Source: an uncultured Acidobacteriaceae bacterium (GTDB lineage Bacteria > Acidobacteriota > Terriglobia > Terriglobales > Acidobacteriaceae). From it: DNA of 64,000 nucleotides. A model generated the notes under the pieces. That model was not told the origin of the DNA. It did not search any database and worked only from the letters and a program-made list of their open reading frames with translations. Positions 1 to 64,000 of this stretch are shown in pieces (within the stretch, counting starts at the first letter, position 1; every line of letters starts with the position of its first letter). The translations under genes were made by a program, and so were the position numbers. Location of the stretch: contig CAINJJ010000047.1 in NCBI GenBank assembly GCA_903849645.1, positions 1 to 64,000 of the forward strand, read 5' to 3'.

Positions 1-2
1 CG

Positions 3-116
3 GCTGAGACCACGGAGGCTTTCCTGGAAGCTCATGTGCGCGCCTTCGAGAACTTCGGCGGCGTACCGACGCGGATTCTCTACGACAACACCAAGCTAGC
101 CGTGGCGCGGATTCCG
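3..116 (+). pseudogene. IS21-family transposase IstA, internal fragment
   Basis: In frame from base 3 the translation runs [20 protein letters not shown] and on to [13 protein letters not shown]. That is the conserved stretch in the catalytic region of IS21-family IstA transposases. The match stops abruptly near base 116, where reading continues into unrelated codons. The 5' part lies outside the window, so its length is unknown. No istB helper is seen downstream. I take it as a dead remnant in an IS-rich stretch. Confidence 0.75.
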
Positions 117-750
117 CCGAACGGGCAAGCACTTCACTCCCCGCCGGGCGAAAGCTTTTCGCGACTTCTGGTTGGTCGGCGATACTTCCCTTTGGCTTTT
201 GTTCGCCCTCCCTTGGATCGGGTACTGGCACAGGGGGAGGATAGTTGGTATCGGTCATGAATGCCGCCCTGAGGAACAACCCACAGGACCTCTCTGTTGG
301 CAGATTCCCGACTCGTTAACCTTTCGCCATGTCGAAGCTGATTTGCAATGCGGCGGTTCTGGTCGGTGGGACCATCATTCTAGTTGCCGACGCGGTCGTG
401 GTTCGCGTTTCGTTCGTGGCTGCCAGCGTGGTCTATTTCATGCGAGAGTTGGTTCCCCGCCGTGCGCTCAAGGCGGGAGAATGGGCTGCCTGGCTGGTCG
501 GCACCCAGATTGCAGAGCAGCAGTTTTGCCAACAGATACGCAACCCACTGAAGGTTTCCGCGTTTTCACTGATTTACGGCGTAATCAGGGCAAGAGCAGC
601 AGTTTCTAAGTCGGTAAAACTGCTGTTCTGCCCCCACAATACCCACCGAGAAATCCCACACTTCACCCACACAGTGTATTTCATGGCCCATTTTGGCTGC
701 TTTTTGATGCCTTAGAATATATCTATGTTATTGATTATTTTAGACATAGG
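117..750. other. Non-coding or degenerate stretch, nothing recognised
   Basis: No frame gives a recognisable protein here. The longest open frames overlap each other and do not look like known families. The stretch lies between an IS21 fragment and a truncated tRNA and is probably decayed mobile DNA. A 6-bp inverted repeat (CTATGT at 723-728, ACATAG at 744-749) sits beside the tRNA break in an AT-rich patch and may mark an old recombination point. Confidence 0.4.
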
Positions 751-756
751 CGCATC

Positions 757-793
757 AGGAAACTGCTGCTCTATCCACCTGAGCTACGGGGCC
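757..793 (-). pseudogene. 5' half of a tRNA-Arg(CCU) gene, cut in the anticodon loop
   Basis: Read on the minus strand from 793, the sequence gives an acceptor strand GGCCCCG, TA at positions 8-9, a D arm GCTC...GAGC with a normal D loop, A26, a 5' anticodon stem GCAGT and loop TTCCTGA. The putative anticodon is CCT. From tRNA position 39 the sequence no longer pairs with the 5' strand, and no T arm or acceptor 3' strand follows. It is therefore half a tRNA. A break in the anticodon loop is a known attachment position for tyrosine-recombinase elements, and integrase debris lies nearby. Confidence 0.6.
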
Positions 794-950
794 ACGTTTA
801 AAGTGAGCAAATTGTTTAACATCTTCAAAATAGCAGGTCACTTGGGGAACAGTTGCGGTTGGCTCCCGACGTTCCCGCGGGTGCAAGGGCGATGGGAGGC
901 GCCGCGCGTCGAAGACCAACAAACCACATTATCAACAGGGTAACATTACG

Positions 951-1280
951 AGGATTGACCCCATCGGCGGCTACGTCTGGAGGGTGCGGTTCTCCGAATC
1001 GGTCGACGGCAAACGGCATCAGCGGGCGCTCACCTTCGATGGCGCACAATTTTCGACCGAGCCGGACGTCAGGAAAGTCATTGTGCCAACTGTAGTCCGG
1101 GGTCAACTCCAGCACTGAACGGACCATGATCGAGGGAGTGTTTGGCGCTGTGTCCGACCTCTATCGCCGGGAACATCTTCCCGCCCTGGAGCCCTGCACG
1201 CGGCAGACGAACTCCTACCTACTGAAGAATTACATCGAGCCAAAGTTCGTGCGGATATCGATGAAGTGGTTCTGGATCAG
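951..1280 (+). pseudogene. Tyrosine recombinase (integrase) N-terminal remnant, frameshifted
   Basis: One frame from 951 reads RIDPIGGYVWRVRFSESVDG and resembles the arm-binding N-terminal segment of phage-type integrases; it ends at a stop at 1116-1118. A different frame from about 1126 reads VSDLYRREHLPALEPCT and then NSYLLKNYIEPKF, like the SAM-like core-binding domain. It also ends in a stop. At least one frameshift separates the two parts and the catalytic domain is absent. The assignment rests on motif recall and is moderate. Confidence 0.5.
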
Positions 1281-2244
1281 TTGATGGTCGAAGGACAAAA
1301 CCGGCTCCTGATGGTTCTTTGTCCGGCTGGCGAGGGAATTGTGTGTCCCGAGTGTCGGCAGGCGTCATGGCGCAATCATGGTCGATAGCGCCGGCGGCTC
1401 AAAGATCTGCCCTGGGAAGGAATTCCGGTGCGGATCGAGCTTCGCGTTCGACGGTTCTTTTGTGACACGGAAGGCTGTTGCCATCGTATCTTCACGGAAC
1501 GTCTGCCGAAGACACCGCAGAGATAAGCCCGGCGCACTTGCCGGCTGAGCGAGGCGTTGGAACGAATCACCCTGTTGTTGGGCGGGTCAGTGGGCTCTCG
1601 CCTGGCGGAGCAGTTGGGGATCTTGGCCAGCTATTCGACGCTGCTACGGCAGTTGCGGCGCAAATCTGTGGTGATCACCGCGCAGGCGCCGCGCGTGCTT
1701 GGCATCAACGATTGGGCATGGCGCAAGGTGCGCCGCTATCGCACGGGTCTCTGTGACCTTGAACGTGGTAAGGTCGTCGATCTGCTTCCGGATCGAAGCG
1801 CGGAGATCGCCGCGCAACGGCTCGCAAAGTTGCCCGACAGAGCAATCCCGCGCTGTTACCCCGCCCCGGCGGTCATCCCCGCGGCAAGTTGCATGGCTAT
1901 TGCTGAAACAGCCGGAGGTGGCAAGGCTCTATTGGGAAGAACCATAACGGCGATCCAAGGAAATCGCTCAATGCGCATCACTGGCGCGTGCGTTCTGCCG
2001 TCTCATCCGGCAGCGCGACGTCTACGCATGGTTGAGCTGGCGTGATGCCGCCATCGGCCGCCCGCTGGTAAACTTCGCCTGGCACCTCCGCCGCGACCAA
2101 GAAGCAATGCTAGCCGCACTTCAACAGCCCTGGAGCAACGGACCAGTCGAAGGGCACGTTCACCGATTGAAGCTGATTAAACGCTCCATGTGCGGCCGCG
2201 CAAACTTCGACCTCCTCCACCTCCACGTCGTCAATGCTGCATGA
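1281..2244 (+). mobile_element. Decayed ISL3-family transposase
   Basis: Segments in different frames together cover an ISL3-type transposase. Bases 1281-1388 encode the N-terminal zinc-finger region (CPECRQASWRNHG) ending at a TAG. Bases 1557-1850 encode the part with VLGINDWAWRKVRRY and CDLERGKVVDLLPDRSAE. Bases 2032-2244 encode the C-terminal WSNGPVEGHVHRLKLIKRSM region. Part of the DDE core between these is missing or out of frame. I see no clear terminal inverted repeats. The element is non-functional. Confidence 0.8.
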
Positions 2245-2251
2245 CATCCAA

Positions 2252-2521
2252 TCATCCACGATGGCGCAAATTCCATGCCACAGCTTCATCAATTGTGTGG
2301 AAGAACCCCTTTGACGCCGCCACGTCACGCCGCTCACGCGGCGCCAGACGGCCTATTCTATGCTCCGGCGCGTACACCGTGGTCCCTTGCGGCTTGTGCC
2401 ATCGGGATTTCCAGCGAAGAAGGGCTGTCTTCTCCTGAGCCCAGGCAATGGTGATGCGGAAACTCTCGTCGTCGCTGATGCTGAACGGAACTGTTGCAAG
2501 ATTTGCGATCAGGTTGGCCAT
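2252..2521 (-). CDS. Uncharacterised ORF, probably a remnant
   Basis: An open frame of about 89 codons starts at ATG 2521 with MANLIANLATVPFSI and ends FFHTIDEAVAWNLRHRG. I do not recognise a family. The frame can be extended upstream to 2581, and another minus-strand frame (2358-2717) overlaps it, which may reflect a frameshifted longer gene. No convincing ribosome binding site is visible. It sits between the ISL3 remnant and the glycosidase cluster, so it may be mobile-element debris. Confidence 0.25.
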   Translation of the reverse strand: MANLIANLATVPFSISDDESFRITIAWAQEKTALLRWKSRWHKPQGTTVYAPEHRIGRLAPRERRDVAASKGFFHTIDEAVAWNLRHRG

Positions 2522-2804
2522 TTCCCTTTTCACCGATTGGTGTGCCCCGGACCTCATCGTTGTCGGGCAGGAGGTTCTCAAAGACCGCGACGTCCGGCGC
2601 TCCGGCGTAGGACTCCTCCCACAGCGGCAGGCATGGCCACTTTTTTAGAGATAGGCACCAGGTTCGATGTGTTTTCGGGCTCGGCCATTTGCACGCGGGC
2701 GGGGGATGCCGTGACAATACGGACGTGACTCAGCAAGGACCTGCCTTTGCGGCGGCGGAAAGCGGCGCCGTGAGCGGACAGACAAGCGCTGAGCAAGGAG
2801 CCCT

Positions 2805-5800
2805 GTGAGCCAGTTTCCGAAGTTCACCCGGAGGATGCTTTTAAAGTCGGGCTCAGTGGGCCTGATCGGACTCAGCCTCCGCGATTCTCTGTGCGCCATC
2901 TCATCAGACGACGTAGAAACGCACCATGCCCACTTTGTGAACCCGCCGGACGGGGCAAGGCCGTGGGTCTACTGGTACTTCATGGATGGCCACCTTGCAC
3001 CGGAAGGAATGACCGCCGACCTCGAGGCTATGAAGCGCGCGGGAATTGGCGGCGGGATTTATCTCGAGGTCGGAATTGGGATTTCCCCAGGGCCGGTGCG
3101 GTTCATGACCGAGCAGTGGCAGCAGACGATTGCTGATGCGTTTGGAAAAGCCGATGAGTTGGGGCTGGAGATCGCTTTGGCGGCGGGTGCAGGGTGGTGT
3201 GGCGCGGGCGGCCCGTGGGTGAAACCGGAAGAGTCAATGCAGTTCCTCGTGACGAGCCAGACGCGCGTGCACGGGCCGGGAAAGTTCAGCGAGCAACTGC
3301 CGCGACCAAAGCCGAGGACACCGTTCTTCGGTGAAGAAACGCTGACGCCGGAGCTGCGCGCGAAGTGGGAGGACTTCTACATCGATTCGCACGTGTTGGC
3401 CTTTCCGGCGCCGGAGGGCCAGGCGCAGTCGGAGGATTTGGCAGAAAAGGCTCTATATATGCGGGGCTCGTATTCCTCTCAGATACTCGGGCCGTATGCA
3501 ACAGTGCCGTGGGTACGGCCGTTCCTGCCGAGCCGTGCTGCGTACCCGGAAGTTGCCGTGCGGGAGTGCGTGACGCAATCGAGAGTGCAGGACCTGACCA
3601 GTCAGATGGGGAAAGACGGGCACTTGGAGTGGAATATTCCGGAGGGGGACTGGATCCTGCTGCGTGCGGGGCGGAGGATCACGGCGCAGACTACGCGACC
3701 GGCGCCAATACCGGGCCTGGGATTTGAGACCGACAAGTTCAGCCGCGCCGCGATCGATCACCACTTCGAGGCCTACTACGGGAAACTCCTGGAGCGCATC
3801 GGGACGCGGCGCCACAAAGCAAGCGGACTGACGACGTTGCATTATGACAGTTGGGAGATGAGTTCGCAGAACTGGACGCCCGACTTCCCAGCTCAATTCA
3901 AGGCGCGGCGTGGATACGACGTGACAGCCTACCTCCCCGTGCTGGCGGGATTCGTCGTCAACGACCGCGGCGCAACCGAGCGGTTCCTTTGGGACTTCCG
4001 TCAGACCGCGCAGGAGTTGGTGATCGAGAACCAGGCGCAGCGGCTTCGCGATCTGGGACACAAATACGGGCTGCAGCTTTCGCTGGAGCCGTATGACCTG
4101 GACCCGTGCTCGGACCTGGAACTTGGCCGCGTGGCTGATGTGCCGATGGCGGAGTTCTGGTCCCACTTCGGCGAGATCGATTCGAACTGGAGCGTGGTCG
4201 AATCCACTTCGGTAGGTCACACCAACGGGCGAACCATCATCGCCGCAGAGGCCTTCACAGCGGAGTTTGCTGAGCGGTGGCTGCAGCATCCGGCATCGAT
4301 CAAGAACCAGGGCGACTGGGCCTTCTGCGCGGGCATCAACCGCATTGTCTTTCATCGCTTCCAGTCGCAGTCGGGGATTGATCGCTCCCCGGGCATGACC
4401 ATGGGCCCCGATGGCGGATATGGCGTGCATTGGGACCGCACCCAGACCTGGTGGGATATGGCGCAAGCCTATCACCGCTATGTCGCGCGTTGCTCTGCGA
4501 TGCTGCGTCGCGGGCTGTTTGTAGCCGATGTGCTGTACCTTGCCGCAGAAGGGGCGCCCCATGTGTTTCTTCCGCCGCCGTCAGTGTTTCTGCCGGGCGA
4601 GTTTCCTGACCGGGGCGGCTACAACTTCGACGGATGCAGTCCCGAGACACTCATAGCGCGCGCGTCGGTGGCGGACGGTGACATCGTGTTTCCCGACGGC
4701 ATGCGCTATCGGCTGTTGGTGCTGCCGCAGGTTGAGACGATGACGCCGCGCCTGTTGCGCAAGGTTAGGGATCTGGTTCAAGCAGGCGCGACCATCATCG
4801 GGATGCCGCCCCAAGCATCGCCAAGCCTGAGCAACTATCCGCACTGCGACGCCGAGGTCCAGCAATTATCGAGGGAGCTTTGGGCCGGCCGGGGCGAGGG
4901 TGAAGTTCGCTCCGTAGGCCGGGGCGCCGTGCTTCAAGATGCCAGCGCATTCCGGTGGGGTCAGCAGAATCCGCTGGCAACGGCGCGGTGGATCTGGGCG
5001 GCTGGCTCGAATGATCCAGGCGGGAACAGGGGAACGAAAATGTTCACCCGCAGGTTCCATGTAGACTCCGCGGCCGCAATCGACATAGCGGAGGTCCTGA
5101 TCACTGCCATCCCTTCCTACGAAGTGGATGTGAACGGCGTGCGCCTTGGCGCTGGCCATGTTACAGATCAGGTGCGCAGGTTTGACGTGACCTCTCTGCT
5201 CACCAGCGGCGAGAACGAAATCCGCGTGACGGTGGATGGAAGCAAGCACGCGGGGAACCTGCCGTTCGGCGTAATCGCGGCAGTGGCTCATTCAGACGCA
5301 ACGGGCCGGCAAGTCGTCGTGGCTACCGATGGGTCGTGGCAGGTGGCCGCGGACGCCGGTGCTGAACTCTCAGTGGAGCAAGGCGGCTTCGATGCGACGC
5401 CCTGGAAACTTACCCCGGCAAGCCTGCAGCAGGCTTCGCTCTATCCGCCGTATCGGGTGACGGCACGGGAGCTGATCGCTCGGGGCATCCAACCGGATTT
5501 CGTTGGAGAGGGCGTTCGCGCTATCCACCGTCGAGACGGCAACGAAGACCTGTACTTCATCGCCAACCGCTTGGAGCGCGAGAATGCGGTGACCTGCACG
5601 TTTCGCGTTACCGGCATGCGCCCCGAGTGGTGGGACGCCGTGACCGGAGAGCGTCGTCCGCTTGGCCAGTTTGAAGAGAAGGACGGGCGGACTCTGGTGC
5701 CGGTGCGACTGGCGCCGCATGAGAGCGGGTTTGTGGTGTTTCGCGCGAGCCAACACCACAGCCCGGCCGGCGAAAACTTTCCCACTCTTGCTGCCCTTCA

Positions 5801-6278
5801 AACGATCGAGGGTCCGTGGGAGGTATCGTTCGATCCAAACTGGGGCGGCCCTGCCAATGTGCAGTTTGACCGCCTGGAGGACTGGACGCAGCGCAATGAA
5901 CCGGGCATTCGCTACTACTCAGGCAAGGCCACCTACCGGATCCGCTTCGACGCCTCGAATGTGGGCGTGGAGCGGGACCTGTTCCTCTCGTTGGGGCGTG
6001 TGCACAATATCGCGTCAGTCCGCTTGAATGGGCGCGACCTTGGCGTGGTGTGGTGCGCTCCGTGGCGGGCCAGCGTGCCGGCAAATGGACTGAAGGCGCG
6101 TGGAAACGAGTTGGAGATCACCGTGGCTAACCTGTGGGTGAACCGGCTGATTCGCGACAGCGGGCTGCTGGAGAAAGAGCGTCTGACCTGGATTCCGGGC
6201 AAGTATCCATTCCAGTCAGAGGACCCACTGCAACCCTCGGGACTCCTGGGGCCGGTACGAATCGAAGCGCGTGGCTGA
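2805..6278 (+). CDS. GH106-type alpha-L-rhamnosidase, exported
   Basis: This 1157-residue protein starts at GTG 2805, behind an AAGGAG six bases upstream. A twin-arginine-like leader (FTRRMLLKSG) begins it. The mature part opens with PPDGARPWVYWYFMDGHL and an EAMKRAGIGGGIYLEVG stretch, the start of the catalytic barrel in GH106 proteins. The C-terminal 200 residues form beta-sandwich domains ending NLWVNRLIRDSG...PSGLLGPVRI, usual for this family. Known GH106 enzymes remove L-rhamnose from pectic rhamnogalacturonan and plant glycosides. It is the first of four co-directional glycosidases. The exact substrate cannot be read from sequence. Confidence 0.85.
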   Translation: MSQFPKFTRRMLLKSGSVGLIGLSLRDSLCAISSDDVETHHAHFVNPPDGARPWVYWYFMDGHLAPEGMTADLEAMKRAGIGGGIYLEVGIGISPGPVRFMTEQWQQTIADAFGKADELGLEIALAAGAGWCGAGGPWVKPEESMQFLVTSQTRVHGPGKFSEQLPRPKPRTPFFGEETLTPELRAKWEDFYIDSHVLAFPAPEGQAQSEDLAEKALYMRGSYSSQILGPYATVPWVRPFLPSRAAYPEVAVRECVTQSRVQDLTSQMGKDGHLEWNIPEGDWILLRAGRRITAQTTRPAPIPGLGFETDKFSRAAIDHHFEAYYGKLLERIGTRRHKASGLTTLHYDSWEMSSQNWTPDFPAQFKARRGYDVTAYLPVLAGFVVNDRGATERFLWDFRQTAQELVIENQAQRLRDLGHKYGLQLSLEPYDLDPCSDLELGRVADVPMAEFWSHFGEIDSNWSVVESTSVGHTNGRTIIAAEAFTAEFAERWLQHPASIKNQGDWAFCAGINRIVFHRFQSQSGIDRSPGMTMGPDGGYGVHWDRTQTWWDMAQAYHRYVARCSAMLRRGLFVADVLYLAAEGAPHVFLPPPSVFLPGEFPDRGGYNFDGCSPETLIARASVADGDIVFPDGMRYRLLVLPQVETMTPRLLRKVRDLVQAGATIIGMPPQASPSLSNYPHCDAEVQQLSRELWAGRGEGEVRSVGRGAVLQDASAFRWGQQNPLATARWIWAAGSNDPGGNRGTKMFTRRFHVDSAAAIDIAEVLITAIPSYEVDVNGVRLGAGHVTDQVRRFDVTSLLTSGENEIRVTVDGSKHAGNLPFGVIAAVAHSDATGRQVVVATDGSWQVAADAGAELSVEQGGFDATPWKLTPASLQQASLYPPYRVTARELIARGIQPDFVGEGVRAIHRRDGNEDLYFIANRLERENAVTCTFRVTGMRPEWWDAVTGERRPLGQFEEKDGRTLVPVRLAPHESGFVVFRASQHHSPAGENFPTLAALQTIEGPWEVSFDPNWGGPANVQFDRLEDWTQRNEPGIRYYSGKATYRIRFDASNVGVERDLFLSLGRVHNIASVRLNGRDLGVVWCAPWRASVPANGLKARGNELEITVANLWVNRLIRDSGLLEKERLTWIPGKYPFQSEDPLQPSGLLGPVRIEARG

Positions 6279-6570
6279 CCAGCGTCTTGAGTCCTTCACC
6301 TGGCGCCGTCGTCTTTTCATTTCTATGCGGATTTTTCTTCTCGAGTTCGTATCATGATTGGTCTGTGAGGGTTTGGACGGTTGATCTGATTCGTCGTCAA
6401 CATTCTGTCAAAGCCAAGGGCTATATGTCCCGAAAACGCCGCTTGGGCAGGGGATCACGCTCGGGCTGTCAGAGGCCGAATTCCAGATACTGGCCGACTT
6501 CACAGGAGTAATCTGCCTCGGTGACTGTCTCGGGGATAATGCACTCATCGAGTCGCTTGAAAGGAGTCCA

Positions 6571-7572
6571 ATGAATCGGCGAGCCTTTGCTGGAACCCTT
6601 CTGGGATTGCAGTTTGCAGCGCCTGCTCTTATGGGCCAACATCCAGTTGGAAGCGATGAATCTTCGTTTCCTCGCGGCCTGCGCACCTTTACCAGCACCG
6701 GAAAGGAAGAGCAGCCTTTTGTGGAAGCCGCAGAGGCGCAACTCGCCTGGCAGACGGGATCGGGCTACCTGGACCACATGTGGTTTGGAGGGGCCTTCAA
6801 AGACTACAAGCGACTCAGAATCCGGGTGTACGTCGATGGAGAGACTGACCCGTCCATCGACATGGAACTGGGCCTGGGCGTGGGAGTCGGCTTCCAGGAC
6901 GCGGCGGCTCCGTGGGGCAATCGTTTCGCGGGCGTGACAGGCGAGCCCAGCGGGATTTACTTCAACCATTGCATTCCGTATGCGCGGAGTATTCGAGTCA
7001 CGGCCGAATTGCCGCCCGGAGTTCCGCGCGACACGGTGCTGTGGTGGATCATCCGCGGGCTGAAGAATGGACAAGCCGAAGTGTGCGGTATTCCGCTGCC
7101 CTCCAAGGCGCGACTGAGGCTGCACAAGATCATCGATCGGGAGGTTCAGCCGCTGGAAGAATTCGAGCTTGCACATGCGGCGGGCGCCGGACTCCTGTTT
7201 CAGGTGACGATGGCCGCCGAGAGCAGCAACTTTGAATATATGGAAGGACAGATGCGGGCATACTTTGGCCCAGAGACGGAACCAGAGTTCCTTTCCTCGG
7301 GACTGGAGGACTATTTTCTCGGGACCTATTACTTCAATCGCGGTCTCTACCATCTTCCCCAGGCCGGATTGACTCACAAGGACGACTCAACGAGTTCCTT
7401 CTCGGCGTATCGTTACCACAATGACGGTCCCGTGGTTTTCAGCGAGGGCTTTCGGCTGACCTGCCGTTGCGGCGAGCGCCGGGGCCAGAAGACGTTCGGG
7501 ACAACAGGCCATCCGCAACCGACGAAGTACACGACCTACGCGTGGATCTACGAGTTTTCGAGGACAATATGA
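6571..7572 (+). CDS. GH172 (DUF2961) glycoside hydrolase, exported
   Basis: This 333-residue protein starts at ATG 6571 with AAAGGAG four bases upstream. A short signal-like N-terminus (MNRRAFAGTLLGLQF) precedes a DUF2961 domain. Diagnostic stretches are YLDHMWFGGAF, IYFNHCIPYARSIRV and the glutamate-containing SGLEDYFLGTYYFN. The end, TKYTTYAWIYEF, is the usual family C-terminus, so the gene looks complete. Family members described so far act on fructofuranose or arabinofuranose linkages, which suggests an exo-furanosidase. Its stop overlaps a possible ATG at 7569 of the next gene, consistent with co-transcription. Confidence 0.8.
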   Translation: MNRRAFAGTLLGLQFAAPALMGQHPVGSDESSFPRGLRTFTSTGKEEQPFVEAAEAQLAWQTGSGYLDHMWFGGAFKDYKRLRIRVYVDGETDPSIDMELGLGVGVGFQDAAAPWGNRFAGVTGEPSGIYFNHCIPYARSIRVTAELPPGVPRDTVLWWIIRGLKNGQAEVCGIPLPSKARLRLHKIIDREVQPLEEFELAHAAGAGLLFQVTMAAESSNFEYMEGQMRAYFGPETEPEFLSSGLEDYFLGTYYFNRGLYHLPQAGLTHKDDSTSSFSAYRYHNDGPVVFSEGFRLTCRCGERRGQKTFGTTGHPQPTKYTTYAWIYEFSRTI

Positions 7573-7604
7573 ACCCAGCGGGCGATAAGGCGAGCGAGGA
7601 GACG

Positions 7605-9188
7605 ATGAAAGGGAATATGGCTTTCAAAATGCAGGAACGACGGGGACCATCCAGGCGAAATATTGTTTCCGTGAATTCTTTGTGGCTGGTTCTCCTATCG
7701 GCAACTGCGTGCTTCGGCGCTGCGCCGATGGGATGGAATTCCTGGAACAGTTTCGCCAACATCGTGGACTCCAGGATTGTTCAGGAACAGGCCAGAGCTT
7801 TGGCCTCGAACGGCATGAAAGATGCGGGCTATGAGTACGTCGTCATCGACGAAGGATGGTGGTTGGGAGAACGCGATGCCGCCGGCAACATCGTCGTCAA
7901 TCCCAAACAGTGGCCTGCCATTCAGCCCGGCCAGAAAGATGGCGAGATGGCCAATATCGCCGCCTACATTCACAGCCTGGGACTGAAGGCTGGCATCTAC
8001 ACCGACGCTGGTCGAGACGGATGCAGCATGTACCCTGACTCCGGCCCAAAGCTCCTGAACACCGGCAGCGAGGGGCATTATGACCAGGACTTCCTGCAGT
8101 TTTCAAAGTGGGGCTTTGACTACGTCAAGGTTGACTGGTGCGGCGGCGACAAGGAGAAGCGCTCTGGCGCGGTGCTGTATGCGGAAATTGCTCGCGCCAT
8201 TCAGAAGACGGAAAAGATCACTGGACGGAATTTGTATTTCTCCATTTGCGAGTGGGGCAGCCAGAATCCCTGGTTCTGGGGTCCGGGTGTCGGAGGAATC
8301 GAAAGCACTCTATGGCGCACCGGCGGCGACATCATTCCCCCCGTCGTAGAGAGCTTGCATGATCCCGAACACGAAAAGCGCGTCATCACCGCCGATGACG
8401 TGCTGCATTCTTTCGACGCGGGGTTGCATCCTGAAGCTCAGCACACAGGCTACTACAACGACCTCGACATGATGGTGATCGGCATGCGCGGCATGACCAA
8501 TTCGCTCGATCGCACCCATATGGGACTGTGGGCCATTTCGAGCGCGCCGCTGATGGTCGGCTCAGACCTCACGCGTCTTTCTCCCGCTGCCTTGTCGCTG
8601 CTGACAAATCGAGAAGCGCTCGCAATTCACAATGACCCTTATGGACTGCAGCCTGTCAGGGTCGAAGAGCCCAGTCCTGGAATCCAGATCTGGGTAAAGC
8701 CGATGGCCATTGCCGGACGGCGTGCGATCGGAATCCTGAATCGCACGGACGCCTCATCGCAAGTGAAACTTCATTGGGAGAAGCTGGGGCTGAAAGGCGC
8801 TCCAAAATCGCTGCGCGACGTCTGGAACGGAATCGCTGTCGGAAGGGTGAACGACACCGTCTCCGTTCCGGCGCATGATCTTGCGTTTCTGATCGTGGTT
8901 GGCGACGATGAATCGCCGGAAGAGTATTCCGCGAATGGAGACAGTATCAGCGGGATGAAGGCGACACCTGGGCTGACTTTTGCACGACTGCAGTATGCAA
9001 ACACCTCTGGTCACGTGGTCGTAGTCTCGGTGAAAAGCACATCGGGACTGAGCACAGCACTTGCTCTACCGCCAACCGCCGGATCAGAAACCGGCACGAT
9101 TGGTATCATTTTGCCTCGCGGAACAGCCGACCTCTCGTTCGATCGGCAAGGGGCGGAGATCCGCAAGCTGCTTGTAGATGCCTGGTGA
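7605..9188 (+). CDS. GH27 alpha-galactosidase, exported
   Basis: The mature enzyme begins APMGWNSWNSFA, the canonical GH27 start. With the ATG at 7605 the nucleophile is Asp177 (YVKVDWCGG) and the acid/base is Asp242 (WRTGGDI); YYNDLDMM is a further family motif. A hydrophobic leader (LWLVLLSATACFG) precedes the domain. The start is uncertain: ATG 7569, 7605 and 7618 and GTG 7671 are all in frame, and I prefer 7605 because GAGGAG lies just upstream. The C-terminal part is an all-beta domain. The enzyme should release terminal alpha-D-galactose from oligosaccharides or galactomannan-type chains. Confidence 0.88.
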   Translation: MKGNMAFKMQERRGPSRRNIVSVNSLWLVLLSATACFGAAPMGWNSWNSFANIVDSRIVQEQARALASNGMKDAGYEYVVIDEGWWLGERDAAGNIVVNPKQWPAIQPGQKDGEMANIAAYIHSLGLKAGIYTDAGRDGCSMYPDSGPKLLNTGSEGHYDQDFLQFSKWGFDYVKVDWCGGDKEKRSGAVLYAEIARAIQKTEKITGRNLYFSICEWGSQNPWFWGPGVGGIESTLWRTGGDIIPPVVESLHDPEHEKRVITADDVLHSFDAGLHPEAQHTGYYNDLDMMVIGMRGMTNSLDRTHMGLWAISSAPLMVGSDLTRLSPAALSLLTNREALAIHNDPYGLQPVRVEEPSPGIQIWVKPMAIAGRRAIGILNRTDASSQVKLHWEKLGLKGAPKSLRDVWNGIAVGRVNDTVSVPAHDLAFLIVVGDDESPEEYSANGDSISGMKATPGLTFARLQYANTSGHVVVVSVKSTSGLSTALALPPTAGSETGTIGIILPRGTADLSFDRQGAEIRKLLVDAW

Positions 9189-9588
9189 CGAGCGATCAGA
9201 TTGAACTCGGACGCTCTCCCAAAACAACGGCAGTTGCTTTGCGACATCCATGCGAGATTGATCTTGTGACCGGCGGCCGACTTGCCGGATGTTCAGCCGT
9301 CGGCTTGCTTTCAACGGTTGGCAACAGATCGAGGCACTCATCGACACGCAGTTCGGGCAGTGTTCTCTCTTATTTCTCGAAATCGCCCCTGGGCCGGGTA
9401 TCCGCGGTTGGGTTCATTCACAGGATTCCAGTCGCGATGCCGACTTAATCGGACTGGACGAACAGGCATCGGGCCCGTTCGGCTCCCTGTATGCGCGGCA
9501 CTGGTGACAATGCTTCGTACGAAACCTACTCTTGCGCTGTCTCGTCTCTTTGACTGTGCAAGCACTTTGAGTTTTCAGGAGTTCGCCT
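9189..9588. other. Intergenic gap, nothing recognised
   Basis: About 400 bases separate the GH27 and GH2 genes. The overlapping short frames on both strands give no recognisable protein. The GH2 ribosome binding site (AGGAG) is at its right end. The gap is long enough for a separate promoter for the GH2 gene, but I cannot point to one. Confidence 0.5.
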
Positions 9589-12282
9589 ATGCCCCGCCCA
9601 CTTTACCTGCTTATGCTTTGCATCTTGCCGCTCGCCGTGAACAATCAGGCACAACCGGCACAGACGGGCAGTACGCACCATTCCACGGCTGCAGGCCCTC
9701 GCATTGAGATGCCGCTCCGCGAGGGATGGCGCTTCAAGCTGGGCGCCGATTCCGCGACAGAACTCCAGGCGGAACCGGACGCGACATGGACAACGGTCAG
9801 CGTGCCACACACATGGAACCGGGTGGGCTTCTACAAGGACGCGCCGGCATCCCACATCAACACCGCGCAGAACGTGGTAACCACGCAGGGCGTCGGCTGG
9901 TACAAGCTCGTGTTTACGCCGCCGGCAAATGTGGCTGGCATGGAGAGCTTTCTGCAATTTGACGCGGCAAGCCGCATCGCAACCGTCTGGTTGAACGGAA
10001 CCATGCTCGGCGCCCACCGGGGGGGCTTCTCGCGGTTTCGCCTCGACAGCACGACAGTTCTCAAGCCGGGCCAGGAGAACACTCTCACGGTGAAGGTGGA
10101 CAACACGAAGCCGGCGCTGGGAAGCTCGACCGCCGACGTGTTGCCGCTGACCGGAGACTTCTTCGTTTACGGCGGTTTATATCGTCCCGTGAGCCTTGTC
10201 TTTACCAGGAAGATTCACCTTGATTTGATGGACTTTGGCTCCGCCGGCCTCTATGCCAGGACGACGTCCGTCGCGTCCGGCGCGGCCCAAGTGGAGGTCC
10301 GCGTGCGGGTGCGCAATGACAGTTTGCAGGCAGGCGAGGTTACGCTCCGAGCCCTTCTCATCGATTCCATGGGCAGAGTCGCGGCAAAACAGGAGCAGTC
10401 TGTCGCCGTGGGACCAGCAAGCGTGAAGGAGAACACCACGGCCGTGACTGTGCCGCACCCGCATCTCTGGCAGGGTGTGGAGGATCCCTATCTGTACCGC
10501 CTGGTGGTGGAGCTCTCAAACAAGTCCGCCCAAGTGGTGGACCGTGCCTCTCTCCCCTTTGGCATTCGGCAAGTTCGGTTCGATCCTGATCATGGACTGT
10601 TTCTCAACGGGAAGCACGTGGACGTGCATGGCGTCGGGTATCACCAGGATCGCGAAGGCAAGGGGTGGGCGTCGGAGCCAGAGGACGTAGCCGCGGACGT
10701 GGCTACAATGCGTGAGATGGGGGTGACGGGCATACGCCTGACGCACTACCAGCATGGTCAGCCGATCCATGATCTCGCGGACCGCGACGGACTTGTGGTG
10801 TGGGACGAGATACCCCTGGTAAGCCAGTGGACGTTGGGTGGGAGTTCGCTCCCGACGGCGGCGCTGCGTGAGAACGCCCGGCAGCAACTGCGGGAGTTGA
10901 TTGCACAGGACTTCAATCATCCCTCTGTGATCACCTGGTCCATCGGCAATGAGATCGATTTTGGAAACAGCATGCCGGCTTTTCTGGGCAACGGAAAAGG
11001 CGCTATCCCCGATCCTCTGCCCCTACTGAATGAGTTGAATCAGTTGGCGCACGAGCTGGACCCAGGCAGGCCCACAACCCTGGCAACCTGCTGTGAAGGA
11101 AGGCTCTCCGCACCGGGCGCCACGGTCCCCATCACGGCCGCGGTCACCGACCTGTCCGGCGCAAACCGCTACTTCGGTTGGTATTACGACAAGCCATCCG
11201 ATCTGGGCCCTCATCTTGACGCCCTGCACCAAACGCGGCCGGCACAGCCCATGGCGGTCACGGAGTACGGCGCCGGGGGCGCTGTCTCGCTGCACTCGGA
11301 CAATGCCCTGGGTGGCGCGGAATCCCGCAACCGGCCTCAGGCGGAAGAGTACGAGTCATACATTCACGAACAGAACTGGTCCACGCTGCGCAGCAAGCCG
11401 TACCTGTGGGGTACGTTTCTCTGGAATTCCTTCGACTTCGGAAGCACGGTGCGCAACGAGGGCAATGCCCAGGACATCAATACCAAGGGCATCGTGACCT
11501 TCGATCACAAGTACAGGAAGGACCCCTACTTCTTTTACAAAGCTAACTGGACGCCGACGCCAACCGTCCACATCAACTCCAGCCTCTATACCGAGCGAGC
11601 CTACCGGGTAGCCGATGTGCGGGTGTATAGCAACGCGAACAGGACGTCGCTGAAAGTCAATGAAAATCTCGTCGGGGTGCTTGCAGACTGCCCGGACCGC
11701 ATCTGCGTCTGGAATGGCGTCATTCTGAGTCCCGGTCCGAACAGCATTGTCGCAACAGGCACCTTCCCCAAGGGGGATGTCCAGGACAGAGTTGAGTGGC
11801 ATCTATCTGACGTATCCGCGAAGAGTACTTTAATCGATTGCGGCGCGCTGGTTGCGGGTGCGAGCCCAGACAAACGCTTTGGTTCGGATATGTTTTTCGA
11901 GGGTGGAACGGCGCAGGTTATTACCGGTCCGGGAGGTGGGTTCAGAGCTCCCGCTCCCGCGTCCATTGCCAAGACCAGCAATCCAGAGGTCGCGGCCACT
12001 TATCGCGCCGGATCGTTCACCTATCGGGTTCCCGCCGCTGACGGTCACCACAGTGTAGTCCTCACGTTTGTGGAGCCGTCTCTGCTTCCCGGCGATCGGA
12101 TCTTCGACGTTTTCGCGAACGGGCAGAAGGTCCTGGCCAATGTGGATGTGGCAGCCGCAGCGGGAGGCGCGCTCACCGCGTATCAACAGCATTTTGAAGT
12201 GAATGCCAGCGGTGGGATGGTGATTCTTGAGTTCAGGCCGTCCAAAGGAGACGCGATTGTCTCCGCGATAGAGGTGCAATAG
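9589..12282 (+). CDS. GH2 beta-glycosidase (beta-galactosidase-like) with malectin-like C-terminus
   Basis: This 897-residue protein starts at ATG 9589 behind AGGAG. It has a signal peptide (LYLLMLCILPLAVNNQA) and then the GH2 order: sugar-binding jelly roll (PLREGWRFKLG, VSVPHTWN), immunoglobulin-like domain and TIM barrel. The acid/base is Glu455 in WSIGNEIDF and the nucleophile is Glu559 in VTEYGAGG. After the barrel come a DUF4982-like segment and a malectin-like domain (LIDCGALVAG to the end), likely carbohydrate binding. Family members cut beta-galactosides, beta-glucuronides or beta-mannosides. The context of GH106, GH27 and GH172 points to a pectic or arabinogalactan side chain. Confidence 0.87.
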   Translation: MPRPLYLLMLCILPLAVNNQAQPAQTGSTHHSTAAGPRIEMPLREGWRFKLGADSATELQAEPDATWTTVSVPHTWNRVGFYKDAPASHINTAQNVVTTQGVGWYKLVFTPPANVAGMESFLQFDAASRIATVWLNGTMLGAHRGGFSRFRLDSTTVLKPGQENTLTVKVDNTKPALGSSTADVLPLTGDFFVYGGLYRPVSLVFTRKIHLDLMDFGSAGLYARTTSVASGAAQVEVRVRVRNDSLQAGEVTLRALLIDSMGRVAAKQEQSVAVGPASVKENTTAVTVPHPHLWQGVEDPYLYRLVVELSNKSAQVVDRASLPFGIRQVRFDPDHGLFLNGKHVDVHGVGYHQDREGKGWASEPEDVAADVATMREMGVTGIRLTHYQHGQPIHDLADRDGLVVWDEIPLVSQWTLGGSSLPTAALRENARQQLRELIAQDFNHPSVITWSIGNEIDFGNSMPAFLGNGKGAIPDPLPLLNELNQLAHELDPGRPTTLATCCEGRLSAPGATVPITAAVTDLSGANRYFGWYYDKPSDLGPHLDALHQTRPAQPMAVTEYGAGGAVSLHSDNALGGAESRNRPQAEEYESYIHEQNWSTLRSKPYLWGTFLWNSFDFGSTVRNEGNAQDINTKGIVTFDHKYRKDPYFFYKANWTPTPTVHINSSLYTERAYRVADVRVYSNANRTSLKVNENLVGVLADCPDRICVWNGVILSPGPNSIVATGTFPKGDVQDRVEWHLSDVSAKSTLIDCGALVAGASPDKRFGSDMFFEGGTAQVITGPGGGFRAPAPASIAKTSNPEVAATYRAGSFTYRVPAADGHHSVVLTFVEPSLLPGDRIFDVFANGQKVLANVDVAAAAGGALTAYQQHFEVNASGGMVILEFRPSKGDAIVSAIEVQ

Positions 12283-12393
12283 CTTCACTGGGCAGATGGC
12301 CCGAAGCCAGGTCAAATCCCTTGGCAAGTGCTGACTCCCTCTGGGCATGGCATCTGGACGAGCACAGTCCCCATGCCAGATCAGCCAACCTGG

Positions 12394-13446
12394 CTAAAGC
12401 CCCAGAATCCGCCGGTTCTTCCCCCGGTCCGCGCCCGCGCCGGCAAAGTCGTCAAAAGCCCGCTCCGTCACGCGAATGATCTTCTCGCGGATGAACCCGG
12501 CCCCCTCCGCCGCGCCGTCCTCCGGATGCTTCAGGCAGCACTCCCACTCCAGCACCGCCCACCCCGGATAGTCGTACTGCGCCATCTTCGAGAAAATGCC
12601 GCTGAAGTCGATCTGCCCGTCGCCAAGCGACCGGAATCTTCCCGGCCGGTCGATCCAGTCCTGATAGCCGCCGTAGACGCCGCTCCGCCCCGTCGCGTGG
12701 AACTCCGCGTCCTTCACATGGAACGCCCGCACACGCTCGTGATAGATGTCCAGGAACCCAAGGTAATCCATCTGCTGCAGGATCATGTGGCTCGGGTCGT
12801 AGAGAATGTTGGCCCGCTTATGCCCTCCCACCGCATCCAGGAACCGCTCGAAGGTCGCGCCGTCATGCAGGTCCTCGCCCGGGTGCAGTTCGTAGCAGGC
12901 GTCCACACCCGCCTCTTCAAAGGCGTCCAGAATCGGCAGCCACCGCCGCCCCAGCTCCGCAAAGGCCTCATCCACCAGCCCTGCCGGCCGCTGCGGCCAG
13001 GGATAGAAGAACGGCCACGCCAGCGCCCCGGAGAAGGTTGCATGCGCCACCAGCCCCAAACGCCGGCTGGCTTTGGCCGCCCACAGTAACTGCTGCACCG
13101 CCCATGCCTGCCGCCCCTTGGCGTCCTGCGCCAGCTCGGCCGGCGCAAAGGCCGCAAACGACTCGTCAAAGGCCGGGTGCGTTGCCACCAGTTGCCCCTG
13201 CAGGTGCGTCGACAGCTCCGTCACCTCCAGGCCAGCCGCGCCCACCACCCCCAGCACCTCATCGCAATAGTCCTGGCTCTCCGCCGCCGCCCTCAGGTCA
13301 AACAGCCGCCCATCCCAGGTGGGAATCTGCACCCCGGCAAACCCCAGCCCGGCGGCCCATTGCGCCATCCCGCCCAGCGTGTTGAACGGCGCCGCATCCC
13401 CTGCGAACTGCGCCAGAAAGATCCCCGGCCCCTTGATCGTCTTCAT
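12394..13446 (-). CDS. Xylose-isomerase-like TIM-barrel sugar isomerase/epimerase
   Basis: About 350 residues form an AP endonuclease 2/xylose isomerase-like TIM barrel. Metal-binding stretches are visible: CYELHPGEDLHDG, ILYDPSHMILQQMD, AFHVKDAEF and AVLEWECCLKHPEDG. The first ATG (13452) has the ribosome binding site one base away, whereas the second ATG (13446) has GGAG at seven bases, so I start there. Genes of this type often pair with Gfo/Idh/MocA dehydrogenases, as here, and work on keto-sugars. The specific substrate is unknown. It is the last gene of the minus-strand sugar-acid operon. Confidence 0.8.
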   Translation of the reverse strand: MKTIKGPGIFLAQFAGDAAPFNTLGGMAQWAAGLGFAGVQIPTWDGRLFDLRAAAESQDYCDEVLGVVGAAGLEVTELSTHLQGQLVATHPAFDESFAAFAPAELAQDAKGRQAWAVQQLLWAAKASRRLGLVAHATFSGALAWPFFYPWPQRPAGLVDEAFAELGRRWLPILDAFEEAGVDACYELHPGEDLHDGATFERFLDAVGGHKRANILYDPSHMILQQMDYLGFLDIYHERVRAFHVKDAEFHATGRSGVYGGYQDWIDRPGRFRSLGDGQIDFSGIFSKMAQYDYPGWAVLEWECCLKHPEDGAAEGAGFIREKIIRVTERAFDDFAGAGADRGKNRRILGL

Positions 13447-13553
13447 CGCCATGCTCCTTCAGTAACCATTGCCGATGGGTGCCCCATCCATTCCGCGTTC
13501 TCAGCGGAATGGGTGGGAGACCACAAACCTCCACCATCCAGTCCATCAAACCT

Positions 13554-14699
13554 CTAAAACTCGACCCAACCCTCAACCCTGCTGCTTTCAATCGCCCGCT
13601 CGATAAACCGCATCCCGCGCACCCCGGCACGAATCCCCGGCAGCGTGGCCGGCAGCGGATCAGCCTGCCCCGCCCGCCACGCAACCAGCGCATCGGCAAA
13701 CTCGCGGTAAAGCACCGCAAAGGCCTCGATATACCCCTCCGGATGCCCCGACGGAACACGCACAACGGCCCGCGCATCCGCACCCAGGTAACCCGCCGCA
13801 GCGTGGTAGATCTCCTCCGGCCCATCCAGCCATTTCACCGTCAGCCGGTTGGGGTCCTGCTGTTGCCAGTCGACGGACCCGTTCTCCCCATAGATGCGCA
13901 GCCGCAGGCTGTTCATCTCCCCCGCCGCCACCTGCGACGCCATTAGCACCCCGCTTGCTCCATTCTTCAGGCGCACAATCGCATTGCAGTCGTCATCCAG
14001 CCGCCGACCCGCCACCACCGAGCGCAATGCGGCATGGATGCCCGTGACCTCGATCCCGCCCACATACTCCAGCAGGTGAAACGCATGGGTGCCGATGTCG
14101 CCGATACATCCCCCGGGCCCGTTCAACGCCGGATCGGCCCGCCACGCCGCCTGCTTCTGTCCGGTGGCCTCAATGGGCCGGGTCATCCAACCCTGCAGAT
14201 ACTCCACCGCAACCTTGCGAATCGTCCCCAGCCTGCCGCTCGCGCACAGGGCACGCGCCTCCCGCACCATGCCGTAGCCGGCATAGGTATGCGTAAGCCC
14301 GTAAGGCAGCCCGGACTGCGCCACCGCCTTCTCCAGTTCCAGAGCCTCTTCATAGGTCGCGGTGGCCGGCTTGTCGCTCATCACCGGAATCCCCGCCTCC
14401 ATCGACGCCAGCGCCACCGGCAGGTGCAGATGGTTGGGCGTGGCGATCACCACAAAGTCGATGGCGTCCGGCCGCCGCCGCTCCGCCTCAAACATCTCCG
14501 CGTAGTTGGCGTAAGCGCGTGCCGGGTCAATCCGGAAACTCTTGCCTGCCGCCCGCGACCGCTCGGCCGACTGCGAAAACGCCCCGGCCACGAACTCGAT
14601 TCTCCCGTCCAACTCGGCCGCCATCTTGTGCACCGGCCCGATAAACGCTCCCGGTCCGCCGCCCACCATGCCCATGCGCAACTTCCGCTCTACACTCAT
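13554..14699 (-). CDS. Gfo/Idh/MocA-family NAD(P)-dependent oxidoreductase
   Basis: This 381-residue protein has an N-terminal Rossmann fold (MGMVGGGPGAFIG), the VIATPNHLHLPVA stretch, the catalytic lysine motif in MSDKPATATYEEA and the C-terminal GDIGTHAFHLLEY helix with the conserved Asp and His. It probably oxidises or epimerises a sugar through a keto intermediate. The ATG at 14699 has GGGAGAG upstream. It sits between the ExuT-type transporter and the TIM-barrel isomerase on the same strand, which suggests the two enzymes act in sequence on one sugar. Confidence 0.85.
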   Translation of the reverse strand: MSVERKLRMGMVGGGPGAFIGPVHKMAAELDGRIEFVAGAFSQSAERSRAAGKSFRIDPARAYANYAEMFEAERRRPDAIDFVVIATPNHLHLPVALASMEAGIPVMSDKPATATYEEALELEKAVAQSGLPYGLTHTYAGYGMVREARALCASGRLGTIRKVAVEYLQGWMTRPIEATGQKQAAWRADPALNGPGGCIGDIGTHAFHLLEYVGGIEVTGIHAALRSVVAGRRLDDDCNAIVRLKNGASGVLMASQVAAGEMNSLRLRIYGENGSVDWQQQDPNRLTVKWLDGPEEIYHAAAGYLGADARAVVRVPSGHPEGYIEAFAVLYREFADALVAWRAGQADPLPATLPGIRAGVRGMRFIERAIESSRVEGWVEF

Positions 14700-14732
14700 C
14701 CGACTCTCTCCCGGCTTGATTCAATCCTCTTG

Positions 14733-16058
14733 TTAACCTTCAGGCAGCGCCCTCTTCAACCCGCCCGACAGCGTCCGCAGCAGCAGCAGCGCCAGCAGGT
14801 ACGCGCCGGCCGCGTAGAAGAACAGCGGCGCATAGCTGTGCGTGATCTGCAGAATATTGCCCGTCACCACGGCAAAGATGGCTCCCCCCGCAGCGCCAGC
14901 CACCTGCCCCAGGCTCACCACCGTACCCACATACTCATGCGGAAACATGTCCGGAACTGTAGTGAACAAATTCGCCGACCATCCCTGGTGCGCGCTCGCG
15001 GCCAGGCTCAACAGCGCCACCGCGCCCCACTCCGTCTGCAATCCGCTGGCAAAGACCATGGGCACCACCAGGCTGGCGCAGGTCAGCATCGCCGCCAGCC
15101 GCGCACCCTTGAGCCCCAACCCCAGCCGCAGGAACCCGCGCGGCAGCCAGCCTCCACCAACGCTCCCAATCACTGACACGTTATACACCACAATCAGCGG
15201 CAGCCCCAGGTGCGAGAGATTCAGGTTGAACCGCGAACTGAAGTAGCCCGGCAGCCAGAACAGAAAGAACCACCAAACCGGATCGGTGAAGAACTTGCCC
15301 ATCATGAAGCCCCAGGTCTGCCGATACCCCAGCAGCGCCCACCACGGCATCCGGGGCTTCTGCGGCGGCGCCTCCACCATTCCCTGGCTCCACGCCGTTA
15401 CCACCTGCGGCGTGCGGTACTTCACCGACCACCAGACAATCCACGCGGCGCTGAAAACGCCGGTCGTCAGGAAGGCCGCCCGCCAGCCAAAATGGAGCGC
15501 CACCCAGGGCACAATCGCCGGAGCAAGAATGGCCCCCATGTTCGCCCCGGAGTTGAAGATCCCCGTCGCCAGCGACCGCTCCTTGGGAGGGAACCACTCC
15601 GCCGTGGCCTTGATGGCCGCGGGAAAATTGCCGCTCTCGCCCAGGCCCAGCAGCACCCGCGCAATGCCAAAGCCCATCACGGAGTTCACCAGCGCGTGGC
15701 CCATCGCCGCCAGGCTCCAGAGGCCCGTGATGATCGGATAGCCCTTGCGGCAGCCGATACGGTCCACCAGCCGCCCTGCAAACACCACGCCCAGCGCATA
15801 GGCAATCTGAAACGCGCTCACGATATAGCCGAACTGCGCCTCGCTCATGTGAATCGAGGTCTCAACGGTCGGCCAGCCCGGCAGCAGCGGCTCCAGGTGC
15901 ACCACGCTCTGCGCCAGCACCGGCTTCAGCAGCGCGATCACCTGCCTGTCCATGTAGTTGATGGATGTGGCCACAAACAGCATGGCGCACACCGTCCACC
16001 TGCCCGGCAGCGCGGGCGGTTCAGCCAGCAGTTCCGGCTTTTCTTCTGTCGCGTTCAT
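14733..16058 (-). CDS. MFS transporter, hexuronate (ExuT)-like
   Basis: The start at ATG 16058 (MNATEEKPELLAEPP) places the first membrane helix (WTVCAMLFVATSINYMDRQV) at the normal point. The stretch GLGESGNFPAAIKATAEWF followed by PKERSLATGIFNSGAN is characteristic of the anion:cation symporter group that contains ExuT and galactonate transporters. About 12 membrane helices are expected. It begins four bases after the stop of the mannonate dehydratase gene, so the two are very likely co-transcribed. The likely substrate is a hexuronate or aldonate that feeds that enzyme. Confidence 0.85.
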   Translation of the reverse strand: MNATEEKPELLAEPPALPGRWTVCAMLFVATSINYMDRQVIALLKPVLAQSVVHLEPLLPGWPTVETSIHMSEAQFGYIVSAFQIAYALGVVFAGRLVDRIGCRKGYPIITGLWSLAAMGHALVNSVMGFGIARVLLGLGESGNFPAAIKATAEWFPPKERSLATGIFNSGANMGAILAPAIVPWVALHFGWRAAFLTTGVFSAAWIVWWSVKYRTPQVVTAWSQGMVEAPPQKPRMPWWALLGYRQTWGFMMGKFFTDPVWWFFLFWLPGYFSSRFNLNLSHLGLPLIVVYNVSVIGSVGGGWLPRGFLRLGLGLKGARLAAMLTCASLVVPMVFASGLQTEWGAVALLSLAASAHQGWSANLFTTVPDMFPHEYVGTVVSLGQVAGAAGGAIFAVVTGNILQITHSYAPLFFYAAGAYLLALLLLRTLSGGLKRALPEG

Positions 16059-16062
16059 TCGT

Positions 16063-17271
16063 TTACCAGTCCGTGAGAGTCCCGTCGAGTTTGCGGTTGA
16101 TGGGCAGATAGGCTCGCTGGTAGGGATACTTCGCCGCCAGCGTTTCATCCAGGTCCACGCCCAGTCCCGGCGCGTCTCCCGGATGCATCAGCCCATCCTT
16201 GAAGGTGTAATTGTGCGGAAACACCGCATCGGTCTCAACTGAGTGCGGCATCAGTTCCTGAATGCCAAAGTTGTGAATCGCCAGGTCAAAATGCAGCGCC
16301 GCGGCCATCGTCACCGGGGAGAGATCGGTCGCACCGTGGAATCCCGTCCGCACGTGATAGAGAGCCGCAAAATCCGCCGTCTTCTTGATGTGCGTGAATC
16401 CGCCTCCATGCACCAGCGTCATGCGCAGGTAGTCGATCCATTGGTTGCGGATCAGGTCATGGCAGTCCCAGACGGAATTGAACACCTCGCCCACCGCAAT
16501 CGGCGTCGTGGTGTGCTCGCGAATCACGCGAAACCCTTCCTGCAGCTCCGCCGGGGTCGGGTCTTCCATCCAGAAGAGGCGAAACGGCTCCAACTCCTTG
16601 CCCAGCCTGCCTGCTTCAATCGGCGTCAGCCGGTGGTGACAGTCGTGCAGAAGGTGCAAATCCTCCCCAAACGCCTCCCGCACCCGCCGGAACAGCTTGG
16701 GCACATGGCGCAGGTAGAGTTCGCTGGACCACTCGTTTTCCGTGGGCAACCCGCGCTCCGCCGGCTCGTAACGCCCTGCGCCTTTGGCAACGCCATACGT
16801 CGAGGCCAGCCCCGCAAACCCGCTCTGCACCCGCACCGCCTTGAAGCCCATCTCCGTGTGCCGCGCCACGTCATCCAGGGCCTGTTCGATGTCCTTGCCG
16901 TTGGCGTGCCCATACACCATCACGCCCTCGCGGCTCTTGCCGCCCAGCAGGTTGTAGACGGGCGTGTTGAGCGCCTTGCCCTTGATATCCCACAGCGCCA
17001 CATCCACCGCGGCAATGGCCGCCATCGTCACCGGTCCGCGCCGCCAGTAGGCCCCCCGATAGAGGTACTGCCAGATGTCTTCGGTCTGAAAAGGATCGCG
17101 CCCCAGAAGGCACGGGATCACGTGCTCTGTGAGATAGCTCGCCACGGCCAATTCACGGCCGTTCAGCGTGCCATCCCCCAGCCCGTAAATCCCCTCGTCC
17201 GTCTCCACCTTCAACGTGACAAAGTTCCGCCCCGGCGAGGTGATATTCACGTACGCATTGGTAATCTTCAT
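16063..17271 (-). CDS. manD: D-mannonate dehydratase, enolase superfamily (ManD type)
   Basis: The protein matches the ManD subgroup almost end to end: [87 protein letters not shown] and [10 protein letters not shown]. These hold the metal ligands and the catalytic Tyr, Arg and His of the superfamily. The reaction is D-mannonate to 2-keto-3-deoxy-D-gluconate (KDG). A GTG at 17283 is in frame, but ATG 17271 matches the family N-terminus and has GGGG upstream. The product is consumed by the KDG kinase and KDPG aldolase encoded divergently nearby. Confidence 0.88.
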
Positions 17272-17283
17272 TACCAGCCCCAC

Positions 17284-17334
17284 AGTCCCTGAGTCCCTGG
17301 TCCCTAGTCCCTAATCCCTCGTCCCTCGGTCCCT
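17284..17334. repeat. Degenerate 7-bp tandem repeat (RGTCCCT)n upstream of manD
   Basis: Seven consecutive units of 7-8 bases end in TCCCT: AGTCCCT, GAGTCCCT, GGTCCCT, AGTCCCT, AATCCCT, CGTCCCT, CGGTCCCT. On the coding strand of manD this reads as repeated AGGGAC, and it fills the gap between the SDR stop and the manD start. It would lie in the mRNA leader between the two genes. The copies differ only in the first two or three bases. Confidence 0.8.
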
Positions 17335-17338
17335 GCCT

Positions 17339-18115
17339 CTACCGATTCACTCCGCTGGCCAGAAAGCCTCCGTCCACGGCCACAATCTCTCCTGTGACAT
17401 AGGAAGACGCCTCGGACGACAAGAAAACCGCAGCTCCCGCCAGTTCCTTCGCAGCGCCAAACCGCCCCATGGGCACCCGCATGTGCAACTCATCTCCGCG
17501 CGGCGTTCCAGTGATCAGTTTGGCATTCAGCTCGGTCGGGAACATCCCCGGCGCAATGGCGTTCACGTTCACGCCGCTCTGCGCCAGCTCCACCGCCAGC
17601 ACCTTGGTCAGCGAACCCACCGCCGCCTTCGACGCTGAATAAGCCGCCACCTGGAAGAACCCCACAAACGTGGTTAGCGATGCGATGTTCACAATCCGCC
17701 CGTACCCCGCCTTCACCATCGTCGCGCCGAAGATCTGGCAAGCTCTCAGCGTGCCCGTCAGGTTGGTCTCGATCACCCGCGACCACTCCGCCTCGCTCTC
17801 CTCCAGCGTCGGCGACTTGTGCGTAACCCCGGCCGCGTTCACCAGGATGTCCACCTTGCCGAACTCCCTGATCACCGCATCGTGCAGTGCGACCAGCGAA
17901 CTACGTTCCAGCACGTCGCTGGTCTCGCGCAGCGTCCGCCGTCCCAGCGCCTCAATCTCCGCGGCCGTCTTCTCCACCTGCTCCAGCCGCCGCGAGCTCG
18001 CCACCACATCCGCGCCCGCATCGGCCAATCCCAGGGCAATCGCATGGCCCAGGCCCGTTGTCCCGCCTGTCACCACCGCCACCCTGCCGCTCAAATCAAA
18101 AAGACTCGCACCCAT
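17339..18115 (-). CDS. Short-chain dehydrogenase/reductase, sugar-acid type
   Basis: This 258-residue SDR has the cofactor motif TGGTTGLG, the NAAG motif and a catalytic Ser-Tyr-Lys set (NIASL, then YSASK). The end, VTGEIVAVDGGF, is typical of classical SDRs. The ATG at 18115 has GAGGAG eight bases upstream; an in-frame extension to 18187 is unlikely. Being first in the operon with manD and exuT, it plausibly reduces a keto-acid such as fructuronate to mannonate, or acts as a KduD-like or gluconate 5-dehydrogenase. Sequence alone does not decide between these. Confidence 0.82.
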   Translation of the reverse strand: MGASLFDLSGRVAVVTGGTTGLGHAIALGLADAGADVVASSRRLEQVEKTAAEIEALGRRTLRETSDVLERSSLVALHDAVIREFGKVDILVNAAGVTHKSPTLEESEAEWSRVIETNLTGTLRACQIFGATMVKAGYGRIVNIASLTTFVGFFQVAAYSASKAAVGSLTKVLAVELAQSGVNVNAIAPGMFPTELNAKLITGTPRGDELHMRVPMGRFGAAKELAGAAVFLSSEASSYVTGEIVAVDGGFLASGVNR

Positions 18116-18161
18116 AAGAAAGCTCCTCCACCGCGCAGCCGGCGCCGTGCATCCACTCCAC

Positions 18162-18174
18162 TTGAGCGGCTCAA
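18162..18174. promoter_or_regulatory. 13-bp perfect dyad in the divergent SDR-kdgK control region
   Basis: TTGAGC-G-GCTCAA is a perfect inverted repeat within the 175-base region between the minus-strand SDR operon and the plus-strand KDG kinase gene. Its position fits an operator for a shared sugar-acid regulator, but no regulator gene is present in this cluster. Functional assignment is inference. Confidence 0.4.
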
Positions 18175-18290
18175 TCCATGGCCACAACCTGCACCCAACA
18201 CCTTATCATCCAGAGCGATTTGCCCGGCCTCCACGGTCGCTCCCACGCGTCCATGCGTTACAGTTTCTCTTGAACCAGGAAGGCCGGCCC

Positions 18291-19388
18291 ATGAACCCCC
18301 TTGTGATCCCCGACTCGCCCCGCCGCTGGGACTGTGTCTCGCTCGGCGAGGTCATGCTTCGCCTCGACCCCGGCGATGTCCGCGTCCACACCGCGCGCAG
18401 CTTCCAGGTCTGGGAGGGCGGCGGCGAATACAACGTGGCCCGCGGGCTGCGCCGCTGCTTTGGCCTCCGCACCGCCATCGCCACCGCGCTGGCCGAAAAT
18501 CCCGTGGGTCGCCTTGTCGAAGACCTTATCCTCCAGGGCGGCGTTGACACTTCCCTGCTCCAGTGGGTCCCCTATGACGGGGTCGGCCGCCAGGTACGCA
18601 ACGGGCTCAACTTCACCGAACGCGGCTTCGGCCTGCGCGCCGCAGCCGGCTGTTCTGACCGGGGCCACACCGCTGTCAGCCAGGTCCAGCCCGGCGACTT
18701 CCCCTGGGAATCCATCTTCGGCTCCGAACAGGGCGCGCGCTGGTTCCACACCGGCGGCATCTTCGCCGCCCTGTCCGCCTCCACCGCCGACGCCGCGGCG
18801 GAGGCAATGCAATCCGCCCGCCGGCACGGGACTCCCGTCTCCTACGACCTCAACTACCGCGACTCCCTCTGGAAGGCCATCGGCGGCAAGGCCCGCGCCC
18901 AGCAAGTCAATCGCGAACTCGTGCACCAGGTCGATCTTCTGCTGGGCAACGAAGAGGACTTCTCCGCCATGCTCGGCGTACACATCAAGGGGGTCGGCGA
19001 TGACTTCGCCGAGTTGCCTATCGCCGGCTACGAAGAGATGCTTCGCGAAGTCGCGGCCCTCTACCCCAACCTCAAGCTGATCGCCACCACCCTGCGCACC
19101 GCCCACAGCGCCGGCCGCAACGCCTGGGGCGCCCTCGCGCTCTCTGAAGACAAGATCGTCCACGTCCCCCAGCGCGACATTGACATCTATGACCGCGTCG
19201 GCGGCGGCGACAGCTTCGCCTCCGGCCTCCTCTACGGCCTCCTCGCCGGCAGGCCCGTCGATTGGGCGGTCCGCTGCGGCGTCGCCCACGGAGCACTCGC
19301 CATGACCACCCCCGGAGACACCAGCATGGCCACCCTCGCTGAAGTCGAGCGCGCCATGAAGGGCGGCTCGGCTAGAATTGCCCGGTAA
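18291..19388 (+). CDS. kdgK: 2-keto-3-deoxygluconate kinase, PfkB family
   Basis: This 365-residue PfkB-fold kinase starts at ATG 18291 with AGGAAGG eight bases upstream. It opens CVSLGEVMLRLDPGD and has GGGEYNVARGL as the sugar-binding segment. The anion hole and catalytic base are in DRVGGGDSFASG, with Asp307 as the base. It should phosphorylate KDG at O6 with ATP. Twenty-four bases downstream lies the KDPG aldolase gene, which strongly supports the substrate. The open frame extends far upstream to 17670, but that part overlaps the SDR gene and is not coding. Confidence 0.87.
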   Translation: MNPLVIPDSPRRWDCVSLGEVMLRLDPGDVRVHTARSFQVWEGGGEYNVARGLRRCFGLRTAIATALAENPVGRLVEDLILQGGVDTSLLQWVPYDGVGRQVRNGLNFTERGFGLRAAAGCSDRGHTAVSQVQPGDFPWESIFGSEQGARWFHTGGIFAALSASTADAAAEAMQSARRHGTPVSYDLNYRDSLWKAIGGKARAQQVNRELVHQVDLLLGNEEDFSAMLGVHIKGVGDDFAELPIAGYEEMLREVAALYPNLKLIATTLRTAHSAGRNAWGALALSEDKIVHVPQRDIDIYDRVGGGDSFASGLLYGLLAGRPVDWAVRCGVAHGALAMTTPGDTSMATLAEVERAMKGGSARIAR

Positions 19389-19412
19389 CCCCACCCCCAT
19401 TGGAGTAGAGCC

Positions 19413-20078
19413 ATGCCTGAAACCACCGCCCAGATCCTTGAACGTGTCGGGCTCATCCCCGTTCTGCGCGCCCGCAATGCCGGCCAGGCCCACGCCGTTG
19501 TTCAGGCCATGATGGCCGGCGGCGTCTCCGTCGTCGAAGTCACCATGACCCTCCCCAACGCGGTCGAAGTGCTCCGTGAGCTCAAGGAGGAGTACGGCAG
19601 CAAACTCCTGCTCGGCTCCGGAACCGTGACCACCGCCCAGCAGGCCGAGGCCACCATCGAGGCCGGCGCGGAGTTCGTCGTCAGCCCCAGCCTGCACCTC
19701 GACGTCATCGCCGCCACCAAGGCAGCGGGCAAGCTCTCCGTCCCCGGCGGTCTCACGCCCACCGAGGTCATCACCGCCTGGAACGCCGGCGCGGACTACG
19801 TCAAGATCTTCCCCTGCTCCGCCGTGGGCGGGGCCAGCTATCTCAGGGCGCTTCTCGCCCCCTTCCCTCAGCTCAAGCTCATCCCCACCGGCGGCGTCAC
19901 CTTGCAGACCGCTGAAGGTTTTCTCAAGGCGGGAGCCCGCGCCCTCGGCGTCGGAAGCGACCTTGTCGACCTCGCCGCCATCGACCACGGCACCCCCGAA
20001 ACCATCACCGCCGCCGCCCGCGCCTACCTCAAGCTTGTCGCCCAGGTCCGCGAGAACGCTCGCTCCAGCACTCTGTGA
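19413..20078 (+). CDS. eda: KDPG/KHG aldolase
   Basis: This 221-residue class I aldolase has the Schiff-base lysine Lys131 in DYVKIFPCSAVGG and the catalytic Glu42 in VVEVTM. PTGGV and GVGSDLV form the phosphate-binding end of the barrel. It splits 2-keto-3-deoxy-6-phosphogluconate into pyruvate and glyceraldehyde 3-phosphate. GGAG precedes the ATG. It lies between kdgK and the FAH-family gene on the same strand, and the short gaps of 24 and 19 bases indicate one transcript. Confidence 0.92.
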   Translation: MPETTAQILERVGLIPVLRARNAGQAHAVVQAMMAGGVSVVEVTMTLPNAVEVLRELKEEYGSKLLLGSGTVTTAQQAEATIEAGAEFVVSPSLHLDVIAATKAAGKLSVPGGLTPTEVITAWNAGADYVKIFPCSAVGGASYLRALLAPFPQLKLIPTGGVTLQTAEGFLKAGARALGVGSDLVDLAAIDHGTPETITAAARAYLKLVAQVRENARSSTL

Positions 20079-20097
20079 AACGTGCCCAGGAGGGCCA

Positions 20098-20967
20098 ATG
20101 AAGCTCGTCTCCTTTTCCACGCAAGGCAGTCCCGTCCAGGCCGGGGTGCTTGGCTCCCCTTTCGAACTCGGCCCAAGTCATGAGCAGTATGTCCAGGGCT
20201 TCTCCATGCAGGGAGACGTGAGCGTACTCGATGTGATCGCCTCCGGCCACGCCACTCACGAAGGATTCACCGGGCGCGCCACCGTGCCCGTCTATCCCCT
20301 CGAAAAGGTGCGCATCCACGCCCCGCTCGCCAACCCGCCCCGCGTCTTCGCCATTGGGCTCAACTACCGCGACCACGCCATCGAATCCGGCATGGCCATT
20401 CCCACCACGCCCGTCGTATTCTTCAAGCTGCAAACCGCCATCATCGGTCCCGGCGAAGCCATCATTCTCCCCAAGAACTCCACCCAGCCCGACTACGAGG
20501 CCGAGTTTGCCTTCGTCATCGGCAAGGGCGGCTACCGCATCCCCGCCGCCGCGTGGCGCGACCATGTCTACGGCTACACCATCGTCAACGACGTCAGCGC
20601 CCGCGACATTCAGCTCGCCACCTCGCAGTGGACCATGGGCAAGAGCTTTCCCACCTTCTGCCCCCTCGGCCCCGCCATCGTCACCGCCGATGAAATCCCC
20701 GACCCGCACTCCCTCGACATCCGCCTCGACATCGACGGCGTAGAGCACCAGCACTCCAACACCCGCGAGCTGATCTTCAAGATTCCCGAGCTGATCGAAT
20801 TCCTCTCCTCCATTACCCCGCTGCTCCCCGGCGACATCGTCTCCACCGGCACCCCCTTCGGCGTCGGGCTCGGCCGCACCCCCAAACGCTGGCTCCAGCC
20901 CGGCGAGACCGTCACCATCACCGTGGAAGGCCTCGGCTCCCTCACCAACCCCACCGTGGCCGAATAA
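20098..20967 (+). CDS. Fumarylacetoacetate hydrolase (FAH) family enzyme
   Basis: This 289-residue protein starts at ATG 20098 behind AGGAGGG. The FAH fold is shown by FAIGLNYRDHAIESG, DYEAEFAFVIGKG (acidic metal ligands), TIVNDVSARDIQ and DIVSTGTPFGVG. Family members hydrolyse C-C bonds of diketo acids, or hydrate or decarboxylate 2-oxo acids. In sugar-acid clusters they act as 2,4-diketo-3-deoxy-L-fuconate or -rhamnonate hydrolases. With a rhamnosidase and a FucP-type transporter nearby, a role in deoxysugar breakdown is a reasonable inference. Confidence 0.85.
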   Translation: MKLVSFSTQGSPVQAGVLGSPFELGPSHEQYVQGFSMQGDVSVLDVIASGHATHEGFTGRATVPVYPLEKVRIHAPLANPPRVFAIGLNYRDHAIESGMAIPTTPVVFFKLQTAIIGPGEAIILPKNSTQPDYEAEFAFVIGKGGYRIPAAAWRDHVYGYTIVNDVSARDIQLATSQWTMGKSFPTFCPLGPAIVTADEIPDPHSLDIRLDIDGVEHQHSNTRELIFKIPELIEFLSSITPLLPGDIVSTGTPFGVGLGRTPKRWLQPGETVTITVEGLGSLTNPTVAE

Positions 20968-21033
20968 AGACAAAACGGGGTCCGGCAACAAGGCCTCTCA
21001 GCATGCCGCCGAACCCCGCCAACTCCGCTCACA

Positions 21034-21059
21034 GAAAAGGCCCCGCAAGGGGCCTTTTC
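21034..21059. terminator. Bidirectional intrinsic terminator
   Basis: GAAAAGGCCCC, loop GCAA, GGGGCCTTTTC form an 11-bp perfect stem with an A tract on one side and a T tract on the other. It lies between the convergent FAH and FucP genes and can stop transcription from both. Confidence 0.88.
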
Positions 21060-21060
21060 G

Positions 21061-22425
21061 CTAACTCGCTAACTCGCTTTCCTCGTGCTCCCCGCCCAGC
21101 CAGGCATAGAGCCCCACCCCGGCAAAGCAGACCACCGGCACCAGGTAAGCCGCTTGCAGCCCCCCTTTCGAATCCGCCAGCATCCCCATCACCTTGGTCA
21201 ACGCCGCGCCGCCCAGAATCGCCATCACCAGAATCGACCCAGCCGTCTTCGTCTTCTCGCCCATGCCCTTCAATCCCAGTGCAAAGATCGTGGGGAACAT
21301 GATCGACATGAACAGGCTCGTCGTCAGCAGGCAGCCCACGCCCAGCCAGCCGGGCCGCGTGACCGCCACCAGCCCCAACGCCACGTTGATGGCCGAGTAG
21401 ACGCCCAGCAGTGTGCGCGCGTGGAAGTGCCGCATCAGGAGCGCCGAGCTGAACCGCCCCACCGCAAAGGCCGCCAGCGTCCCGGTCAGCATGTAGCCGC
21501 CAATCTTCTCCCCGGAGCCGGTCGCCGCCTCCACGTAGGAGATGAAATAGCTCCACGTGCCCACCTGGGCGCCCACATACAAGAACTGCGCCAGTACTGC
21601 CAGCACAAAGTGCCGTTGAAACAGCGGCACATGCTTCGGCGGACCCGCATCCTCGCGCGAAACGTCCTCCGCGCCCAGCGACGGAAACTTCGTCAGCACT
21701 ACCAGCACCGCCCACAGGAGCGCCACCACGCCCAGCACCAGGTAGGGCGTCACCACACGGAGCGTCTCGTTGTGCAGATACGCCTGATAGGTCCCGGCAG
21801 CCTGCATCGCCGCCGTCTGCGCATCCGTCAGATGCACCCCGGAGAAGATGAATACGGTGCCGATAAGCCCCGCCGTGATGGACCCCAGCGGATTGAAGGC
21901 CTGCGACAGATTGAGCCTTCGCTCGCTCGAAGCCGTCGGGCCCAGTTGCGCAATGAACGGATTCGCCGCCGTCTCAAGAAACGACAGCCCGCTGGCGATC
22001 ACAAACTGCGCCACCAGAAAAAATACATACAGCCCCGCCTGCGCGGCCGGATAGAACATCAGGCAGCCGGTCCCCAGCAGCACCAGCCCCATCACAATCC
22101 CGGTCTTGTAGCCGAACCGCCGCATCAGTTGCCCGGCAGGCACCGCCAGCAGAAAGTATCCCAGGTAAAACCAGATCTGGATTCCCGCCGCGCTCGACCG
22201 GTTGATGTTGAACGACTTCATGAACTGCCGGATTAGAATGTCGTTGAGGTTATTGGGAATTGCCCAGAGAAAAAACAGCGCCGTCACCACCAGAAACGGC
22301 AGCAACCGCCCGCCCGGAATCAGCGGCGCTTCCAAATCCTCAGGCGTCGCCGGCCTGTTCCCCGAACCCGTCGAACCAATCGAAATGCTCAATGTCCCCT
22401 CACCCTTCCCCGAAAACGCTTTCAT
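21061..22425 (-). CDS. FucP-type sugar:proton symporter (MFS)
   Basis: The protein of about 454 residues belongs to the fucose/glucose/galactose permease group of the MFS. Recognisable parts are FFLWAIPNNLNDILIRQF, the QIWFYLGYFLLAVPAG helix with GYKTGI, and LETAANPFIAQLGP. A long N-terminal tail precedes the first helix. I start at ATG 22425 because the earlier start at 22440 is TTG. It imports a neutral hexose or 6-deoxyhexose; the rhamnosidase and galactosidases in the window make rhamnose, fucose or galactose likely. It is divergent from the semialdehyde dehydrogenase gene. Confidence 0.85.
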   Translation of the reverse strand: MKAFSGKGEGTLSISIGSTGSGNRPATPEDLEAPLIPGGRLLPFLVVTALFFLWAIPNNLNDILIRQFMKSFNINRSSAAGIQIWFYLGYFLLAVPAGQLMRRFGYKTGIVMGLVLLGTGCLMFYPAAQAGLYVFFLVAQFVIASGLSFLETAANPFIAQLGPTASSERRLNLSQAFNPLGSITAGLIGTVFIFSGVHLTDAQTAAMQAAGTYQAYLHNETLRVVTPYLVLGVVALLWAVLVVLTKFPSLGAEDVSREDAGPPKHVPLFQRHFVLAVLAQFLYVGAQVGTWSYFISYVEAATGSGEKIGGYMLTGTLAAFAVGRFSSALLMRHFHARTLLGVYSAINVALGLVAVTRPGWLGVGCLLTTSLFMSIMFPTIFALGLKGMGEKTKTAGSILVMAILGGAALTKVMGMLADSKGGLQAAYLVPVVCFAGVGLYAWLGGEHEESELAS

Positions 22426-22540
22426 TTTCGGCCCCGCCAAACCTGCTGCACAATCGCACCACCAGTTCTACTCAATCTCTCCGCCCTCTGGCAACACGCG
22501 CCTGCCAACTCCGCCTCAATGCGGCATAATGCGAATTGCC

Positions 22541-24136
22541 ATGGAACTCACCGGACAATCCTTTCTCGGCAACCGCCGCAGCGACTTCAAGGGCAAGGGC
22601 TTTCAGGCCGTCGACCCGCAGACCGCCACCCCCCTCCCCCCCGTCTACCGCTCCGCCTCCCCCGCCGAGGTCGAAGAAGCCGCGCAAAGAGCTGCAGAAG
22701 CCTTCCCCAGCTACTCCAAGGCCGGCGGAAAGGCCAAAGCTTCCCTCCTGCGCCGCGTCGCCGACGGCTTTGAAGCCAACCGCCAGGACCTGGCCGATCG
22801 CGCCCATCTCGAAACCGCGCTGCCCCTTCCCCGCCTTCTCGGCGAAGTCGGCCGCACCGCCGCCCAGTTGCGCCTCTTCGCCTCGGTCGTCGAAGAAGGC
22901 TCCTGGGTTCAAGCCCGCATCGACCCTGCCCTGCCCAACCGCCAGCCCCTTCCCCGCCCTGACATCCGCTCCATGCTGCGCCCCCTCGGCCCGGTCGCGG
23001 TCTTTGGCGCCAGCAACTTCCCGCTCGCCTTTTCCGTGGCCGGCGGCGACACCGCCTCAGCCCTCGCCGCCGGATGCCCCGTAGTCGTCAAGGCCCATCC
23101 CGCCCATCCCGGCACGAGCGAGCTCGCCGCCCAGATCCTCGCCGACGCCATCGCTGCCGAGGGCCTCCACCCCGGCGTCTTTTCCCTCGTCTTTGACGCG
23201 GGCCTCGAAGCCGGCACAACGCTCGTCCGCCACCCCCTCATCCGCGCCGTCGCCTTCACCGGCTCGCTCCGCGCCGGCCGCGCCCTCATGGATTTGGCCG
23301 CCGCGCGCCCCGACCCGATCCCCTGTTTCTGCGAAATGTCCAGCGGCAACCCGGTCTTCATCCTCCCCGGCGCGCTTGGCAAACAGCGCAAAAGCCTCGC
23401 CAAGGCGCTCTTCGGCTCCTTCACCCTCGGCGCCGGCCAGTTCTGCACCAAGCCGGGCATCGTGCTGCTGCCCGACACCGAAGATGCGGGGGATTTTGAA
23501 CTCGACATCTGCGAAGAGGTTGACCTTTCCGAGCCTTTCACCCTGCTCACCGCCGGCATCGCCCGGGAGTACGGACGCGCCTCGCAGCAGCGCCAGGCCG
23601 CAACCGCCCTCAACGCCCAGGGCAAGGAGCCAAAGGCCCCCTCTGCTTTCGCCGCCAGGGCCGGGGTCTTCCGCGCCACCGCGGACCAGTTCCTCGCCGA
23701 CCCCACGCTCGCCGATGAGATCTTCGGGCCGGACACGCTCCTCGTCCGCAGCCACCGGCCAGGGGACTTCCTGCGCATCGCCGAGGCGCTCCAGGGCCAC
23801 CTGACCGCCACGCTCTTCGGCACGGAGGAAGACCTCGCCGCCCATCGCGACCTTATCGAAATCCTCGAACGCAAGGCCGGCCGCCTCATCTTCAACGGCT
23901 TCCCCACCGGCGTCGAAGTCAGCCACGCCATGGTCCACGGCGGCCCCTACCCCGCCGCCTCCGACCCCCGCTTCACCTCCGTCGGCAGCCTCGCCATCGA
24001 CCGCTTCGCCCGCCCGGTCTGCTTCCAGAACTTCCCCCAGTCCCAGCTTCCCGAAGAACTGCAGGACGCCAACCCGCTCCAGATCGCCCGCCTTCTCGAC
24101 GGCAAGCCGGTGGCTCAATCGTCACCTCTTGCCTGA
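22541..24136 (+). CDS. Alpha-ketoglutaric semialdehyde (2,5-dioxovalerate) dehydrogenase
   Basis: This 531-residue aldehyde dehydrogenase follows the KGSADH pattern: LGPVAVFGASNFPLAFSVAG, CPVVVKAHPAHPGTS, AFTGSLRAGRAL, CFCEMSSGNPVF with the general-base Glu, and GAGQFCTKPGIVL with the catalytic Cys. The C-terminus NGFPTGVEVSHAMVHGGPYP is also typical. It oxidises 2,5-dioxopentanoate to 2-oxoglutarate, the last step of oxidative pentose, glucarate or galactarate routes. No dehydratase for those routes is seen here besides the mannonate enzyme. ATG 22529 is an alternative start; the frame open further upstream overlaps fucP and is not coding. Confidence 0.85.
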   Translation: MELTGQSFLGNRRSDFKGKGFQAVDPQTATPLPPVYRSASPAEVEEAAQRAAEAFPSYSKAGGKAKASLLRRVADGFEANRQDLADRAHLETALPLPRLLGEVGRTAAQLRLFASVVEEGSWVQARIDPALPNRQPLPRPDIRSMLRPLGPVAVFGASNFPLAFSVAGGDTASALAAGCPVVVKAHPAHPGTSELAAQILADAIAAEGLHPGVFSLVFDAGLEAGTTLVRHPLIRAVAFTGSLRAGRALMDLAAARPDPIPCFCEMSSGNPVFILPGALGKQRKSLAKALFGSFTLGAGQFCTKPGIVLLPDTEDAGDFELDICEEVDLSEPFTLLTAGIAREYGRASQQRQAATALNAQGKEPKAPSAFAARAGVFRATADQFLADPTLADEIFGPDTLLVRSHRPGDFLRIAEALQGHLTATLFGTEEDLAAHRDLIEILERKAGRLIFNGFPTGVEVSHAMVHGGPYPAASDPRFTSVGSLAIDRFARPVCFQNFPQSQLPEELQDANPLQIARLLDGKPVAQSSPLA

Positions 24137-24153
24137 GGAGGCGAAACGCACTA

Positions 24154-24167
24154 GACTAGACCTAGTC
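24154..24167. promoter_or_regulatory. Palindromic operator candidate of the Phd/VapC module
   Basis: GACTAG-AC-CTAGTC is an inverted repeat with perfect 6-bp arms. It is 17 bases upstream of the antitoxin start and just before its AAGGAG. Phd/VapB antitoxins usually bind such palindromes to repress their own operon, so this is the likely operator. Confidence 0.6.
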
Positions 24168-24184
24168 AAGCAAGGAGCCCGGCC

Positions 24185-24424
24185 GTGCCAACCGTCAACA
24201 TCTACGAAGCCAAGACCCAACTCTCCAAGCTCATCGATTTGGCTGCCTCCGGCTCAGACGTAGTCATATCCCGTAATGGTGTGCCCATCGCTCGGCTTGC
24301 TCCGCTGAACCAAAAAGACAAGCGGATGATCGGATTCGGAGCCCTTGAAGGCAAAGGATGGATTGCAGACGATTTTGACGCACCGCTATCCGAAGACTTC
24401 CTCCTCGGCGTGGACAACGACTAA
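24185..24424 (+). CDS. Phd/YefM-family antitoxin
   Basis: This 79-residue protein starts at GTG 24185 with AAGGAG upstream. It begins PTVNIYEAKTQLSKLIDLA and continues VVISRNGVPIARLAP, the classical Phd/YefM DNA-binding fold. The C-terminal tail (DDFDAPLSEDFL) is the usual toxin-neutralising segment. Its stop overlaps the toxin start by one base (TAATG), which implies translational coupling. Confidence 0.9.
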   Translation: MPTVNIYEAKTQLSKLIDLAASGSDVVISRNGVPIARLAPLNQKDKRMIGFGALEGKGWIADDFDAPLSEDFLLGVDND

Positions 24425-24801
24425 TGCGCCTGCTCCTCGACACGCATATTTTGTACTGGTGGTTCTACGACACGCACAGGCTCTCTACCCCTGCCGTCAA
24501 AGCCATCAAAGACGCCGATGAGGTCCTGGTCTCAGCTGCCTCTTTTTGGGAGATCGCGATTAAAGTCCGCTTGGGCAAATTGAAGTTGGATTTTGACGAA
24601 CTTGTTAGTCTGACTCGGACAAACGGCTTTCGAGAACTACCGGTCTTTGTCAGACACACCTTCGCCGTTTCAACTTTGCCCAGGCACCACAGCGACCCCT
24701 TCGACAGGCTTCTCGTCGCTCAGGCCATGACCGAGCCTCTCCACCTAATTACCGCCGACAACCAGCTTGTCCCATATAGCAAATTGATCATTCTGGTGTA
24801 A
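24424..24801 (+). CDS. vapC: VapC-type PIN-domain toxin
   Basis: This 125-residue PIN ribonuclease has its acidic site visible: Asp6 (LLLDTH), Glu43 (SFWEIAIK), Asp91 and Asp94 (HHSDPFDRLLVAQA) and Asp112 (LITADNQL). Family members cleave tRNA or rRNA when released from the antitoxin. All residues and the length are intact, so the module looks functional. It is coupled to the Phd-type antitoxin upstream. Confidence 0.9.
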   Translation: MRLLLDTHILYWWFYDTHRLSTPAVKAIKDADEVLVSAASFWEIAIKVRLGKLKLDFDELVSLTRTNGFRELPVFVRHTFAVSTLPRHHSDPFDRLLVAQAMTEPLHLITADNQLVPYSKLIILV

Positions 24802-24883
24802 GTTCAGCCCGCCCTTCATTCCACGCGGCGCTTCCGCAGAGAGAATTCGGAAGCCCGCTGAACATCTGCCGGTAGCCCGCCCC

Positions 24884-25678
24884 TCAAATCTGCGAACACC
24901 CCAGCGGACTCAAAATCAGATTCGTGATATTGCTCACGATCGGCTCATAGTTATACCGCGCGCTGCCTGAGAGCTTCTTCCACCCAGCGTCGTTGCGGAA
25001 CGCATCCCACTTCGCGTTCAGCTCCTCCAGGCTCCCCATGCTCAACATATAGGTCAGGCTCGGCATCCGCGGCCCCATCAACGTGTCGCCAAAGAACACC
25101 AGGTTGAACCCCGCATTCTTGAACGCCTCAAACTCCCCGCTGTTGAACATCTCCACCTTGCGCACGTGGGCGGCGTCGCTCGGGCTTTCATAGGTTCTCA
25201 TCTGGAAGATCCGCTTGGCCCTGGTCGCCGACCCCGGCGGCAAGGTCAGCTTCGGCCAGCCTGAGAACGCCAGCAGCAGCGAGGTCTCCACCCGCTCAAA
25301 CGAGGTCGCGGTCGCGGGCGCATTCCAGAACGGCTCCGCGGCCTTCATGAAACCAGCATCCTCGGCCAGGCGCAGGCTCAACTGCGCCTGCCCCTCCGCC
25401 GTCGGTCCCGGAATCAGCAGATAGTAGGCAGGGCTTTCCGTGCCGATATCCGCCTGAAAGGCCCCGACCGGACCCATCCCCATCCGCACCAGCGCCGGAA
25501 TCAGCGCATCGCCAAAGTAGCTCTCCGTCAATTTGGTCTGCGGGCCCGAGCGCATCTGGTAGCGCCGGATCTGGTAGTACTCGCGCGCCCCCGTCGCGGG
25601 CGTCTCGGCGGCGCCCTCACGCGCCAGGGTCAGGGCGGAAGCGGCAAGAGAAGCGGCAAGAAACTGGCGGCGTTGCAT
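24884..25678 (-). CDS. NIPSNAP-family exported protein
   Basis: A protein of about 264 residues starts at ATG 25678, which has GGAGGG five bases upstream; an in-frame codon at 25696 is less likely. The N-terminus MQRRQFLAASLAASALTLAREG is a Tat-like signal. Two ferredoxin-like NIPSNAP repeats follow (YYQIRRYQMRSGPQ near residue 40 and RIFQMRTYESPSD near residue 160). The function of the family is unknown. It lies downstream of uvrA on the same strand with a 42-base gap. Confidence 0.8.
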   Translation of the reverse strand: MQRRQFLAASLAASALTLAREGAAETPATGAREYYQIRRYQMRSGPQTKLTESYFGDALIPALVRMGMGPVGAFQADIGTESPAYYLLIPGPTAEGQAQLSLRLAEDAGFMKAAEPFWNAPATATSFERVETSLLLAFSGWPKLTLPPGSATRAKRIFQMRTYESPSDAAHVRKVEMFNSGEFEAFKNAGFNLVFFGDTLMGPRMPSLTYMLSMGSLEELNAKWDAFRNDAGWKKLSGSARYNYEPIVSNITNLILSPLGCSQI

Positions 25679-25720
25679 GGGAACCCTCCGGAACAAAGGC
25701 TGATTGTACCGGACCGCCGC

Positions 25721-28615
<2,895 letters not shown>

Positions 28616-28806
28616 AGGGAAGGCACCGGGAAGAATTGGACCATCTGCTCCCCTGAGCCCTCAGTGAGGCTCAGAGCGCGGTCGGCCATTCTGTATTATA
28701 GGGCGCGCCGGCCGGAGTGGCCGCCCCACGCGTGCCAACGCCCGCAATCGATCACCACGCCATCAAAAACCCAAAAATGCACCCCACCGAACCTTGGCAG
28801 ATTGTT

Positions 28807-29007
28807 CTACGCCGCCATTGCTTCGAGCTCCGCCATCGGCGCCCACATCTGCCTCGTCTCTTCTTCTTCCCGGTCCAGCACGCCGGCCAGCCCCAGCAGA
28901 ACGCCCGAGGCGCATGCCGGGCAGTTGGTTGCGCAGTTGCCCACCGCGTTGCAGTCCTGGCAAAGGTAAGCGGCAGTCAGGGGAATGTGTTGCAGCAGGG
29001 AATGAGT
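28807..29007 (-). CDS. Small zinc-ribbon-like protein
   Basis: A 66-residue frame from ATG 29007 contains CQDCNAVGNCATNCPACAS, with CxxC pairs able to bind zinc, followed by an acidic C-terminal helix (LDREEEETRQMW). I do not recognise a named family. An AAGGA lies about 13 bases before the ATG. It is an isolated minus-strand gene upstream of uvrA. A regulatory or adaptor role is possible but not shown. Confidence 0.55.
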   Translation of the reverse strand, partial: THSLLQHIPLTAAYLCQDCNAVGNCATNCPACASGVLLGLAGVLDREEEETRQMWAPMAELEAMAA

Positions 29008-29217
29008 CATCGTCTCAACCAATCCTTCTCGATGGACTTTCTGCCCATCTGCTTCGATGGTGAGCGCAACTCCGGAATCGTTTCACGCCGCGACCGGTAT
29101 TTTATGGGCGGTGTGCCTCTTTTGACCCCTGCCCGCTTGCGTACCATCCCGTCTCGCGTCGAACCCCTGGGCGCCGCTGCAAAGGCCGCCCCGGTAAACT
29201 AACCCAAGAGGTATTGC

Positions 29218-30528
29218 GTGCCCCGTTTCGCCATGCTCGTTCTCCTTCTGGCCGCCGCTACCGCGCCGGGCCAGAACCCTCCGCAAGACGCAGGGAATCC
29301 ATCCCCTGCCGGCTCATCTGCCGCCCCCCAGGCAATCTCTCAAGAGGTTGCGGCCGCTGAAGCCTCCATCGTCAAATCCGACTGGAAGGCCGCCGCCGCC
29401 ACCCTTGACCTCTGGCTCGCCACCCACGCCGCCGACGGCCGCGCCCTCTTCGACGCCGGCTACGTTGCCGATGCCCAGGGCCGCCTCGACGATGCCGCCG
29501 CCTTCTACCAGCGCGCCGTCGAGGCCAACCCGACCTCCTTTGAGGCCCGTGTCTCCCTTGGACTCCTGCTCGCCCGCCAGGGCAAGCTACCTGAGGCGCG
29601 CCCACAACTGGAAGCAGCCACGACCCTTGACCCTGGGGTTGCCGGCCCCTCCGCCAAGGCCCGCGCCTGGCGGGCGCTGGCTGAGATTGACCGCGCCTCC
29701 GACCCCGCCGACGCCTCCAACGACCTGATGCAGGCCCTCAAGCTCTCCCCCGAGACCCCCGCCGACACCCTGCTCGCCGCCAGCCTCGCCGACCAGGCCG
29801 GCCAGTATGACGCCGCCGAAAAGGCCTACCGCCGCATCCTCGCCGCGGACCCCAAATCCGCACCCGCCAACGCCGGACTCGCCCACCTGCTGATCGCCCG
29901 TAAGCAATACTCTGAAGCCGAAACCATGCTGCGGGCTGCTCTCGAACAGACGCCCAACGACCCCGCTCTCACCGCGCAGTTGGCCACCGTGCTCGCCGCC
30001 CAGGACAAGGCCGAGGCCCTCCCCCTCATCCAGGGCCTCCATGACGCCCACCCCGCCGACGCCGCCATTACTCGCATGTTGGCTGAGTTGCTGGCCCAGG
30101 CAGGAGACGCCGCGGGTTCTGACCGCCTCTACGTCGGACTGCTGGCCGCCAGCCCCCAGGACCCGGAACTGGTGCTGGCCCACGGGCAAAATCTGATCCG
30201 CCAGCTCAAATACCCCGAGGCATTTGCCGCCTTCAACAAGGCAATCACCCTCGACCCCGCCAGCGGGGATGCGTGGAGCGGCCTGGCTTTTGCCGCTTCC
30301 AAAGTTGGCCAGCCTTCAATTACGCTCCATGCTCTTACCATGCGATCAAAATATCTTCCCGAAGCCCCTTCTACCTATTTCCTTTGGGCAACCGCATACG
30401 ATACGCTACACGACAAGATGGCGGCAGCGACCTACTACCACCACTTTCTGGAATCGTCCGCAGGCAAATTCCCGGATCAGGAATGGCAGGCTCGACAACG
30501 TCTCTTATTGCTCGAAAGCAAAAAGTGA
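29218..30528 (+). CDS. Exported tetratricopeptide-repeat protein
   Basis: This 436-residue protein starts at GTG 29218. A short signal peptide (MLVLLLAAATAPGQN) precedes an Ala/Pro-rich linker and about eight TPR-like helical pairs from residue 50 on (for example AAAFYQRAVEANPTS, AEKAYRRILAADPKS, FAAFNKAITLDPASG). It is probably periplasmic and a protein-interaction scaffold. The partner is unknown. Two small exported proteins follow on the same strand. Confidence 0.75.
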   Translation: MPRFAMLVLLLAAATAPGQNPPQDAGNPSPAGSSAAPQAISQEVAAAEASIVKSDWKAAAATLDLWLATHAADGRALFDAGYVADAQGRLDDAAAFYQRAVEANPTSFEARVSLGLLLARQGKLPEARPQLEAATTLDPGVAGPSAKARAWRALAEIDRASDPADASNDLMQALKLSPETPADTLLAASLADQAGQYDAAEKAYRRILAADPKSAPANAGLAHLLIARKQYSEAETMLRAALEQTPNDPALTAQLATVLAAQDKAEALPLIQGLHDAHPADAAITRMLAELLAQAGDAAGSDRLYVGLLAASPQDPELVLAHGQNLIRQLKYPEAFAAFNKAITLDPASGDAWSGLAFAASKVGQPSITLHALTMRSKYLPEAPSTYFLWATAYDTLHDKMAAATYYHHFLESSAGKFPDQEWQARQRLLLLESKK

Positions 30529-30682
30529 GTCGTGCAACGATGCAAACATCAAAGCGGTGCTCCCTCGGAAAGATGCCGCCCTGTACGAGCAAGTGAAGGC
30601 GCAGAACTTTCTCCTTGCGCTTTCTCGCAAAATGCTCTTATAGTCACGGCCTGAGGCAATACCGCCAGAGCGGAGGTTCCTC

Positions 30683-31138
30683 ATGCGGCTTCAGGTTCCG
30701 GCACTTCTCGTCCTCGTTGTCATGACCGCGGCCCCGGCCTGCGCCTCCGGGTTCGACGAAAAAATCCCTGACCAGCAGAGCATTGCCGCCCTTGAAGCCA
30801 GAGCCAGCCAGGCGCTTCCCCGCGAGCAGTGCTTCCTCTACGCCGAGCTCGTCCACCAGATGACCGAGCTGAGCCTGCGCCAGTATGCCTCGGGCGACTT
30901 CGACAAGTCCGCCAGCCTCCTCAAGCAGATTCAGACCCTGGCTCACAAGATCCACCTCTCGGTCGGCGACGACAACCGCCGACTCAAGGGCGCCGAGATC
31001 CTCCTGCGCCACACCGCCTTCCGCCTCACCGAGATGCTCCACGCCAGCAGCTTTGAAGACCGTGACCTGGTCGAGCAAACCCTGGCCCAGGTCTCTCAGG
31101 TGCAAACCGAGGCCATGCTCCAGGTCTTTCGGAAATAA
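30683..31138 (+). CDS. Small exported helical protein, unknown function
   Basis: This 151-residue protein starts at ATG 30683 with GGAGG six bases upstream. It has a signal peptide (LQVPALLVLVVMTAAPACAS) and a predicted all-helical mature part (CFLYAELVHQMTELSLRQYA, SLLKQIQTLAHKI). I recognise no named domain. With the next gene it forms a pair of similar size and helical character, which suggests related periplasmic roles. Confidence 0.7.
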   Translation: MRLQVPALLVLVVMTAAPACASGFDEKIPDQQSIAALEARASQALPREQCFLYAELVHQMTELSLRQYASGDFDKSASLLKQIQTLAHKIHLSVGDDNRRLKGAEILLRHTAFRLTEMLHASSFEDRDLVEQTLAQVSQVQTEAMLQVFRK

Positions 31139-31252
31139 GCCGGTCGTCCCCAGCCCTCCGCTGCCTCGCAGCGCTTCTCCTGAATCCGCGCGCACTTTCC
31201 TGTCCGCGACTCCGTGTGCTTGAATGAAAGCGCGGGAGGGCACCAAAGACTC

Positions 31253-31804
31253 ATGGCGTCCAGGCACATACGCATTCTCTGTTCCCTTGCCGCCGTCGCG
31301 GCCTGTCTTGCTTCGGCCTGCCCCCTCGCGGCGCAAAAGGATAAGCGGGAGCCCCTCAACCCCGCCCAGGTCGAGCAGATTCGCGAAGCCGGCATCTTTC
31401 CCGGCGAACGGGTCCACCTTTACACCAAGTTCATTGACGAACATGCCGACGTCATCAGGGGCCTAGCCAATCGCACCCACACCGCGCCCCGCGCCCACCG
31501 CCTCGACGACGAGTTGCAAGACCTTACCGCCCTGATGGACGAGCTCGGCACCAACCTCGACGTCTACTCCGAGCGCAAGGCCGACATTCGCAAGGCCCTC
31601 AAGGCGCTTTCCGAGGCCTCCCCCCGCTGGCTGTCCATCCTGCGCGCCCTGGCCGGCGAACCGGGCTTCGACCTGGCCCGCAAGGAAGCCATCGAAAGCG
31701 GCGAAGAACTGGCCGACCAGGCCAAGCGCCTGCTCTCGGAGCAGACCGAATACTTCAACCTCCACAAGGACGAGGCCGGCCAGGACCGCGCCGAGCCAAA
31801 GTAG
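31253..31804 (+). CDS. Exported helical protein, unknown function
   Basis: This 183-residue protein starts at ATG 31253. A signal peptide (ILCSLAAVAACLASACPLAA) is followed by charged helices (KFIDEHADVIRGLANR, LDDELQDLTALMDELG, SEQTEYFNLHKDEAG). No named domain is recognised. It may be a paralogue of the preceding gene in overall build. An earlier in-frame codon (31214) is not supported by a signal peptide. Confidence 0.65.
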   Translation: MASRHIRILCSLAAVAACLASACPLAAQKDKREPLNPAQVEQIREAGIFPGERVHLYTKFIDEHADVIRGLANRTHTAPRAHRLDDELQDLTALMDELGTNLDVYSERKADIRKALKALSEASPRWLSILRALAGEPGFDLARKEAIESGEELADQAKRLLSEQTEYFNLHKDEAGQDRAEPK

Positions 31805-31887
31805 GCCAGTGCCCCCGCGCTCCAAAGCCAGCCTCCCCGCACGGGTTGGTCCCTGCAAAATCAGCCCCAGGTTGTAAGCTGTTTTTG

Positions 31888-32574
31888 GTGGCCGAAGACT
31901 TCGTTCTCATCTTTCAGGAAGAGTACCGGGCCTTGCGCCCCAGGGCGCCCATGCCCCCCATCGCCGTTCGCTTCCGCCGTTTCACCTCCCTGAACACCAC
32001 CATCCGCCTCCGCGAAGGACAAATCTTCGCCAGCCTCAGCGACCTGCTCGAGGGCGCTCCTGAATCCGTGCTTCGCGCCATCGCCCACATTCTGCTCGCC
32101 AAGCTCTACAAGAAGCCCATCGACCCCGCGCACAACCTTCGCTACAAGCGGTTCTCTACCTCCGCCGCCGTCACACGCCAAACGGAGTTGATCCGCGGCG
32201 CCCGCGGCAACAAGCGCTTCTTTGGTCCCGAGGGCCGCTTTTACCACCTGGAAGAGGTCTTTGACACGCTCAATGCCCGTTTCTTCGGCGGGCTTCTGGG
32301 CCGTCCCAACCTCACCTGGAGCGAGGGCATGTCCAAGCGCTCTCTCGGCCACTACGACGCCGCGCACAACACCATCGTCGTGAGCCGCGTCTTTGACCGC
32401 CCCTCCAGTCCCCGCTACGCCATCGAATACCTGCTCTATCACGAGATGCTCCACCTCAAGCACCCCGTCAAGATGCGCGGCGTCCGGCGCTGCGTCCATC
32501 CCAGGGAGTTCAAGCAGGACGAGGCCCTCTTTCCCCAGCTCGCCGAAGCTCTGGCCTTTATCAAGCGGCTCTGA
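31888..32574 (+). CDS. SprT-like zinc metallopeptidase-domain protein
   Basis: About 228 residues carry a SprT-like fold with the zinc site in YLLYHEMLHLKHP (HExxH). The region FDTLNARFFGGLLGRPNLTW is the standard segment before it. The start is uncertain: a TTG at 31846, the GTG at 31888 and ATG 31951 are all in frame. Family members are proteases linked to DNA-protein crosslink repair in eukaryotes, but bacterial members are poorly studied. tRNA-Ser follows on the same strand. Confidence 0.75.
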   Translation: MAEDFVLIFQEEYRALRPRAPMPPIAVRFRRFTSLNTTIRLREGQIFASLSDLLEGAPESVLRAIAHILLAKLYKKPIDPAHNLRYKRFSTSAAVTRQTELIRGARGNKRFFGPEGRFYHLEEVFDTLNARFFGGLLGRPNLTWSEGMSKRSLGHYDAAHNTIVVSRVFDRPSSPRYAIEYLLYHEMLHLKHPVKMRGVRRCVHPREFKQDEALFPQLAEALAFIKRL

Positions 32575-32685
32575 CCAGGCCCCCGCCAGCCCCGCCCCGG
32601 CACCCTCATCAGCAACGCGACCATCCCCCGCACAACCGCCCGTACGCTTTGCGCTTCCACCATTGCCCGTACTAAACTTCAAGCA

Positions 32686-32775
32686 GGAAGAGTGGCCGAG
32701 TGGTTGATGGCTCCAGTCTTGAAAACTGGCGTACCTGAAAGGGTATCGGGGGTTCGAATCCCTCCTCTTCCGCCA
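32686..32775 (+). tRNA. tRNA-Ser(UGA), CCA encoded
   Basis: The acceptor strand GGAAGAG pairs with CTCTTCC, followed by G73 and an encoded CCA. The D arm, the anticodon stem CCAGT/ACTGG with loop CTTGAAA (anticodon TGA), a long variable arm (GTACC...GGTATC region) and the T arm (GGGGG TTCGAAT CCCTC) are all present. The long variable arm and total length of 90 bases fit a class II serine tRNA. Confidence 0.95.
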
Positions 32776-33226
32776 TTTTCCTGCTTCATAGAGTCTCAAG
32801 CAGTCCAGGAAAGACAGGGATTGCCTCCGCGCTCTACCCGGCAGCCCTTCCCGCCCCGCCCCTCCCCCCCTCGCACCTGCTGAAAACGCCCCATGGCCCG
32901 TTGAGAGCCCAGGACCTTTGCCGGAAGTTCTCCGCTCAAGCGCGAGAAAAACCGCAAATCAGCCGTGACCGGGAACACTTTGGGGGCCTTCCGGTGTCTA
33001 AGACAATAGAGAGCGCGTGGACACCCGGTCGAAAGCCAGTGCCCCGTATCCCGCGCACTTCTGGCAGCGCCGTTTTCCTGGCGGAGTTTTTTGCCGCCGG
33101 GGCGAGTGGCTGCAACCGGCTTTTTTTGGTTGCTCTTAGGTCGTCCGCAATTGGGAAATTGTTTCCACTGCGGAATACCGAGATGCAGACAAGGCGTCTG
33201 TTGCGGTAAGGTGGGAGGACTCTGAA
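32776..33226. other. Intergenic leader between tRNA-Ser and the ECF sigma gene
   Basis: No recognisable gene lies in this 450-base stretch. It contains the putative ECF-type promoter described separately and a leader of about 220 bases before the sigma factor start, whose GGGAGG ribosome binding site is at its right end. Confidence 0.5.
32972..33001 (+). promoter_or_regulatory. Putative ECF/RpoE-type promoter
   Basis: GGAAC (32972-32976) and TCTAA (32997-33001) are separated by 20 bases. This matches the RpoE-like pattern of a GGAACTT -35 box and a TCTAA -10 box. It lies about 225 bases upstream of an ECF sigma factor gene, as expected for autoregulation. The assignment rests only on pattern match. 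Confidence 0.4.
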
Positions 33227-33919
33227 ATGCAGGTGGACCTCACCATGGGCAATCTGGCCAGCGCGCTTGCGCTTCAATCCGACGAAGCGGCTCTCATTGC
33301 GGAACTTCGAGCCGGCTCCGAGGAAGCGTATGCGTGGTTGATCGCGCGCTTTCACCAGCCCATCTACTCGCTGCTCGCCCGCACGGTCCAGGACCGCGCA
33401 GACGCCGCCGACCTGACCCAGGAAGTTTTCATCAAGGTCTTTCGCGGCGTGGGCAACTTTCACGGCGAGTCGTCGCTGCGCACCTGGATCTACCGCATTG
33501 CCCTCCATGAGGCCTCAAACCAGCGCCGGTGGTGGATGCGCCACAAGCAGCAGGAGGTCCCCATCGAGCAGGAGATGGTGGAGACCGAGGGCGGCATGCC
33601 GGTCTGCCTCAAGGAGATGTTGGTTGACCCCGGCGAATCGCCATACGAGATGGCGGTGCACGCGGAAACCAGAGCGCGGGTTGAGATAGCCTTGAGCCAG
33701 GTTCCCGAGCCATTCAGGACGACGTTGATCCTGCGCGATATTGAGGGTTTTGTCTACGAGGAAGTGGCGGAGATGCAGTGCGTGAATCTGGGGACGGTCA
33801 AATCGCGGCTGGTGCGCGGACGCGCAGCTTTGAAGGCCATCCTGACGGCTCCGGCGTCGACTGCCTGTGCCCCGGCCGCCGCAGGATTCGAGATGCCCCT
33901 GGGAGAGGAGGCGCGATGA
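33227..33919 (+). CDS. ECF RNA polymerase sigma factor, RpoE-like
   Basis: This 230-residue sigma-70-family protein has region 2 (AYAWLIARFHQPIYSLLARTV, DLTQEVFIKVFRG, SSLRTWIYRIALHEASNQRR) and region 4 (ALSQVPEPFRTTLILRDIEG, YEEVAEMQCVNLGTVKSRLV). Regions 1.1 and 3 are absent, as in ECF factors. ATG 33227 has GGGAGG eight bases upstream. Its stop overlaps the anti-sigma start (ATGA), so the two are made together. It probably responds to envelope stress. Confidence 0.9.
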   Translation: MQVDLTMGNLASALALQSDEAALIAELRAGSEEAYAWLIARFHQPIYSLLARTVQDRADAADLTQEVFIKVFRGVGNFHGESSLRTWIYRIALHEASNQRRWWMRHKQQEVPIEQEMVETEGGMPVCLKEMLVDPGESPYEMAVHAETRARVEIALSQVPEPFRTTLILRDIEGFVYEEVAEMQCVNLGTVKSRLVRGRAALKAILTAPASTACAPAAAGFEMPLGEEAR

Positions 33920-34599
33920 ACAGTTGCAAGGCCATGCAGGCCAGATTGACGGAGTACCTCGACGGCCGCCTCACAGGGCGGGAGATGCAGCGCATCGCCG
34001 CCCACCTCGACTGCTGCGGCGAGTGCAAGCAGGAGTGGCTGTCCCTCCAGGAAAATCAGTCTGTGCTGGCCGGACTGGGCGCGGTTCCCGAGCCCCAGGA
34101 TTTGGTTTTGCGCATCCGTGTGGCTATCAGCCAGGAGCGGGCGCGCCGCCGCCAGAGCCCCTTCCATGCCTTCAACCTGGCGTGGAGAAATACGGTCGGC
34201 CCCTTCCTCTTGCAGGCCGCCGCCGGCTTTGCCAGCGCGGTGCTGCTGATGGGCGCCGTCATCGTGCTTGTCACCATGTTTGCCCAGCCGGAGTCGGCCC
34301 GCGCCAATACCGATGAGCCGCTCGGCATGGCGACCGCGCCCCGCTTCATGTACCTGTCCAGTGTGGTCGGCGAAAACCAGATGGCCGCTGTCTCCGGCCC
34401 CGTCGTCGTCGAGGCCTACATCAACGGAGGAGGCCAGGTGTACGACTACCGCATCGTCTCCGGTCCAACCGATGCAGCCACCCGCGCGCAGGTCGAGAAT
34501 CTGCTGCTGTGGAGCCGCTTTGAACCCGCGCGGCGTTTTGGCCAGCCGGTCCCGGGTCTCGCGGTGCTTTCATTCTCCGGCGTCTCTGTCCGCGGATAG
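33916..34599 (+). CDS. Zinc-finger anti-sigma factor with one membrane segment
   Basis: This 227-residue protein starts at ATG 33916, overlapping the sigma stop by four bases. The N-terminal HLDCCGECKQE carries the H-x3-C-x2-C zinc anti-sigma motif. One membrane helix (FASAVLLMGAVIVLVTMFA) lies near residues 95-115. The periplasmic C-terminus includes a TonB-like stretch (VVEAYINGGGQVYDYRIVSG). It should hold the partner sigma factor inactive at the membrane until a signal arrives. Confidence 0.87.
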   Translation: MNSCKAMQARLTEYLDGRLTGREMQRIAAHLDCCGECKQEWLSLQENQSVLAGLGAVPEPQDLVLRIRVAISQERARRRQSPFHAFNLAWRNTVGPFLLQAAAGFASAVLLMGAVIVLVTMFAQPESARANTDEPLGMATAPRFMYLSSVVGENQMAAVSGPVVVEAYINGGGQVYDYRIVSGPTDAATRAQVENLLLWSRFEPARRFGQPVPGLAVLSFSGVSVRG

Positions 34600-34611
34600 C
34601 GGACTGCCAGC

Positions 34612-35361
34612 CTACTCTTCGCAGCCAACCAGCCGCAGGCCCCGCGGGTCGCGCACAATCACAGCTTCCCTGCGCGGCAACACAAAGCCGTCTTCAGCCC
34701 AGCGAGACAGCAGGCGGCTGATCGTAAACAGCGTGGTCCCGGTAATCTGCGCCAACTCCTCCCGGGAGAGCCCCACTTCCGACCCTTCCGGAACGGAGCG
34801 GCCCACCTGCCCGACCAGCCTGAGCAACGCGAGCGCCACCCGCTGCGCGACTTTTTCCGAGGCCACCTCGCGGAACCGCTCTTCCAGCTCCCTGAGCCGG
34901 TCCGTCTGGATCCGGATGATGTTCCTGCGTATCTGCGGATATTCGGTCAACAGAGACTGAAGCCGCGAAAACTCCCACGTCACCGCCTTGCACTGCTCCA
35001 TGGCCCGTGCCGAGCAGGTGTGGTTGCACGCCGGAGCCTCATGGGGAACACCCAGCGTTTCACCCGCCTTGTTCATCCAAAGGATGACTTCATTGCCGCT
35101 GGGGCTGAGTTGAGTGAGCTTCACGGCGCCGGCCTCAATCAACACAAGGTTGCGCACCGGCTGCCCCTGCATGAAGAGCATCTGGTCGCGTACGAAGTTG
35201 CGCGCCGACGAGCAGGAGGCAATCTCGGTACACTCCTGCGGTGTGAGGCCGGCAAAAAGGGCCGAAGCGCACATCAACGCCACGCGTTCGGCAATGCCGG
35301 ATTCCTTGGAAGACAGGCCCATCGGGACCTGGTTGTGACTGGAAACACGTGCTGTTGCCAT
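34612..35361 (-). CDS. Crp/Fnr-family transcription regulator
   Basis: This 249-residue protein has a cyclic-nucleotide-binding-like beta-roll (NFVRDQMLFMQGQPVRNLVL, IEAGAVKLTQLSPSGNEVIL), a long dimer helix and a C-terminal winged helix (LSREELAQITGTTLFTISRLLSRW). A cysteine-bearing segment (PACNHTCSA) sits between the beta-roll and the helix. The usual Fnr N-terminal cysteine set is not evident, so the ligand is unknown. It converges on the anti-sigma gene with 12 bases between stops. A Crp-like palindrome lies about 265 bases upstream of its start. Confidence 0.87.
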   Translation of the reverse strand: MATARVSSHNQVPMGLSSKESGIAERVALMCASALFAGLTPQECTEIASCSSARNFVRDQMLFMQGQPVRNLVLIEAGAVKLTQLSPSGNEVILWMNKAGETLGVPHEAPACNHTCSARAMEQCKAVTWEFSRLQSLLTEYPQIRRNIIRIQTDRLRELEERFREVASEKVAQRVALALLRLVGQVGRSVPEGSEVGLSREELAQITGTTLFTISRLLSRWAEDGFVLPRREAVIVRDPRGLRLVGCEE

Positions 35362-35947
35362 GTAACCCCACTGGAGCTCGGGTCAAACTGCATGGGCTGC
35401 GCTCTCTACTTCTACGAAGGCCAAGCGCACTCGATTCAAACCAGGTCCGAAAGACGCAGGGGAGCGTTAACGGGCACCCGTTCGACAGGACAGAACCTAA
35501 AGGCAAAACCACTCCCGGCAGGGCCGCGAGCCCTACGGGGTGAATTGACCGCGCACCAAGGCTTGTGTGCATCAAGCCTCGCGCGGGGTCCAAATCGTGC
35601 AGGACCACATCGAGCATGGGAAGTATGTGATCTATGTCACTTGTAGTTCCAAAATTACAACTTTGTCAACAAATCGACGAAAATCACTTTACTCCACAAA
35701 TAAACCTTGTTTACGCGGTCAACCCCAAGCTGTAATTACAACTACTTCGGCCCAGTCATCCTTGAGGGTTCAGCCCCAGTCCCCAATTCACGATTCGCCC
35801 GGCAATTGCGTCCAACCCATGAACCGGCCGGGGATTGGTCCTGGGGGAGTCGGCAGGCTCAATTTCCAGGGCCATGCCGCCTGGCGGCCATTCGTGACAG
35901 ATGCGTTTCACCTCTTTTTCGCTGTAGACTTGCAGGCAGGGAACTTC
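35362..35947. other. Divergent control region, partly AT-rich, no gene seen
   Basis: This 586-base gap separates the Crp/Fnr gene from the exported TPR protein. Bases 35621-35745 are clearly AT-richer than the surroundings and hold several inverted repeats: TTGTA at 35641-35645 with TACAA at 35656-35660, and TGTAATTACA at 35731-35740, besides the Crp-like site. No open frame resembles a known protein. It looks like a regulatory region. Confidence 0.55.
35626..35641. promoter_or_regulatory. Crp-family binding site candidate
   Basis: TGTGATCTATGTCACT matches nine of the ten fixed bases of the Crp consensus TGTGA-N6-TCACA. It lies between the Crp/Fnr regulator and the TPR gene, so it could mediate autoregulation or control of the divergent gene. 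Experimental support is absent. Confidence 0.5.
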
Positions 35948-37768
35948 ATGACGTTCAAAGCTTTTCGACCTTCCGCCATTCTTTCGGCCGCTGTTTTGTG
36001 CCTCCTGGCCGGTCTTTCGACCGCCGCATTGCGCGCCCAGTCTGTCCCCGGCAACTCCGCCAGAAGCCAGAGTTCTTCCGCCTCGGACCAGGGGTTTGCT
36101 CAGGAAAAGGCGCCTTCGCTGGTTGATCCGGCCGGGCCCACCATCTCCCTGGTCAGCTCGGAGCCGGTATTCGTGATGGCCGCCGCCCTCAATATGTGCG
36201 GCTATGACGAGGGGCTGGACGAGAGCGCACCGGTTCGCAAAAAGGTACGCGACGAGATCAACCTGGCGCTTACCAGGAGCGAAGACGCTCGCAACAAGCG
36301 GGACAAGGTCTGCCTCTACATTGCGCAGCACCGCATGACGGGCGGCGAGCGGGACGTGGCCCAGTACATCTCCCTCTCGCTCTACCTGACGCCGCCGCCG
36401 GAGCTTGAGACCGCGGTCGAGCTCACCGAGATGCCCCCCGACTCCACCCAGGTGGTGGAGATTGTGCCTCTCTTGCGCGACTTTGCCGCGGCCGTGGATC
36501 TGCACGGTATCTGGCTCGCGGTGCACCGCACCTACGACGCCGAAGCCGACAAGCTGCACGATCCTCTTTCGAAGATGATCGTCTCCACCAACCTTTATCT
36601 CAAACTGCCCGCTTCCACCTATGACGGGCGCAGGTTTGTGGTGGTGATCGAGCCGCTGCTCTCGCCCGCGGCGGTCAACGCCCGCATCTATGGCGCCGAT
36701 TACGTCGTGGTGCTCTCACCGGTCGATGGCAAGATCCGCATGACCGACGTGCGCCACACCTACCTGCACTACGTCATCGAGCCCCTGCTTTATGCGCGGG
36801 CCAACGCCGTGGACCGCATGCAGCCTCTGCTCAAGGAGGTGCGTGAGGCCCCGCTCGAGTTCCGCTATCGCTCTGACACCGTGCCCCTGACCATCGAGTG
36901 CCTCATCAAGGCCATCGAGGCCCGCACCATGGACACCGGCATTCCCGAGTACAAGATTCCGCCGGGCACCCAGCGCAGCGACCTGCCCCGCTTTGAACGC
37001 GAGCGCCAGGTGTATCAGCAGAAGGTGGACGCCGTTCGGCTGGCCACGGTCCGCCACGACCTGACGCAGGGGTTCGTGCTCACCCAGTACTTCTATGAGC
37101 AGATGATCCAGTTTGAAAAGGACCCCGCCAGCCTCAAAGACACCATCGGCGAGATGGTCTACAGCATGGACGTGGACCAGCAGGTGCATCATGCCCGCCA
37201 GATTGACTTTGACAAGGAAGCCGATGGCGACGTGCTCACCCGCACCAAGCCGCGCAAGCTCACAGGGCTGGACCTGGCCGAGGCGCGCATCGCGGCCGGC
37301 GATGTGAATACCGCCAGCGCCATGGCGCGCCAGGCTCTCACCATCCACGCCGATACCCTGGAATCTGCCGCGGACGCGGCCCGCGCCAACTTCATCCTGG
37401 CCAGGGCGGCCATCCTCACCGGCCATCCCTCGCAGGCCATGGATGGATTCCAGAAGACGCTGGCCACCAGCAAGGAACCGCGTCTGCTGGCCTGGTCGCA
37501 CATCTACCTGGGCCGCATGCTTGACCTGGACTGCAAACGCGACCAGGCCGTGGCCGAGTACAGCCAGGCGCTCAAGACGCGCGATGGGCAGCAGGATACC
37601 CGCCTGGCCGCCGAGCGCGGCGTCAAGGCGGCCTATGCTGTCAACGGCCATAGTTGCGATGCGGATGCCGATGACGACCCGCCTGCCGCAGCCCCATCGG
37701 CCCCGTCCTCAGACAAGCCCGGAACGGGATCTCCCGGAGCCGCCAACGGGACCAAAAGGCCCCAATAA
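35948..37768 (+). CDS. Large exported TPR-containing protein, unknown function
   Basis: About 606 residues start at ATG 35948; the frame stays open upstream but only this start gives a signal peptide (SAILSAAVLCLLAGLSTAALRAQ). The middle part has no named domain (VFVMAAALNMCGYDEGLDES near residue 60). Residues from about 440 form TPR-like helices (ARIAAGDVNTASAMARQAL, GHPSQAMDGFQKTLATS). The C-terminus is Pro/Ala/Asp-rich. The protein is probably periplasmic or surface-exposed, and rnc follows. Confidence 0.7.
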   Translation: MTFKAFRPSAILSAAVLCLLAGLSTAALRAQSVPGNSARSQSSSASDQGFAQEKAPSLVDPAGPTISLVSSEPVFVMAAALNMCGYDEGLDESAPVRKKVRDEINLALTRSEDARNKRDKVCLYIAQHRMTGGERDVAQYISLSLYLTPPPELETAVELTEMPPDSTQVVEIVPLLRDFAAAVDLHGIWLAVHRTYDAEADKLHDPLSKMIVSTNLYLKLPASTYDGRRFVVVIEPLLSPAAVNARIYGADYVVVLSPVDGKIRMTDVRHTYLHYVIEPLLYARANAVDRMQPLLKEVREAPLEFRYRSDTVPLTIECLIKAIEARTMDTGIPEYKIPPGTQRSDLPRFERERQVYQQKVDAVRLATVRHDLTQGFVLTQYFYEQMIQFEKDPASLKDTIGEMVYSMDVDQQVHHARQIDFDKEADGDVLTRTKPRKLTGLDLAEARIAAGDVNTASAMARQALTIHADTLESAADAARANFILARAAILTGHPSQAMDGFQKTLATSKEPRLLAWSHIYLGRMLDLDCKRDQAVAEYSQALKTRDGQQDTRLAAERGVKAAYAVNGHSCDADADDDPPAAAPSAPSSDKPGTGSPGAANGTKRPQ

Positions 37769-37903
37769 TTCAGCTCAGGCAGCACCAAACGCCGGTTCAG
37801 CGTCTAATAGTCAAACAGCGAGAGAGTTTTGCCTCATTTCCCGGCTTCGGGAGGAGGCCCCTCTCCATATCCTCTCAATGAAAGTGAACGGAACGAGGCA
37901 GAA

Positions 37904-38719
37904 GTGGAACGAACGCAAGCGGACCTGGAACTCGCATTGGGGCACCGATTTGCCCGTCCGGATCTGCTCGTCCGCGCCCTCACTCATCGTTCGCTGGCCA
38001 ACCAGTTGAGCGTGGAGGCCGGGGCGGATGAGTCTGCCGGTACGGTCGATAACGAGCGGCTGGAGTTCCTTGGCGACGCCGTCGTGGGGCTGGTCGTGGC
38101 CGAGGCGCTCTTCCTCCTCCATCCCGATTGGCAGGAGGGGGAGCTGACCCGCATGCGGGCTCACCTGGTGAGCCGCAAGCACATGGGCGAAGTGGCGCGG
38201 GCCTTTGGCCTTGCGCCTCACATCCGCCTGAGCCGGGGAGAAGAACGCAGCGGCCTCCGCAACAAGGCCAACGTGCTTTCGAATACCATGGAGGCTGTGC
38301 TGGGCGCGCTCTTCCTTGACGGCGGAGTGGACCCGGTCAGGGAGTTTGCGCGGCGCTGGGTCATTGATCAGGCGGCTGAAGAGGCTGCCACCGAATTGCG
38401 CTCCTGGGCCGCGCTGGGCAACTATAAAGCAGCGCTCCAGGAGCACTTGCAGGCAACGCACACCGGAACCCCCGCTTATCGCGTCAAGAGCGAGAGCGGC
38501 CCCGACAACCACAAGCGGTTCCAGGTCGAGGTGCGGGTCCGAGTCGGCGAAGGCGAGCCCGGCAAGGCGCTGGCCCGCGGCATGGGAACCTCAAAGAAGC
38601 TCGCTGAACAGGACGCCGCACGGCGCGCCCTTGAACGGCTCGCGGCAGCCAGGGAGAAATCGGGCCACCCAGGTCTTGGCGGCTCGGACGGGGATCGGGA
38701 GGAGTCAGAGGTTTCATGA
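37904..38719 (+). CDS. rnc: Ribonuclease III
   Basis: The catalytic motif DNERLEFLGDAVVGLVVAEA and the second acidic site NTMEAVLGALFLDGG are intact, followed by a double-stranded RNA-binding domain (YKAALQEHLQATHTG, ending SKKLAEQDAARRALERL). The enzyme processes rRNA precursors and other duplex RNA. The start is uncertain: GTG 37904 gives 271 residues near the usual length, while the open frame reaches a TTG at 37829. The stop overlaps the start of the signal peptidase gene (ATGA). Confidence 0.92.
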   Translation: MERTQADLELALGHRFARPDLLVRALTHRSLANQLSVEAGADESAGTVDNERLEFLGDAVVGLVVAEALFLLHPDWQEGELTRMRAHLVSRKHMGEVARAFGLAPHIRLSRGEERSGLRNKANVLSNTMEAVLGALFLDGGVDPVREFARRWVIDQAAEEAATELRSWAALGNYKAALQEHLQATHTGTPAYRVKSESGPDNHKRFQVEVRVRVGEGEPGKALARGMGTSKKLAEQDAARRALERLAAAREKSGHPGLGGSDGDREESEVS

Positions 38720-39498
38720 GCATCCCTGAACAAGGGTCCGTGTCCGACGCGCAGCAGGCGTCGCCGATGCGGCTTCACCTGCCCACCGTGCCCGAGGCCC
38801 TGGCTTCACTCTTGCGCACCGTGGTGGTGGCCCTGTTTCTGCTTACCTTTGTCTTGCAGCCCTACCTGATCCCCTCTGAAAGCATGGAGCGCACGCTGCT
38901 GGTGGGCGACTTTCTCCTCGTCAACAAGCAGGTCTATGCTCCGCCCGGCAGCATGGCCCGCCTGCTGATGCCCTATCGCGAGGTCGAGCGCGGCGATATC
39001 GTCTTCTTCTACCATCCGCATCCGCCCTTTCTCGTCAAGCGGGTCGTTGGCATTCCAGGCGACCGGTTGCGCATCGAGGATGGCCGGGTCACCGTCAACG
39101 GCGCCCCCCTCGATGAGCCCTACGCGGCCTTCGAGCCGGCGGCACGCAACCTCTTCCGCGACGACTTCCCTGCCCGCGTCTATACTGACCCCGCCGTGGA
39201 CCCAACCTGGTGGAAGCAGATGCAGGGACTTACCCGCAACGGCGAACTTGTGGTGCCCGCCGGCCAGTACTTCGTTCTCGGCGACAACCGCAATCACAGC
39301 ACCGATTCGCGCTTCTGGGGCTTCGTTCCGCGCCAGGCCATCGTCGCCCGTCCGCTGGTCATTTACTTCTCCCTCGCCCGGCCCTCCACCACCGATGTTC
39401 AACAGGCCGCGGATGATAAACTCGGACACGACAGGGAACTCTCGGCCAGGCTTACCGGGTTTGCCCGCTGGAAGCGCATCTTTCACGTGGTGCATTGA
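38716..39498 (+). CDS. lepB: Signal peptidase I (first copy)
   Basis: This 260-residue protein has one N-terminal membrane helix (RTVVVALFLLTFVLQPYLI), the catalytic serine in IPSESMERTL, the catalytic lysine in LVKRVVGIPGDRL and the box-E motif VLGDNRNHSTDSRFWG. It removes signal peptides on the outer face of the membrane. It overlaps rnc by four bases. A second, clearly different signal peptidase gene follows. Confidence 0.92.
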   Translation: MSIPEQGSVSDAQQASPMRLHLPTVPEALASLLRTVVVALFLLTFVLQPYLIPSESMERTLLVGDFLLVNKQVYAPPGSMARLLMPYREVERGDIVFFYHPHPPFLVKRVVGIPGDRLRIEDGRVTVNGAPLDEPYAAFEPAARNLFRDDFPARVYTDPAVDPTWWKQMQGLTRNGELVVPAGQYFVLGDNRNHSTDSRFWGFVPRQAIVARPLVIYFSLARPSTTDVQQAADDKLGHDRELSARLTGFARWKRIFHVVH

Positions 39499-39609
39499 CG
39501 GCAGCGAACAGTGGACCGTAGACGGTGCGCGGAGATTTGCAGAAATCCTTACCGCATTGGGCTGAAACCTGCTGGAATGCGCTGAGAACTGGCCCCCTGA
39601 CCCCTGATA

Positions 39610-40443
39610 ATGAGCGACAGGATGACGAAGAAGACGCCCACCGCCAATACGCCCAGCCCTGACGCCGAGGACAAGTCCGTTCCCGAACACGTGGAAGAGA
39701 CGCCCTTTGAGGCCCTGGCCAGCATCTGCTCCGTGCTCGTGGTCGGCCTGTTCATCCTCACCTTTCTGGGCCAGAACTTCGTCATTCCCTCCGGCTCCAT
39801 GGAGAAGACGCTCCTGGTCGGCGACCACCTGGTGGTGGACCGCATCACCCTCGCTCCTCCCACAAACTGGATGCCGCTGGTGCACTACCGCGAACCGCGG
39901 CATGGCGACATTGTGGTCTTTCTCAAGCCCGTGCCGGACCTGGTGGACGGCCAGCCTGTCATTCAGTTCCTGGTCAAGCGTCTGGTTGGCGTCCCCGGCG
40001 ACCACATCCACCTCCACAACGGCATCGTCAGCATCAACGGCGTAGCGCAGGCCCAGCCCCACGCCGAACCCACAACACCCGAAAATCACCGCGATTTTCT
40101 GGATGAGTTCCCGTCGGTTCCGCCGGCCGTCGAGCCGGGCGCCACGGAGGGCTGGTCGGTCGAGTTTCCCTCCCACATTGAAAACGGCGACCTGGTGGTT
40201 CCTCCCGGCAAGTACTTCATGATGGGTGACAACCGCCACAACAGTCTCGACTCCCGCTATTGGGGCTTTGTGCCCAGGGAAAACATCATCGGCAGGCCGC
40301 TGTTCAACTACTGGTCGTTTGAGACGCCGGAGAGCGAATATGAATCCTCCGGAGTGGGACACAGCGTGGCCTGGCTCGGCCACGTGGCGCTGCACTTTCT
40401 AACGGAGACGCGCTGGAAGCGCACCCTGCACCCGGTGCGGTAG
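39610..40443 (+). CDS. lepB: Signal peptidase I (second copy)
   Basis: This 277-residue paralogue has the membrane helix (SICSVLVVGLFILTFLGQNFV), the catalytic Ser in IPSGSMEKTL, the catalytic Lys in LVKRLVGVPGDHI and MMGDNRHNSLDSRYWGFVP. It differs from the first copy in its acidic N-terminal tail and in the insert between the boxes. All catalytic residues are intact in both, so the pair may divide substrates. An AsmA-type gene follows on the same strand. Confidence 0.92.
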   Translation: MSDRMTKKTPTANTPSPDAEDKSVPEHVEETPFEALASICSVLVVGLFILTFLGQNFVIPSGSMEKTLLVGDHLVVDRITLAPPTNWMPLVHYREPRHGDIVVFLKPVPDLVDGQPVIQFLVKRLVGVPGDHIHLHNGIVSINGVAQAQPHAEPTTPENHRDFLDEFPSVPPAVEPGATEGWSVEFPSHIENGDLVVPPGKYFMMGDNRHNSLDSRYWGFVPRENIIGRPLFNYWSFETPESEYESSGVGHSVAWLGHVALHFLTETRWKRTLHPVR

Positions 40444-40551
40444 CGCTCTTTCAGCCAGCGGCTGCCGGCCAGTCACCCAGGCAGCCGCGGAAGCCAACTT
40501 TTTTGCTGGGAACTGTCCGCCGTCAACTGTAAGCTGTCCACTGATAAGTCC

Positions 40552-43098
40552 ATGACCGAACCCAAGCAAGCAGGACGACTGAAGCGTAAGCGGATTTGGC
40601 AGATTCTGGCGGCGCTGGCCGTCCTTCTGGCCGTTCTCATCGTGCCTCCACTGGTTGGCGTCAGCCGCTACAAAAGCCGCATCACCCGCCTCATCTCCAC
40701 CTCCCTCGGCAGGCCGGTGCGCCTTTCTTCCGTCGAGGTGCGGCTCCTGCCTGTTCCGGGCTTTGTGCTCACGGACCTCACCGTGCCGGAAGACCCCGCC
40801 TTCGGCGCCGAGCCAGTGCTCCACGCCAACACGGTCAAGGCCTCCATCCGGCTGTTTTCGCTGTGGCGCGGCCGGCTTGAGATCGGCACCATCAGCGTGG
40901 ACGAAGCCAGCCTGAACCTGGTGCGCTCCCCTGCCGGGCGCTGGAACCTCGATTCGCTCTTCCGCAATGCAGCCGCGCAGCCGGGCTCCGGGCCCAATCG
41001 CGCCAGCGCCCCGCTGCCTTACCTTGAGGCCACCAACTCCCGCATCAACATCAAGCGCGGCGCGGAAAAGCTGCCCTTTTCCCTGGTCAATGCCGACCTC
41101 TCCTTCTGGCAGCAGAATCCCGGTGAATGGCGTCTGCGCCTGCGCGGACAGCCTGCCCGCACCGATCTCACCCTCGGCCTGGCCGACACAGGCATCGTTC
41201 GCCTGGAGGCCAGCCTCCACCAGGCGGCGCAGTTGCGCCAGATGCCGGCCCACATCGACATCGAGTGGCGCGACGCGCAACTCGGCCAGTTGACCCGCCT
41301 GCTGCTCGGCTCCGACTCCGGCTGGCGCGGCGACCTGACCGGCGAACTGCACCTCGACGGCACCGCCGAGACCGCCCAGATCAAAACACGCCTGCGGGCC
41401 ATTGGCGTCCATCGCGAGGAGTTTGCCCCCGCCGCGCCCATGGATTTCGACGCCAACTGCGGCCTCGTCTCGCATTTCTCCATGCGCGCCGCTGAAAACA
41501 TCGTCTGCGACTCGCAACTCGGCCAGGGACGCATCCGCATTGCCGGGGCAATCCCCGCAGAAGCCGGCCAGCCCCACCTCTCAGTCGAGCTGGACCGCAT
41601 CCCCGCCGCGGCGCTTCTGGACGCCTTGCGCACCGTCCGCAGCGGCCTAGGCGCCGGGCTTGAGGCCAGGGGAACAGCCAGCGGTAAACTCACTTACGCC
41701 TCAGAGGCGGAACCCGCTTCAACCTCTGAAAAGCCACTCCGCGCCCTCAAATCCCGCGCCGCCAGGTACCGCCCCGCCATCGTGGGCCCCCTCACCGGAA
41801 GCATTGCGGTCGACGGATTGGAGATCAGCGGCGGCGGACTCACCGAGCCCGTCCGGCTTCCAAAGCTGCTGCTTGAGCCGGCAGCCGGCGAGCCCTCCGG
41901 CCCGCGTTACCTTACCTCGACAGCCTCCATCCCCGCCGGAGCGAGCACCCCCCTCGCGGTTGCTGCGCGCCTCGGTCTGGATGGTTACCAGATCACCGTG
42001 CGTGGGCAGGCCTCGGTTGCCCGCGCCAGGGAACTGGCCCGCATGGCTGGAATGGCCGATGCCGCCCCACTCGACGCCCTTGCCGGCGATCCGCTCTCGG
42101 TGGACCTTACCGCCGTCGGCCCCTGGATGCCCGCGCAGAGGCTTCCCTTCGGCGTCCCGGCTGCCTCCGAGGACCTACTCAGCGGCACCGTAACCCTCCA
42201 CAACGCCAATTGGAAGGCCGACTTCCTGGCCAATCACGTTGAAATCTCCCAGGCCACGCTGCACCTTGGGCCAGGGGAGCTCCGCTGGGACCCCATTGCC
42301 TTCACCTACGGACCGGTGAAGGGGACCGCCGTCCTTACCCTGCCCGCCCCTTGCGTGGCGCCCACAACCTGCCCCCCTCGTTTCGAGCTTCAGTTTGGCG
42401 TGCTCGATGCCGCGGTGCTCCAAGCTGCCTTCCTGGGTGCGCACGCGCCGGGGACCATGCTTTCCACTCTGATTGACCGGCTCCGCCCCACCGCTGCTCC
42501 CCCCTGGCCCGAGCTCGAAGTCACGGTCAAAGCCGATTCGCTCGTCCTGGGGCCGCTCACTCTGCGCGCCCCCACCGCGATGCTGCGCACAAAAGCCGAT
42601 GGGGCCGGAATCTCCGGTTTCGACGCCAGTCTCCTGGGAGGCGCGATCCATGGCTCAGGCTCCTTCAAGGCCGCCGCCACCCCCAAAGACAAGCCCATTT
42701 ACCAGCTCGAAGGCCACTTTGAAAAGCTCAATCCTCAGGCCGTAGGACAACTCGTGGGCCAGCGCTGGTCGGGAGGACCGCTGGACGGCGACGGCAAACT
42801 GGAACTGGCGGGATTCACCGGCAGCGACCTGGCCGGCTCGGCCAGCGGCACGCTGCACTTCGAGTGGCAGCACGGCGCGATATCCGGCCCTGGCGCGGTT
42901 CCAGCAGTCCTCAGCCGCTTTGACCACTGGGTTGCCGACGCCGAAATTGCCCATGGCGCGCTCACCCTCAAGGACAATCAGGTCAAGCGAGGCTCGGCGG
43001 TCACGCCCGTTCAGGCCTCGGTACCCTTGGCCGAGAGCCCAAGGGTCGCCTTCGCCCCGTTGAAGCAGGCCACGCCAAAGCCCTCCGGCAAGCGCTAG
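40552..43098 (+). CDS. AsmA-family protein
   Basis: This 848-residue protein has one N-terminal membrane segment (ILAALAVLLAVLIVPPLVGV) and a large periplasmic part. The N-terminal AsmA domain is shown by RITRLISTSLGRPVRLSSVE and VDEASLNLVRSPAGRWNLDSL. The C-terminal 150 residues are like the AsmA C-terminal domain (SLLGGAIHGSGSFKAAA, DGDGKLELAGFTGSDL). Proteins of this group are linked to outer-membrane assembly or lipid transport. Confidence 0.82.
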   Translation: MTEPKQAGRLKRKRIWQILAALAVLLAVLIVPPLVGVSRYKSRITRLISTSLGRPVRLSSVEVRLLPVPGFVLTDLTVPEDPAFGAEPVLHANTVKASIRLFSLWRGRLEIGTISVDEASLNLVRSPAGRWNLDSLFRNAAAQPGSGPNRASAPLPYLEATNSRINIKRGAEKLPFSLVNADLSFWQQNPGEWRLRLRGQPARTDLTLGLADTGIVRLEASLHQAAQLRQMPAHIDIEWRDAQLGQLTRLLLGSDSGWRGDLTGELHLDGTAETAQIKTRLRAIGVHREEFAPAAPMDFDANCGLVSHFSMRAAENIVCDSQLGQGRIRIAGAIPAEAGQPHLSVELDRIPAAALLDALRTVRSGLGAGLEARGTASGKLTYASEAEPASTSEKPLRALKSRAARYRPAIVGPLTGSIAVDGLEISGGGLTEPVRLPKLLLEPAAGEPSGPRYLTSTASIPAGASTPLAVAARLGLDGYQITVRGQASVARARELARMAGMADAAPLDALAGDPLSVDLTAVGPWMPAQRLPFGVPAASEDLLSGTVTLHNANWKADFLANHVEISQATLHLGPGELRWDPIAFTYGPVKGTAVLTLPAPCVAPTTCPPRFELQFGVLDAAVLQAAFLGAHAPGTMLSTLIDRLRPTAAPPWPELEVTVKADSLVLGPLTLRAPTAMLRTKADGAGISGFDASLLGGAIHGSGSFKAAATPKDKPIYQLEGHFEKLNPQAVGQLVGQRWSGGPLDGDGKLELAGFTGSDLAGSASGTLHFEWQHGAISGPGAVPAVLSRFDHWVADAEIAHGALTLKDNQVKRGSAVTPVQASVPLAESPRVAFAPLKQATPKPSGKR

Positions 43099-43122
43099 CG
43101 CACCGAACATTACAATCGAAGC

Positions 43123-43812
43123 ATGGCACTGTCTCCAGCTTCTTCCCCGGTCGAGATTCGCTGCAAGGGCATTCTGTTTGACATGGACGGCATCCTGATC
43201 TCGTCCATTGCCTCGGTCGAACGCAGTTGGACAAAGTGGGCCACGATGCGGGACATTGACCCCGTCCATGCCTGCCACATCGCCCACGGCTGCCGCGCCA
43301 TCGAAACCCTGGCCAAGCTTCGACCCGACCTCGATGGTGAGGCCGAACTCAAGATCATTGAAGATTGGGAGATCGCCGATGGCGACGGCGTCACCGTGCT
43401 TCCAGGCATTCCGGCTCTGCTGGCGGCCCTGCCTCCCCACCGCTGGACGGTCGTGACCAGCGCCACGGAACGGCTGGCCCCCGCGCGCCTGGCCCAGGCT
43501 GGCCTTCCCGTGCCCCTCAGAATCGTCACAGCCGACCAGGTCACCTGGGGCAAGCCCCATCCCGAGCCATTCCTGGCCGGCGCGGCGCTGCTGGGCTTTG
43601 AGCCGGCCGAGTGCGTGGTCTTTGAGGATTCGTCCTCGGGCACAAAAGCCGGCCGCGCCGCCGGCTGCACGGTCGTCGGAACCACGTTTTCTCACGCCAT
43701 TGAAGAACTCGACGCCGCCCACTACCTCATCCAAGACGTAACCGGCATCTCCGTCATCACCCTGCCGGGGGACGAAGGCCTGGTGCTCCGCTTCACGCCT
43801 CTGGCCCTCTGA
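43123..43812 (+). CDS. HAD-superfamily sugar phosphatase-like hydrolase
   Basis: This 229-residue HAD hydrolase has motif I FDMDGILISS with the two catalytic Asp, motif II TVVTSATE, the lysine of motif III (WGKPHPEPFL) and motif IV VFEDSSSGTKAG. The cap lies after motif I as in the phosphoglycolate and glycerol-3-phosphate phosphatase groups. The substrate is probably a small sugar or polyol phosphate. It converges on the carbonic anhydrase gene with six bases between stops. Confidence 0.85.
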   Translation: MALSPASSPVEIRCKGILFDMDGILISSIASVERSWTKWATMRDIDPVHACHIAHGCRAIETLAKLRPDLDGEAELKIIEDWEIADGDGVTVLPGIPALLAALPPHRWTVVTSATERLAPARLAQAGLPVPLRIVTADQVTWGKPHPEPFLAGAALLGFEPAECVVFEDSSSGTKAGRAAGCTVVGTTFSHAIEELDAAHYLIQDVTGISVITLPGDEGLVLRFTPLAL

Positions 43813-43818
43813 CCGCCC

Positions 43819-44565
43819 TTACTCGTCCGCCTCGATGCGCCGCCCATGCAGCTCCTGGAGCGGGCGGGTATTCATCTTGAACAGCGCGGCAAAGTAGCGC
43901 AACTGGTCGCGGCTCAGGCTCAGCTCCTGCTCAAAGACAAACCAGCGGACTCCCTCTGTGCAGGGCGGCGTGGTGAGCGAGCCCATGAAGGTCCAGTAAC
44001 CGCGGTCGGCGGGCAGCAGTCCGCCCGGATTCACAAACTCGGTCACCTTTTCCCTGGCCCCTTCGGTCTTGGGCATGTGCTGCCACAGAGCCGCCAGCAC
44101 GGCGTTGGGGCTGCCCTGGTCCTCCATCAGCCGCACCGCCACCACCGCCAGCTTCCCCTCGGCGCTCTTGTGCACCAGGTGGACCACCATGTCGGAGAGC
44201 TTGCCCTTCACGGCCTCCTCGCCGGGGTGGTGAAAGTGGAACTGCACCAGGTCGTAGCGCACCCCGCCGGCCACAATGTAGCTGCCCGGATTCACCTCGG
44301 CCACTACCGTGTGACCGTTGTTCTCCAGGTTCACACCGCCGGCGATGTAGTGGAACTCGATGGGCTGCAGAGCCTTGTTCAGGCGCGCGCCGCGGATGTC
44401 GATGGGCGACTGCTCGCGGCCCTCCGAACAGGTCTTGTAAGCCGGGTCCAGCTTGCCCCAGTTCAGCGGACCCGTCTTGCCTTCATAGCTCCAGTGGGCC
44501 GTCGATTGTGCTCCGGCAAGGCTACTCAAACCAAGGGCAAGAACAGCAACAAAAGAAAAGCGCAT
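43819..44565 (-). CDS. Alpha-type carbonic anhydrase, exported
   Basis: This 248-residue protein has a signal peptide (MRFSFVAVLALGLSSLAGAQ) and the alpha-CA fold: WSYEGKTGPLNWGKLDP, EQSPIDIRGA, zinc histidines in VQFHFHHPGEE and VVHLVHKSAEG, and FMGSLTTPPCTEGVRW. It hydrates CO2 in the periplasm. ATG 44565 has GGAG upstream. It lies 115 bases downstream of the Nmad3 gene and on the same strand, but the terminator between them suggests separate transcription. Confidence 0.93.
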   Translation of the reverse strand: MRFSFVAVLALGLSSLAGAQSTAHWSYEGKTGPLNWGKLDPAYKTCSEGREQSPIDIRGARLNKALQPIEFHYIAGGVNLENNGHTVVAEVNPGSYIVAGGVRYDLVQFHFHHPGEEAVKGKLSDMVVHLVHKSAEGKLAVVAVRLMEDQGSPNAVLAALWQHMPKTEGAREKVTEFVNPGGLLPADRGYWTFMGSLTTPPCTEGVRWFVFEQELSLSRDQLRYFAALFKMNTRPLQELHGRRIEADE

Positions 44566-44640
44566 GGGTTCTCCTGGTTCATAAGACGCAGTGCAATGGA
44601 CATGGGGGGTGTCCCGAAGAATTCTATTCCATCGACGCAG

Positions 44641-44680
44641 GGGCCGGGAAAAGGAAAGGGACCCATCGCGCGATGAGTCC
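44641..44680 (-). repeat. Terminator-like 40-bp repeat, inner copy (R1)
   Basis: On the minus strand the block begins at the last base of the Nmad3 stop codon and forms a 9-bp stem (GGACTCATC/GATGGGTCC, one G-U pair) with loop GCGC. It is followed by the pyrimidine-rich CCTTTCCTTTTCCC. This is a good rho-independent terminator. The same 40 bases, with one mismatch, recur at 46031-46070 on the other side of the two-gene cassette. Confidence 0.8.
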
Positions 44681-45402
44681 TACCGGAGGGAAAAGACGAA
44701 GCGTGCTGCGCTTTCGGTGAATTCCCGGCTCACCCAACGAGGTGGGCTCCGTTGGATGCTGGTGTTCCCTCCAAATCCACCAAATATCAACTGCATTTCG
44801 GGTGCAAGGCGCTGCAAGGGTCGCCCATTCTTGTCCGTTCCCACCGAGCTTATCCTGATCGCCTTCTTCAGCAAGCGGCTCTTGGCGGTTCCTTTTATCA
44901 GAGCCAATCGGTCCTTCTGGTCCTGGAAAACAGCTGCGTGCTTGACGTGAAAGTTGTTTTGGAACATCCCATCCAATTCGGTCCGGCTGAAGGAAGCGGC
45001 CACGCCCGCCCGAGCGACCTCAAAGTAACCAATGATGTACAAGGCGGGGGAGCATTCGAAATCCCAACCCTTCAGCCCTGCATAAAACACCAATAGGCTG
45101 CCTTCGCCAAGCTCCCGGAGTTTCGCTTTTGGACTGGTCGGGTCGCCGTAAGTGAATGTCTCGAACTCAGGATCGAAGTGAATCGGTTGGCCCAAGACCC
45201 GCTCACGGCGAGACTCAGGAAAATAGTTGACTAGCTCGATTCCTTTTCGACCAAGCGTGTTGCCGTACGTTCTCTTATCTACGCCCATGCCCTTGAAACC
45301 ATCAGGAATCGGGATGTACTCGAAGGATCCATCGGCAAAGAGCGGGCCATGAATCCCGCCAGAACCGGTGTCGATTCCGACTCTTAGCAGGACGACTTGC
45401 AT
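44680..45402 (-). CDS. Nucleotide-modification-associated domain 3 (Nmad3) protein
   Basis: This 240-residue protein begins MQVVLLRVGIDTGSGGIHGP and continues FADGSFEYIPIPD, the pattern I recall for Nmad3. Other conserved-looking parts are LVFYAGLKGWDF, ALYIIGYFEVA and HAAVFQDQKDRLALIKG. The domain was named from computational surveys of systems that modify DNA bases; its chemistry is not established. It overlaps the Nmad2 gene by 19 bases and has GGGAAAGG as ribosome binding site inside that gene. Base composition is lower in GC than the neighbours, pointing to transfer. The domain call is from memory of motifs. Confidence 0.7.
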   Translation of the reverse strand: MQVVLLRVGIDTGSGGIHGPLFADGSFEYIPIPDGFKGMGVDKRTYGNTLGRKGIELVNYFPESRRERVLGQPIHFDPEFETFTYGDPTSPKAKLRELGEGSLLVFYAGLKGWDFECSPALYIIGYFEVARAGVAASFSRTELDGMFQNNFHVKHAAVFQDQKDRLALIKGTAKSRLLKKAIRISSVGTDKNGRPLQRLAPEMQLIFGGFGGNTSIQRSPPRWVSREFTESAARFVFSLR

Positions 45403-45977
45403 TTCTTGACCTTTCCCAGATCATCCAGACTCATTCCGTGAGGCTCTCCATGGATACCCTGTTTGAATTCGCTGGTTAGCCATTCAAGAAACGGTCTAAA
45501 ATCTGCTTCTCCGACGTAGTGAAACCCTCGGGGATTCTTCTCAAGATGAAACTTCCGAATGTCGATTGCTTGTCTTCCGAAATAATAGAAGTTCCAGGAA
45601 ATAAGAGCGAATTGGTTGTGCCGCGCAAAATCGCTTGGAATTAGGTTGTCTCCCATCCTCTTTTTGTATTCGCCACTATCCGGAGGTCTCTTGAGAGCAA
45701 ATCTGCGTTGTGAAAAGTATTGGCCGCGATCAATCTTCTCATCCACCCGCATTGCGTAGATGAGCTTTCCATGACCCGCGCTCCTAGCGCTCACACCACC
45801 AGTGCCGATGATCCAATCCCCTTCTTCCGCCAATTCAACAATATTCTTCCGGCCTTCCTTTCCCTGCGTTATCTCAGCCTTCTCGTTGAATTTGCAGCGG
45901 CAAAGGGTGCAAAAACCGAAATAAGGATTGGGTGCACGCCCGTTGTCGTGGTCAACGACATAAGAGAAAACCTTCAT
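45384..45977 (-). CDS. Nucleotide-modification-associated domain 2 (Nmad2) protein
   Basis: About 197 residues start at ATG 45977 with MKVFSYVVDHDNGRAPNPYF and GFCTLCRCKF, the hallmark of Nmad2 proteins. GDWIIGTGG and GHGKLIYAMRVDEK follow, then LKRPPDSGEYKKRMGDNLIP. The frame is open further upstream to 46082, but that part belongs to the repeat copy R2. A TATACT -10-like box lies at 46007-46012 on the minus strand; no good -35 is seen. The gene is followed and overlapped by the Nmad3 gene. The pair likely acts in a nucleic-acid modification or sensing system whose role is unknown. Confidence 0.7.
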   Translation of the reverse strand: MKVFSYVVDHDNGRAPNPYFGFCTLCRCKFNEKAEITQGKEGRKNIVELAEEGDWIIGTGGVSARSAGHGKLIYAMRVDEKIDRGQYFSQRRFALKRPPDSGEYKKRMGDNLIPSDFARHNQFALISWNFYYFGRQAIDIRKFHLEKNPRGFHYVGEADFRPFLEWLTSEFKQGIHGEPHGMSLDDLGKVKKCKSSC

Positions 45978-46030
45978 AGCAATGCCCGCTTGTCTTTGGA
46001 TTTGGCAGTATAATTTTATACCTCGAACGC

Positions 46031-46175
46031 GGGCCGGGAAAAAGAAAGGGACCCATCGCGCGATGAGTCCCTGCCAAAGCAATGAGTCGAAGTATGCCGA
46101 GCTCGGTGAGAACTCCCGCTGCGGCCTCGACCTAATGGATTCAATTCATCTTCGGTGCATGGCGATTGGAGAGCC
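46031..46175 (-). pseudogene. Decayed 3' end of a second Nmad3-like gene plus terminator repeat, outer copy (R2)
   Basis: Bases 46031-46070 repeat the 40-bp terminator block found after the intact Nmad3 gene (39 of 40 bases equal). Upstream on the minus strand, 46071-46175 still aligns with the last codons of Nmad3: a piece like CACCGAAGATG matches the part encoding LAPEMQL, and a CGGGAGTTCTCACC-like piece matches the one encoding SREFTE. The copy is frameshifted and diverged. It therefore looks like the tail of an older Nmad3 allele left beside the present cassette. Confidence 0.6.
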
Positions 46176-46190
46176 TCGCCCTGCCTGCCT

Positions 46191-47717
46191 CTACCGTGGC
46201 GCGGCCTCCGCCGAGTCCGCCAGCGCATAGGCCAGCACCGTCATCACCGCGGCATTCTCGTTCAAATGCTGCGGTTCTACCTTGTCAAAGGTGTCCGCCG
46301 CGGTGTGGTGATAGTTGAAGTAGAACCGGCTGTCCTGGACCGGCGCAAAGCTCGGCACGCCCTTGTCCGTCAGCCCGCCAATGTCCTCGCCGGTCTCCGG
46401 AGCGCTCAGCAGGCTCCCCGCGCCAATGGCGTCCAGCACTCCGCCCACCGGCCGCAGCCAGCCGCCCAGGCCTTGCTTGCCCGCGTAGTAGATGCCCGTC
46501 GGATGGTCGGCTCCCAGGTCGCTCTCGATGGCGCCAATGTGGTTGGCCGCGTCGTCCTTATGCTCCACCATGTAGGCCGCCGCGCCCTGCGATCCCTCTT
46601 CCTCGCTCATCCAGGCAATGAACCGCACCGTACGCCGCGGATGGATGCCCAGCGCCTTCAGCAGGTGCATCGCCTGCATCGACACCGCCACGCCCGCGCC
46701 GTCGTCAATCGCCCCCGTGCCCAGGTCCCACGAATCAAGATGCCCCGACACCACCACCACCTGCTCCGGATGCTCGCTTCCCTTCCAGTCGGCGATGACG
46801 TTGTAGCTCGGCGCGTCCGGCAGCGTCTGCGGGGTCAGCGTCAGGTGCAGCTTTACCGGCCCCTGCCCGGCCAGATTCTTCAGCAGGTCGGCGTCCTCCG
46901 CTGTCACCGCCGCCGCCGGCACCTTGGCCGCTCCGTCCACGTAGTCGGTTAGCCCCGTATGCGGCGAGCGATAGTCCCCACCCCCCGCCGAGCGCACCAG
47001 CACCGCCGCCGCTCCCACCGCCGCCCCGGCCGAGGGGCCGGCGCCGCGATAGACCACCGACCCGCCGTAAGCCGCCCCGCCATGGCCCTCGGCCGCAAGT
47101 TCCTTGTCAAACTTGTGGTTGAAGAGCAGAATCTTGCCCGCGGCTGCGCCCTTGGGCAGCGCCGCGAGCTGCTTCCAGTTGTCCACCACTACCACTTCGG
47201 CCGTCAGCCCCTCCGCGGGCGTGGCCACGCTCCCGCCCAGCGCCGTCAGCACAATCTTCTGCGTGGTCCCCGGCGCCTGTCCCGGCCAGGAGACCACCTC
47301 GGCCGTCTCCTGTCCGCGCACCCAGTGCGGCACCTGCGCCTTCTCCAGCGTCACTTCCGCCCCCAGCGCGCGCATCTCGGCGGCCACGTAGTCCACCGCC
47401 TGCTGCGCCTGCGGCGACCCGCTCAGCCGCGGCCCGATGTTGTCGGTCAGGTGGCGCAGCTCATCCAGCGCATAGGGGTCCTTGAGGGCGGCGTCGCGCA
47501 ACCGCTCCATCACGGCAATCTGTTCCGGCGTCCAGGCGCTCTTGCCCCCGGAAAGCATCGCGTTCAGGCGGTCCAGGATGGAGTGAGGCTGAGGAGGCGG
47601 CGCCGGCGCCTGCGCCGGGCAGGAGGGCAGCGCAAGCGTGGCGGCTAGAACAGCAGTAGCGGCGAAAACGGCGATTCTTTGGGGGTTGCGGGCAAATTCC
47701 ATGAGGGATGTTAGCAT
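46191..47717 (-). CDS. M28-family zinc aminopeptidase, exported
   Basis: About 508 residues start at ATG 47717 (alternative ATG 47702). A signal peptide (IAVFAATAVLAATLALP) precedes a PA-like domain (residues about 140-270) and the M28 catalytic domain. Zinc ligands and catalytic residues are in VSGHLDSWDLGTGAIDDGAG, MSEEEGSQGAAAY, AIESDLGAD and FNYHHTAADTFDKV. It probably releases N-terminal residues from peptides in the periplasm. The long open frame upstream of 47717 is not supported by a ribosome binding site or by family length. Confidence 0.88.
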   Translation of the reverse strand: MLTSLMEFARNPQRIAVFAATAVLAATLALPSCPAQAPAPPPQPHSILDRLNAMLSGGKSAWTPEQIAVMERLRDAALKDPYALDELRHLTDNIGPRLSGSPQAQQAVDYVAAEMRALGAEVTLEKAQVPHWVRGQETAEVVSWPGQAPGTTQKIVLTALGGSVATPAEGLTAEVVVVDNWKQLAALPKGAAAGKILLFNHKFDKELAAEGHGGAAYGGSVVYRGAGPSAGAAVGAAAVLVRSAGGGDYRSPHTGLTDYVDGAAKVPAAAVTAEDADLLKNLAGQGPVKLHLTLTPQTLPDAPSYNVIADWKGSEHPEQVVVVSGHLDSWDLGTGAIDDGAGVAVSMQAMHLLKALGIHPRRTVRFIAWMSEEEGSQGAAAYMVEHKDDAANHIGAIESDLGADHPTGIYYAGKQGLGGWLRPVGGVLDAIGAGSLLSAPETGEDIGGLTDKGVPSFAPVQDSRFYFNYHHTAADTFDKVEPQHLNENAAVMTVLAYALADSAEAAPR

Positions 47718-47972
47718 GGCGCCCCATTGCCCTCTTCCACAATAAGAACGCGACTCTTTCCACCCAATCGCGTCTATAGCGTTGGTAGGGTTCCTTTTGG
47801 CCGCCCGCCGGAGAATTCGCGCTTCGCCTCCGCCCAGGGGGTCGGAACCGGGTCTCTCAGGGTCGCCGCAGGCCCCCGGCCAGACGGGATTGCCCGCCAC
47901 TGGCTATACTTGAGACTGGTGCAGTCAACATCCCAGCCCTCGGGCTGGCCACCCTACGAGGTCTAAGAATCC

Positions 47973-49601
47973 ATGAAATCGCTCTTCGAACGGCTCCGTT
48001 CGCGCCGTCTGACTTCAGCGTTTATTTTGCTTGCCACTCTCTCGGTCGCCATTGTGGGCGGCTCCTTTGCCGCTCATGGCGTTCGCGGACAAGAGAAACA
48101 GAACGACAGTGCCGACGCCACCCCTTTGAAGGTGGTCAACTCCTCCACCCCTCCCAACGAGTTTGTGAAGATCGCCCGGCAGGTGGGTCCGGCCGTGGTC
48201 AACATCAATACCCAGACCCTGCCCAAGCAGACCACCAACAAGGGTCGCCGCAATCCCCACAGCCGCATCCAGCCGACTCCGCAGAATCCCGGCGATGAGG
48301 ACCAGGGCGATCAGCCCCAGGGCCAGGGCGGCATGCAGGACTTCTTCAACCACTTCTTTGGCGGACAGATTCCCGACCAGGAAGGCGGCGAAGACGGCCA
48401 GGTGCGCGAGTCGCTCGGCTCCGGATTCATCGTTGATCCCAAGGGCTACATCATCACCAACAATCACGTTGTTGAGAAGGCCGACAAGATCTACGTCAAG
48501 CTCTCCACCGACCCTGACAGCCAGGACCTGGGCCGCCCTGCGCGCGTCATCGGCACGGACAAGGCCACCGACCTCGCCGTCATCAAGATTGAAACCAGCA
48601 CGCCCCTGCCCACCGTCAAGCTCGGCAACTCCGACTCCACCCAGGTGGGCGACTGGGTTGAAGCTATCGGCAGCCCCTTTGCCCTCTCGCAGACCGTCAC
48701 CGCCGGCATCATCTCCGCCAAGAACCGCACCATCGAGCCCGGCGCCAGCGGCCAGTTCCAGCACTTCATCCAGACCGACGCCGCCATCAATCCCGGCAAC
48801 TCCGGCGGCCCGCTGCTCAACATGAACGGCGAAGTGATCGGCGTCAACACCGCTATCTTCACCCAGTCGGCCGGCTACCAGGGCATCGGTTTCGCCATGC
48901 CGTCCAACACCGTCGTCGAGGTCTACAACGACCTCGTCAGCCCCTCCCACAAGGTCACCCGCGGCTCCATCGGCATCCAGTTCCGCCAGGGCCTCTCCGG
49001 CGCCGTCAATCGCGTCTACGGCTTCAAAAACGGCGTTCTGGTCCAGGAAGTCCAGCCCGGCGGCCCCGCCGAGAAGGCCGGCATCAAGCCCGGCGACATC
49101 ATCACCGCCATTGACGGCCGCTCCATCAAGGACGGGGACGATCTGGTCAATGAGATCGCCAGCCGCAGGCCCGGCTCCACCATCCGCATCGGTTACCTGC
49201 GCGACGGCAAGCAGGCCGACACCACCGTCACCATCGGCGACCGCGAAAAGGTCTTTGCCGACCTCGGCGCCCAGCAGACCGAAAAGGACACCGAAGACAA
49301 GGGCGACGTGGGCGAAGCCAAGCTCGGCATCGTGGTCCGCGAAGTCTCCGCCTCCACCGCCGCCAAGCTGCACACCTCCGGCGTGGTCATTCAGTCCGTG
49401 CGGTCCGGCTCTTTCGCCGACCTCCAGGGGCTCGAACCCGGCCTCGTCATCCTCCGCGTCAACAAGCAACCCACCGGCACCAAGGATCAATTCGACGCCG
49501 TGGTGAGCAAGATCAAGACCGGCGACGACGTGGTCTTTGAGATCATGGACCCCCGCCGTCCCAACGACGGGCTCAACTACGTCGGCGGCACCCTGCAATA
49601 G
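47973..49601 (+). CDS. HtrA/DegP-type periplasmic serine protease
   Basis: This 542-residue protein has a membrane-anchor/signal segment (SAFILLATLSVAIVGGSFAA), a trypsin-like domain with His in ITNNHVVEKA, Asp in ATDLAVIKIE and Ser in NPGNSGGPL, and two PDZ domains (GVLVQEVQPGGPAEKAGIKP; GVVIQSVRSGSFADLQ). A Gln/Gly/Asp-rich loop lies before the protease domain. It degrades misfolded envelope proteins. Confidence 0.93.
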   Translation: MKSLFERLRSRRLTSAFILLATLSVAIVGGSFAAHGVRGQEKQNDSADATPLKVVNSSTPPNEFVKIARQVGPAVVNINTQTLPKQTTNKGRRNPHSRIQPTPQNPGDEDQGDQPQGQGGMQDFFNHFFGGQIPDQEGGEDGQVRESLGSGFIVDPKGYIITNNHVVEKADKIYVKLSTDPDSQDLGRPARVIGTDKATDLAVIKIETSTPLPTVKLGNSDSTQVGDWVEAIGSPFALSQTVTAGIISAKNRTIEPGASGQFQHFIQTDAAINPGNSGGPLLNMNGEVIGVNTAIFTQSAGYQGIGFAMPSNTVVEVYNDLVSPSHKVTRGSIGIQFRQGLSGAVNRVYGFKNGVLVQEVQPGGPAEKAGIKPGDIITAIDGRSIKDGDDLVNEIASRRPGSTIRIGYLRDGKQADTTVTIGDREKVFADLGAQQTEKDTEDKGDVGEAKLGIVVREVSASTAAKLHTSGVVIQSVRSGSFADLQGLEPGLVILRVNKQPTGTKDQFDAVVSKIKTGDDVVFEIMDPRRPNDGLNYVGGTLQ

Positions 49602-49611
49602 CCCTGGAAAA

Positions 49612-49642
49612 GGCGCCGGGCCGAAGAGGTCCGCCCGGCGCC
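49612..49642. terminator. Hairpin terminator after the HtrA gene
   Basis: GGCGCCGGGC and GCCCGGCGCC form a 10-bp perfect stem with an 11-base loop, ten bases after the HtrA stop. No T tract follows, so it may act as a transcript-stabilising stem or a weak terminator. Confidence 0.6.
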
Positions 49643-49763
49643 ATTCCCAAATCCGGGAGAATTTCAGAATGAATATCCACTTTTTCGTTGCCGCAATGCG
49701 AAACGAAACTATAAACTTCTTGTGATCGATCAACCGATTTCGCAATACTGAGGTGATCCCAGC

Positions 49764-50228
49764 GTGCTTTCTCTTCGAGCTACCCTGGCGTTAGCGTTGT
49801 CAGCGGCCCTGTCCGCAGCTCCTGCCCTTGCTTCGCGCGTACAGCATCCCCCCACCGGAGGCCATGCGGCACACGGCTCCCACAAGGCAAAGGCAAAGGC
49901 CAAGCGCATGCACGGCCAGCAAGCCATCGACTCAGCCCGCGTCACCGAGATCCAGCAGGCCCTGATCCGCGAGCACTATCTCAGCGGCGAGGCTTCCGGA
50001 AGATGGGACTCCACCACGGAGGCGGCCATGCAGAAGTTCCAGGCCGACCAGGGCTGGCAAACCAAGCTCATGCCCGACTCACGGGCCATCAAGAAGCTTG
50101 GCCTCGGCCCTGACTACTCCAACGCCATCAACGCCAAAAACTCCACCTTCGCTGACCCGCCCCCAGCCAGCACCATCCCCGCCGAGCAATCTTCCGGCTT
50201 TGCCGCCGCCGCGGGAGTCAATCACTAG
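49764..50228 (+). CDS. Exported peptidoglycan-binding-domain protein
   Basis: This 154-residue protein starts at GTG 49764 behind the strong ribosome binding site GAGGTGAT. A signal peptide (ATLALALSAALSAAPALAS) is followed by a His/Lys/Ala-rich linker and a peptidoglycan-binding domain 1-like segment (RVTEIQQALIREHYLSGEAS, TTEAAMQKFQADQGW). A short Pro/Ala-rich tail ends the protein. It probably binds the cell wall; no catalytic domain is attached. Confidence 0.8.
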   Translation: MLSLRATLALALSAALSAAPALASRVQHPPTGGHAAHGSHKAKAKAKRMHGQQAIDSARVTEIQQALIREHYLSGEASGRWDSTTEAAMQKFQADQGWQTKLMPDSRAIKKLGLGPDYSNAINAKNSTFADPPPASTIPAEQSSGFAAAAGVNH

Positions 50229-50251
50229 CGCTTCCTGTTTCTCAGGCAGAC

Positions 50252-50278
50252 GAAAGGCCGCCCACCGGGCGGCCTTTC
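50252..50278. terminator. Intrinsic terminator after the peptidoglycan-binding gene
   Basis: GAAAGGCCGCCC, loop ACC, GGGCGGCCTTTC form a perfect 12-bp stem ending in a short T run, 24 bases after the stop. Confidence 0.85.
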
Positions 50279-50372
50279 ATGCTTTCACGCACCTTCTGCA
50301 CTAGCCCTGCAGTTAAAGTTCGTCCTGCAGGAGGGAGCAGGGGGCTTCAACCCCCTGAATGCCAGCCTGATA

Positions 50373-50395
50373 ATCCGGGCCTTTCAGGCCCGGAT
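50373..50395. repeat. Palindromic intergenic element, possible terminator
   Basis: ATCCGGGCCT-TTC-AGGCCCGGAT is a perfect 10-bp stem, preceded by a smaller GGGGG...CCCCC stem at about 50340-50356. Together they resemble the double-hairpin intergenic repeats common in some high-GC genomes. The unit lies just downstream of the carboxylesterase stop on the opposite strand and could end its transcript. Confidence 0.55.
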
Positions 50396-50427
50396 CAAGG
50401 CAATTCGCAACAAACGCAACAGTAGTT

Positions 50428-51990
50428 CTAGAACCGGAACGCCGGAATCCCCTTCATCAGGAACTCGTACCGCGGCCGCAGCGTGTCCGGACCGGATGTG
50501 ATCGTGCTGTCCAGATGAATCAGTGAATCGTCCTTGTCGTACTTCGGCCACACCGGCAGCCCCGCTCCGTTGGGGTCGCCTGTCCTGGCAAAGTTCGTCC
50601 AGTAACTCATCATCTGATCGCTCAACTTGCGGTCCTCGGGGCTGGGTGTGAAGCCCGGCCGCGTGTCCAGCGTGCCGAAGACGTACTCGATGTCGTCCGA
50701 ATGAAAGGCGAAGGTGCCGGGGTGGAACTTGCTCGGCGTGGCGCGCAGCTCAAAGTGGTAGCGGTAAACCGGGGCATCGCCCGTCTTGCGGTGGGCCTCC
50801 AGCCACTTCCAGGTGCCGAAGGCGATGAAAGAGTCGCCGCCATAGGCGCCCGCCGAGTCAGCCAGTTGTTCGTCCGTGTCTCCCGGGTAGAGCTTGAGGA
50901 ACTCGTCCGCCCGCTCCTTGAACAGACCCGCGGCCATGCCCTTCCACTTCTCCACCGTCATGCCGTTGGCCATAAAGCTGCCCTCGTCGCGGTTCCATCC
51001 CGCAATCAGCGGCACATGGGCCTGTTTTCCGGCAGCGTATGTATCGGCTACGGGCTCGGTCAGGAACTTGCCGTCTACATCCGGCGGAAATCCAACCATA
51101 CCCTTCTTCTTCGTCCCTTCCAGAATCTTCTCGGTCGGCAGAGCCCTCAGCTCAGCCAGGGTTGTCACGCCCAGGGAGGCGACCCACTCGGCGTCCTTCT
51201 TCTCCCTGGCTTCCAGCGGCTCATAGCCCAGCACGCCCTCGCCCAACGCACCGCCGCTCTCGCCAATGGCCTTGTGGAACAGGCCCCGCGCCGGCTGAGC
51301 CGCCATCAGCGTGCTTACTGCAAACGAACCCGCGCTCTCGCCAAAGATCGTCACGTTGTCCGGGTCGCCGCCAAAGCCCTTGATGTTGCTCTTGACCCAT
51401 TCGAGAGCCGCAACCATGTCCTGAAGCCCATAATTGCCCGCCGCTCCGTTGCCTTCCTTGGCCAGGTCCGCCGTCGCCAGGAACCCGAAGACGCCCAGCC
51501 GGTAGTTGATGGTCACCAGCACCACGCCCTTGCCGGGCAAAAAATCGCCATTATGCCGCGGCTCGGAGCTGCCGCCACCCGAGTAGCCGCCACCGTGAAT
51601 CCAGAACATCACCGGCAGCTTGCTCTTGTCCTTCGCGTCGGCGGGCGCATAGACATTCAAGAAGAGGCAGTCCTCGCTCGCGTCGCCATCCTGAAAGATC
51701 ATGTCGTCAAACACCCGGCCCTGCGCGCAGTGCGCTCCAAACTTGGTCGCATCGCGCTCGCCCTTCCACTTCGCCACGGGTTGCGGAGCCTTCCAGCGCA
51801 AATCGGCGACCGGCGCAGCCGCGTAGGGCAGGCCCAGGAACGCCTTCACCTTGCCGTCATGGATGGTCTTGCCATGAACCTTGCCCTGCGCCGTCTTGAC
51901 TGTCAGCGAGTCGGCCTGTGCCGGCATTGAAATCCCCAGAGCGAGCCCCGTTACAGCCAGGGCGCACATCACTTTCATTCCCATTTGCAT
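50428..51990 (-). CDS. Type B carboxylesterase, exported
   Basis: This 520-residue protein starts at ATG 51990 with GGAGG upstream and has a signal peptide (VMCALAVTGLALGISMPAQA). The alpha/beta-hydrolase features are the oxyanion loop FWIHGGGYSGGG, nucleophile TIFGESAGSFAVS and the late His in FAFHSDDIEYVFG. It opens VKTAQGKVHGKTIHDGKVKA, typical of family B. It hydrolyses carboxylic esters, perhaps aromatic or acyl esters on plant polymers; the substrate is not evident. Confidence 0.9.
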   Translation of the reverse strand: MQMGMKVMCALAVTGLALGISMPAQADSLTVKTAQGKVHGKTIHDGKVKAFLGLPYAAAPVADLRWKAPQPVAKWKGERDATKFGAHCAQGRVFDDMIFQDGDASEDCLFLNVYAPADAKDKSKLPVMFWIHGGGYSGGGSSEPRHNGDFLPGKGVVLVTINYRLGVFGFLATADLAKEGNGAAGNYGLQDMVAALEWVKSNIKGFGGDPDNVTIFGESAGSFAVSTLMAAQPARGLFHKAIGESGGALGEGVLGYEPLEAREKKDAEWVASLGVTTLAELRALPTEKILEGTKKKGMVGFPPDVDGKFLTEPVADTYAAGKQAHVPLIAGWNRDEGSFMANGMTVEKWKGMAAGLFKERADEFLKLYPGDTDEQLADSAGAYGGDSFIAFGTWKWLEAHRKTGDAPVYRYHFELRATPSKFHPGTFAFHSDDIEYVFGTLDTRPGFTPSPEDRKLSDQMMSYWTNFARTGDPNGAGLPVWPKYDKDDSLIHLDSTITSGPDTLRPRYEFLMKGIPAFRF

Positions 51991-52151
51991 TGAACAAATC
52001 CTCCGCGAAACACCTTATCAGGACGGCCCGGCGAAGGCGCGAGTTTCAGGGAACATCCGGTCTGCTTCTTCCGCAATTGCTGAGCCTGCGATGCAATCAA
52101 GTCAAAACTCCGAAAGTCTCGGCATGATGTCACCTGTGATACCATGAAGAA

Positions 52152-52583
52152 GTGAAGATCGTGCTCGACACATCCGCACTGATCAGCGCTATTCGCTCCG
52201 GTTCGGGCGCCGCCGCCGAAGTTGTCCGCCTCGTGGCGCTGGGCAAGTTGACTTTGCTGCTGGATCTAAAGCTGGTCTGCGAGTATCGGGATGTTGCGAT
52301 GCGACCGGAGCATTTTGGCGCATCGGGCATGACCGTAGAGGACACTCAAGCCGTGATTGACCTGCTGGAAGCCGTTGCGCAGCCAGTGCTGGTGCTGGTT
52401 CGGCACAGGCCGCTCTCTCTCGACCCGAATGACGACATGGTCCTCGATCTGGCCATCAATGGAAACGCTGACGCGATTGTGACCAACAACATCAAGGACT
52501 TCAAGGCAGCAGCGGAACGGTTCGGGATTCCAGCACTTCTACCCCGCGCCTTCCTCACCACCTTCAAAGCAGGGGGCCACTAA
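52152..52583 (+). CDS. PIN-domain toxin of a putative toxin-antitoxin pair
   Basis: This 143-residue protein starts at GTG 52152. It begins MKIVLDTSALISAIRSGSG and has DLKLVCEYRDVAMRPEHF, LDPNDDMVLDLAINGNADAIV and TNNIKDFKAA, the pattern of the COG1569 group of PIN proteins. The acidic residues of the nuclease site are present. The partner gene follows after a one-base gap, so here the toxin comes first. A short inverted repeat (TCAC-CT-GTGA, 52130-52139) just upstream could be its operator. Confidence 0.82.
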   Translation: MKIVLDTSALISAIRSGSGAAAEVVRLVALGKLTLLLDLKLVCEYRDVAMRPEHFGASGMTVEDTQAVIDLLEAVAQPVLVLVRHRPLSLDPNDDMVLDLAINGNADAIVTNNIKDFKAAAERFGIPALLPRAFLTTFKAGGH

Positions 52584-52584
52584 G

Positions 52585-52914
52585 ATGCAAACAAATCCTG
52601 GAAAGTCCCAGGTCTCGAAATTTCCACTGCGGCTGATGCCTTCAGTGCGAAAGGTTGCCGAAGAGTTCTCGCAAAAAGAGGGCGTCTCCCTCAATCAATT
52701 CATCAATCTCGCGGTAGCGGAAAAGCTTGTCCACCTGCAGCACGAAGCCTGGCTTGCCTCTCGGCCTGGCCCAACCGCAGACATGATGGCGAACGCGCTT
52801 GCCGCCCTGGACCGGAAGCCTCGAAATGTCCCCGATGCAGGCGATGAGTTGCCGGATGGCTACGAATCCATTCGCGGCACGGACGAATACAGAAAAGCCG
52901 CTCGCCTGAAATGA
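52585..52914 (+). CDS. Ribbon-helix-helix antitoxin, HicB-like C-terminal type
   Basis: This 109-residue protein contains FPLRLMPSVRKVAEEFSQKE and GVSLNQFINLAVAEKL, a ribbon-helix-helix DNA-binding motif as in HicB-like and CopG antitoxins. The rest (DMMANALAALDRKPRNVPDA) is probably the toxin-binding part. It begins one base after the PIN toxin stop, so the pair is one operon. Confidence 0.78.
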   Translation: MQTNPGKSQVSKFPLRLMPSVRKVAEEFSQKEGVSLNQFINLAVAEKLVHLQHEAWLASRPGPTADMMANALAALDRKPRNVPDAGDELPDGYESIRGTDEYRKAARLK

Positions 52915-52937
52915 AGGTGTGCGGCCAGCTCTAAACC

Positions 52938-52962
52938 ATCTCCGGCCCCAGCAGGTCCGCCA
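52938..52962. repeat. 25-bp direct repeat of the lysA 3' end, outer copy
   Basis: These 25 bases are identical to 53596-53620, which encode the last residues of LysA (ADLLGPE). On the minus strand this copy reads ILADLLGPEMV followed by a stop. It is thus a second lysA-like tail on the far side of the DUF433/DUF5615 module. Confidence 0.8.
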
Positions 52963-52989
52963 AGATCTCGGCGCAGACAAGCCGAAGGT

Positions 52990-53328
52990 TCATCGGGGCC
53001 GCAAGATAAGCACAGCCCGTTCCGGCTCTTCCAGGAACTCGGCAATCCGAATTGACTGACTCCGTATCAGTTGTTCAGCCACCGCAGTTGGATAATCGCA
53101 CCCGCGGAGCCAGATCACTTTGGGTGGAGGCCCGAGCGTTGTGGCTAATTCATAAAAGTCGGCATCCGCTGTGACGATTGCAAATCCATGAGCTTTTGCA
53201 TATTCCTAGACAACGGCATCCGGCGCCTGCAGAAGTCCTTCCGTCGCGATGTGCGCTGAATCCGGAAACAAGTCGGCTACGCGTCTGGCAAGGCGGTGAG
53301 AAAGATTCTCGTCCAGGAGAAGCTTCAC
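52990..53328 (-). pseudogene. DUF5615 PIN-like toxin, interrupted by one amber codon
   Basis: From GTG 53328 the frame reads MKLLLDENLSHRLARRVADL, then after 40 codons meets TAG at 53206-53208 and continues in the same frame EYAKAHGFAIVTADADFYEL to IRIAEFLEEPERAVLILRPR and a stop at 52990. In the family this position is usually Trp before EYA, so one TGG-to-TAG change explains the break. All acidic residues of the PIN-like site are kept. It overlaps the DUF433 antitoxin by four bases. The toxin is inactive unless the amber codon is suppressed. Confidence 0.8.
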
Positions 53329-53534
53329 AACGCGACGCGCCGTCCTACGCGGGAAGCGTAGTCGAAGATCGCGCGGAAGTCCGCAGCCTCCAGCTCAGGA
53401 TAGTCCGCAAGGATCGTCTCCTCGTCCACTCCGGCCGCCAGCCAACCCAGCACATCCCAGACCGTAATGCGCAAGCCGCGGATACAAGGCTGGCCCGACC
53501 GCTTCCCTGGCTCGATTGTGATGCGCTCATTCAT
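53325..53534 (-). CDS. DUF433-family antitoxin
   Basis: About 69 residues start at ATG 53534, which has TGAGG upstream; earlier in-frame starts exist at 53552 and 53579. The sequence ERITIEPGKRSGQPCIRGLR, TVWDVLGWLAAGV and ILADYPELEAADFRAIFDYA is the standard DUF433 (VapB45-like) fold with a winged helix. The stop overlaps the GTG of the DUF5615 toxin (GTGA). The antitoxin is intact although its toxin is broken. Confidence 0.88.
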   Translation of the reverse strand: MNERITIEPGKRSGQPCIRGLRITVWDVLGWLAAGVDEETILADYPELEAADFRAIFDYASRVGRRVAL

Positions 53535-53588
53535 TGCGGCCTCACAGGCCATGATACCGCCGCCCAATTGGAAAATCACGCGCCCGTC

Positions 53589-54881
53589 TCAGAAAATCTC
53601 CGGCCCCAGCAGGTCCGCCATCGTCTCCCGCCGCCGGATCAGGCGCGCCTTCCCGCCCTCCACCAGCACCTCCGCCGGTCTCAGCCGCGTGTTGTAGTTC
53701 GAGCTCTGGGCCATGCCGTAGGCCCCGGCGTCGAGCAGCGCCACCAGGTCCCCCGGCTCCACAGGCGCGAGCTTGCGGTCCTTCGCGAAAAAGTCACCGG
53801 TCTCGCACACCGGCCCCACCACATCCACCACCCGCGGCCTGCCCGCTCTCCGCTTCACCGGCACAATCTCATGATGGGCCTGGTAGAGCGCCGGCCGGAT
53901 CAGGTCGTTCATCGCCGCGTCGGTAATCACAAAGGTCTTCTTGCCGTTCTGCTTTACCTGCAGCACCCGCGCTACCAGGGCTCCGGCCTGCGCCACCAGG
54001 AACCGCCCCGGCTCAATCAGCAGCCGCCCCTCAAAACCTGCCAGCGCCGTCTCCAGCGCCGCTGCATACTCGGCCACCTTGGCGGCAGGGTCAAACTTGC
54101 CCGCGTGGTAGTCGATGCCCAGCCCGCCCCCCGCGTCCACCGCCTTCAGCGCAATGCCGTCCCGCGCCAATTGGCGCACCAGGCGGGCAACCCGCTCCAT
54201 GGCCGCGCCAAACGGCTCCGCCGACCGAATCTGCGACCCGATATGCACGCTCACCCCGTGCGCCTCAAGCCAGCGGCTCTCGGACGCCTTGCGATAGAGT
54301 GCCGGCGCGCGCCGGATGTCGATCCCGAACTTGTGCTCCCGCAATCCAGTCGAGATATACGGATGCGTGTCGGCAAACACGTCCGGATTCACCCGCAGGG
54401 CAAACCGCGCCACCCGCTTCAGTTTCTTCGCCCGCGCCTCCAGCAGTTCCAGCTCCGCTTCGCTCTCTACGTTGAACTCGAGAATCCCCGCCGTCAGCGC
54501 CAGATCAATCTCCGCAGCGGTCTTGCCCACTCCCGAGTAGACAACCCTGCCTGCCGCCTCCGGAGCAGCCGCCAGCACGCGTTCCAACTCGCCGCCCGAA
54601 ACAATATCGAACCCCGCCCCGCGGCCGGCCAGCAGCTTCAGAATCGCCAGCGCCGAGTTGGCCTTCACTGCATAGCAAACCAGCGCATCCCGCCCCGCCA
54701 GCGCCGCCTGGAACAGCCCCAGCCGCTCCGCGATCTGGTCCGCCGAGTAGACATACAACGGCGTGCCGTAGCGCCGCGCCAGCAGTTCCAGCGAGACCTT
54801 GCCGCAGCGCAGCGCAGCGCCTGCTTCGAGATAGTGAAAAGGCCGCGGCGATGAAGACTGGGAAGGGGTCAAAGAGCGCAT
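53589..54881 (-). CDS. lysA: Diaminopimelate decarboxylase
   Basis: About 430 residues start at ATG 54881. PLP lysine is in VCYAVKANSALAIL, followed by GAGFDIVSGGEL, SVHIGSQIRSAEPF, DAGGGLGIDYH, IEPGRFLVAQAG and GPVCETGDFFAKDR. The enzyme makes L-lysine from meso-diaminopimelate. Its last 25 coding bases are duplicated at 52938-52962, beyond the toxin-antitoxin module downstream. The long plus-strand frame over it is an artefact of high GC. Confidence 0.93.
   Translation of the reverse strand: MRSLTPSQSSSPRPFHYLEAGAALRCGKVSLELLARRYGTPLYVYSADQIAERLGLFQAALAGRDALVCYAVKANSALAILKLLAGRGAGFDIVSGGELERVLAAAPEAAGRVVYSGVGKTAAEIDLALTAGILEFNVESEAELELLEARAKKLKRVARFALRVNPDVFADTHPYISTGLREHKFGIDIRRAPALYRKASESRWLEAHGVSVHIGSQIRSAEPFGAAMERVARLVRQLARDGIALKAVDAGGGLGIDYHAGKFDPAAKVAEYAAALETALAGFEGRLLIEPGRFLVAQAGALVARVLQVKQNGKKTFVITDAAMNDLIRPALYQAHHEIVPVKRRAGRPRVVDVVGPVCETGDFFAKDRKLAPVEPGDLVALLDAGAYGMAQSSNYNTRLRPAEVLVEGGKARLIRRRETMADLLGPEIF
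53596..53620. repeat. 25-bp direct repeat, copy inside the lysA 3' end
   Basis: This copy encodes the LysA C-terminus and is identical over 25 bases to 52938-52962. The two copies bracket the DUF433/DUF5615 module, as expected for insertion or recombination at the end of lysA. Confidence 0.8.
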
Positions 54882-55023
54882 CCTCGAGTGGAAAAATCCT
54901 CTCTTGAGCCTACAGCATCCACAGCCGAGCCAGACCTGCGACTCCCCTGCCTTTCTTGACAGTCCATCGGCCGCACCGCTATGTTGACGCCAGTCGAACA
55001 CGACGCGCCGGAACAGGATACGC

Positions 55024-55128
55024 ATGACACTCTCCCAGAAGGCCAGGGCCATCCTCACGGACAGCCAGTTCCTCATCCCCCTGGCCGTCTTCTTCATCGG
55101 CCTCGCGCTCCTCATCACGCTCCATTGA
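55024..55128 (+). CDS. 34-residue single-helix membrane microprotein
   Basis: The frame starts at ATG 55024 with AGGA six bases before and reads [20 protein letters not shown] and [14 protein letters not shown]. It is a polar N-terminus followed by one membrane helix. It lies between lysA and the sugar transporter gene. No family is recognised. Its clean structure and ribosome binding site make it more than a chance frame, but conservation is untested. Confidence 0.45.
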
Positions 55129-55210
55129 TCGCACGCTGCCAATCGTTCCGGCGCTCGACGCGCCGAGGACCAGGGCATCGCTCACTCACGAAGGGATTGC
55201 CACAAACCAA

Positions 55211-56503
55211 ATGAGCCAGACGGCGCAGCAGGGCAAAAGGACCGGGTTCGGATCGGGGCACGGCATCGGCGTGGTCTGCGGTCTGGCCGCCGGCGTGTGG
55301 CTGGGCGCGGCCGAGGCGCCCACCAAGCTCGTCAACTCCGGCCTCTCCCCCTTCGCCATCTCTCTCTGCATGGTGGCCGGCGTCTTCACCGCCCGCTGGA
55401 CCGTCCCCACTCTTCTCAAGGGCACGCGCTCGGTCTTCGCCGACCTCAATCGCAACCGCCACCTGCTCCCCGCCGCCATACTGGCCGGCATGTTGTGGGC
55501 CGTGGCCAACACCCTCACCGTCTTTGCCATCCGCGACGTCGGCCTCACCATCGCCTTCCCCCTCTGGAACGCCAACTCTCTGGTCGGCATCCTTTGGGGC
55601 CGCCTTCTCTTCGGCGAGCTCAAGGGCGCCAGCGGCAAAAACATCGCCAAGGTCATCCTCGGCGCCCTGGCCATCGTGGCAGCCGCCATCATGCTTGGCT
55701 TCGCCACCATCCACGGCGGCGGACCCCAGACCGGCCGCGCCTTCGCCGGCATCCTGGCCGCCGCTGGAGCCGCACTCTGCTGGGGAACCATGTACATCCC
55801 CTACCGCAAGGCCTACATCAGCGGCATGAATCCCCTCTCCTTCATCACAGTTTTTACGATCGGCGAACTGGGAACCGTCTTTGCCCTCGTCCTGGCCCTT
55901 GACGGCGGCGTCAAGGCCGCGGTCTTCCATTCCCCTGAGACCCGCCACCTGCTTTTCTGGCTCTTCCTGGGCGGCTTCGCCTGGGTCATTGGCGACCTCT
56001 TCCAGCAGTTCGCCGCCAAGTATCTCGGCATCGGCCGCGGCATCCCGCTCTCCAATACCAACCAGCTCTGGGGCATGGCCTGGGGCGCGCTCGTCTTTGG
56101 AGAGCTGGCCAGCGCCGATGCGGCCCACCGCTTCCTCGTTGTGGCCGGATCGGTGGTCATGATTGCCGGCGCGCTGGCGGTCAGCACCGCCATCGCCACC
56201 GAACGCGAAAACGCCTCCACCAACGAGGCCCTGCTCCGCGAGTGCGACCGCTACAACCTGGACTATAGCCTCGCCATCCAGGCCTACAGCGGTCTGGAAC
56301 CGGGAGCCAATCGCCGGGGCCGCGCCTGGTGGGACTACGCCATCGCCGCAGCCGCCATCGCCCTCTTTGTCTACCTGGGCCTCCAGGCCCGGGCGCCTGA
56401 GCTGGCCATGAATATGCCCTGGCTCTGGGCGCTCGTCGCCATCCTCATTGCCACCGCCTGCGCGGCGGGCTGGGCCCTCTGGAAGGCCACACGCTTCGCC
56501 TGA
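55211..56503 (+). CDS. GRP-type (glucose/ribose uptake-like) sugar transporter
   Basis: This 430-residue membrane protein has about ten helices of the drug/metabolite transporter fold. AIRDVGLTIAFPLWNANSLV, GILWGRLLFGELKG, GTMYIPYRKAYISGMNP and GIGRGIPLSNTNQLWGMAWG mark the GRP/RhaT-like sugar-transport branch. A central polar loop and the repeated FGEL motif are typical of the internal duplication. A ribokinase-type gene follows, consistent with uptake plus phosphorylation of a sugar. Confidence 0.75.
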   Translation: MSQTAQQGKRTGFGSGHGIGVVCGLAAGVWLGAAEAPTKLVNSGLSPFAISLCMVAGVFTARWTVPTLLKGTRSVFADLNRNRHLLPAAILAGMLWAVANTLTVFAIRDVGLTIAFPLWNANSLVGILWGRLLFGELKGASGKNIAKVILGALAIVAAAIMLGFATIHGGGPQTGRAFAGILAAAGAALCWGTMYIPYRKAYISGMNPLSFITVFTIGELGTVFALVLALDGGVKAAVFHSPETRHLLFWLFLGGFAWVIGDLFQQFAAKYLGIGRGIPLSNTNQLWGMAWGALVFGELASADAAHRFLVVAGSVVMIAGALAVSTAIATERENASTNEALLRECDRYNLDYSLAIQAYSGLEPGANRRGRAWWDYAIAAAAIALFVYLGLQARAPELAMNMPWLWALVAILIATACAAGWALWKATRFA

Positions 56504-56544
56504 CACGGCTGTTTCCCCCTTCACCGTCCCTTTACAATAACCAA

Positions 56545-57495
56545 ATGACGGTGCCGTCGAAGGTAGACCTTGTGGGCGTGGGGCTCAACGCCACTGACAC
56601 GCTGATTCCCCTCCCCGAGTACCCCGCGCGCGGCTCCAAGGTCGAGTTCCGCGGCGCCACGGTCATGCCCGGCGGCCAGGCCGCAACCACCGTCGTCGCC
56701 TGCCAGACCTGGGGCCTCAGCACGCGCTATGTCGGCAAGCTCGGCGACGATGATGCCGCCCGCCTCCATCACGACGCCTTTGCCCGCGCCGGAGTGGACG
56801 CCCGCCTGGTCACCGTGCCCAACGCCGCCAGCCCCCAGTCGCTCATCATCGTGGACGGCGGCGGCGAGCGCACTGTCCTCTGCCGTCGCGACGATCGCCT
56901 CGTCCTTCAGCCGGAAGACCTGCGGCGGGAATGGGTGGTCAACGCCCGCGCTCTCCACGTGGATGGCCAGGACACCGCCGCCGCCACCCTTGCCGCCACC
57001 TGGGCGCGCGAGGCCGGCATTCCCGTCATCGCCGACCTCGACATCGTCTTTCCCGGCGTGGACGCGCTGATTGAAAGAGTCGACTACCTCATTGTCAGCC
57101 GCGACTTCCCCTGCCGCCTCATGCGCGAAGACGACCTCGAAACCGCCCTCCGCGCCATGCGCGCCCGCTACGGCTGCGCCCTCACCGCCGCCACCCTCGG
57201 CCAGGAGGGCGTGCTCGCCTGGGACGGCGCGCGGATGCACCACAGCGCCGCCTTCCGCGTGCCCGTGGTCGATACCACCGGCGCCGGCGACATCTTCCAC
57301 GCCGGCTTCATCTATGGATTGCTCAACGAATGGCCGCTCGACCGCCAGCTCGACTTCGCCTGTGCCGCTGCCGCCCTCAATTGCATGGCAACCGGAGCCA
57401 GGGGGGGCATCCGCTCTGTCGCTGCCATCGAGAAACTCATCGCCACCTGCACCCGCTACGACGCCGCCTTCTCCCTGCCCAGCCAGGCCAAATAA
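56545..57495 (+). CDS. PfkB/ribokinase-family sugar kinase
   Basis: This 316-residue kinase opens VDLVGVGLNATDTLIPLPEY, has GGQAATTVVACQTWGL as the sugar-binding segment and ends with the catalytic DTTGAGDIFHAGFIYGLLN. The PfkB fold is complete. The sugar is unknown; the transporter 41 bases upstream suggests a free sugar taken up intact. Confidence 0.83.
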   Translation: MTVPSKVDLVGVGLNATDTLIPLPEYPARGSKVEFRGATVMPGGQAATTVVACQTWGLSTRYVGKLGDDDAARLHHDAFARAGVDARLVTVPNAASPQSLIIVDGGGERTVLCRRDDRLVLQPEDLRREWVVNARALHVDGQDTAAATLAATWAREAGIPVIADLDIVFPGVDALIERVDYLIVSRDFPCRLMREDDLETALRAMRARYGCALTAATLGQEGVLAWDGARMHHSAAFRVPVVDTTGAGDIFHAGFIYGLLNEWPLDRQLDFACAAAALNCMATGARGGIRSVAAIEKLIATCTRYDAAFSLPSQAK

Positions 57496-57514
57496 GGACA
57501 GAGAACTCTGCCCC

Positions 57515-58348
57515 TCAGCCCTCCGGCTGCCGCAGCCACTCCGCCAGCAGCGACGCCACCTTCTCCGGCTGCTCATACGCTGCAAAGTGCCCCGCATCGT
57601 GCAGCAGGTGAAACTCGCATCCCCCCGGCGCGGCGTTCAAGGCTTCCATCTCCGCCGCCGTCACTCCAGGGTCTTCTCCCCCCGCAATCGCCAGCACCGG
57701 AACATCGATTGTCCCCACCGTCGGCACGGAATCGGGCCGGGTCGCCAGTCCCGCCTGCACCGCTACAAGCGCCTCGGGCGTCAGAGTCATGCGCGCCCGC
57801 AGCGCGGCCACAATCTCCGGCCGCCGCTCCCGCGCCGACTCGCCGATGAGCGTCTGCGCCATGCCATCGAACAACGCCCCGCTGCCCCCCGCCCGCGCCT
57901 GCGCAATCGTGGCTGCCCTTCGTACCAGGTTGGCCTCTGCGTCCGGCTGCGGCTTGGAACAGACAAACGCCAGCCCCTCCACCCGCTCGGGAGCCTGCCG
58001 CCATATCTCCAGCAGCACATAGCCCCCAATCGAGCAGCCTGCAAAGGTCGCCGCCGGCAGCTTGAGATGGTCCAGCAACGCCAGCACATCAGCCGCCAGC
58101 CGCTCCATGCTCAGCACCGGCGCGTCGGGAACCAGGGCAAAGCCGCCCACTGGCAAGTCCGTTCCCAGTTCCGAGCCGCCGTGCCCGCGCAGATCCGGCA
58201 CAATCGCCCGCACGCCCGCCAGGTTCTCCGTCAATGGCCGCCAATAGCTTCCATCCAGCGGCGTGGGGTGAAGAAACACCACGGGCAGGCCCTTGCCCGT
58301 GTCGCGAAAGGCCAACTGCGTCCCATCTGAACGATAGCTTGAGTGCAT
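57515..58348 (-). CDS. Alpha/beta-fold hydrolase
   Basis: This 277-residue protein has the oxyanion region VVFLHPTPLDGSYW, VPDLRGHGGSE, the nucleophile elbow FAGCSIGGYVLLEIW, a late acid near IAGGEDPGV and the His in LLHDAGHFAAYEQPE. It is a single-domain esterase or lactonase-like enzyme of unknown substrate. It converges on the kinase gene. Confidence 0.82.
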   Translation of the reverse strand: MHSSYRSDGTQLAFRDTGKGLPVVFLHPTPLDGSYWRPLTENLAGVRAIVPDLRGHGGSELGTDLPVGGFALVPDAPVLSMERLAADVLALLDHLKLPAATFAGCSIGGYVLLEIWRQAPERVEGLAFVCSKPQPDAEANLVRRAATIAQARAGGSGALFDGMAQTLIGESARERRPEIVAALRARMTLTPEALVAVQAGLATRPDSVPTVGTIDVPVLAIAGGEDPGVTAAEMEALNAAPGGCEFHLLHDAGHFAAYEQPEKVASLLAEWLRQPEG

Positions 58349-58364
58349 ACGCTACGAGGATAGC

Positions 58365-58661
58365 CTACGGCAGCGGAACAGGCTGCTCCGGAATGCCGAT
58401 CCATCCCGCCAGGTAGGCCACACCCACCAGCCCGCCCGAACAGAAGAACGTGATGATCGTGAAAATGCGCACCAGCGCCACATCCCATCCATACGCCTGC
58501 GCCAGGCCAATGCATACGCCGGCCACTTGCCGGCCCACAATCGGGCGAACCAGTGGCTGCCCCTGCGTGTACGGAGCCACAGGGATGACGTTCCCGCAGT
58601 TCGAACAGAACCTCGCGCTCAGCGGCAATCCCGTTCCGCAGCGTTGACAAAAGACGGCCAT
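58365..58661 (-). CDS. PspC-domain protein with N-terminal zinc ribbon
   Basis: About 98 residues start at ATG 58661 with GGGAGGG seven bases upstream. The N-terminal CQRCGTGLPLSARFCSNCG is a zinc ribbon. It is followed by a PspC domain with two short membrane helices (VAGVCIGLAQAYGWDVALVR, GGLVGVAYLAGWIGIP). PspC proteins are membrane sensors of envelope stress in the phage-shock system, but no other psp gene is near. Confidence 0.83.
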   Translation of the reverse strand: MAVFCQRCGTGLPLSARFCSNCGNVIPVAPYTQGQPLVRPIVGRQVAGVCIGLAQAYGWDVALVRIFTIITFFCSGGLVGVAYLAGWIGIPEQPVPLP

Positions 58662-58754
58662 TGTCAAACCCTCCCTTAGATCGTGCAACCACTCTCAACA
58701 TACGAGTCGTGGCCCTTAAAGGTTCCGCCGCCTGCGCCGGTCCATCCCGCGCGC

Positions 58755-59966
58755 CTACGTTCCCCGGTAAGGATTGCGCAGATGCTTTCTGGCCGTATCC
58801 GCCCGCGAGGTCTCCGGACCCGTGCTGATCGCCGCCTGGTAGTCGCGCACCGCCAGCGCCCGCTCGCCATTCAGGTCGTGGCACTCTCCGGCGGCCAGCA
58901 GCGACCGGATTTTCAGCTCCGGGCCCACATTCCTTGTCCAGGCAGCCTGCTCGTAGGCCTCCGCGGCCTCTCCATAATGGCGCTGGCCGCGCAGCGCGTC
59001 GCCCAGCCCAAAGTAGGCCAGTTCCAGCCGCGCCTCCGCAAAATACCCCGGCTTGGCGCTGTTGGCCACCATCTCGCGGTAAGCCGCCACCGCGCCCATC
59101 CCCTCCCCCGCGTCCTTGCGCAGGTTGGCCTCTTCCAGGCAAAACAGAAAGTCCCGCGGATACAGCCCTTTCAGGTAGCGGACCTGCTGCACTGCATCCT
59201 GGTAGCGCGCCTCCCGGCGCAGAAACAGCGCAATCACCGTGCGCGCCTCGATCCTGGTAATCGCTCCCCGGTTGGCGGCATCGTTCAGCATCTCCAGCCC
59301 CCGGGTCTTTGAGCCCGTAATGCCCGCAAAGCCCACCAGAAACTTGAACCCCATTGGCAGCGCCCCCACCACGTACTCATACACGCCCACCACCAGCTTG
59401 GCGTCCACATACTCCGGGTCCAGTTGCAACACCTTCGCATGGTCGTCCTTGGCTTTCATCGCGAGGCGCATCCCGGCCCCAAACCCCCGCTGCACCATCG
59501 ACAGGTAGGTGCACTTCAGGCTGCGCGCCCAGCCTCGCGCAAACAATGCGTCAATGTCCCTGGGGTCCCGGTCGATCCGCCAATCCGCCTCATGGATCGC
59601 CTCATCCGCCAGCGCCAGGATCCGGTCCCGCGTCTTCGGGTCCTCGCTCGTCGCGTGGCGACCGGTGAGAAAGCCGTCGTTGGCATAGAACGTCGTGTCC
59701 AGCAGGTCCTGCCGGTAGAGCTCCTGGAAGAGCACCGCATCCAGCAGCAGCGCCGTGCCCTGCGGGTCACCGGGGTGCATCGCGTGAAACCGCTCAAAGC
59801 GCTCCACCGCCCCAGGGTAGTCCAGGTTATAGAAGTGCTCGTAGGCCTCGCGCACCAGCGGGTCCCGGTTCAGCGGGTTGGTATGGACTTCAGATGCCCC
59901 GCACAGGCACACCGCCCCCAGCAGCATCAGCCAACCCACCGTTCTCAACCCGAACCCTACCTTCAT
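58755..59966 (-). CDS. Exported TPR protein
   Basis: About 403 residues start at ATG 59966 with a signal peptide (LRTVGWLMLLGAVCLCGA). The N-terminal HFYNLDYPGAVERFERFHAM and C-terminal GQRHYGEAAEAYEQAAWT, GERALAVRDYQAAISTG are TPR-like. The middle part (LVVGVYEYVVGALPMGFKFL) may pack against the membrane. Function is unknown. Confidence 0.72.
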   Translation of the reverse strand: MKVGFGLRTVGWLMLLGAVCLCGASEVHTNPLNRDPLVREAYEHFYNLDYPGAVERFERFHAMHPGDPQGTALLLDAVLFQELYRQDLLDTTFYANDGFLTGRHATSEDPKTRDRILALADEAIHEADWRIDRDPRDIDALFARGWARSLKCTYLSMVQRGFGAGMRLAMKAKDDHAKVLQLDPEYVDAKLVVGVYEYVVGALPMGFKFLVGFAGITGSKTRGLEMLNDAANRGAITRIEARTVIALFLRREARYQDAVQQVRYLKGLYPRDFLFCLEEANLRKDAGEGMGAVAAYREMVANSAKPGYFAEARLELAYFGLGDALRGQRHYGEAAEAYEQAAWTRNVGPELKIRSLLAAGECHDLNGERALAVRDYQAAISTGPETSRADTARKHLRNPYRGT

Positions 59967-60259
59967 CAAGCCCAAATCCCCTCCTTGCACCCTCGTTGCC
60001 TCACCGCGCCAACCTGCAATCTGCACTCCAGCCAGTACCGTACGTCCCGACCGGGCCCTCTGCGCAATGCCCTTTTGCGGTCCATTCAGAATTTCTGCGA
60101 ATCCCAAAAGGAAGTAACCGCCCCATGTCGTTAACAGTCAGTAGAAGTCGCTTGAAAGTAGAAGCAAACTCGCTGTACCTTGCCCTTGGTTTCCCCTTGG
60201 GTTGCCTTGGTTCTCACGCCCTCTGCTCCTCAGCCGCTTGTTTGAAGGAACTCAAGAAA

Positions 60260-60700
60260 ATGCCACGGATAGAAAAGCTGCGACTCTTGTTGAATCAGGC
60301 TCAGTTTAACGGATTTGAGTTTCGCCGCTGGTTCGTCACCCACATCCAGCCCAGTTGGCAGGGCAGCGAGTTCGCGCTCTCCCTGCTCGCCGCCGAAGGC
60401 CGATTCTATACTCTCCTCTTCTCCCATGAGTTCGCCCAAGCCTTCTGGCGCAGCGGAGCGCAGATGGCCTTCGTGGTCCCCGGCATCTCCTATGAAAGGG
60501 TCAATGCCCAGGGCCAGGTCGTCCAGGTCACCCGCAAGCCCTTCACCAAGCGCACCATCAAGCCTCATGTCTGGAAATACCACATCCGGCAGATGGCCTT
60601 GGCAGACGACCCCATCGACTATCTCTGCCGCTTCCTGCCCGTCCAGGACTGGACAAAATCCACATTGACCAGCCCCGAACCGCTGGTGGCGCAGGCCTGA
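60260..60700 (+). CDS. Conserved-looking hypothetical protein
   Basis: About 146 residues start at ATG 60260 with GAAGGA ten bases upstream. The sequence begins MPRIEKLRLLLNQAQFNGFE and has FYTLLFSHEFAQAFWRSGAQ and HVWKYHIRQMALADDPIDYL. I recognise no family. An earlier in-frame start (60125) would add a hydrophobic stretch (LYLALGFPLGCLGSHALCS), so a membrane-anchored form cannot be excluded. pyrF follows on the same strand after 47 bases. Confidence 0.6.
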   Translation: MPRIEKLRLLLNQAQFNGFEFRRWFVTHIQPSWQGSEFALSLLAAEGRFYTLLFSHEFAQAFWRSGAQMAFVVPGISYERVNAQGQVVQVTRKPFTKRTIKPHVWKYHIRQMALADDPIDYLCRFLPVQDWTKSTLTSPEPLVAQA

Positions 60701-60747
60701 GACAACTCCCGGCATACCTGCCTCCATCCATGCTTTAGGATGCAGGT

Positions 60748-61533
60748 ATGCCCATTCCCGAGCGCCTGAACCCCACCTTCGCCTCCGCTCGCCCGCAGGT
60801 TTCGGGCTTCATGGAAGAAGCCCGCAACCGCCTCATCGTCGCCCTCGACGTTCCCGACGCCGACTCCGCTACTCGCCTCGTTGCTCAGCTCGACAACACC
60901 TGCTGCTGGTTCAAGGTGGGCCTGGAGCTCTTTGTCGCGGCCGGTCCCTCCGTCATCGCTCCTCTCGTTGCCAGCGGACACTCCGTCTTCCTCGACCTCA
61001 AGCTCCACGACATTCCCAACACGGTCGCCGCCGCGGTCCGATCCGCCTCTGCCCTCGGTGTCCGCATGATCACGCTCCACGCCGCCGGCGGACCCGCCAT
61101 GCTGGCCGCCGCCCGCGCAGCGCTTGAAGGCGTCGCCAACCCGCCCCAACTGCTCGCCGTCACTGTGCTCACCAGCATGGACCAGGACCAGGCCACCGCC
61201 ATCGGCCTGCCCCGCTCTCCCGCCGAACAGGTGGAGTTGCTGGCCGGCATGGGCCTTGCCGCCGGCATCCACGGCTTCGTCTGCTCTCCATTGGAGGTCG
61301 CACGCCTGCGCGCCCTCACCGGCCCGGACGGCGTGCTCGTCATCCCCGGCATCCGCCCCGCCGGAGCCGCCGTCGGCGACCAGAAGCGCATCGCCACTCC
61401 CGCCGAAGCCCTTCGCCAGGGCGCCAGCTTCCTGGTCGTCGGCCGCCCCATCACCCAGGCTCCCGACCCCGCTCAGGCCGCCCAGGCCATCCTCACTGAA
61501 ATGGCCGAAGCCCTCGAATCCCTTGTCCCATAG
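60748..61533 (+). CDS. pyrF: Orotidine 5'-phosphate decarboxylase
   Basis: This 261-residue type 1 OMP decarboxylase has LIVALDVPDADSATRLV, the catalytic VFLDLKLHDIPNTV with the Asp-Lys-Asp array, and the phosphate-binding VIPGIRPAG and FLVVGRPITQA. It makes UMP in pyrimidine synthesis. A strong terminator follows directly. Confidence 0.95.
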   Translation: MPIPERLNPTFASARPQVSGFMEEARNRLIVALDVPDADSATRLVAQLDNTCCWFKVGLELFVAAGPSVIAPLVASGHSVFLDLKLHDIPNTVAAAVRSASALGVRMITLHAAGGPAMLAAARAALEGVANPPQLLAVTVLTSMDQDQATAIGLPRSPAEQVELLAGMGLAAGIHGFVCSPLEVARLRALTGPDGVLVIPGIRPAGAAVGDQKRIATPAEALRQGASFLVVGRPITQAPDPAQAAQAILTEMAEALESLVP

Positions 61534-61562
61534 AAAAAGCCCGGCGCAATGCCGGGCTTTTT
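61534..61562. terminator. Bidirectional intrinsic terminator after pyrF
   Basis: AAAAAGCCCGGC, loop GCAAT, GCCGGGCTTTTT form a perfect 12-bp stem with A and T tracts. It lies between the convergent pyrF and zinc-ribbon genes. Confidence 0.92.
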
Positions 61563-61587
61563 CCTTCCTCAAAACTTCAAGCAGAAC

Positions 61588-61767
61588 TTAAAGCTTCTCG
61601 TAGAACTCACACACAGAGCACGAGATGTAGACGCCGCCCGGTATGCCGCGCTCGCGGTCCTTTACGCGCTTGACGATGCGCGTCGGCTTGCTGCACTTGG
61701 GACAGTCGGTCGACTTCGTCGTGTCCATTACTTTCTTGCGGTCGCCAGTCTTGGCAATCTTGGCCAT
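61588..61767 (-). CDS. Small zinc-ribbon protein
   Basis: A 59-residue protein from ATG 61767 has MAKIAKTGDRKKVMDTTKST, CPKCSKPTRIVKRVKD and GVYISCSVCEFYEKL, i.e. two CxxC pairs of a zinc ribbon with a basic N-terminus. AAGGAG lies about 12 bases before the start. It resembles small ribosome- or RNA-associated ribbon proteins, but I cannot name a family. Confidence 0.7.
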   Translation of the reverse strand: MAKIAKTGDRKKVMDTTKSTDCPKCSKPTRIVKRVKDRERGIPGGVYISCSVCEFYEKL

Positions 61768-61914
61768 GGTCGGGTGGTTCTCCTTCTGGGGTTGTCTCTG
61801 CACACACGCGCAAAAAACACTGCGCGCGGCTTCAACGGCGCGGCCTGTTGCTACCCTTTTTGCTGTTTCATAGCGCGGAAGGCAGCCTGACTCGCTCCCA
61901 TCAGTTTACATCAT

Positions 61915-63222
61915 TCAATTCGGCTTCCCCGCTCCCGGCGCGGGGGCTGGCTTGGCCGCATCGGGATCGGTTGCATCGGGCCCCGCCGCGGGCTGCGCCT
62001 CGGGTTCGCCGTCCGGATTCGCGCCCGGCTGGGGGGCCGGCTTCTTCTTCGGGAACTGAACCGGCCGCATCACGCCCACGCTCTGGCTGTCGGTGGGCAG
62101 TTTCTCCCCCGGATCCCGCAGGCTCGGCGGCGCAGCCGGGGCTTGCGTGTCCGGATTGCGCTCGGCATCGCCTTCCTGCACCGTCCGCGTCCCAGGGGCT
62201 CCATCGGCCACCAGCGGCGTCCCGTCCGTGCGCATCATTCCCTCAACCTCGTCGTTGGTTGAGATCACCGGCGCCTCGCCCATCTTCGCCACTTCCACGC
62301 GAATCACCCGGTTGCCGTTGATGCGCACAAAATCCACTTCCTGCGGCGGACGCCCGTAGATCCACTCCTCAAACGGCATCTGCCCGTCCATCTCCCGCGT
62401 CTTGTGCTCCGGCTGCCCTTTGGCAAAAAGCACCATGTCCGTGCTCATCCCCACCATCACGTGATGGTTGAGGATTGCGTCCTTCAGCTTTGTGGGCAGC
62501 GTATCGGTGAACGCCTGGATCGGTGTCTTCGCGTCAAATGAGATCAGCGGCGCCAGCAGCGCCTTCACCTCGGCGCCGGTCAACTCCGGCACATGGCCCG
62601 CGAACGCCAGCGTCAACCGCGCTCCCATCGGCTCCGTGTCGTCCCCCTGCGTCACCGGATTCATGTTCGGCCCCACTCCAATCTGGATGTGACGCAGAAA
62701 CCGGTGCTTTCTGTCCGGGCCTCCATTCAGGTCAAACACGATCTTCGCCCGGTCAAACTTGATGTCCGTCAGTACCAGCCGATCTCCCGGCTTGGCAGAG
62801 ATCCCCTGGGCCACCACCATGTCCAGATAAGGCTCTCCGGCAGGCTCCATCTTGCCGTTGGCCTGCAGCGTCAGCCCCTTGTGGCCCCTGGGAAAAGGCC
62901 GCATCGCAAATCCCTGCTCCGACTGCAACAGGCGGATCAGCTCCAGGCGCGTCTTAGCATCCAGCTCCGAGTTGGCGATGGGAACATGGGTTGGCTTGAT
63001 CTGCTCATAACGCCGGTCCACCGTGCCCGTGGCCGTCGCTCCGTTGGTCACCACGCCCGTGTGGGTGTCCACCGTGACCACCTGCGCCACCGCCCCCGCC
63101 GCGACCATCAGGAAAGCCATGGCGCACAGCCCCGCCAGCCGCCGCAGCGCGCAACCACGGCTTGTGCTCTCAGTCTTCGCTTCAAATGGTGGTGCACTTT
63201 GCGGCTTTGACGGCAAAATCAT
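61915..63222 (-). CDS. Exported or anchored protein of unknown function
   Basis: About 435 residues start at ATG 63222 with GGAGG five bases upstream. One hydrophobic segment (LAGLCAMAFLMVAAGAVAQV) follows a 28-residue cytoplasmic-type start. The middle region (LVLTDIKFDRAKIVFDLNGG, FLRHIQIGVGPNM, RLTLAFAGHVPELTGAEVKA) looks like beta-rich domains without a known name. The last 90 residues are Pro/Ala/Asp-rich and disordered. It sits upstream of pyrF in opposite direction. Confidence 0.65.
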   Translation of the reverse strand: MILPSKPQSAPPFEAKTESTSRGCALRRLAGLCAMAFLMVAAGAVAQVVTVDTHTGVVTNGATATGTVDRRYEQIKPTHVPIANSELDAKTRLELIRLLQSEQGFAMRPFPRGHKGLTLQANGKMEPAGEPYLDMVVAQGISAKPGDRLVLTDIKFDRAKIVFDLNGGPDRKHRFLRHIQIGVGPNMNPVTQGDDTEPMGARLTLAFAGHVPELTGAEVKALLAPLISFDAKTPIQAFTDTLPTKLKDAILNHHVMVGMSTDMVLFAKGQPEHKTREMDGQMPFEEWIYGRPPQEVDFVRINGNRVIRVEVAKMGEAPVISTNDEVEGMMRTDGTPLVADGAPGTRTVQEGDAERNPDTQAPAAPPSLRDPGEKLPTDSQSVGVMRPVQFPKKKPAPQPGANPDGEPEAQPAAGPDATDPDAAKPAPAPGAGKPN

Positions 63223-63326
63223 GGGAGCCTCCCATGCATGGCGAACAGCATTGAGCAAAAGATAGTCCCGTCCCGAGGCAAAACGCAACTCTCCCAGACG
63301 CCGCAATGCGGTGCGGTCAAAATCTC

Positions 63327-64000
63327 TCAGAGAGTCTCGGAATGCTGCTGCGGGCTCTGTTCCGTGTCTCCGGTCGAATCCGCCACCACAGCCGCCACCG
63401 GCGGCGAAATCGCGGGCAGAATCTGCACCAGTTGCGGCGTCGAGGGCACAACCGGGACCGCCGCTCCCATGGCAGCCTCATGCTGGCGCTTTTGAGCCGC
63501 GTCCAGGTCCACAGGAATCCCGCCCGGCACGATCTCCGGCGCGTTATACCGGTAGTCCAGTTCCCTGGTCAGCCGGTAGACCACCGGAATCCCCAGCAGC
63601 AGAACGCCAAAGGCCACCCAGCTTCCGTCCAGGCCGTAACCGCCGCCCGTCAGCCAGAACGGCCCCATCGGATTGCCCTGCACCACCGGCGAGTGGTTGT
63701 TCACGCCGCCCACGGCCAGCCCAAACACCAGCGCCCGGCTCGCCTTCCAGCCAAAATTCACGCCCCAGCTGAACCACAACGCCCGGGTCCGCAGATACGC
63801 CGTGGAAAGCACCAGACTGAGCGCCACTGAAACCGCCACCCCGGCCCGGCTTGCGCCCGGCACCAGACCCTGCACAATGGCAAAGAACGCCGCGTATCCC
63901 AGCATCGCCCCCAGCGGACCCACCGCATGGGCAAACCGCTGGAACCCGTATCCCCGGAAAGCCACCTCTTCCGCCATCGCCGCCAGCGCAAAGAACGCCG
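63327..64000 (-). CDS. CPBP-family (CAAX-like) membrane protease, 5' end missing
   Basis: The C-terminal part of the gene is in the window. AAMAEEVAFRGYGFQRFAHA carries the EExxxR motif, and ALWFSWGVNFGWKASRALVF carries the second conserved segment of CPBP proteases. Several membrane helices and a disordered Pro/Ala/Gln tail follow. The start lies beyond base 64000. Family members cleave prenylated or small peptide substrates or serve in bacteriocin immunity; the substrate is unknown. Confidence 0.82.
   Translation of the reverse strand, partial: AFFALAAMAEEVAFRGYGFQRFAHAVGPLGAMLGYAAFFAIVQGLVPGASRAGVAVSVALSLVLSTAYLRTRALWFSWGVNFGWKASRALVFGLAVGGVNNHSPVVQGNPMGPFWLTGGGYGLDGSWVAFGVLLLGIPVVYRLTRELDYRYNAPEIVPGGIPVDLDAAQKRQHEAAMGAAVPVVPSTPQLVQILPAISPPVAAVVADSTGDTEQSPQQHSETL

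Follow-up and report, generated by a model that had tools for sequence, protein, structure and literature searches.

EVE, ASCH and YTH domains are grouped in the PUA-like superfamily; the ASCH family includes reported RNases, and ASCH-type nucleases exist. In Type IV restriction a reader is combined with a nuclease, as exemplified by the EVE-HNH protein VcaM4I and the N-terminal reader of McrB. Two further points of comparison are Thoeris (ThsA/ThsB) and the nucleotide-centric TIR/SLOG/MazG/5hmdU-kinase immune operons that Burroughs et al. reportedly predicted in 2015 (cited in PMC13092281). The Nmad (nucleotide modification associated) domains take their name from genome context; no assigned chemistry was found for them in the papers searched. 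In DefensePredictor (PMC13092281), one NMAD is named in the legend to the validated systems and a second is listed with the predicted ones. Both domains, and predictions of defence links for Nmad-type genes, are already known.

The window analyzed here, a 64,000-nucleotide stretch of a contig from an uncultured Acidobacteriaceae bacterium, carries an Nmad2-Nmad3 gene pair set among housekeeping genes, with no effector. Its features are the following.

44641-44680, minus strand: 40-bp repeat, downstream copy; terminator-like hairpin located at the stop codon of Nmad3
44680-45402, minus strand: Nmad3 gene, second of the pair (240 aa; Pfam PF18754; predicted PUA-like fold, AlphaFold)
45384-45402, minus strand: overlap of the Nmad2 end and the Nmad3 start, 19 nt, translational coupling (same overlap in loci L021 and L022)
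45384-45977, minus strand: Nmad2 gene, first of the pair (197 aa; Pfam PF18753; predicted PUA-like fold, AlphaFold)
46031-46070, minus strand: 40-bp repeat, upstream copy; terminator-like hairpin assigned to the M28 peptidase gene as its terminator

The identity of both genes, proposed in an initial annotation made from the letters of the DNA, was confirmed by HMM search, with matches far above the curated Pfam cut-offs for Nmad2 (2.8e-34, 118.8 bits, cut-off 26.1) and Nmad3 (4e-30, 105.7 bits, cut-off 27). Because of these E-values and of the recurrence described below, the two genes are not chance reading frames. No PADLOC or NCBIfam model matches either protein. The Nmad2 frame, the single Nmad2 gene of its genome, stops at 45384 on the minus strand and has its likely start at the ATG at 45977. 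The 19-base overlap claimed in the same annotation is indeed present, and is reproduced exactly in the Acidobacteriota pairs L021 (the same place as L007) and L022. The sequence GGGAAAGGTCAAGAAATG lies directly 5' of the Nmad3 ATG and contains, inside Nmad2, a Shine-Dalgarno-like GAAAGG.

When compared to Type IV restriction, the pair is alike in its predicted fold, a PUA-like reader being the best structural match for Nmad3 and a close one for Nmad2, but the window holds no McrB-type AAA domain, and among its open reading frames and Pfam matches no nuclease gene lies in or beside the pair; nuclease-like neighbours occur only in some relatives. The earlier statement that no methylase, glycosyltransferase or nuclease stands alongside is right for the window. 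The likeness to Thoeris consists of a ThsB-like TIR gene next to Nmad2 in relatives (PADLOC, 3.6e-52), whereas neither the window nor its own genome carries one (no ThsB_TIR match). Nmad2 relatives are also recurrent in operons of the TIR/SLOG/MazG/5hmdU-kinase make-up; in contrast, the window pair has Nmad3 as partner and none of the other genes of such operons, since TIR, SLOG, MazG_C, kinase, TS and UDG genes were looked for in the window and none was found. A MazG_C search of the own genome also gave no match, but the control genomes gave none either.

Both families keep distinctive residues. Nmad2 proteins carry the motif SYVVxxDxGxAPNPxxGxCTLAxCK, with D11, C28 and Y87 invariant and N17, C23, R92, K96, D110 and N111 nearly so; Nmad3 proteins carry the motifs RxGxD and HxDP, and R7, D11, H75, D77 and H152 are invariant across very divergent members. 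In the Nmad2 tree the window protein forms with L021-L025 a well-supported clade of six; in this clade an insertion follows CTLxxCK, and the W-Q-S-HS loop seen in other Nmad2 proteins is missing.

Confident AlphaFold models were obtained for Nmad3 (pLDDT 88, pTM 0.88) and Nmad2 (pLDDT 85, pTM 0.83). The leading Foldseek matches of the Nmad3 model were the McrB N-terminus (E-value 5.5e-3, probability 0.90) and ASCH, EVE and YTH proteins, and its 50 VIA-align rows were EVE-, ASCH-, YTH- and THYN1-type proteins, with Z-scores of 8.2 for the EVE-type structures 2p5d and 1wmm, 7.6 for VcaM4I and 7.0 for THYN1 with 5mC DNA. The Nmad2 model matched ASCH (E-value 3.8e-3, probability 0.97; ZmASCH was the nearest Foldseek match), THYN1, the DISARM complex DrmAB, EVE, the McrB N-terminus and YTH, and reached a VIA Z-score of 8.5 against YTHDC1 with m6A. 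As the single scores are modest (Foldseek E-values of 4e-3 to 6e-3, none reaching 0.001, and middling best Z-scores of 8.2-8.5), the fold assignment relies on the uniformity of the match list: nearly all leading structural neighbours of both models are PUA-like, the superfamily of EVE, ASCH and YTH (PMC7641849, PMC7897488). Both Nmad2 and Nmad3 are thus predicted to adopt a PUA-like fold, in line with the shared fold for which the initial annotation had proposed structure prediction as a check. The fold was not confirmed by sequence profiles: searches of the PDB with both proteins gave no relevant match and Pfam no EVE, ASCH or YTH match. Direct sequence homology between Nmad2 and Nmad3 was also considered and rejected, the profile-profile comparison not being significant (probability 2%). 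In predicted fold and size the two proteins resemble EVE, ASCH and YTH single-domain proteins; they differ from these in sequence family and in conserved motifs, and in being two different such proteins in a coupled pair.

The distribution of the pair was surveyed in 84,980 species genomes, where 149 Nmad2 candidates were confirmed; the best 80 were used, a sample biased to close relatives. Nmad3 adjoins Nmad2 at 15 of these best 80 loci, from Acidobacteriota, Planctomycetota, Nitrospirota, Thermodesulfobacteriota, Pseudomonadota, Cloacimonadota, a Myxococcota-assigned record and one archaeon, so that the adjacent pair, whose recurrence the initial annotation had left to be surveyed, recurs across several bacterial phyla. 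The genes overlap by 1-19 nt in most pairs, and their order is reversed at L073 and L087. The L021 proteins are 75% (Nmad3) and 58% (Nmad2) identical to those of the window, and dN/dS between L021 and L022 is about 0.2-0.3 (NG86), i.e. purifying selection. Three further genomes of the window's genus (G300, G342, G352) have pairs of a longer Nmad3 subfamily, one of which (L161) lies between xfp (phosphoketolase) and ackA (acetate kinase). Other pairs lie mostly among unrelated housekeeping genes, such as dihydroorotate dehydrogenase at L045, and defence genes are few. Altogether the pair is present in 4/80 genomes of the genus, each gene is found in 6/297 genomes of the phylum, and both also occur alone in other genomes. 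The pair is a rare, patchily distributed and probably horizontally moving unit. A phage origin is not supported: neither window protein matched any of 50,697 phage records, and scans of viral contigs gave 8 loci for Nmad2 and, for Nmad3, one with a wider alignment and none with a narrow one. On the IMG/VR contigs L145, L147, L148, L144 and L141, which are classed as viral, Nmad2 is accompanied by MazG_C, UDG, DCD and HMUDK-like genes, with TIR in several, and these Nmad2 modules may be carried by phages or prophage-like elements.

The composition of the cassette is foreign. Its GC content is about 0.48-0.55 (approximately 0.48 for Nmad2 and 0.55 for Nmad3) against 0.65-0.70 in the flanks, and GC3 is 0.53 and 0.64 in its two genes against 0.84 and 0.86 in the neighbouring ones; both measures agree with the earlier remark that it is richer in AT than its surroundings. 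The Nmad2-Nmad3 pair of the window is probably horizontally acquired. Its bracketing by near-identical terminator repeats was confirmed. The two direct repeats are identical at 39/40 positions, with a single base different, and each looks like a minus-strand terminator, with a hairpin and then a T-rich tail, but only the upstream copy folds better than shuffled sequences (z -2.8), the downstream one not (z -0.92). A search of the 4.5-Mb genome that allowed up to 3 mismatches gave no further copy, and the repeat was not found at the M28 peptidase and carbonic anhydrase genes in the loci examined from relatives. These two flanking genes lie at different places in the relatives that have both, so that no clean empty site was found. 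The idea that such cassettes generally carry these repeats was also considered and rejected: none of 14 other Nmad2-Nmad3 pairs carries anything comparable, and for that reason we assign the repeats to the arrival of the cassette and not to the system. On the simplest reading, the cassette would have come with, or via recombination at, a terminator that belongs to the M28 peptidase gene upstream and is now duplicated. It is to be noted that the cassette enclosed by the two copies (44641-44680 and 46031-46070) has no recombinase gene.

The neighbourhoods of Nmad2 differ with its partner. We compared the 65 Nmad3-less loci with the 15 Nmad3-paired ones, all from the best 80 of 149 confirmed Nmad2. 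In 44 of the 65, a ThsB-like TIR gene abuts the 5' side of Nmad2 with a gap of -7 to +18 nt; MazG_C (28 loci), 5-hmdU-kinase-like (HMUDK, 27), SLOG-like (22), UDG (10) and TS (8) genes also occur among the 65 loci, and DCD genes are frequent too. None of the 15 paired loci has TIR, MazG_C, HMUDK-like, SLOG, UDG, TS or DCD, and neither does the window (for TIR, Fisher p = 8e-7, the loci being taken as unrelated). TIR and Nmad3 partners fall on two sides of the Nmad2 tree; the labels change 3 and 5 times, compared with 25.6 and 14.9 times when shuffled. Nmad2 lineages thus exchange partners, TIR immune proteins against Nmad3. The TIR-Nmad2 pair itself (44 loci within L026-L100, e.g. L040:5480-6681) is very constant across many phyla, and is apparently an uncharacterised immune module in its own right.

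Other relatives are associated with nuclease- or defence-linked genes. In the clade of the window protein, the L025 Nmad2 lies beside the DISARM genes drmB and drmC (L025:2953-7687); an overlapping downstream gene there (378 aa, no Pfam match) has a D...EVK stretch that recalls PD-(D/E)XK nucleases. A NOV_C-domain gene begins 25 nt downstream of the L024 pair, and the Nmad2 of L037 neighbours NucS-like (NucS_C) and HhH-glycosylase-like (Ogg-HhH) genes. Within the window's genus, genome G298 has a divergent Nmad3 without Nmad2 (L160:5049-6761), preceded at 27 nt by an HNH-like gene, whose HNH match is below the Pfam cut-off, and situated about 3 kb from an N6/N4 DNA methylase gene, which looks like a modification-dependent restriction arrangement. 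Separately, the Halorientalis plasmid pHOS300 (L150:6001-10623) encodes a 430-aa Nmad3 whose C-terminal half is unassigned; its gene is convergent to QueC-like and PfkB/nucleoside-deoxyribosyltransferase genes, a context that suggests a link to 7-deazaguanine or modified nucleotides.

The mobile, stand-alone pair may be a sensor or blocker of modified bases or nucleotides, with predicted PUA-like folds, directed against foreign elements, and we give this model roughly an even chance of being right. Since Nmad2 and Nmad3 are translationally coupled, they are probably made in fixed proportion and act together, and they would form a complex. A PUA-like pocket could then bind a modified base or nucleotide that most likely stems from a foreign source (phage or mobile element), and the pair would act as a small sensor or blocker in anti-phage defence. 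The output is the weakest step of this mechanism, because no effector is linked to the pair. The suggestion of a minimal unit that makes, reads or regulates a modified nucleotide survives in part: the predicted PUA-like folds favour reading over making, and the Nmad2 context points to nucleotide-sensing anti-phage systems and not to self-modification. More tentatively, the two PUA-like readers could be a self-sufficient, effector-less immune unit in which Nmad3 takes the place of TIR beside Nmad2.

The chief rival to a sensor or blocker, because both families keep invariant polar residues, is enzymatic action: the two proteins would be ASCH-like PUA-fold hydrolases or nucleases acting on a modified nucleoside or RNA, either both catalytic or one catalytic and one a specificity subunit. 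Those residues are conserved over very wide divergence, ZmASCH is the nearest Foldseek match of the Nmad2 model, and an enzyme would need no separate effector, of which none is present; however, binding domains dominate the same fold group, base-binding pockets also have invariant polar residues, and neither protein was shown to carry the catalytic motif of any known ASCH enzyme, so that we consider this reading unlikely. A role in maintaining or salvaging the host's own modified nucleotides, as house-cleaning or regulation, is less probable again. It would account for pairs placed between housekeeping genes (the window, L161, L045) and for the nucleotide-metabolism genes at related Nmad2 loci, but these genes accompany TIR and SLOG immune proteins, and a patchy unit of foreign composition does not fit a core host function.

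Two further readings appear very improbable. An addiction pair of the toxin-antitoxin kind could be expected from two small, overlapping, mobile genes with no other cargo, and ASCH-type nucleases are known, yet both proteins occur alone in other genomes, the gene order can be reversed (L073, L087), and no antitoxin-type DNA-binding domain was found. The pair could equally be what is left of a larger nucleotide-sensing immune operon in decay, its effector already lost, Nmad2 relatives being most often found within larger TIR/MazG/kinase operons; we attach little weight to this because the intact pair recurs: the same minimal arrangement exists in many phyla as clades of its own, both frames are intact, relatives are under purifying selection and the overlap is conserved.

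The paired effector-less layout, the predicted PUA-like fold of both proteins and the exchange of TIR for Nmad3 were not found in the literature searched, outside which lie the founding Nmad papers (Iyer 2013, Burroughs 2015). The Nmad2-Nmad3 minimal pair would be easy to handle at the bench, because two small genes suffice for its expression. With the predicted PUA-like folds and the partner exchange, the description "nucleotide modification associated" becomes a testable claim that these families may be modified-base or nucleotide sensors.
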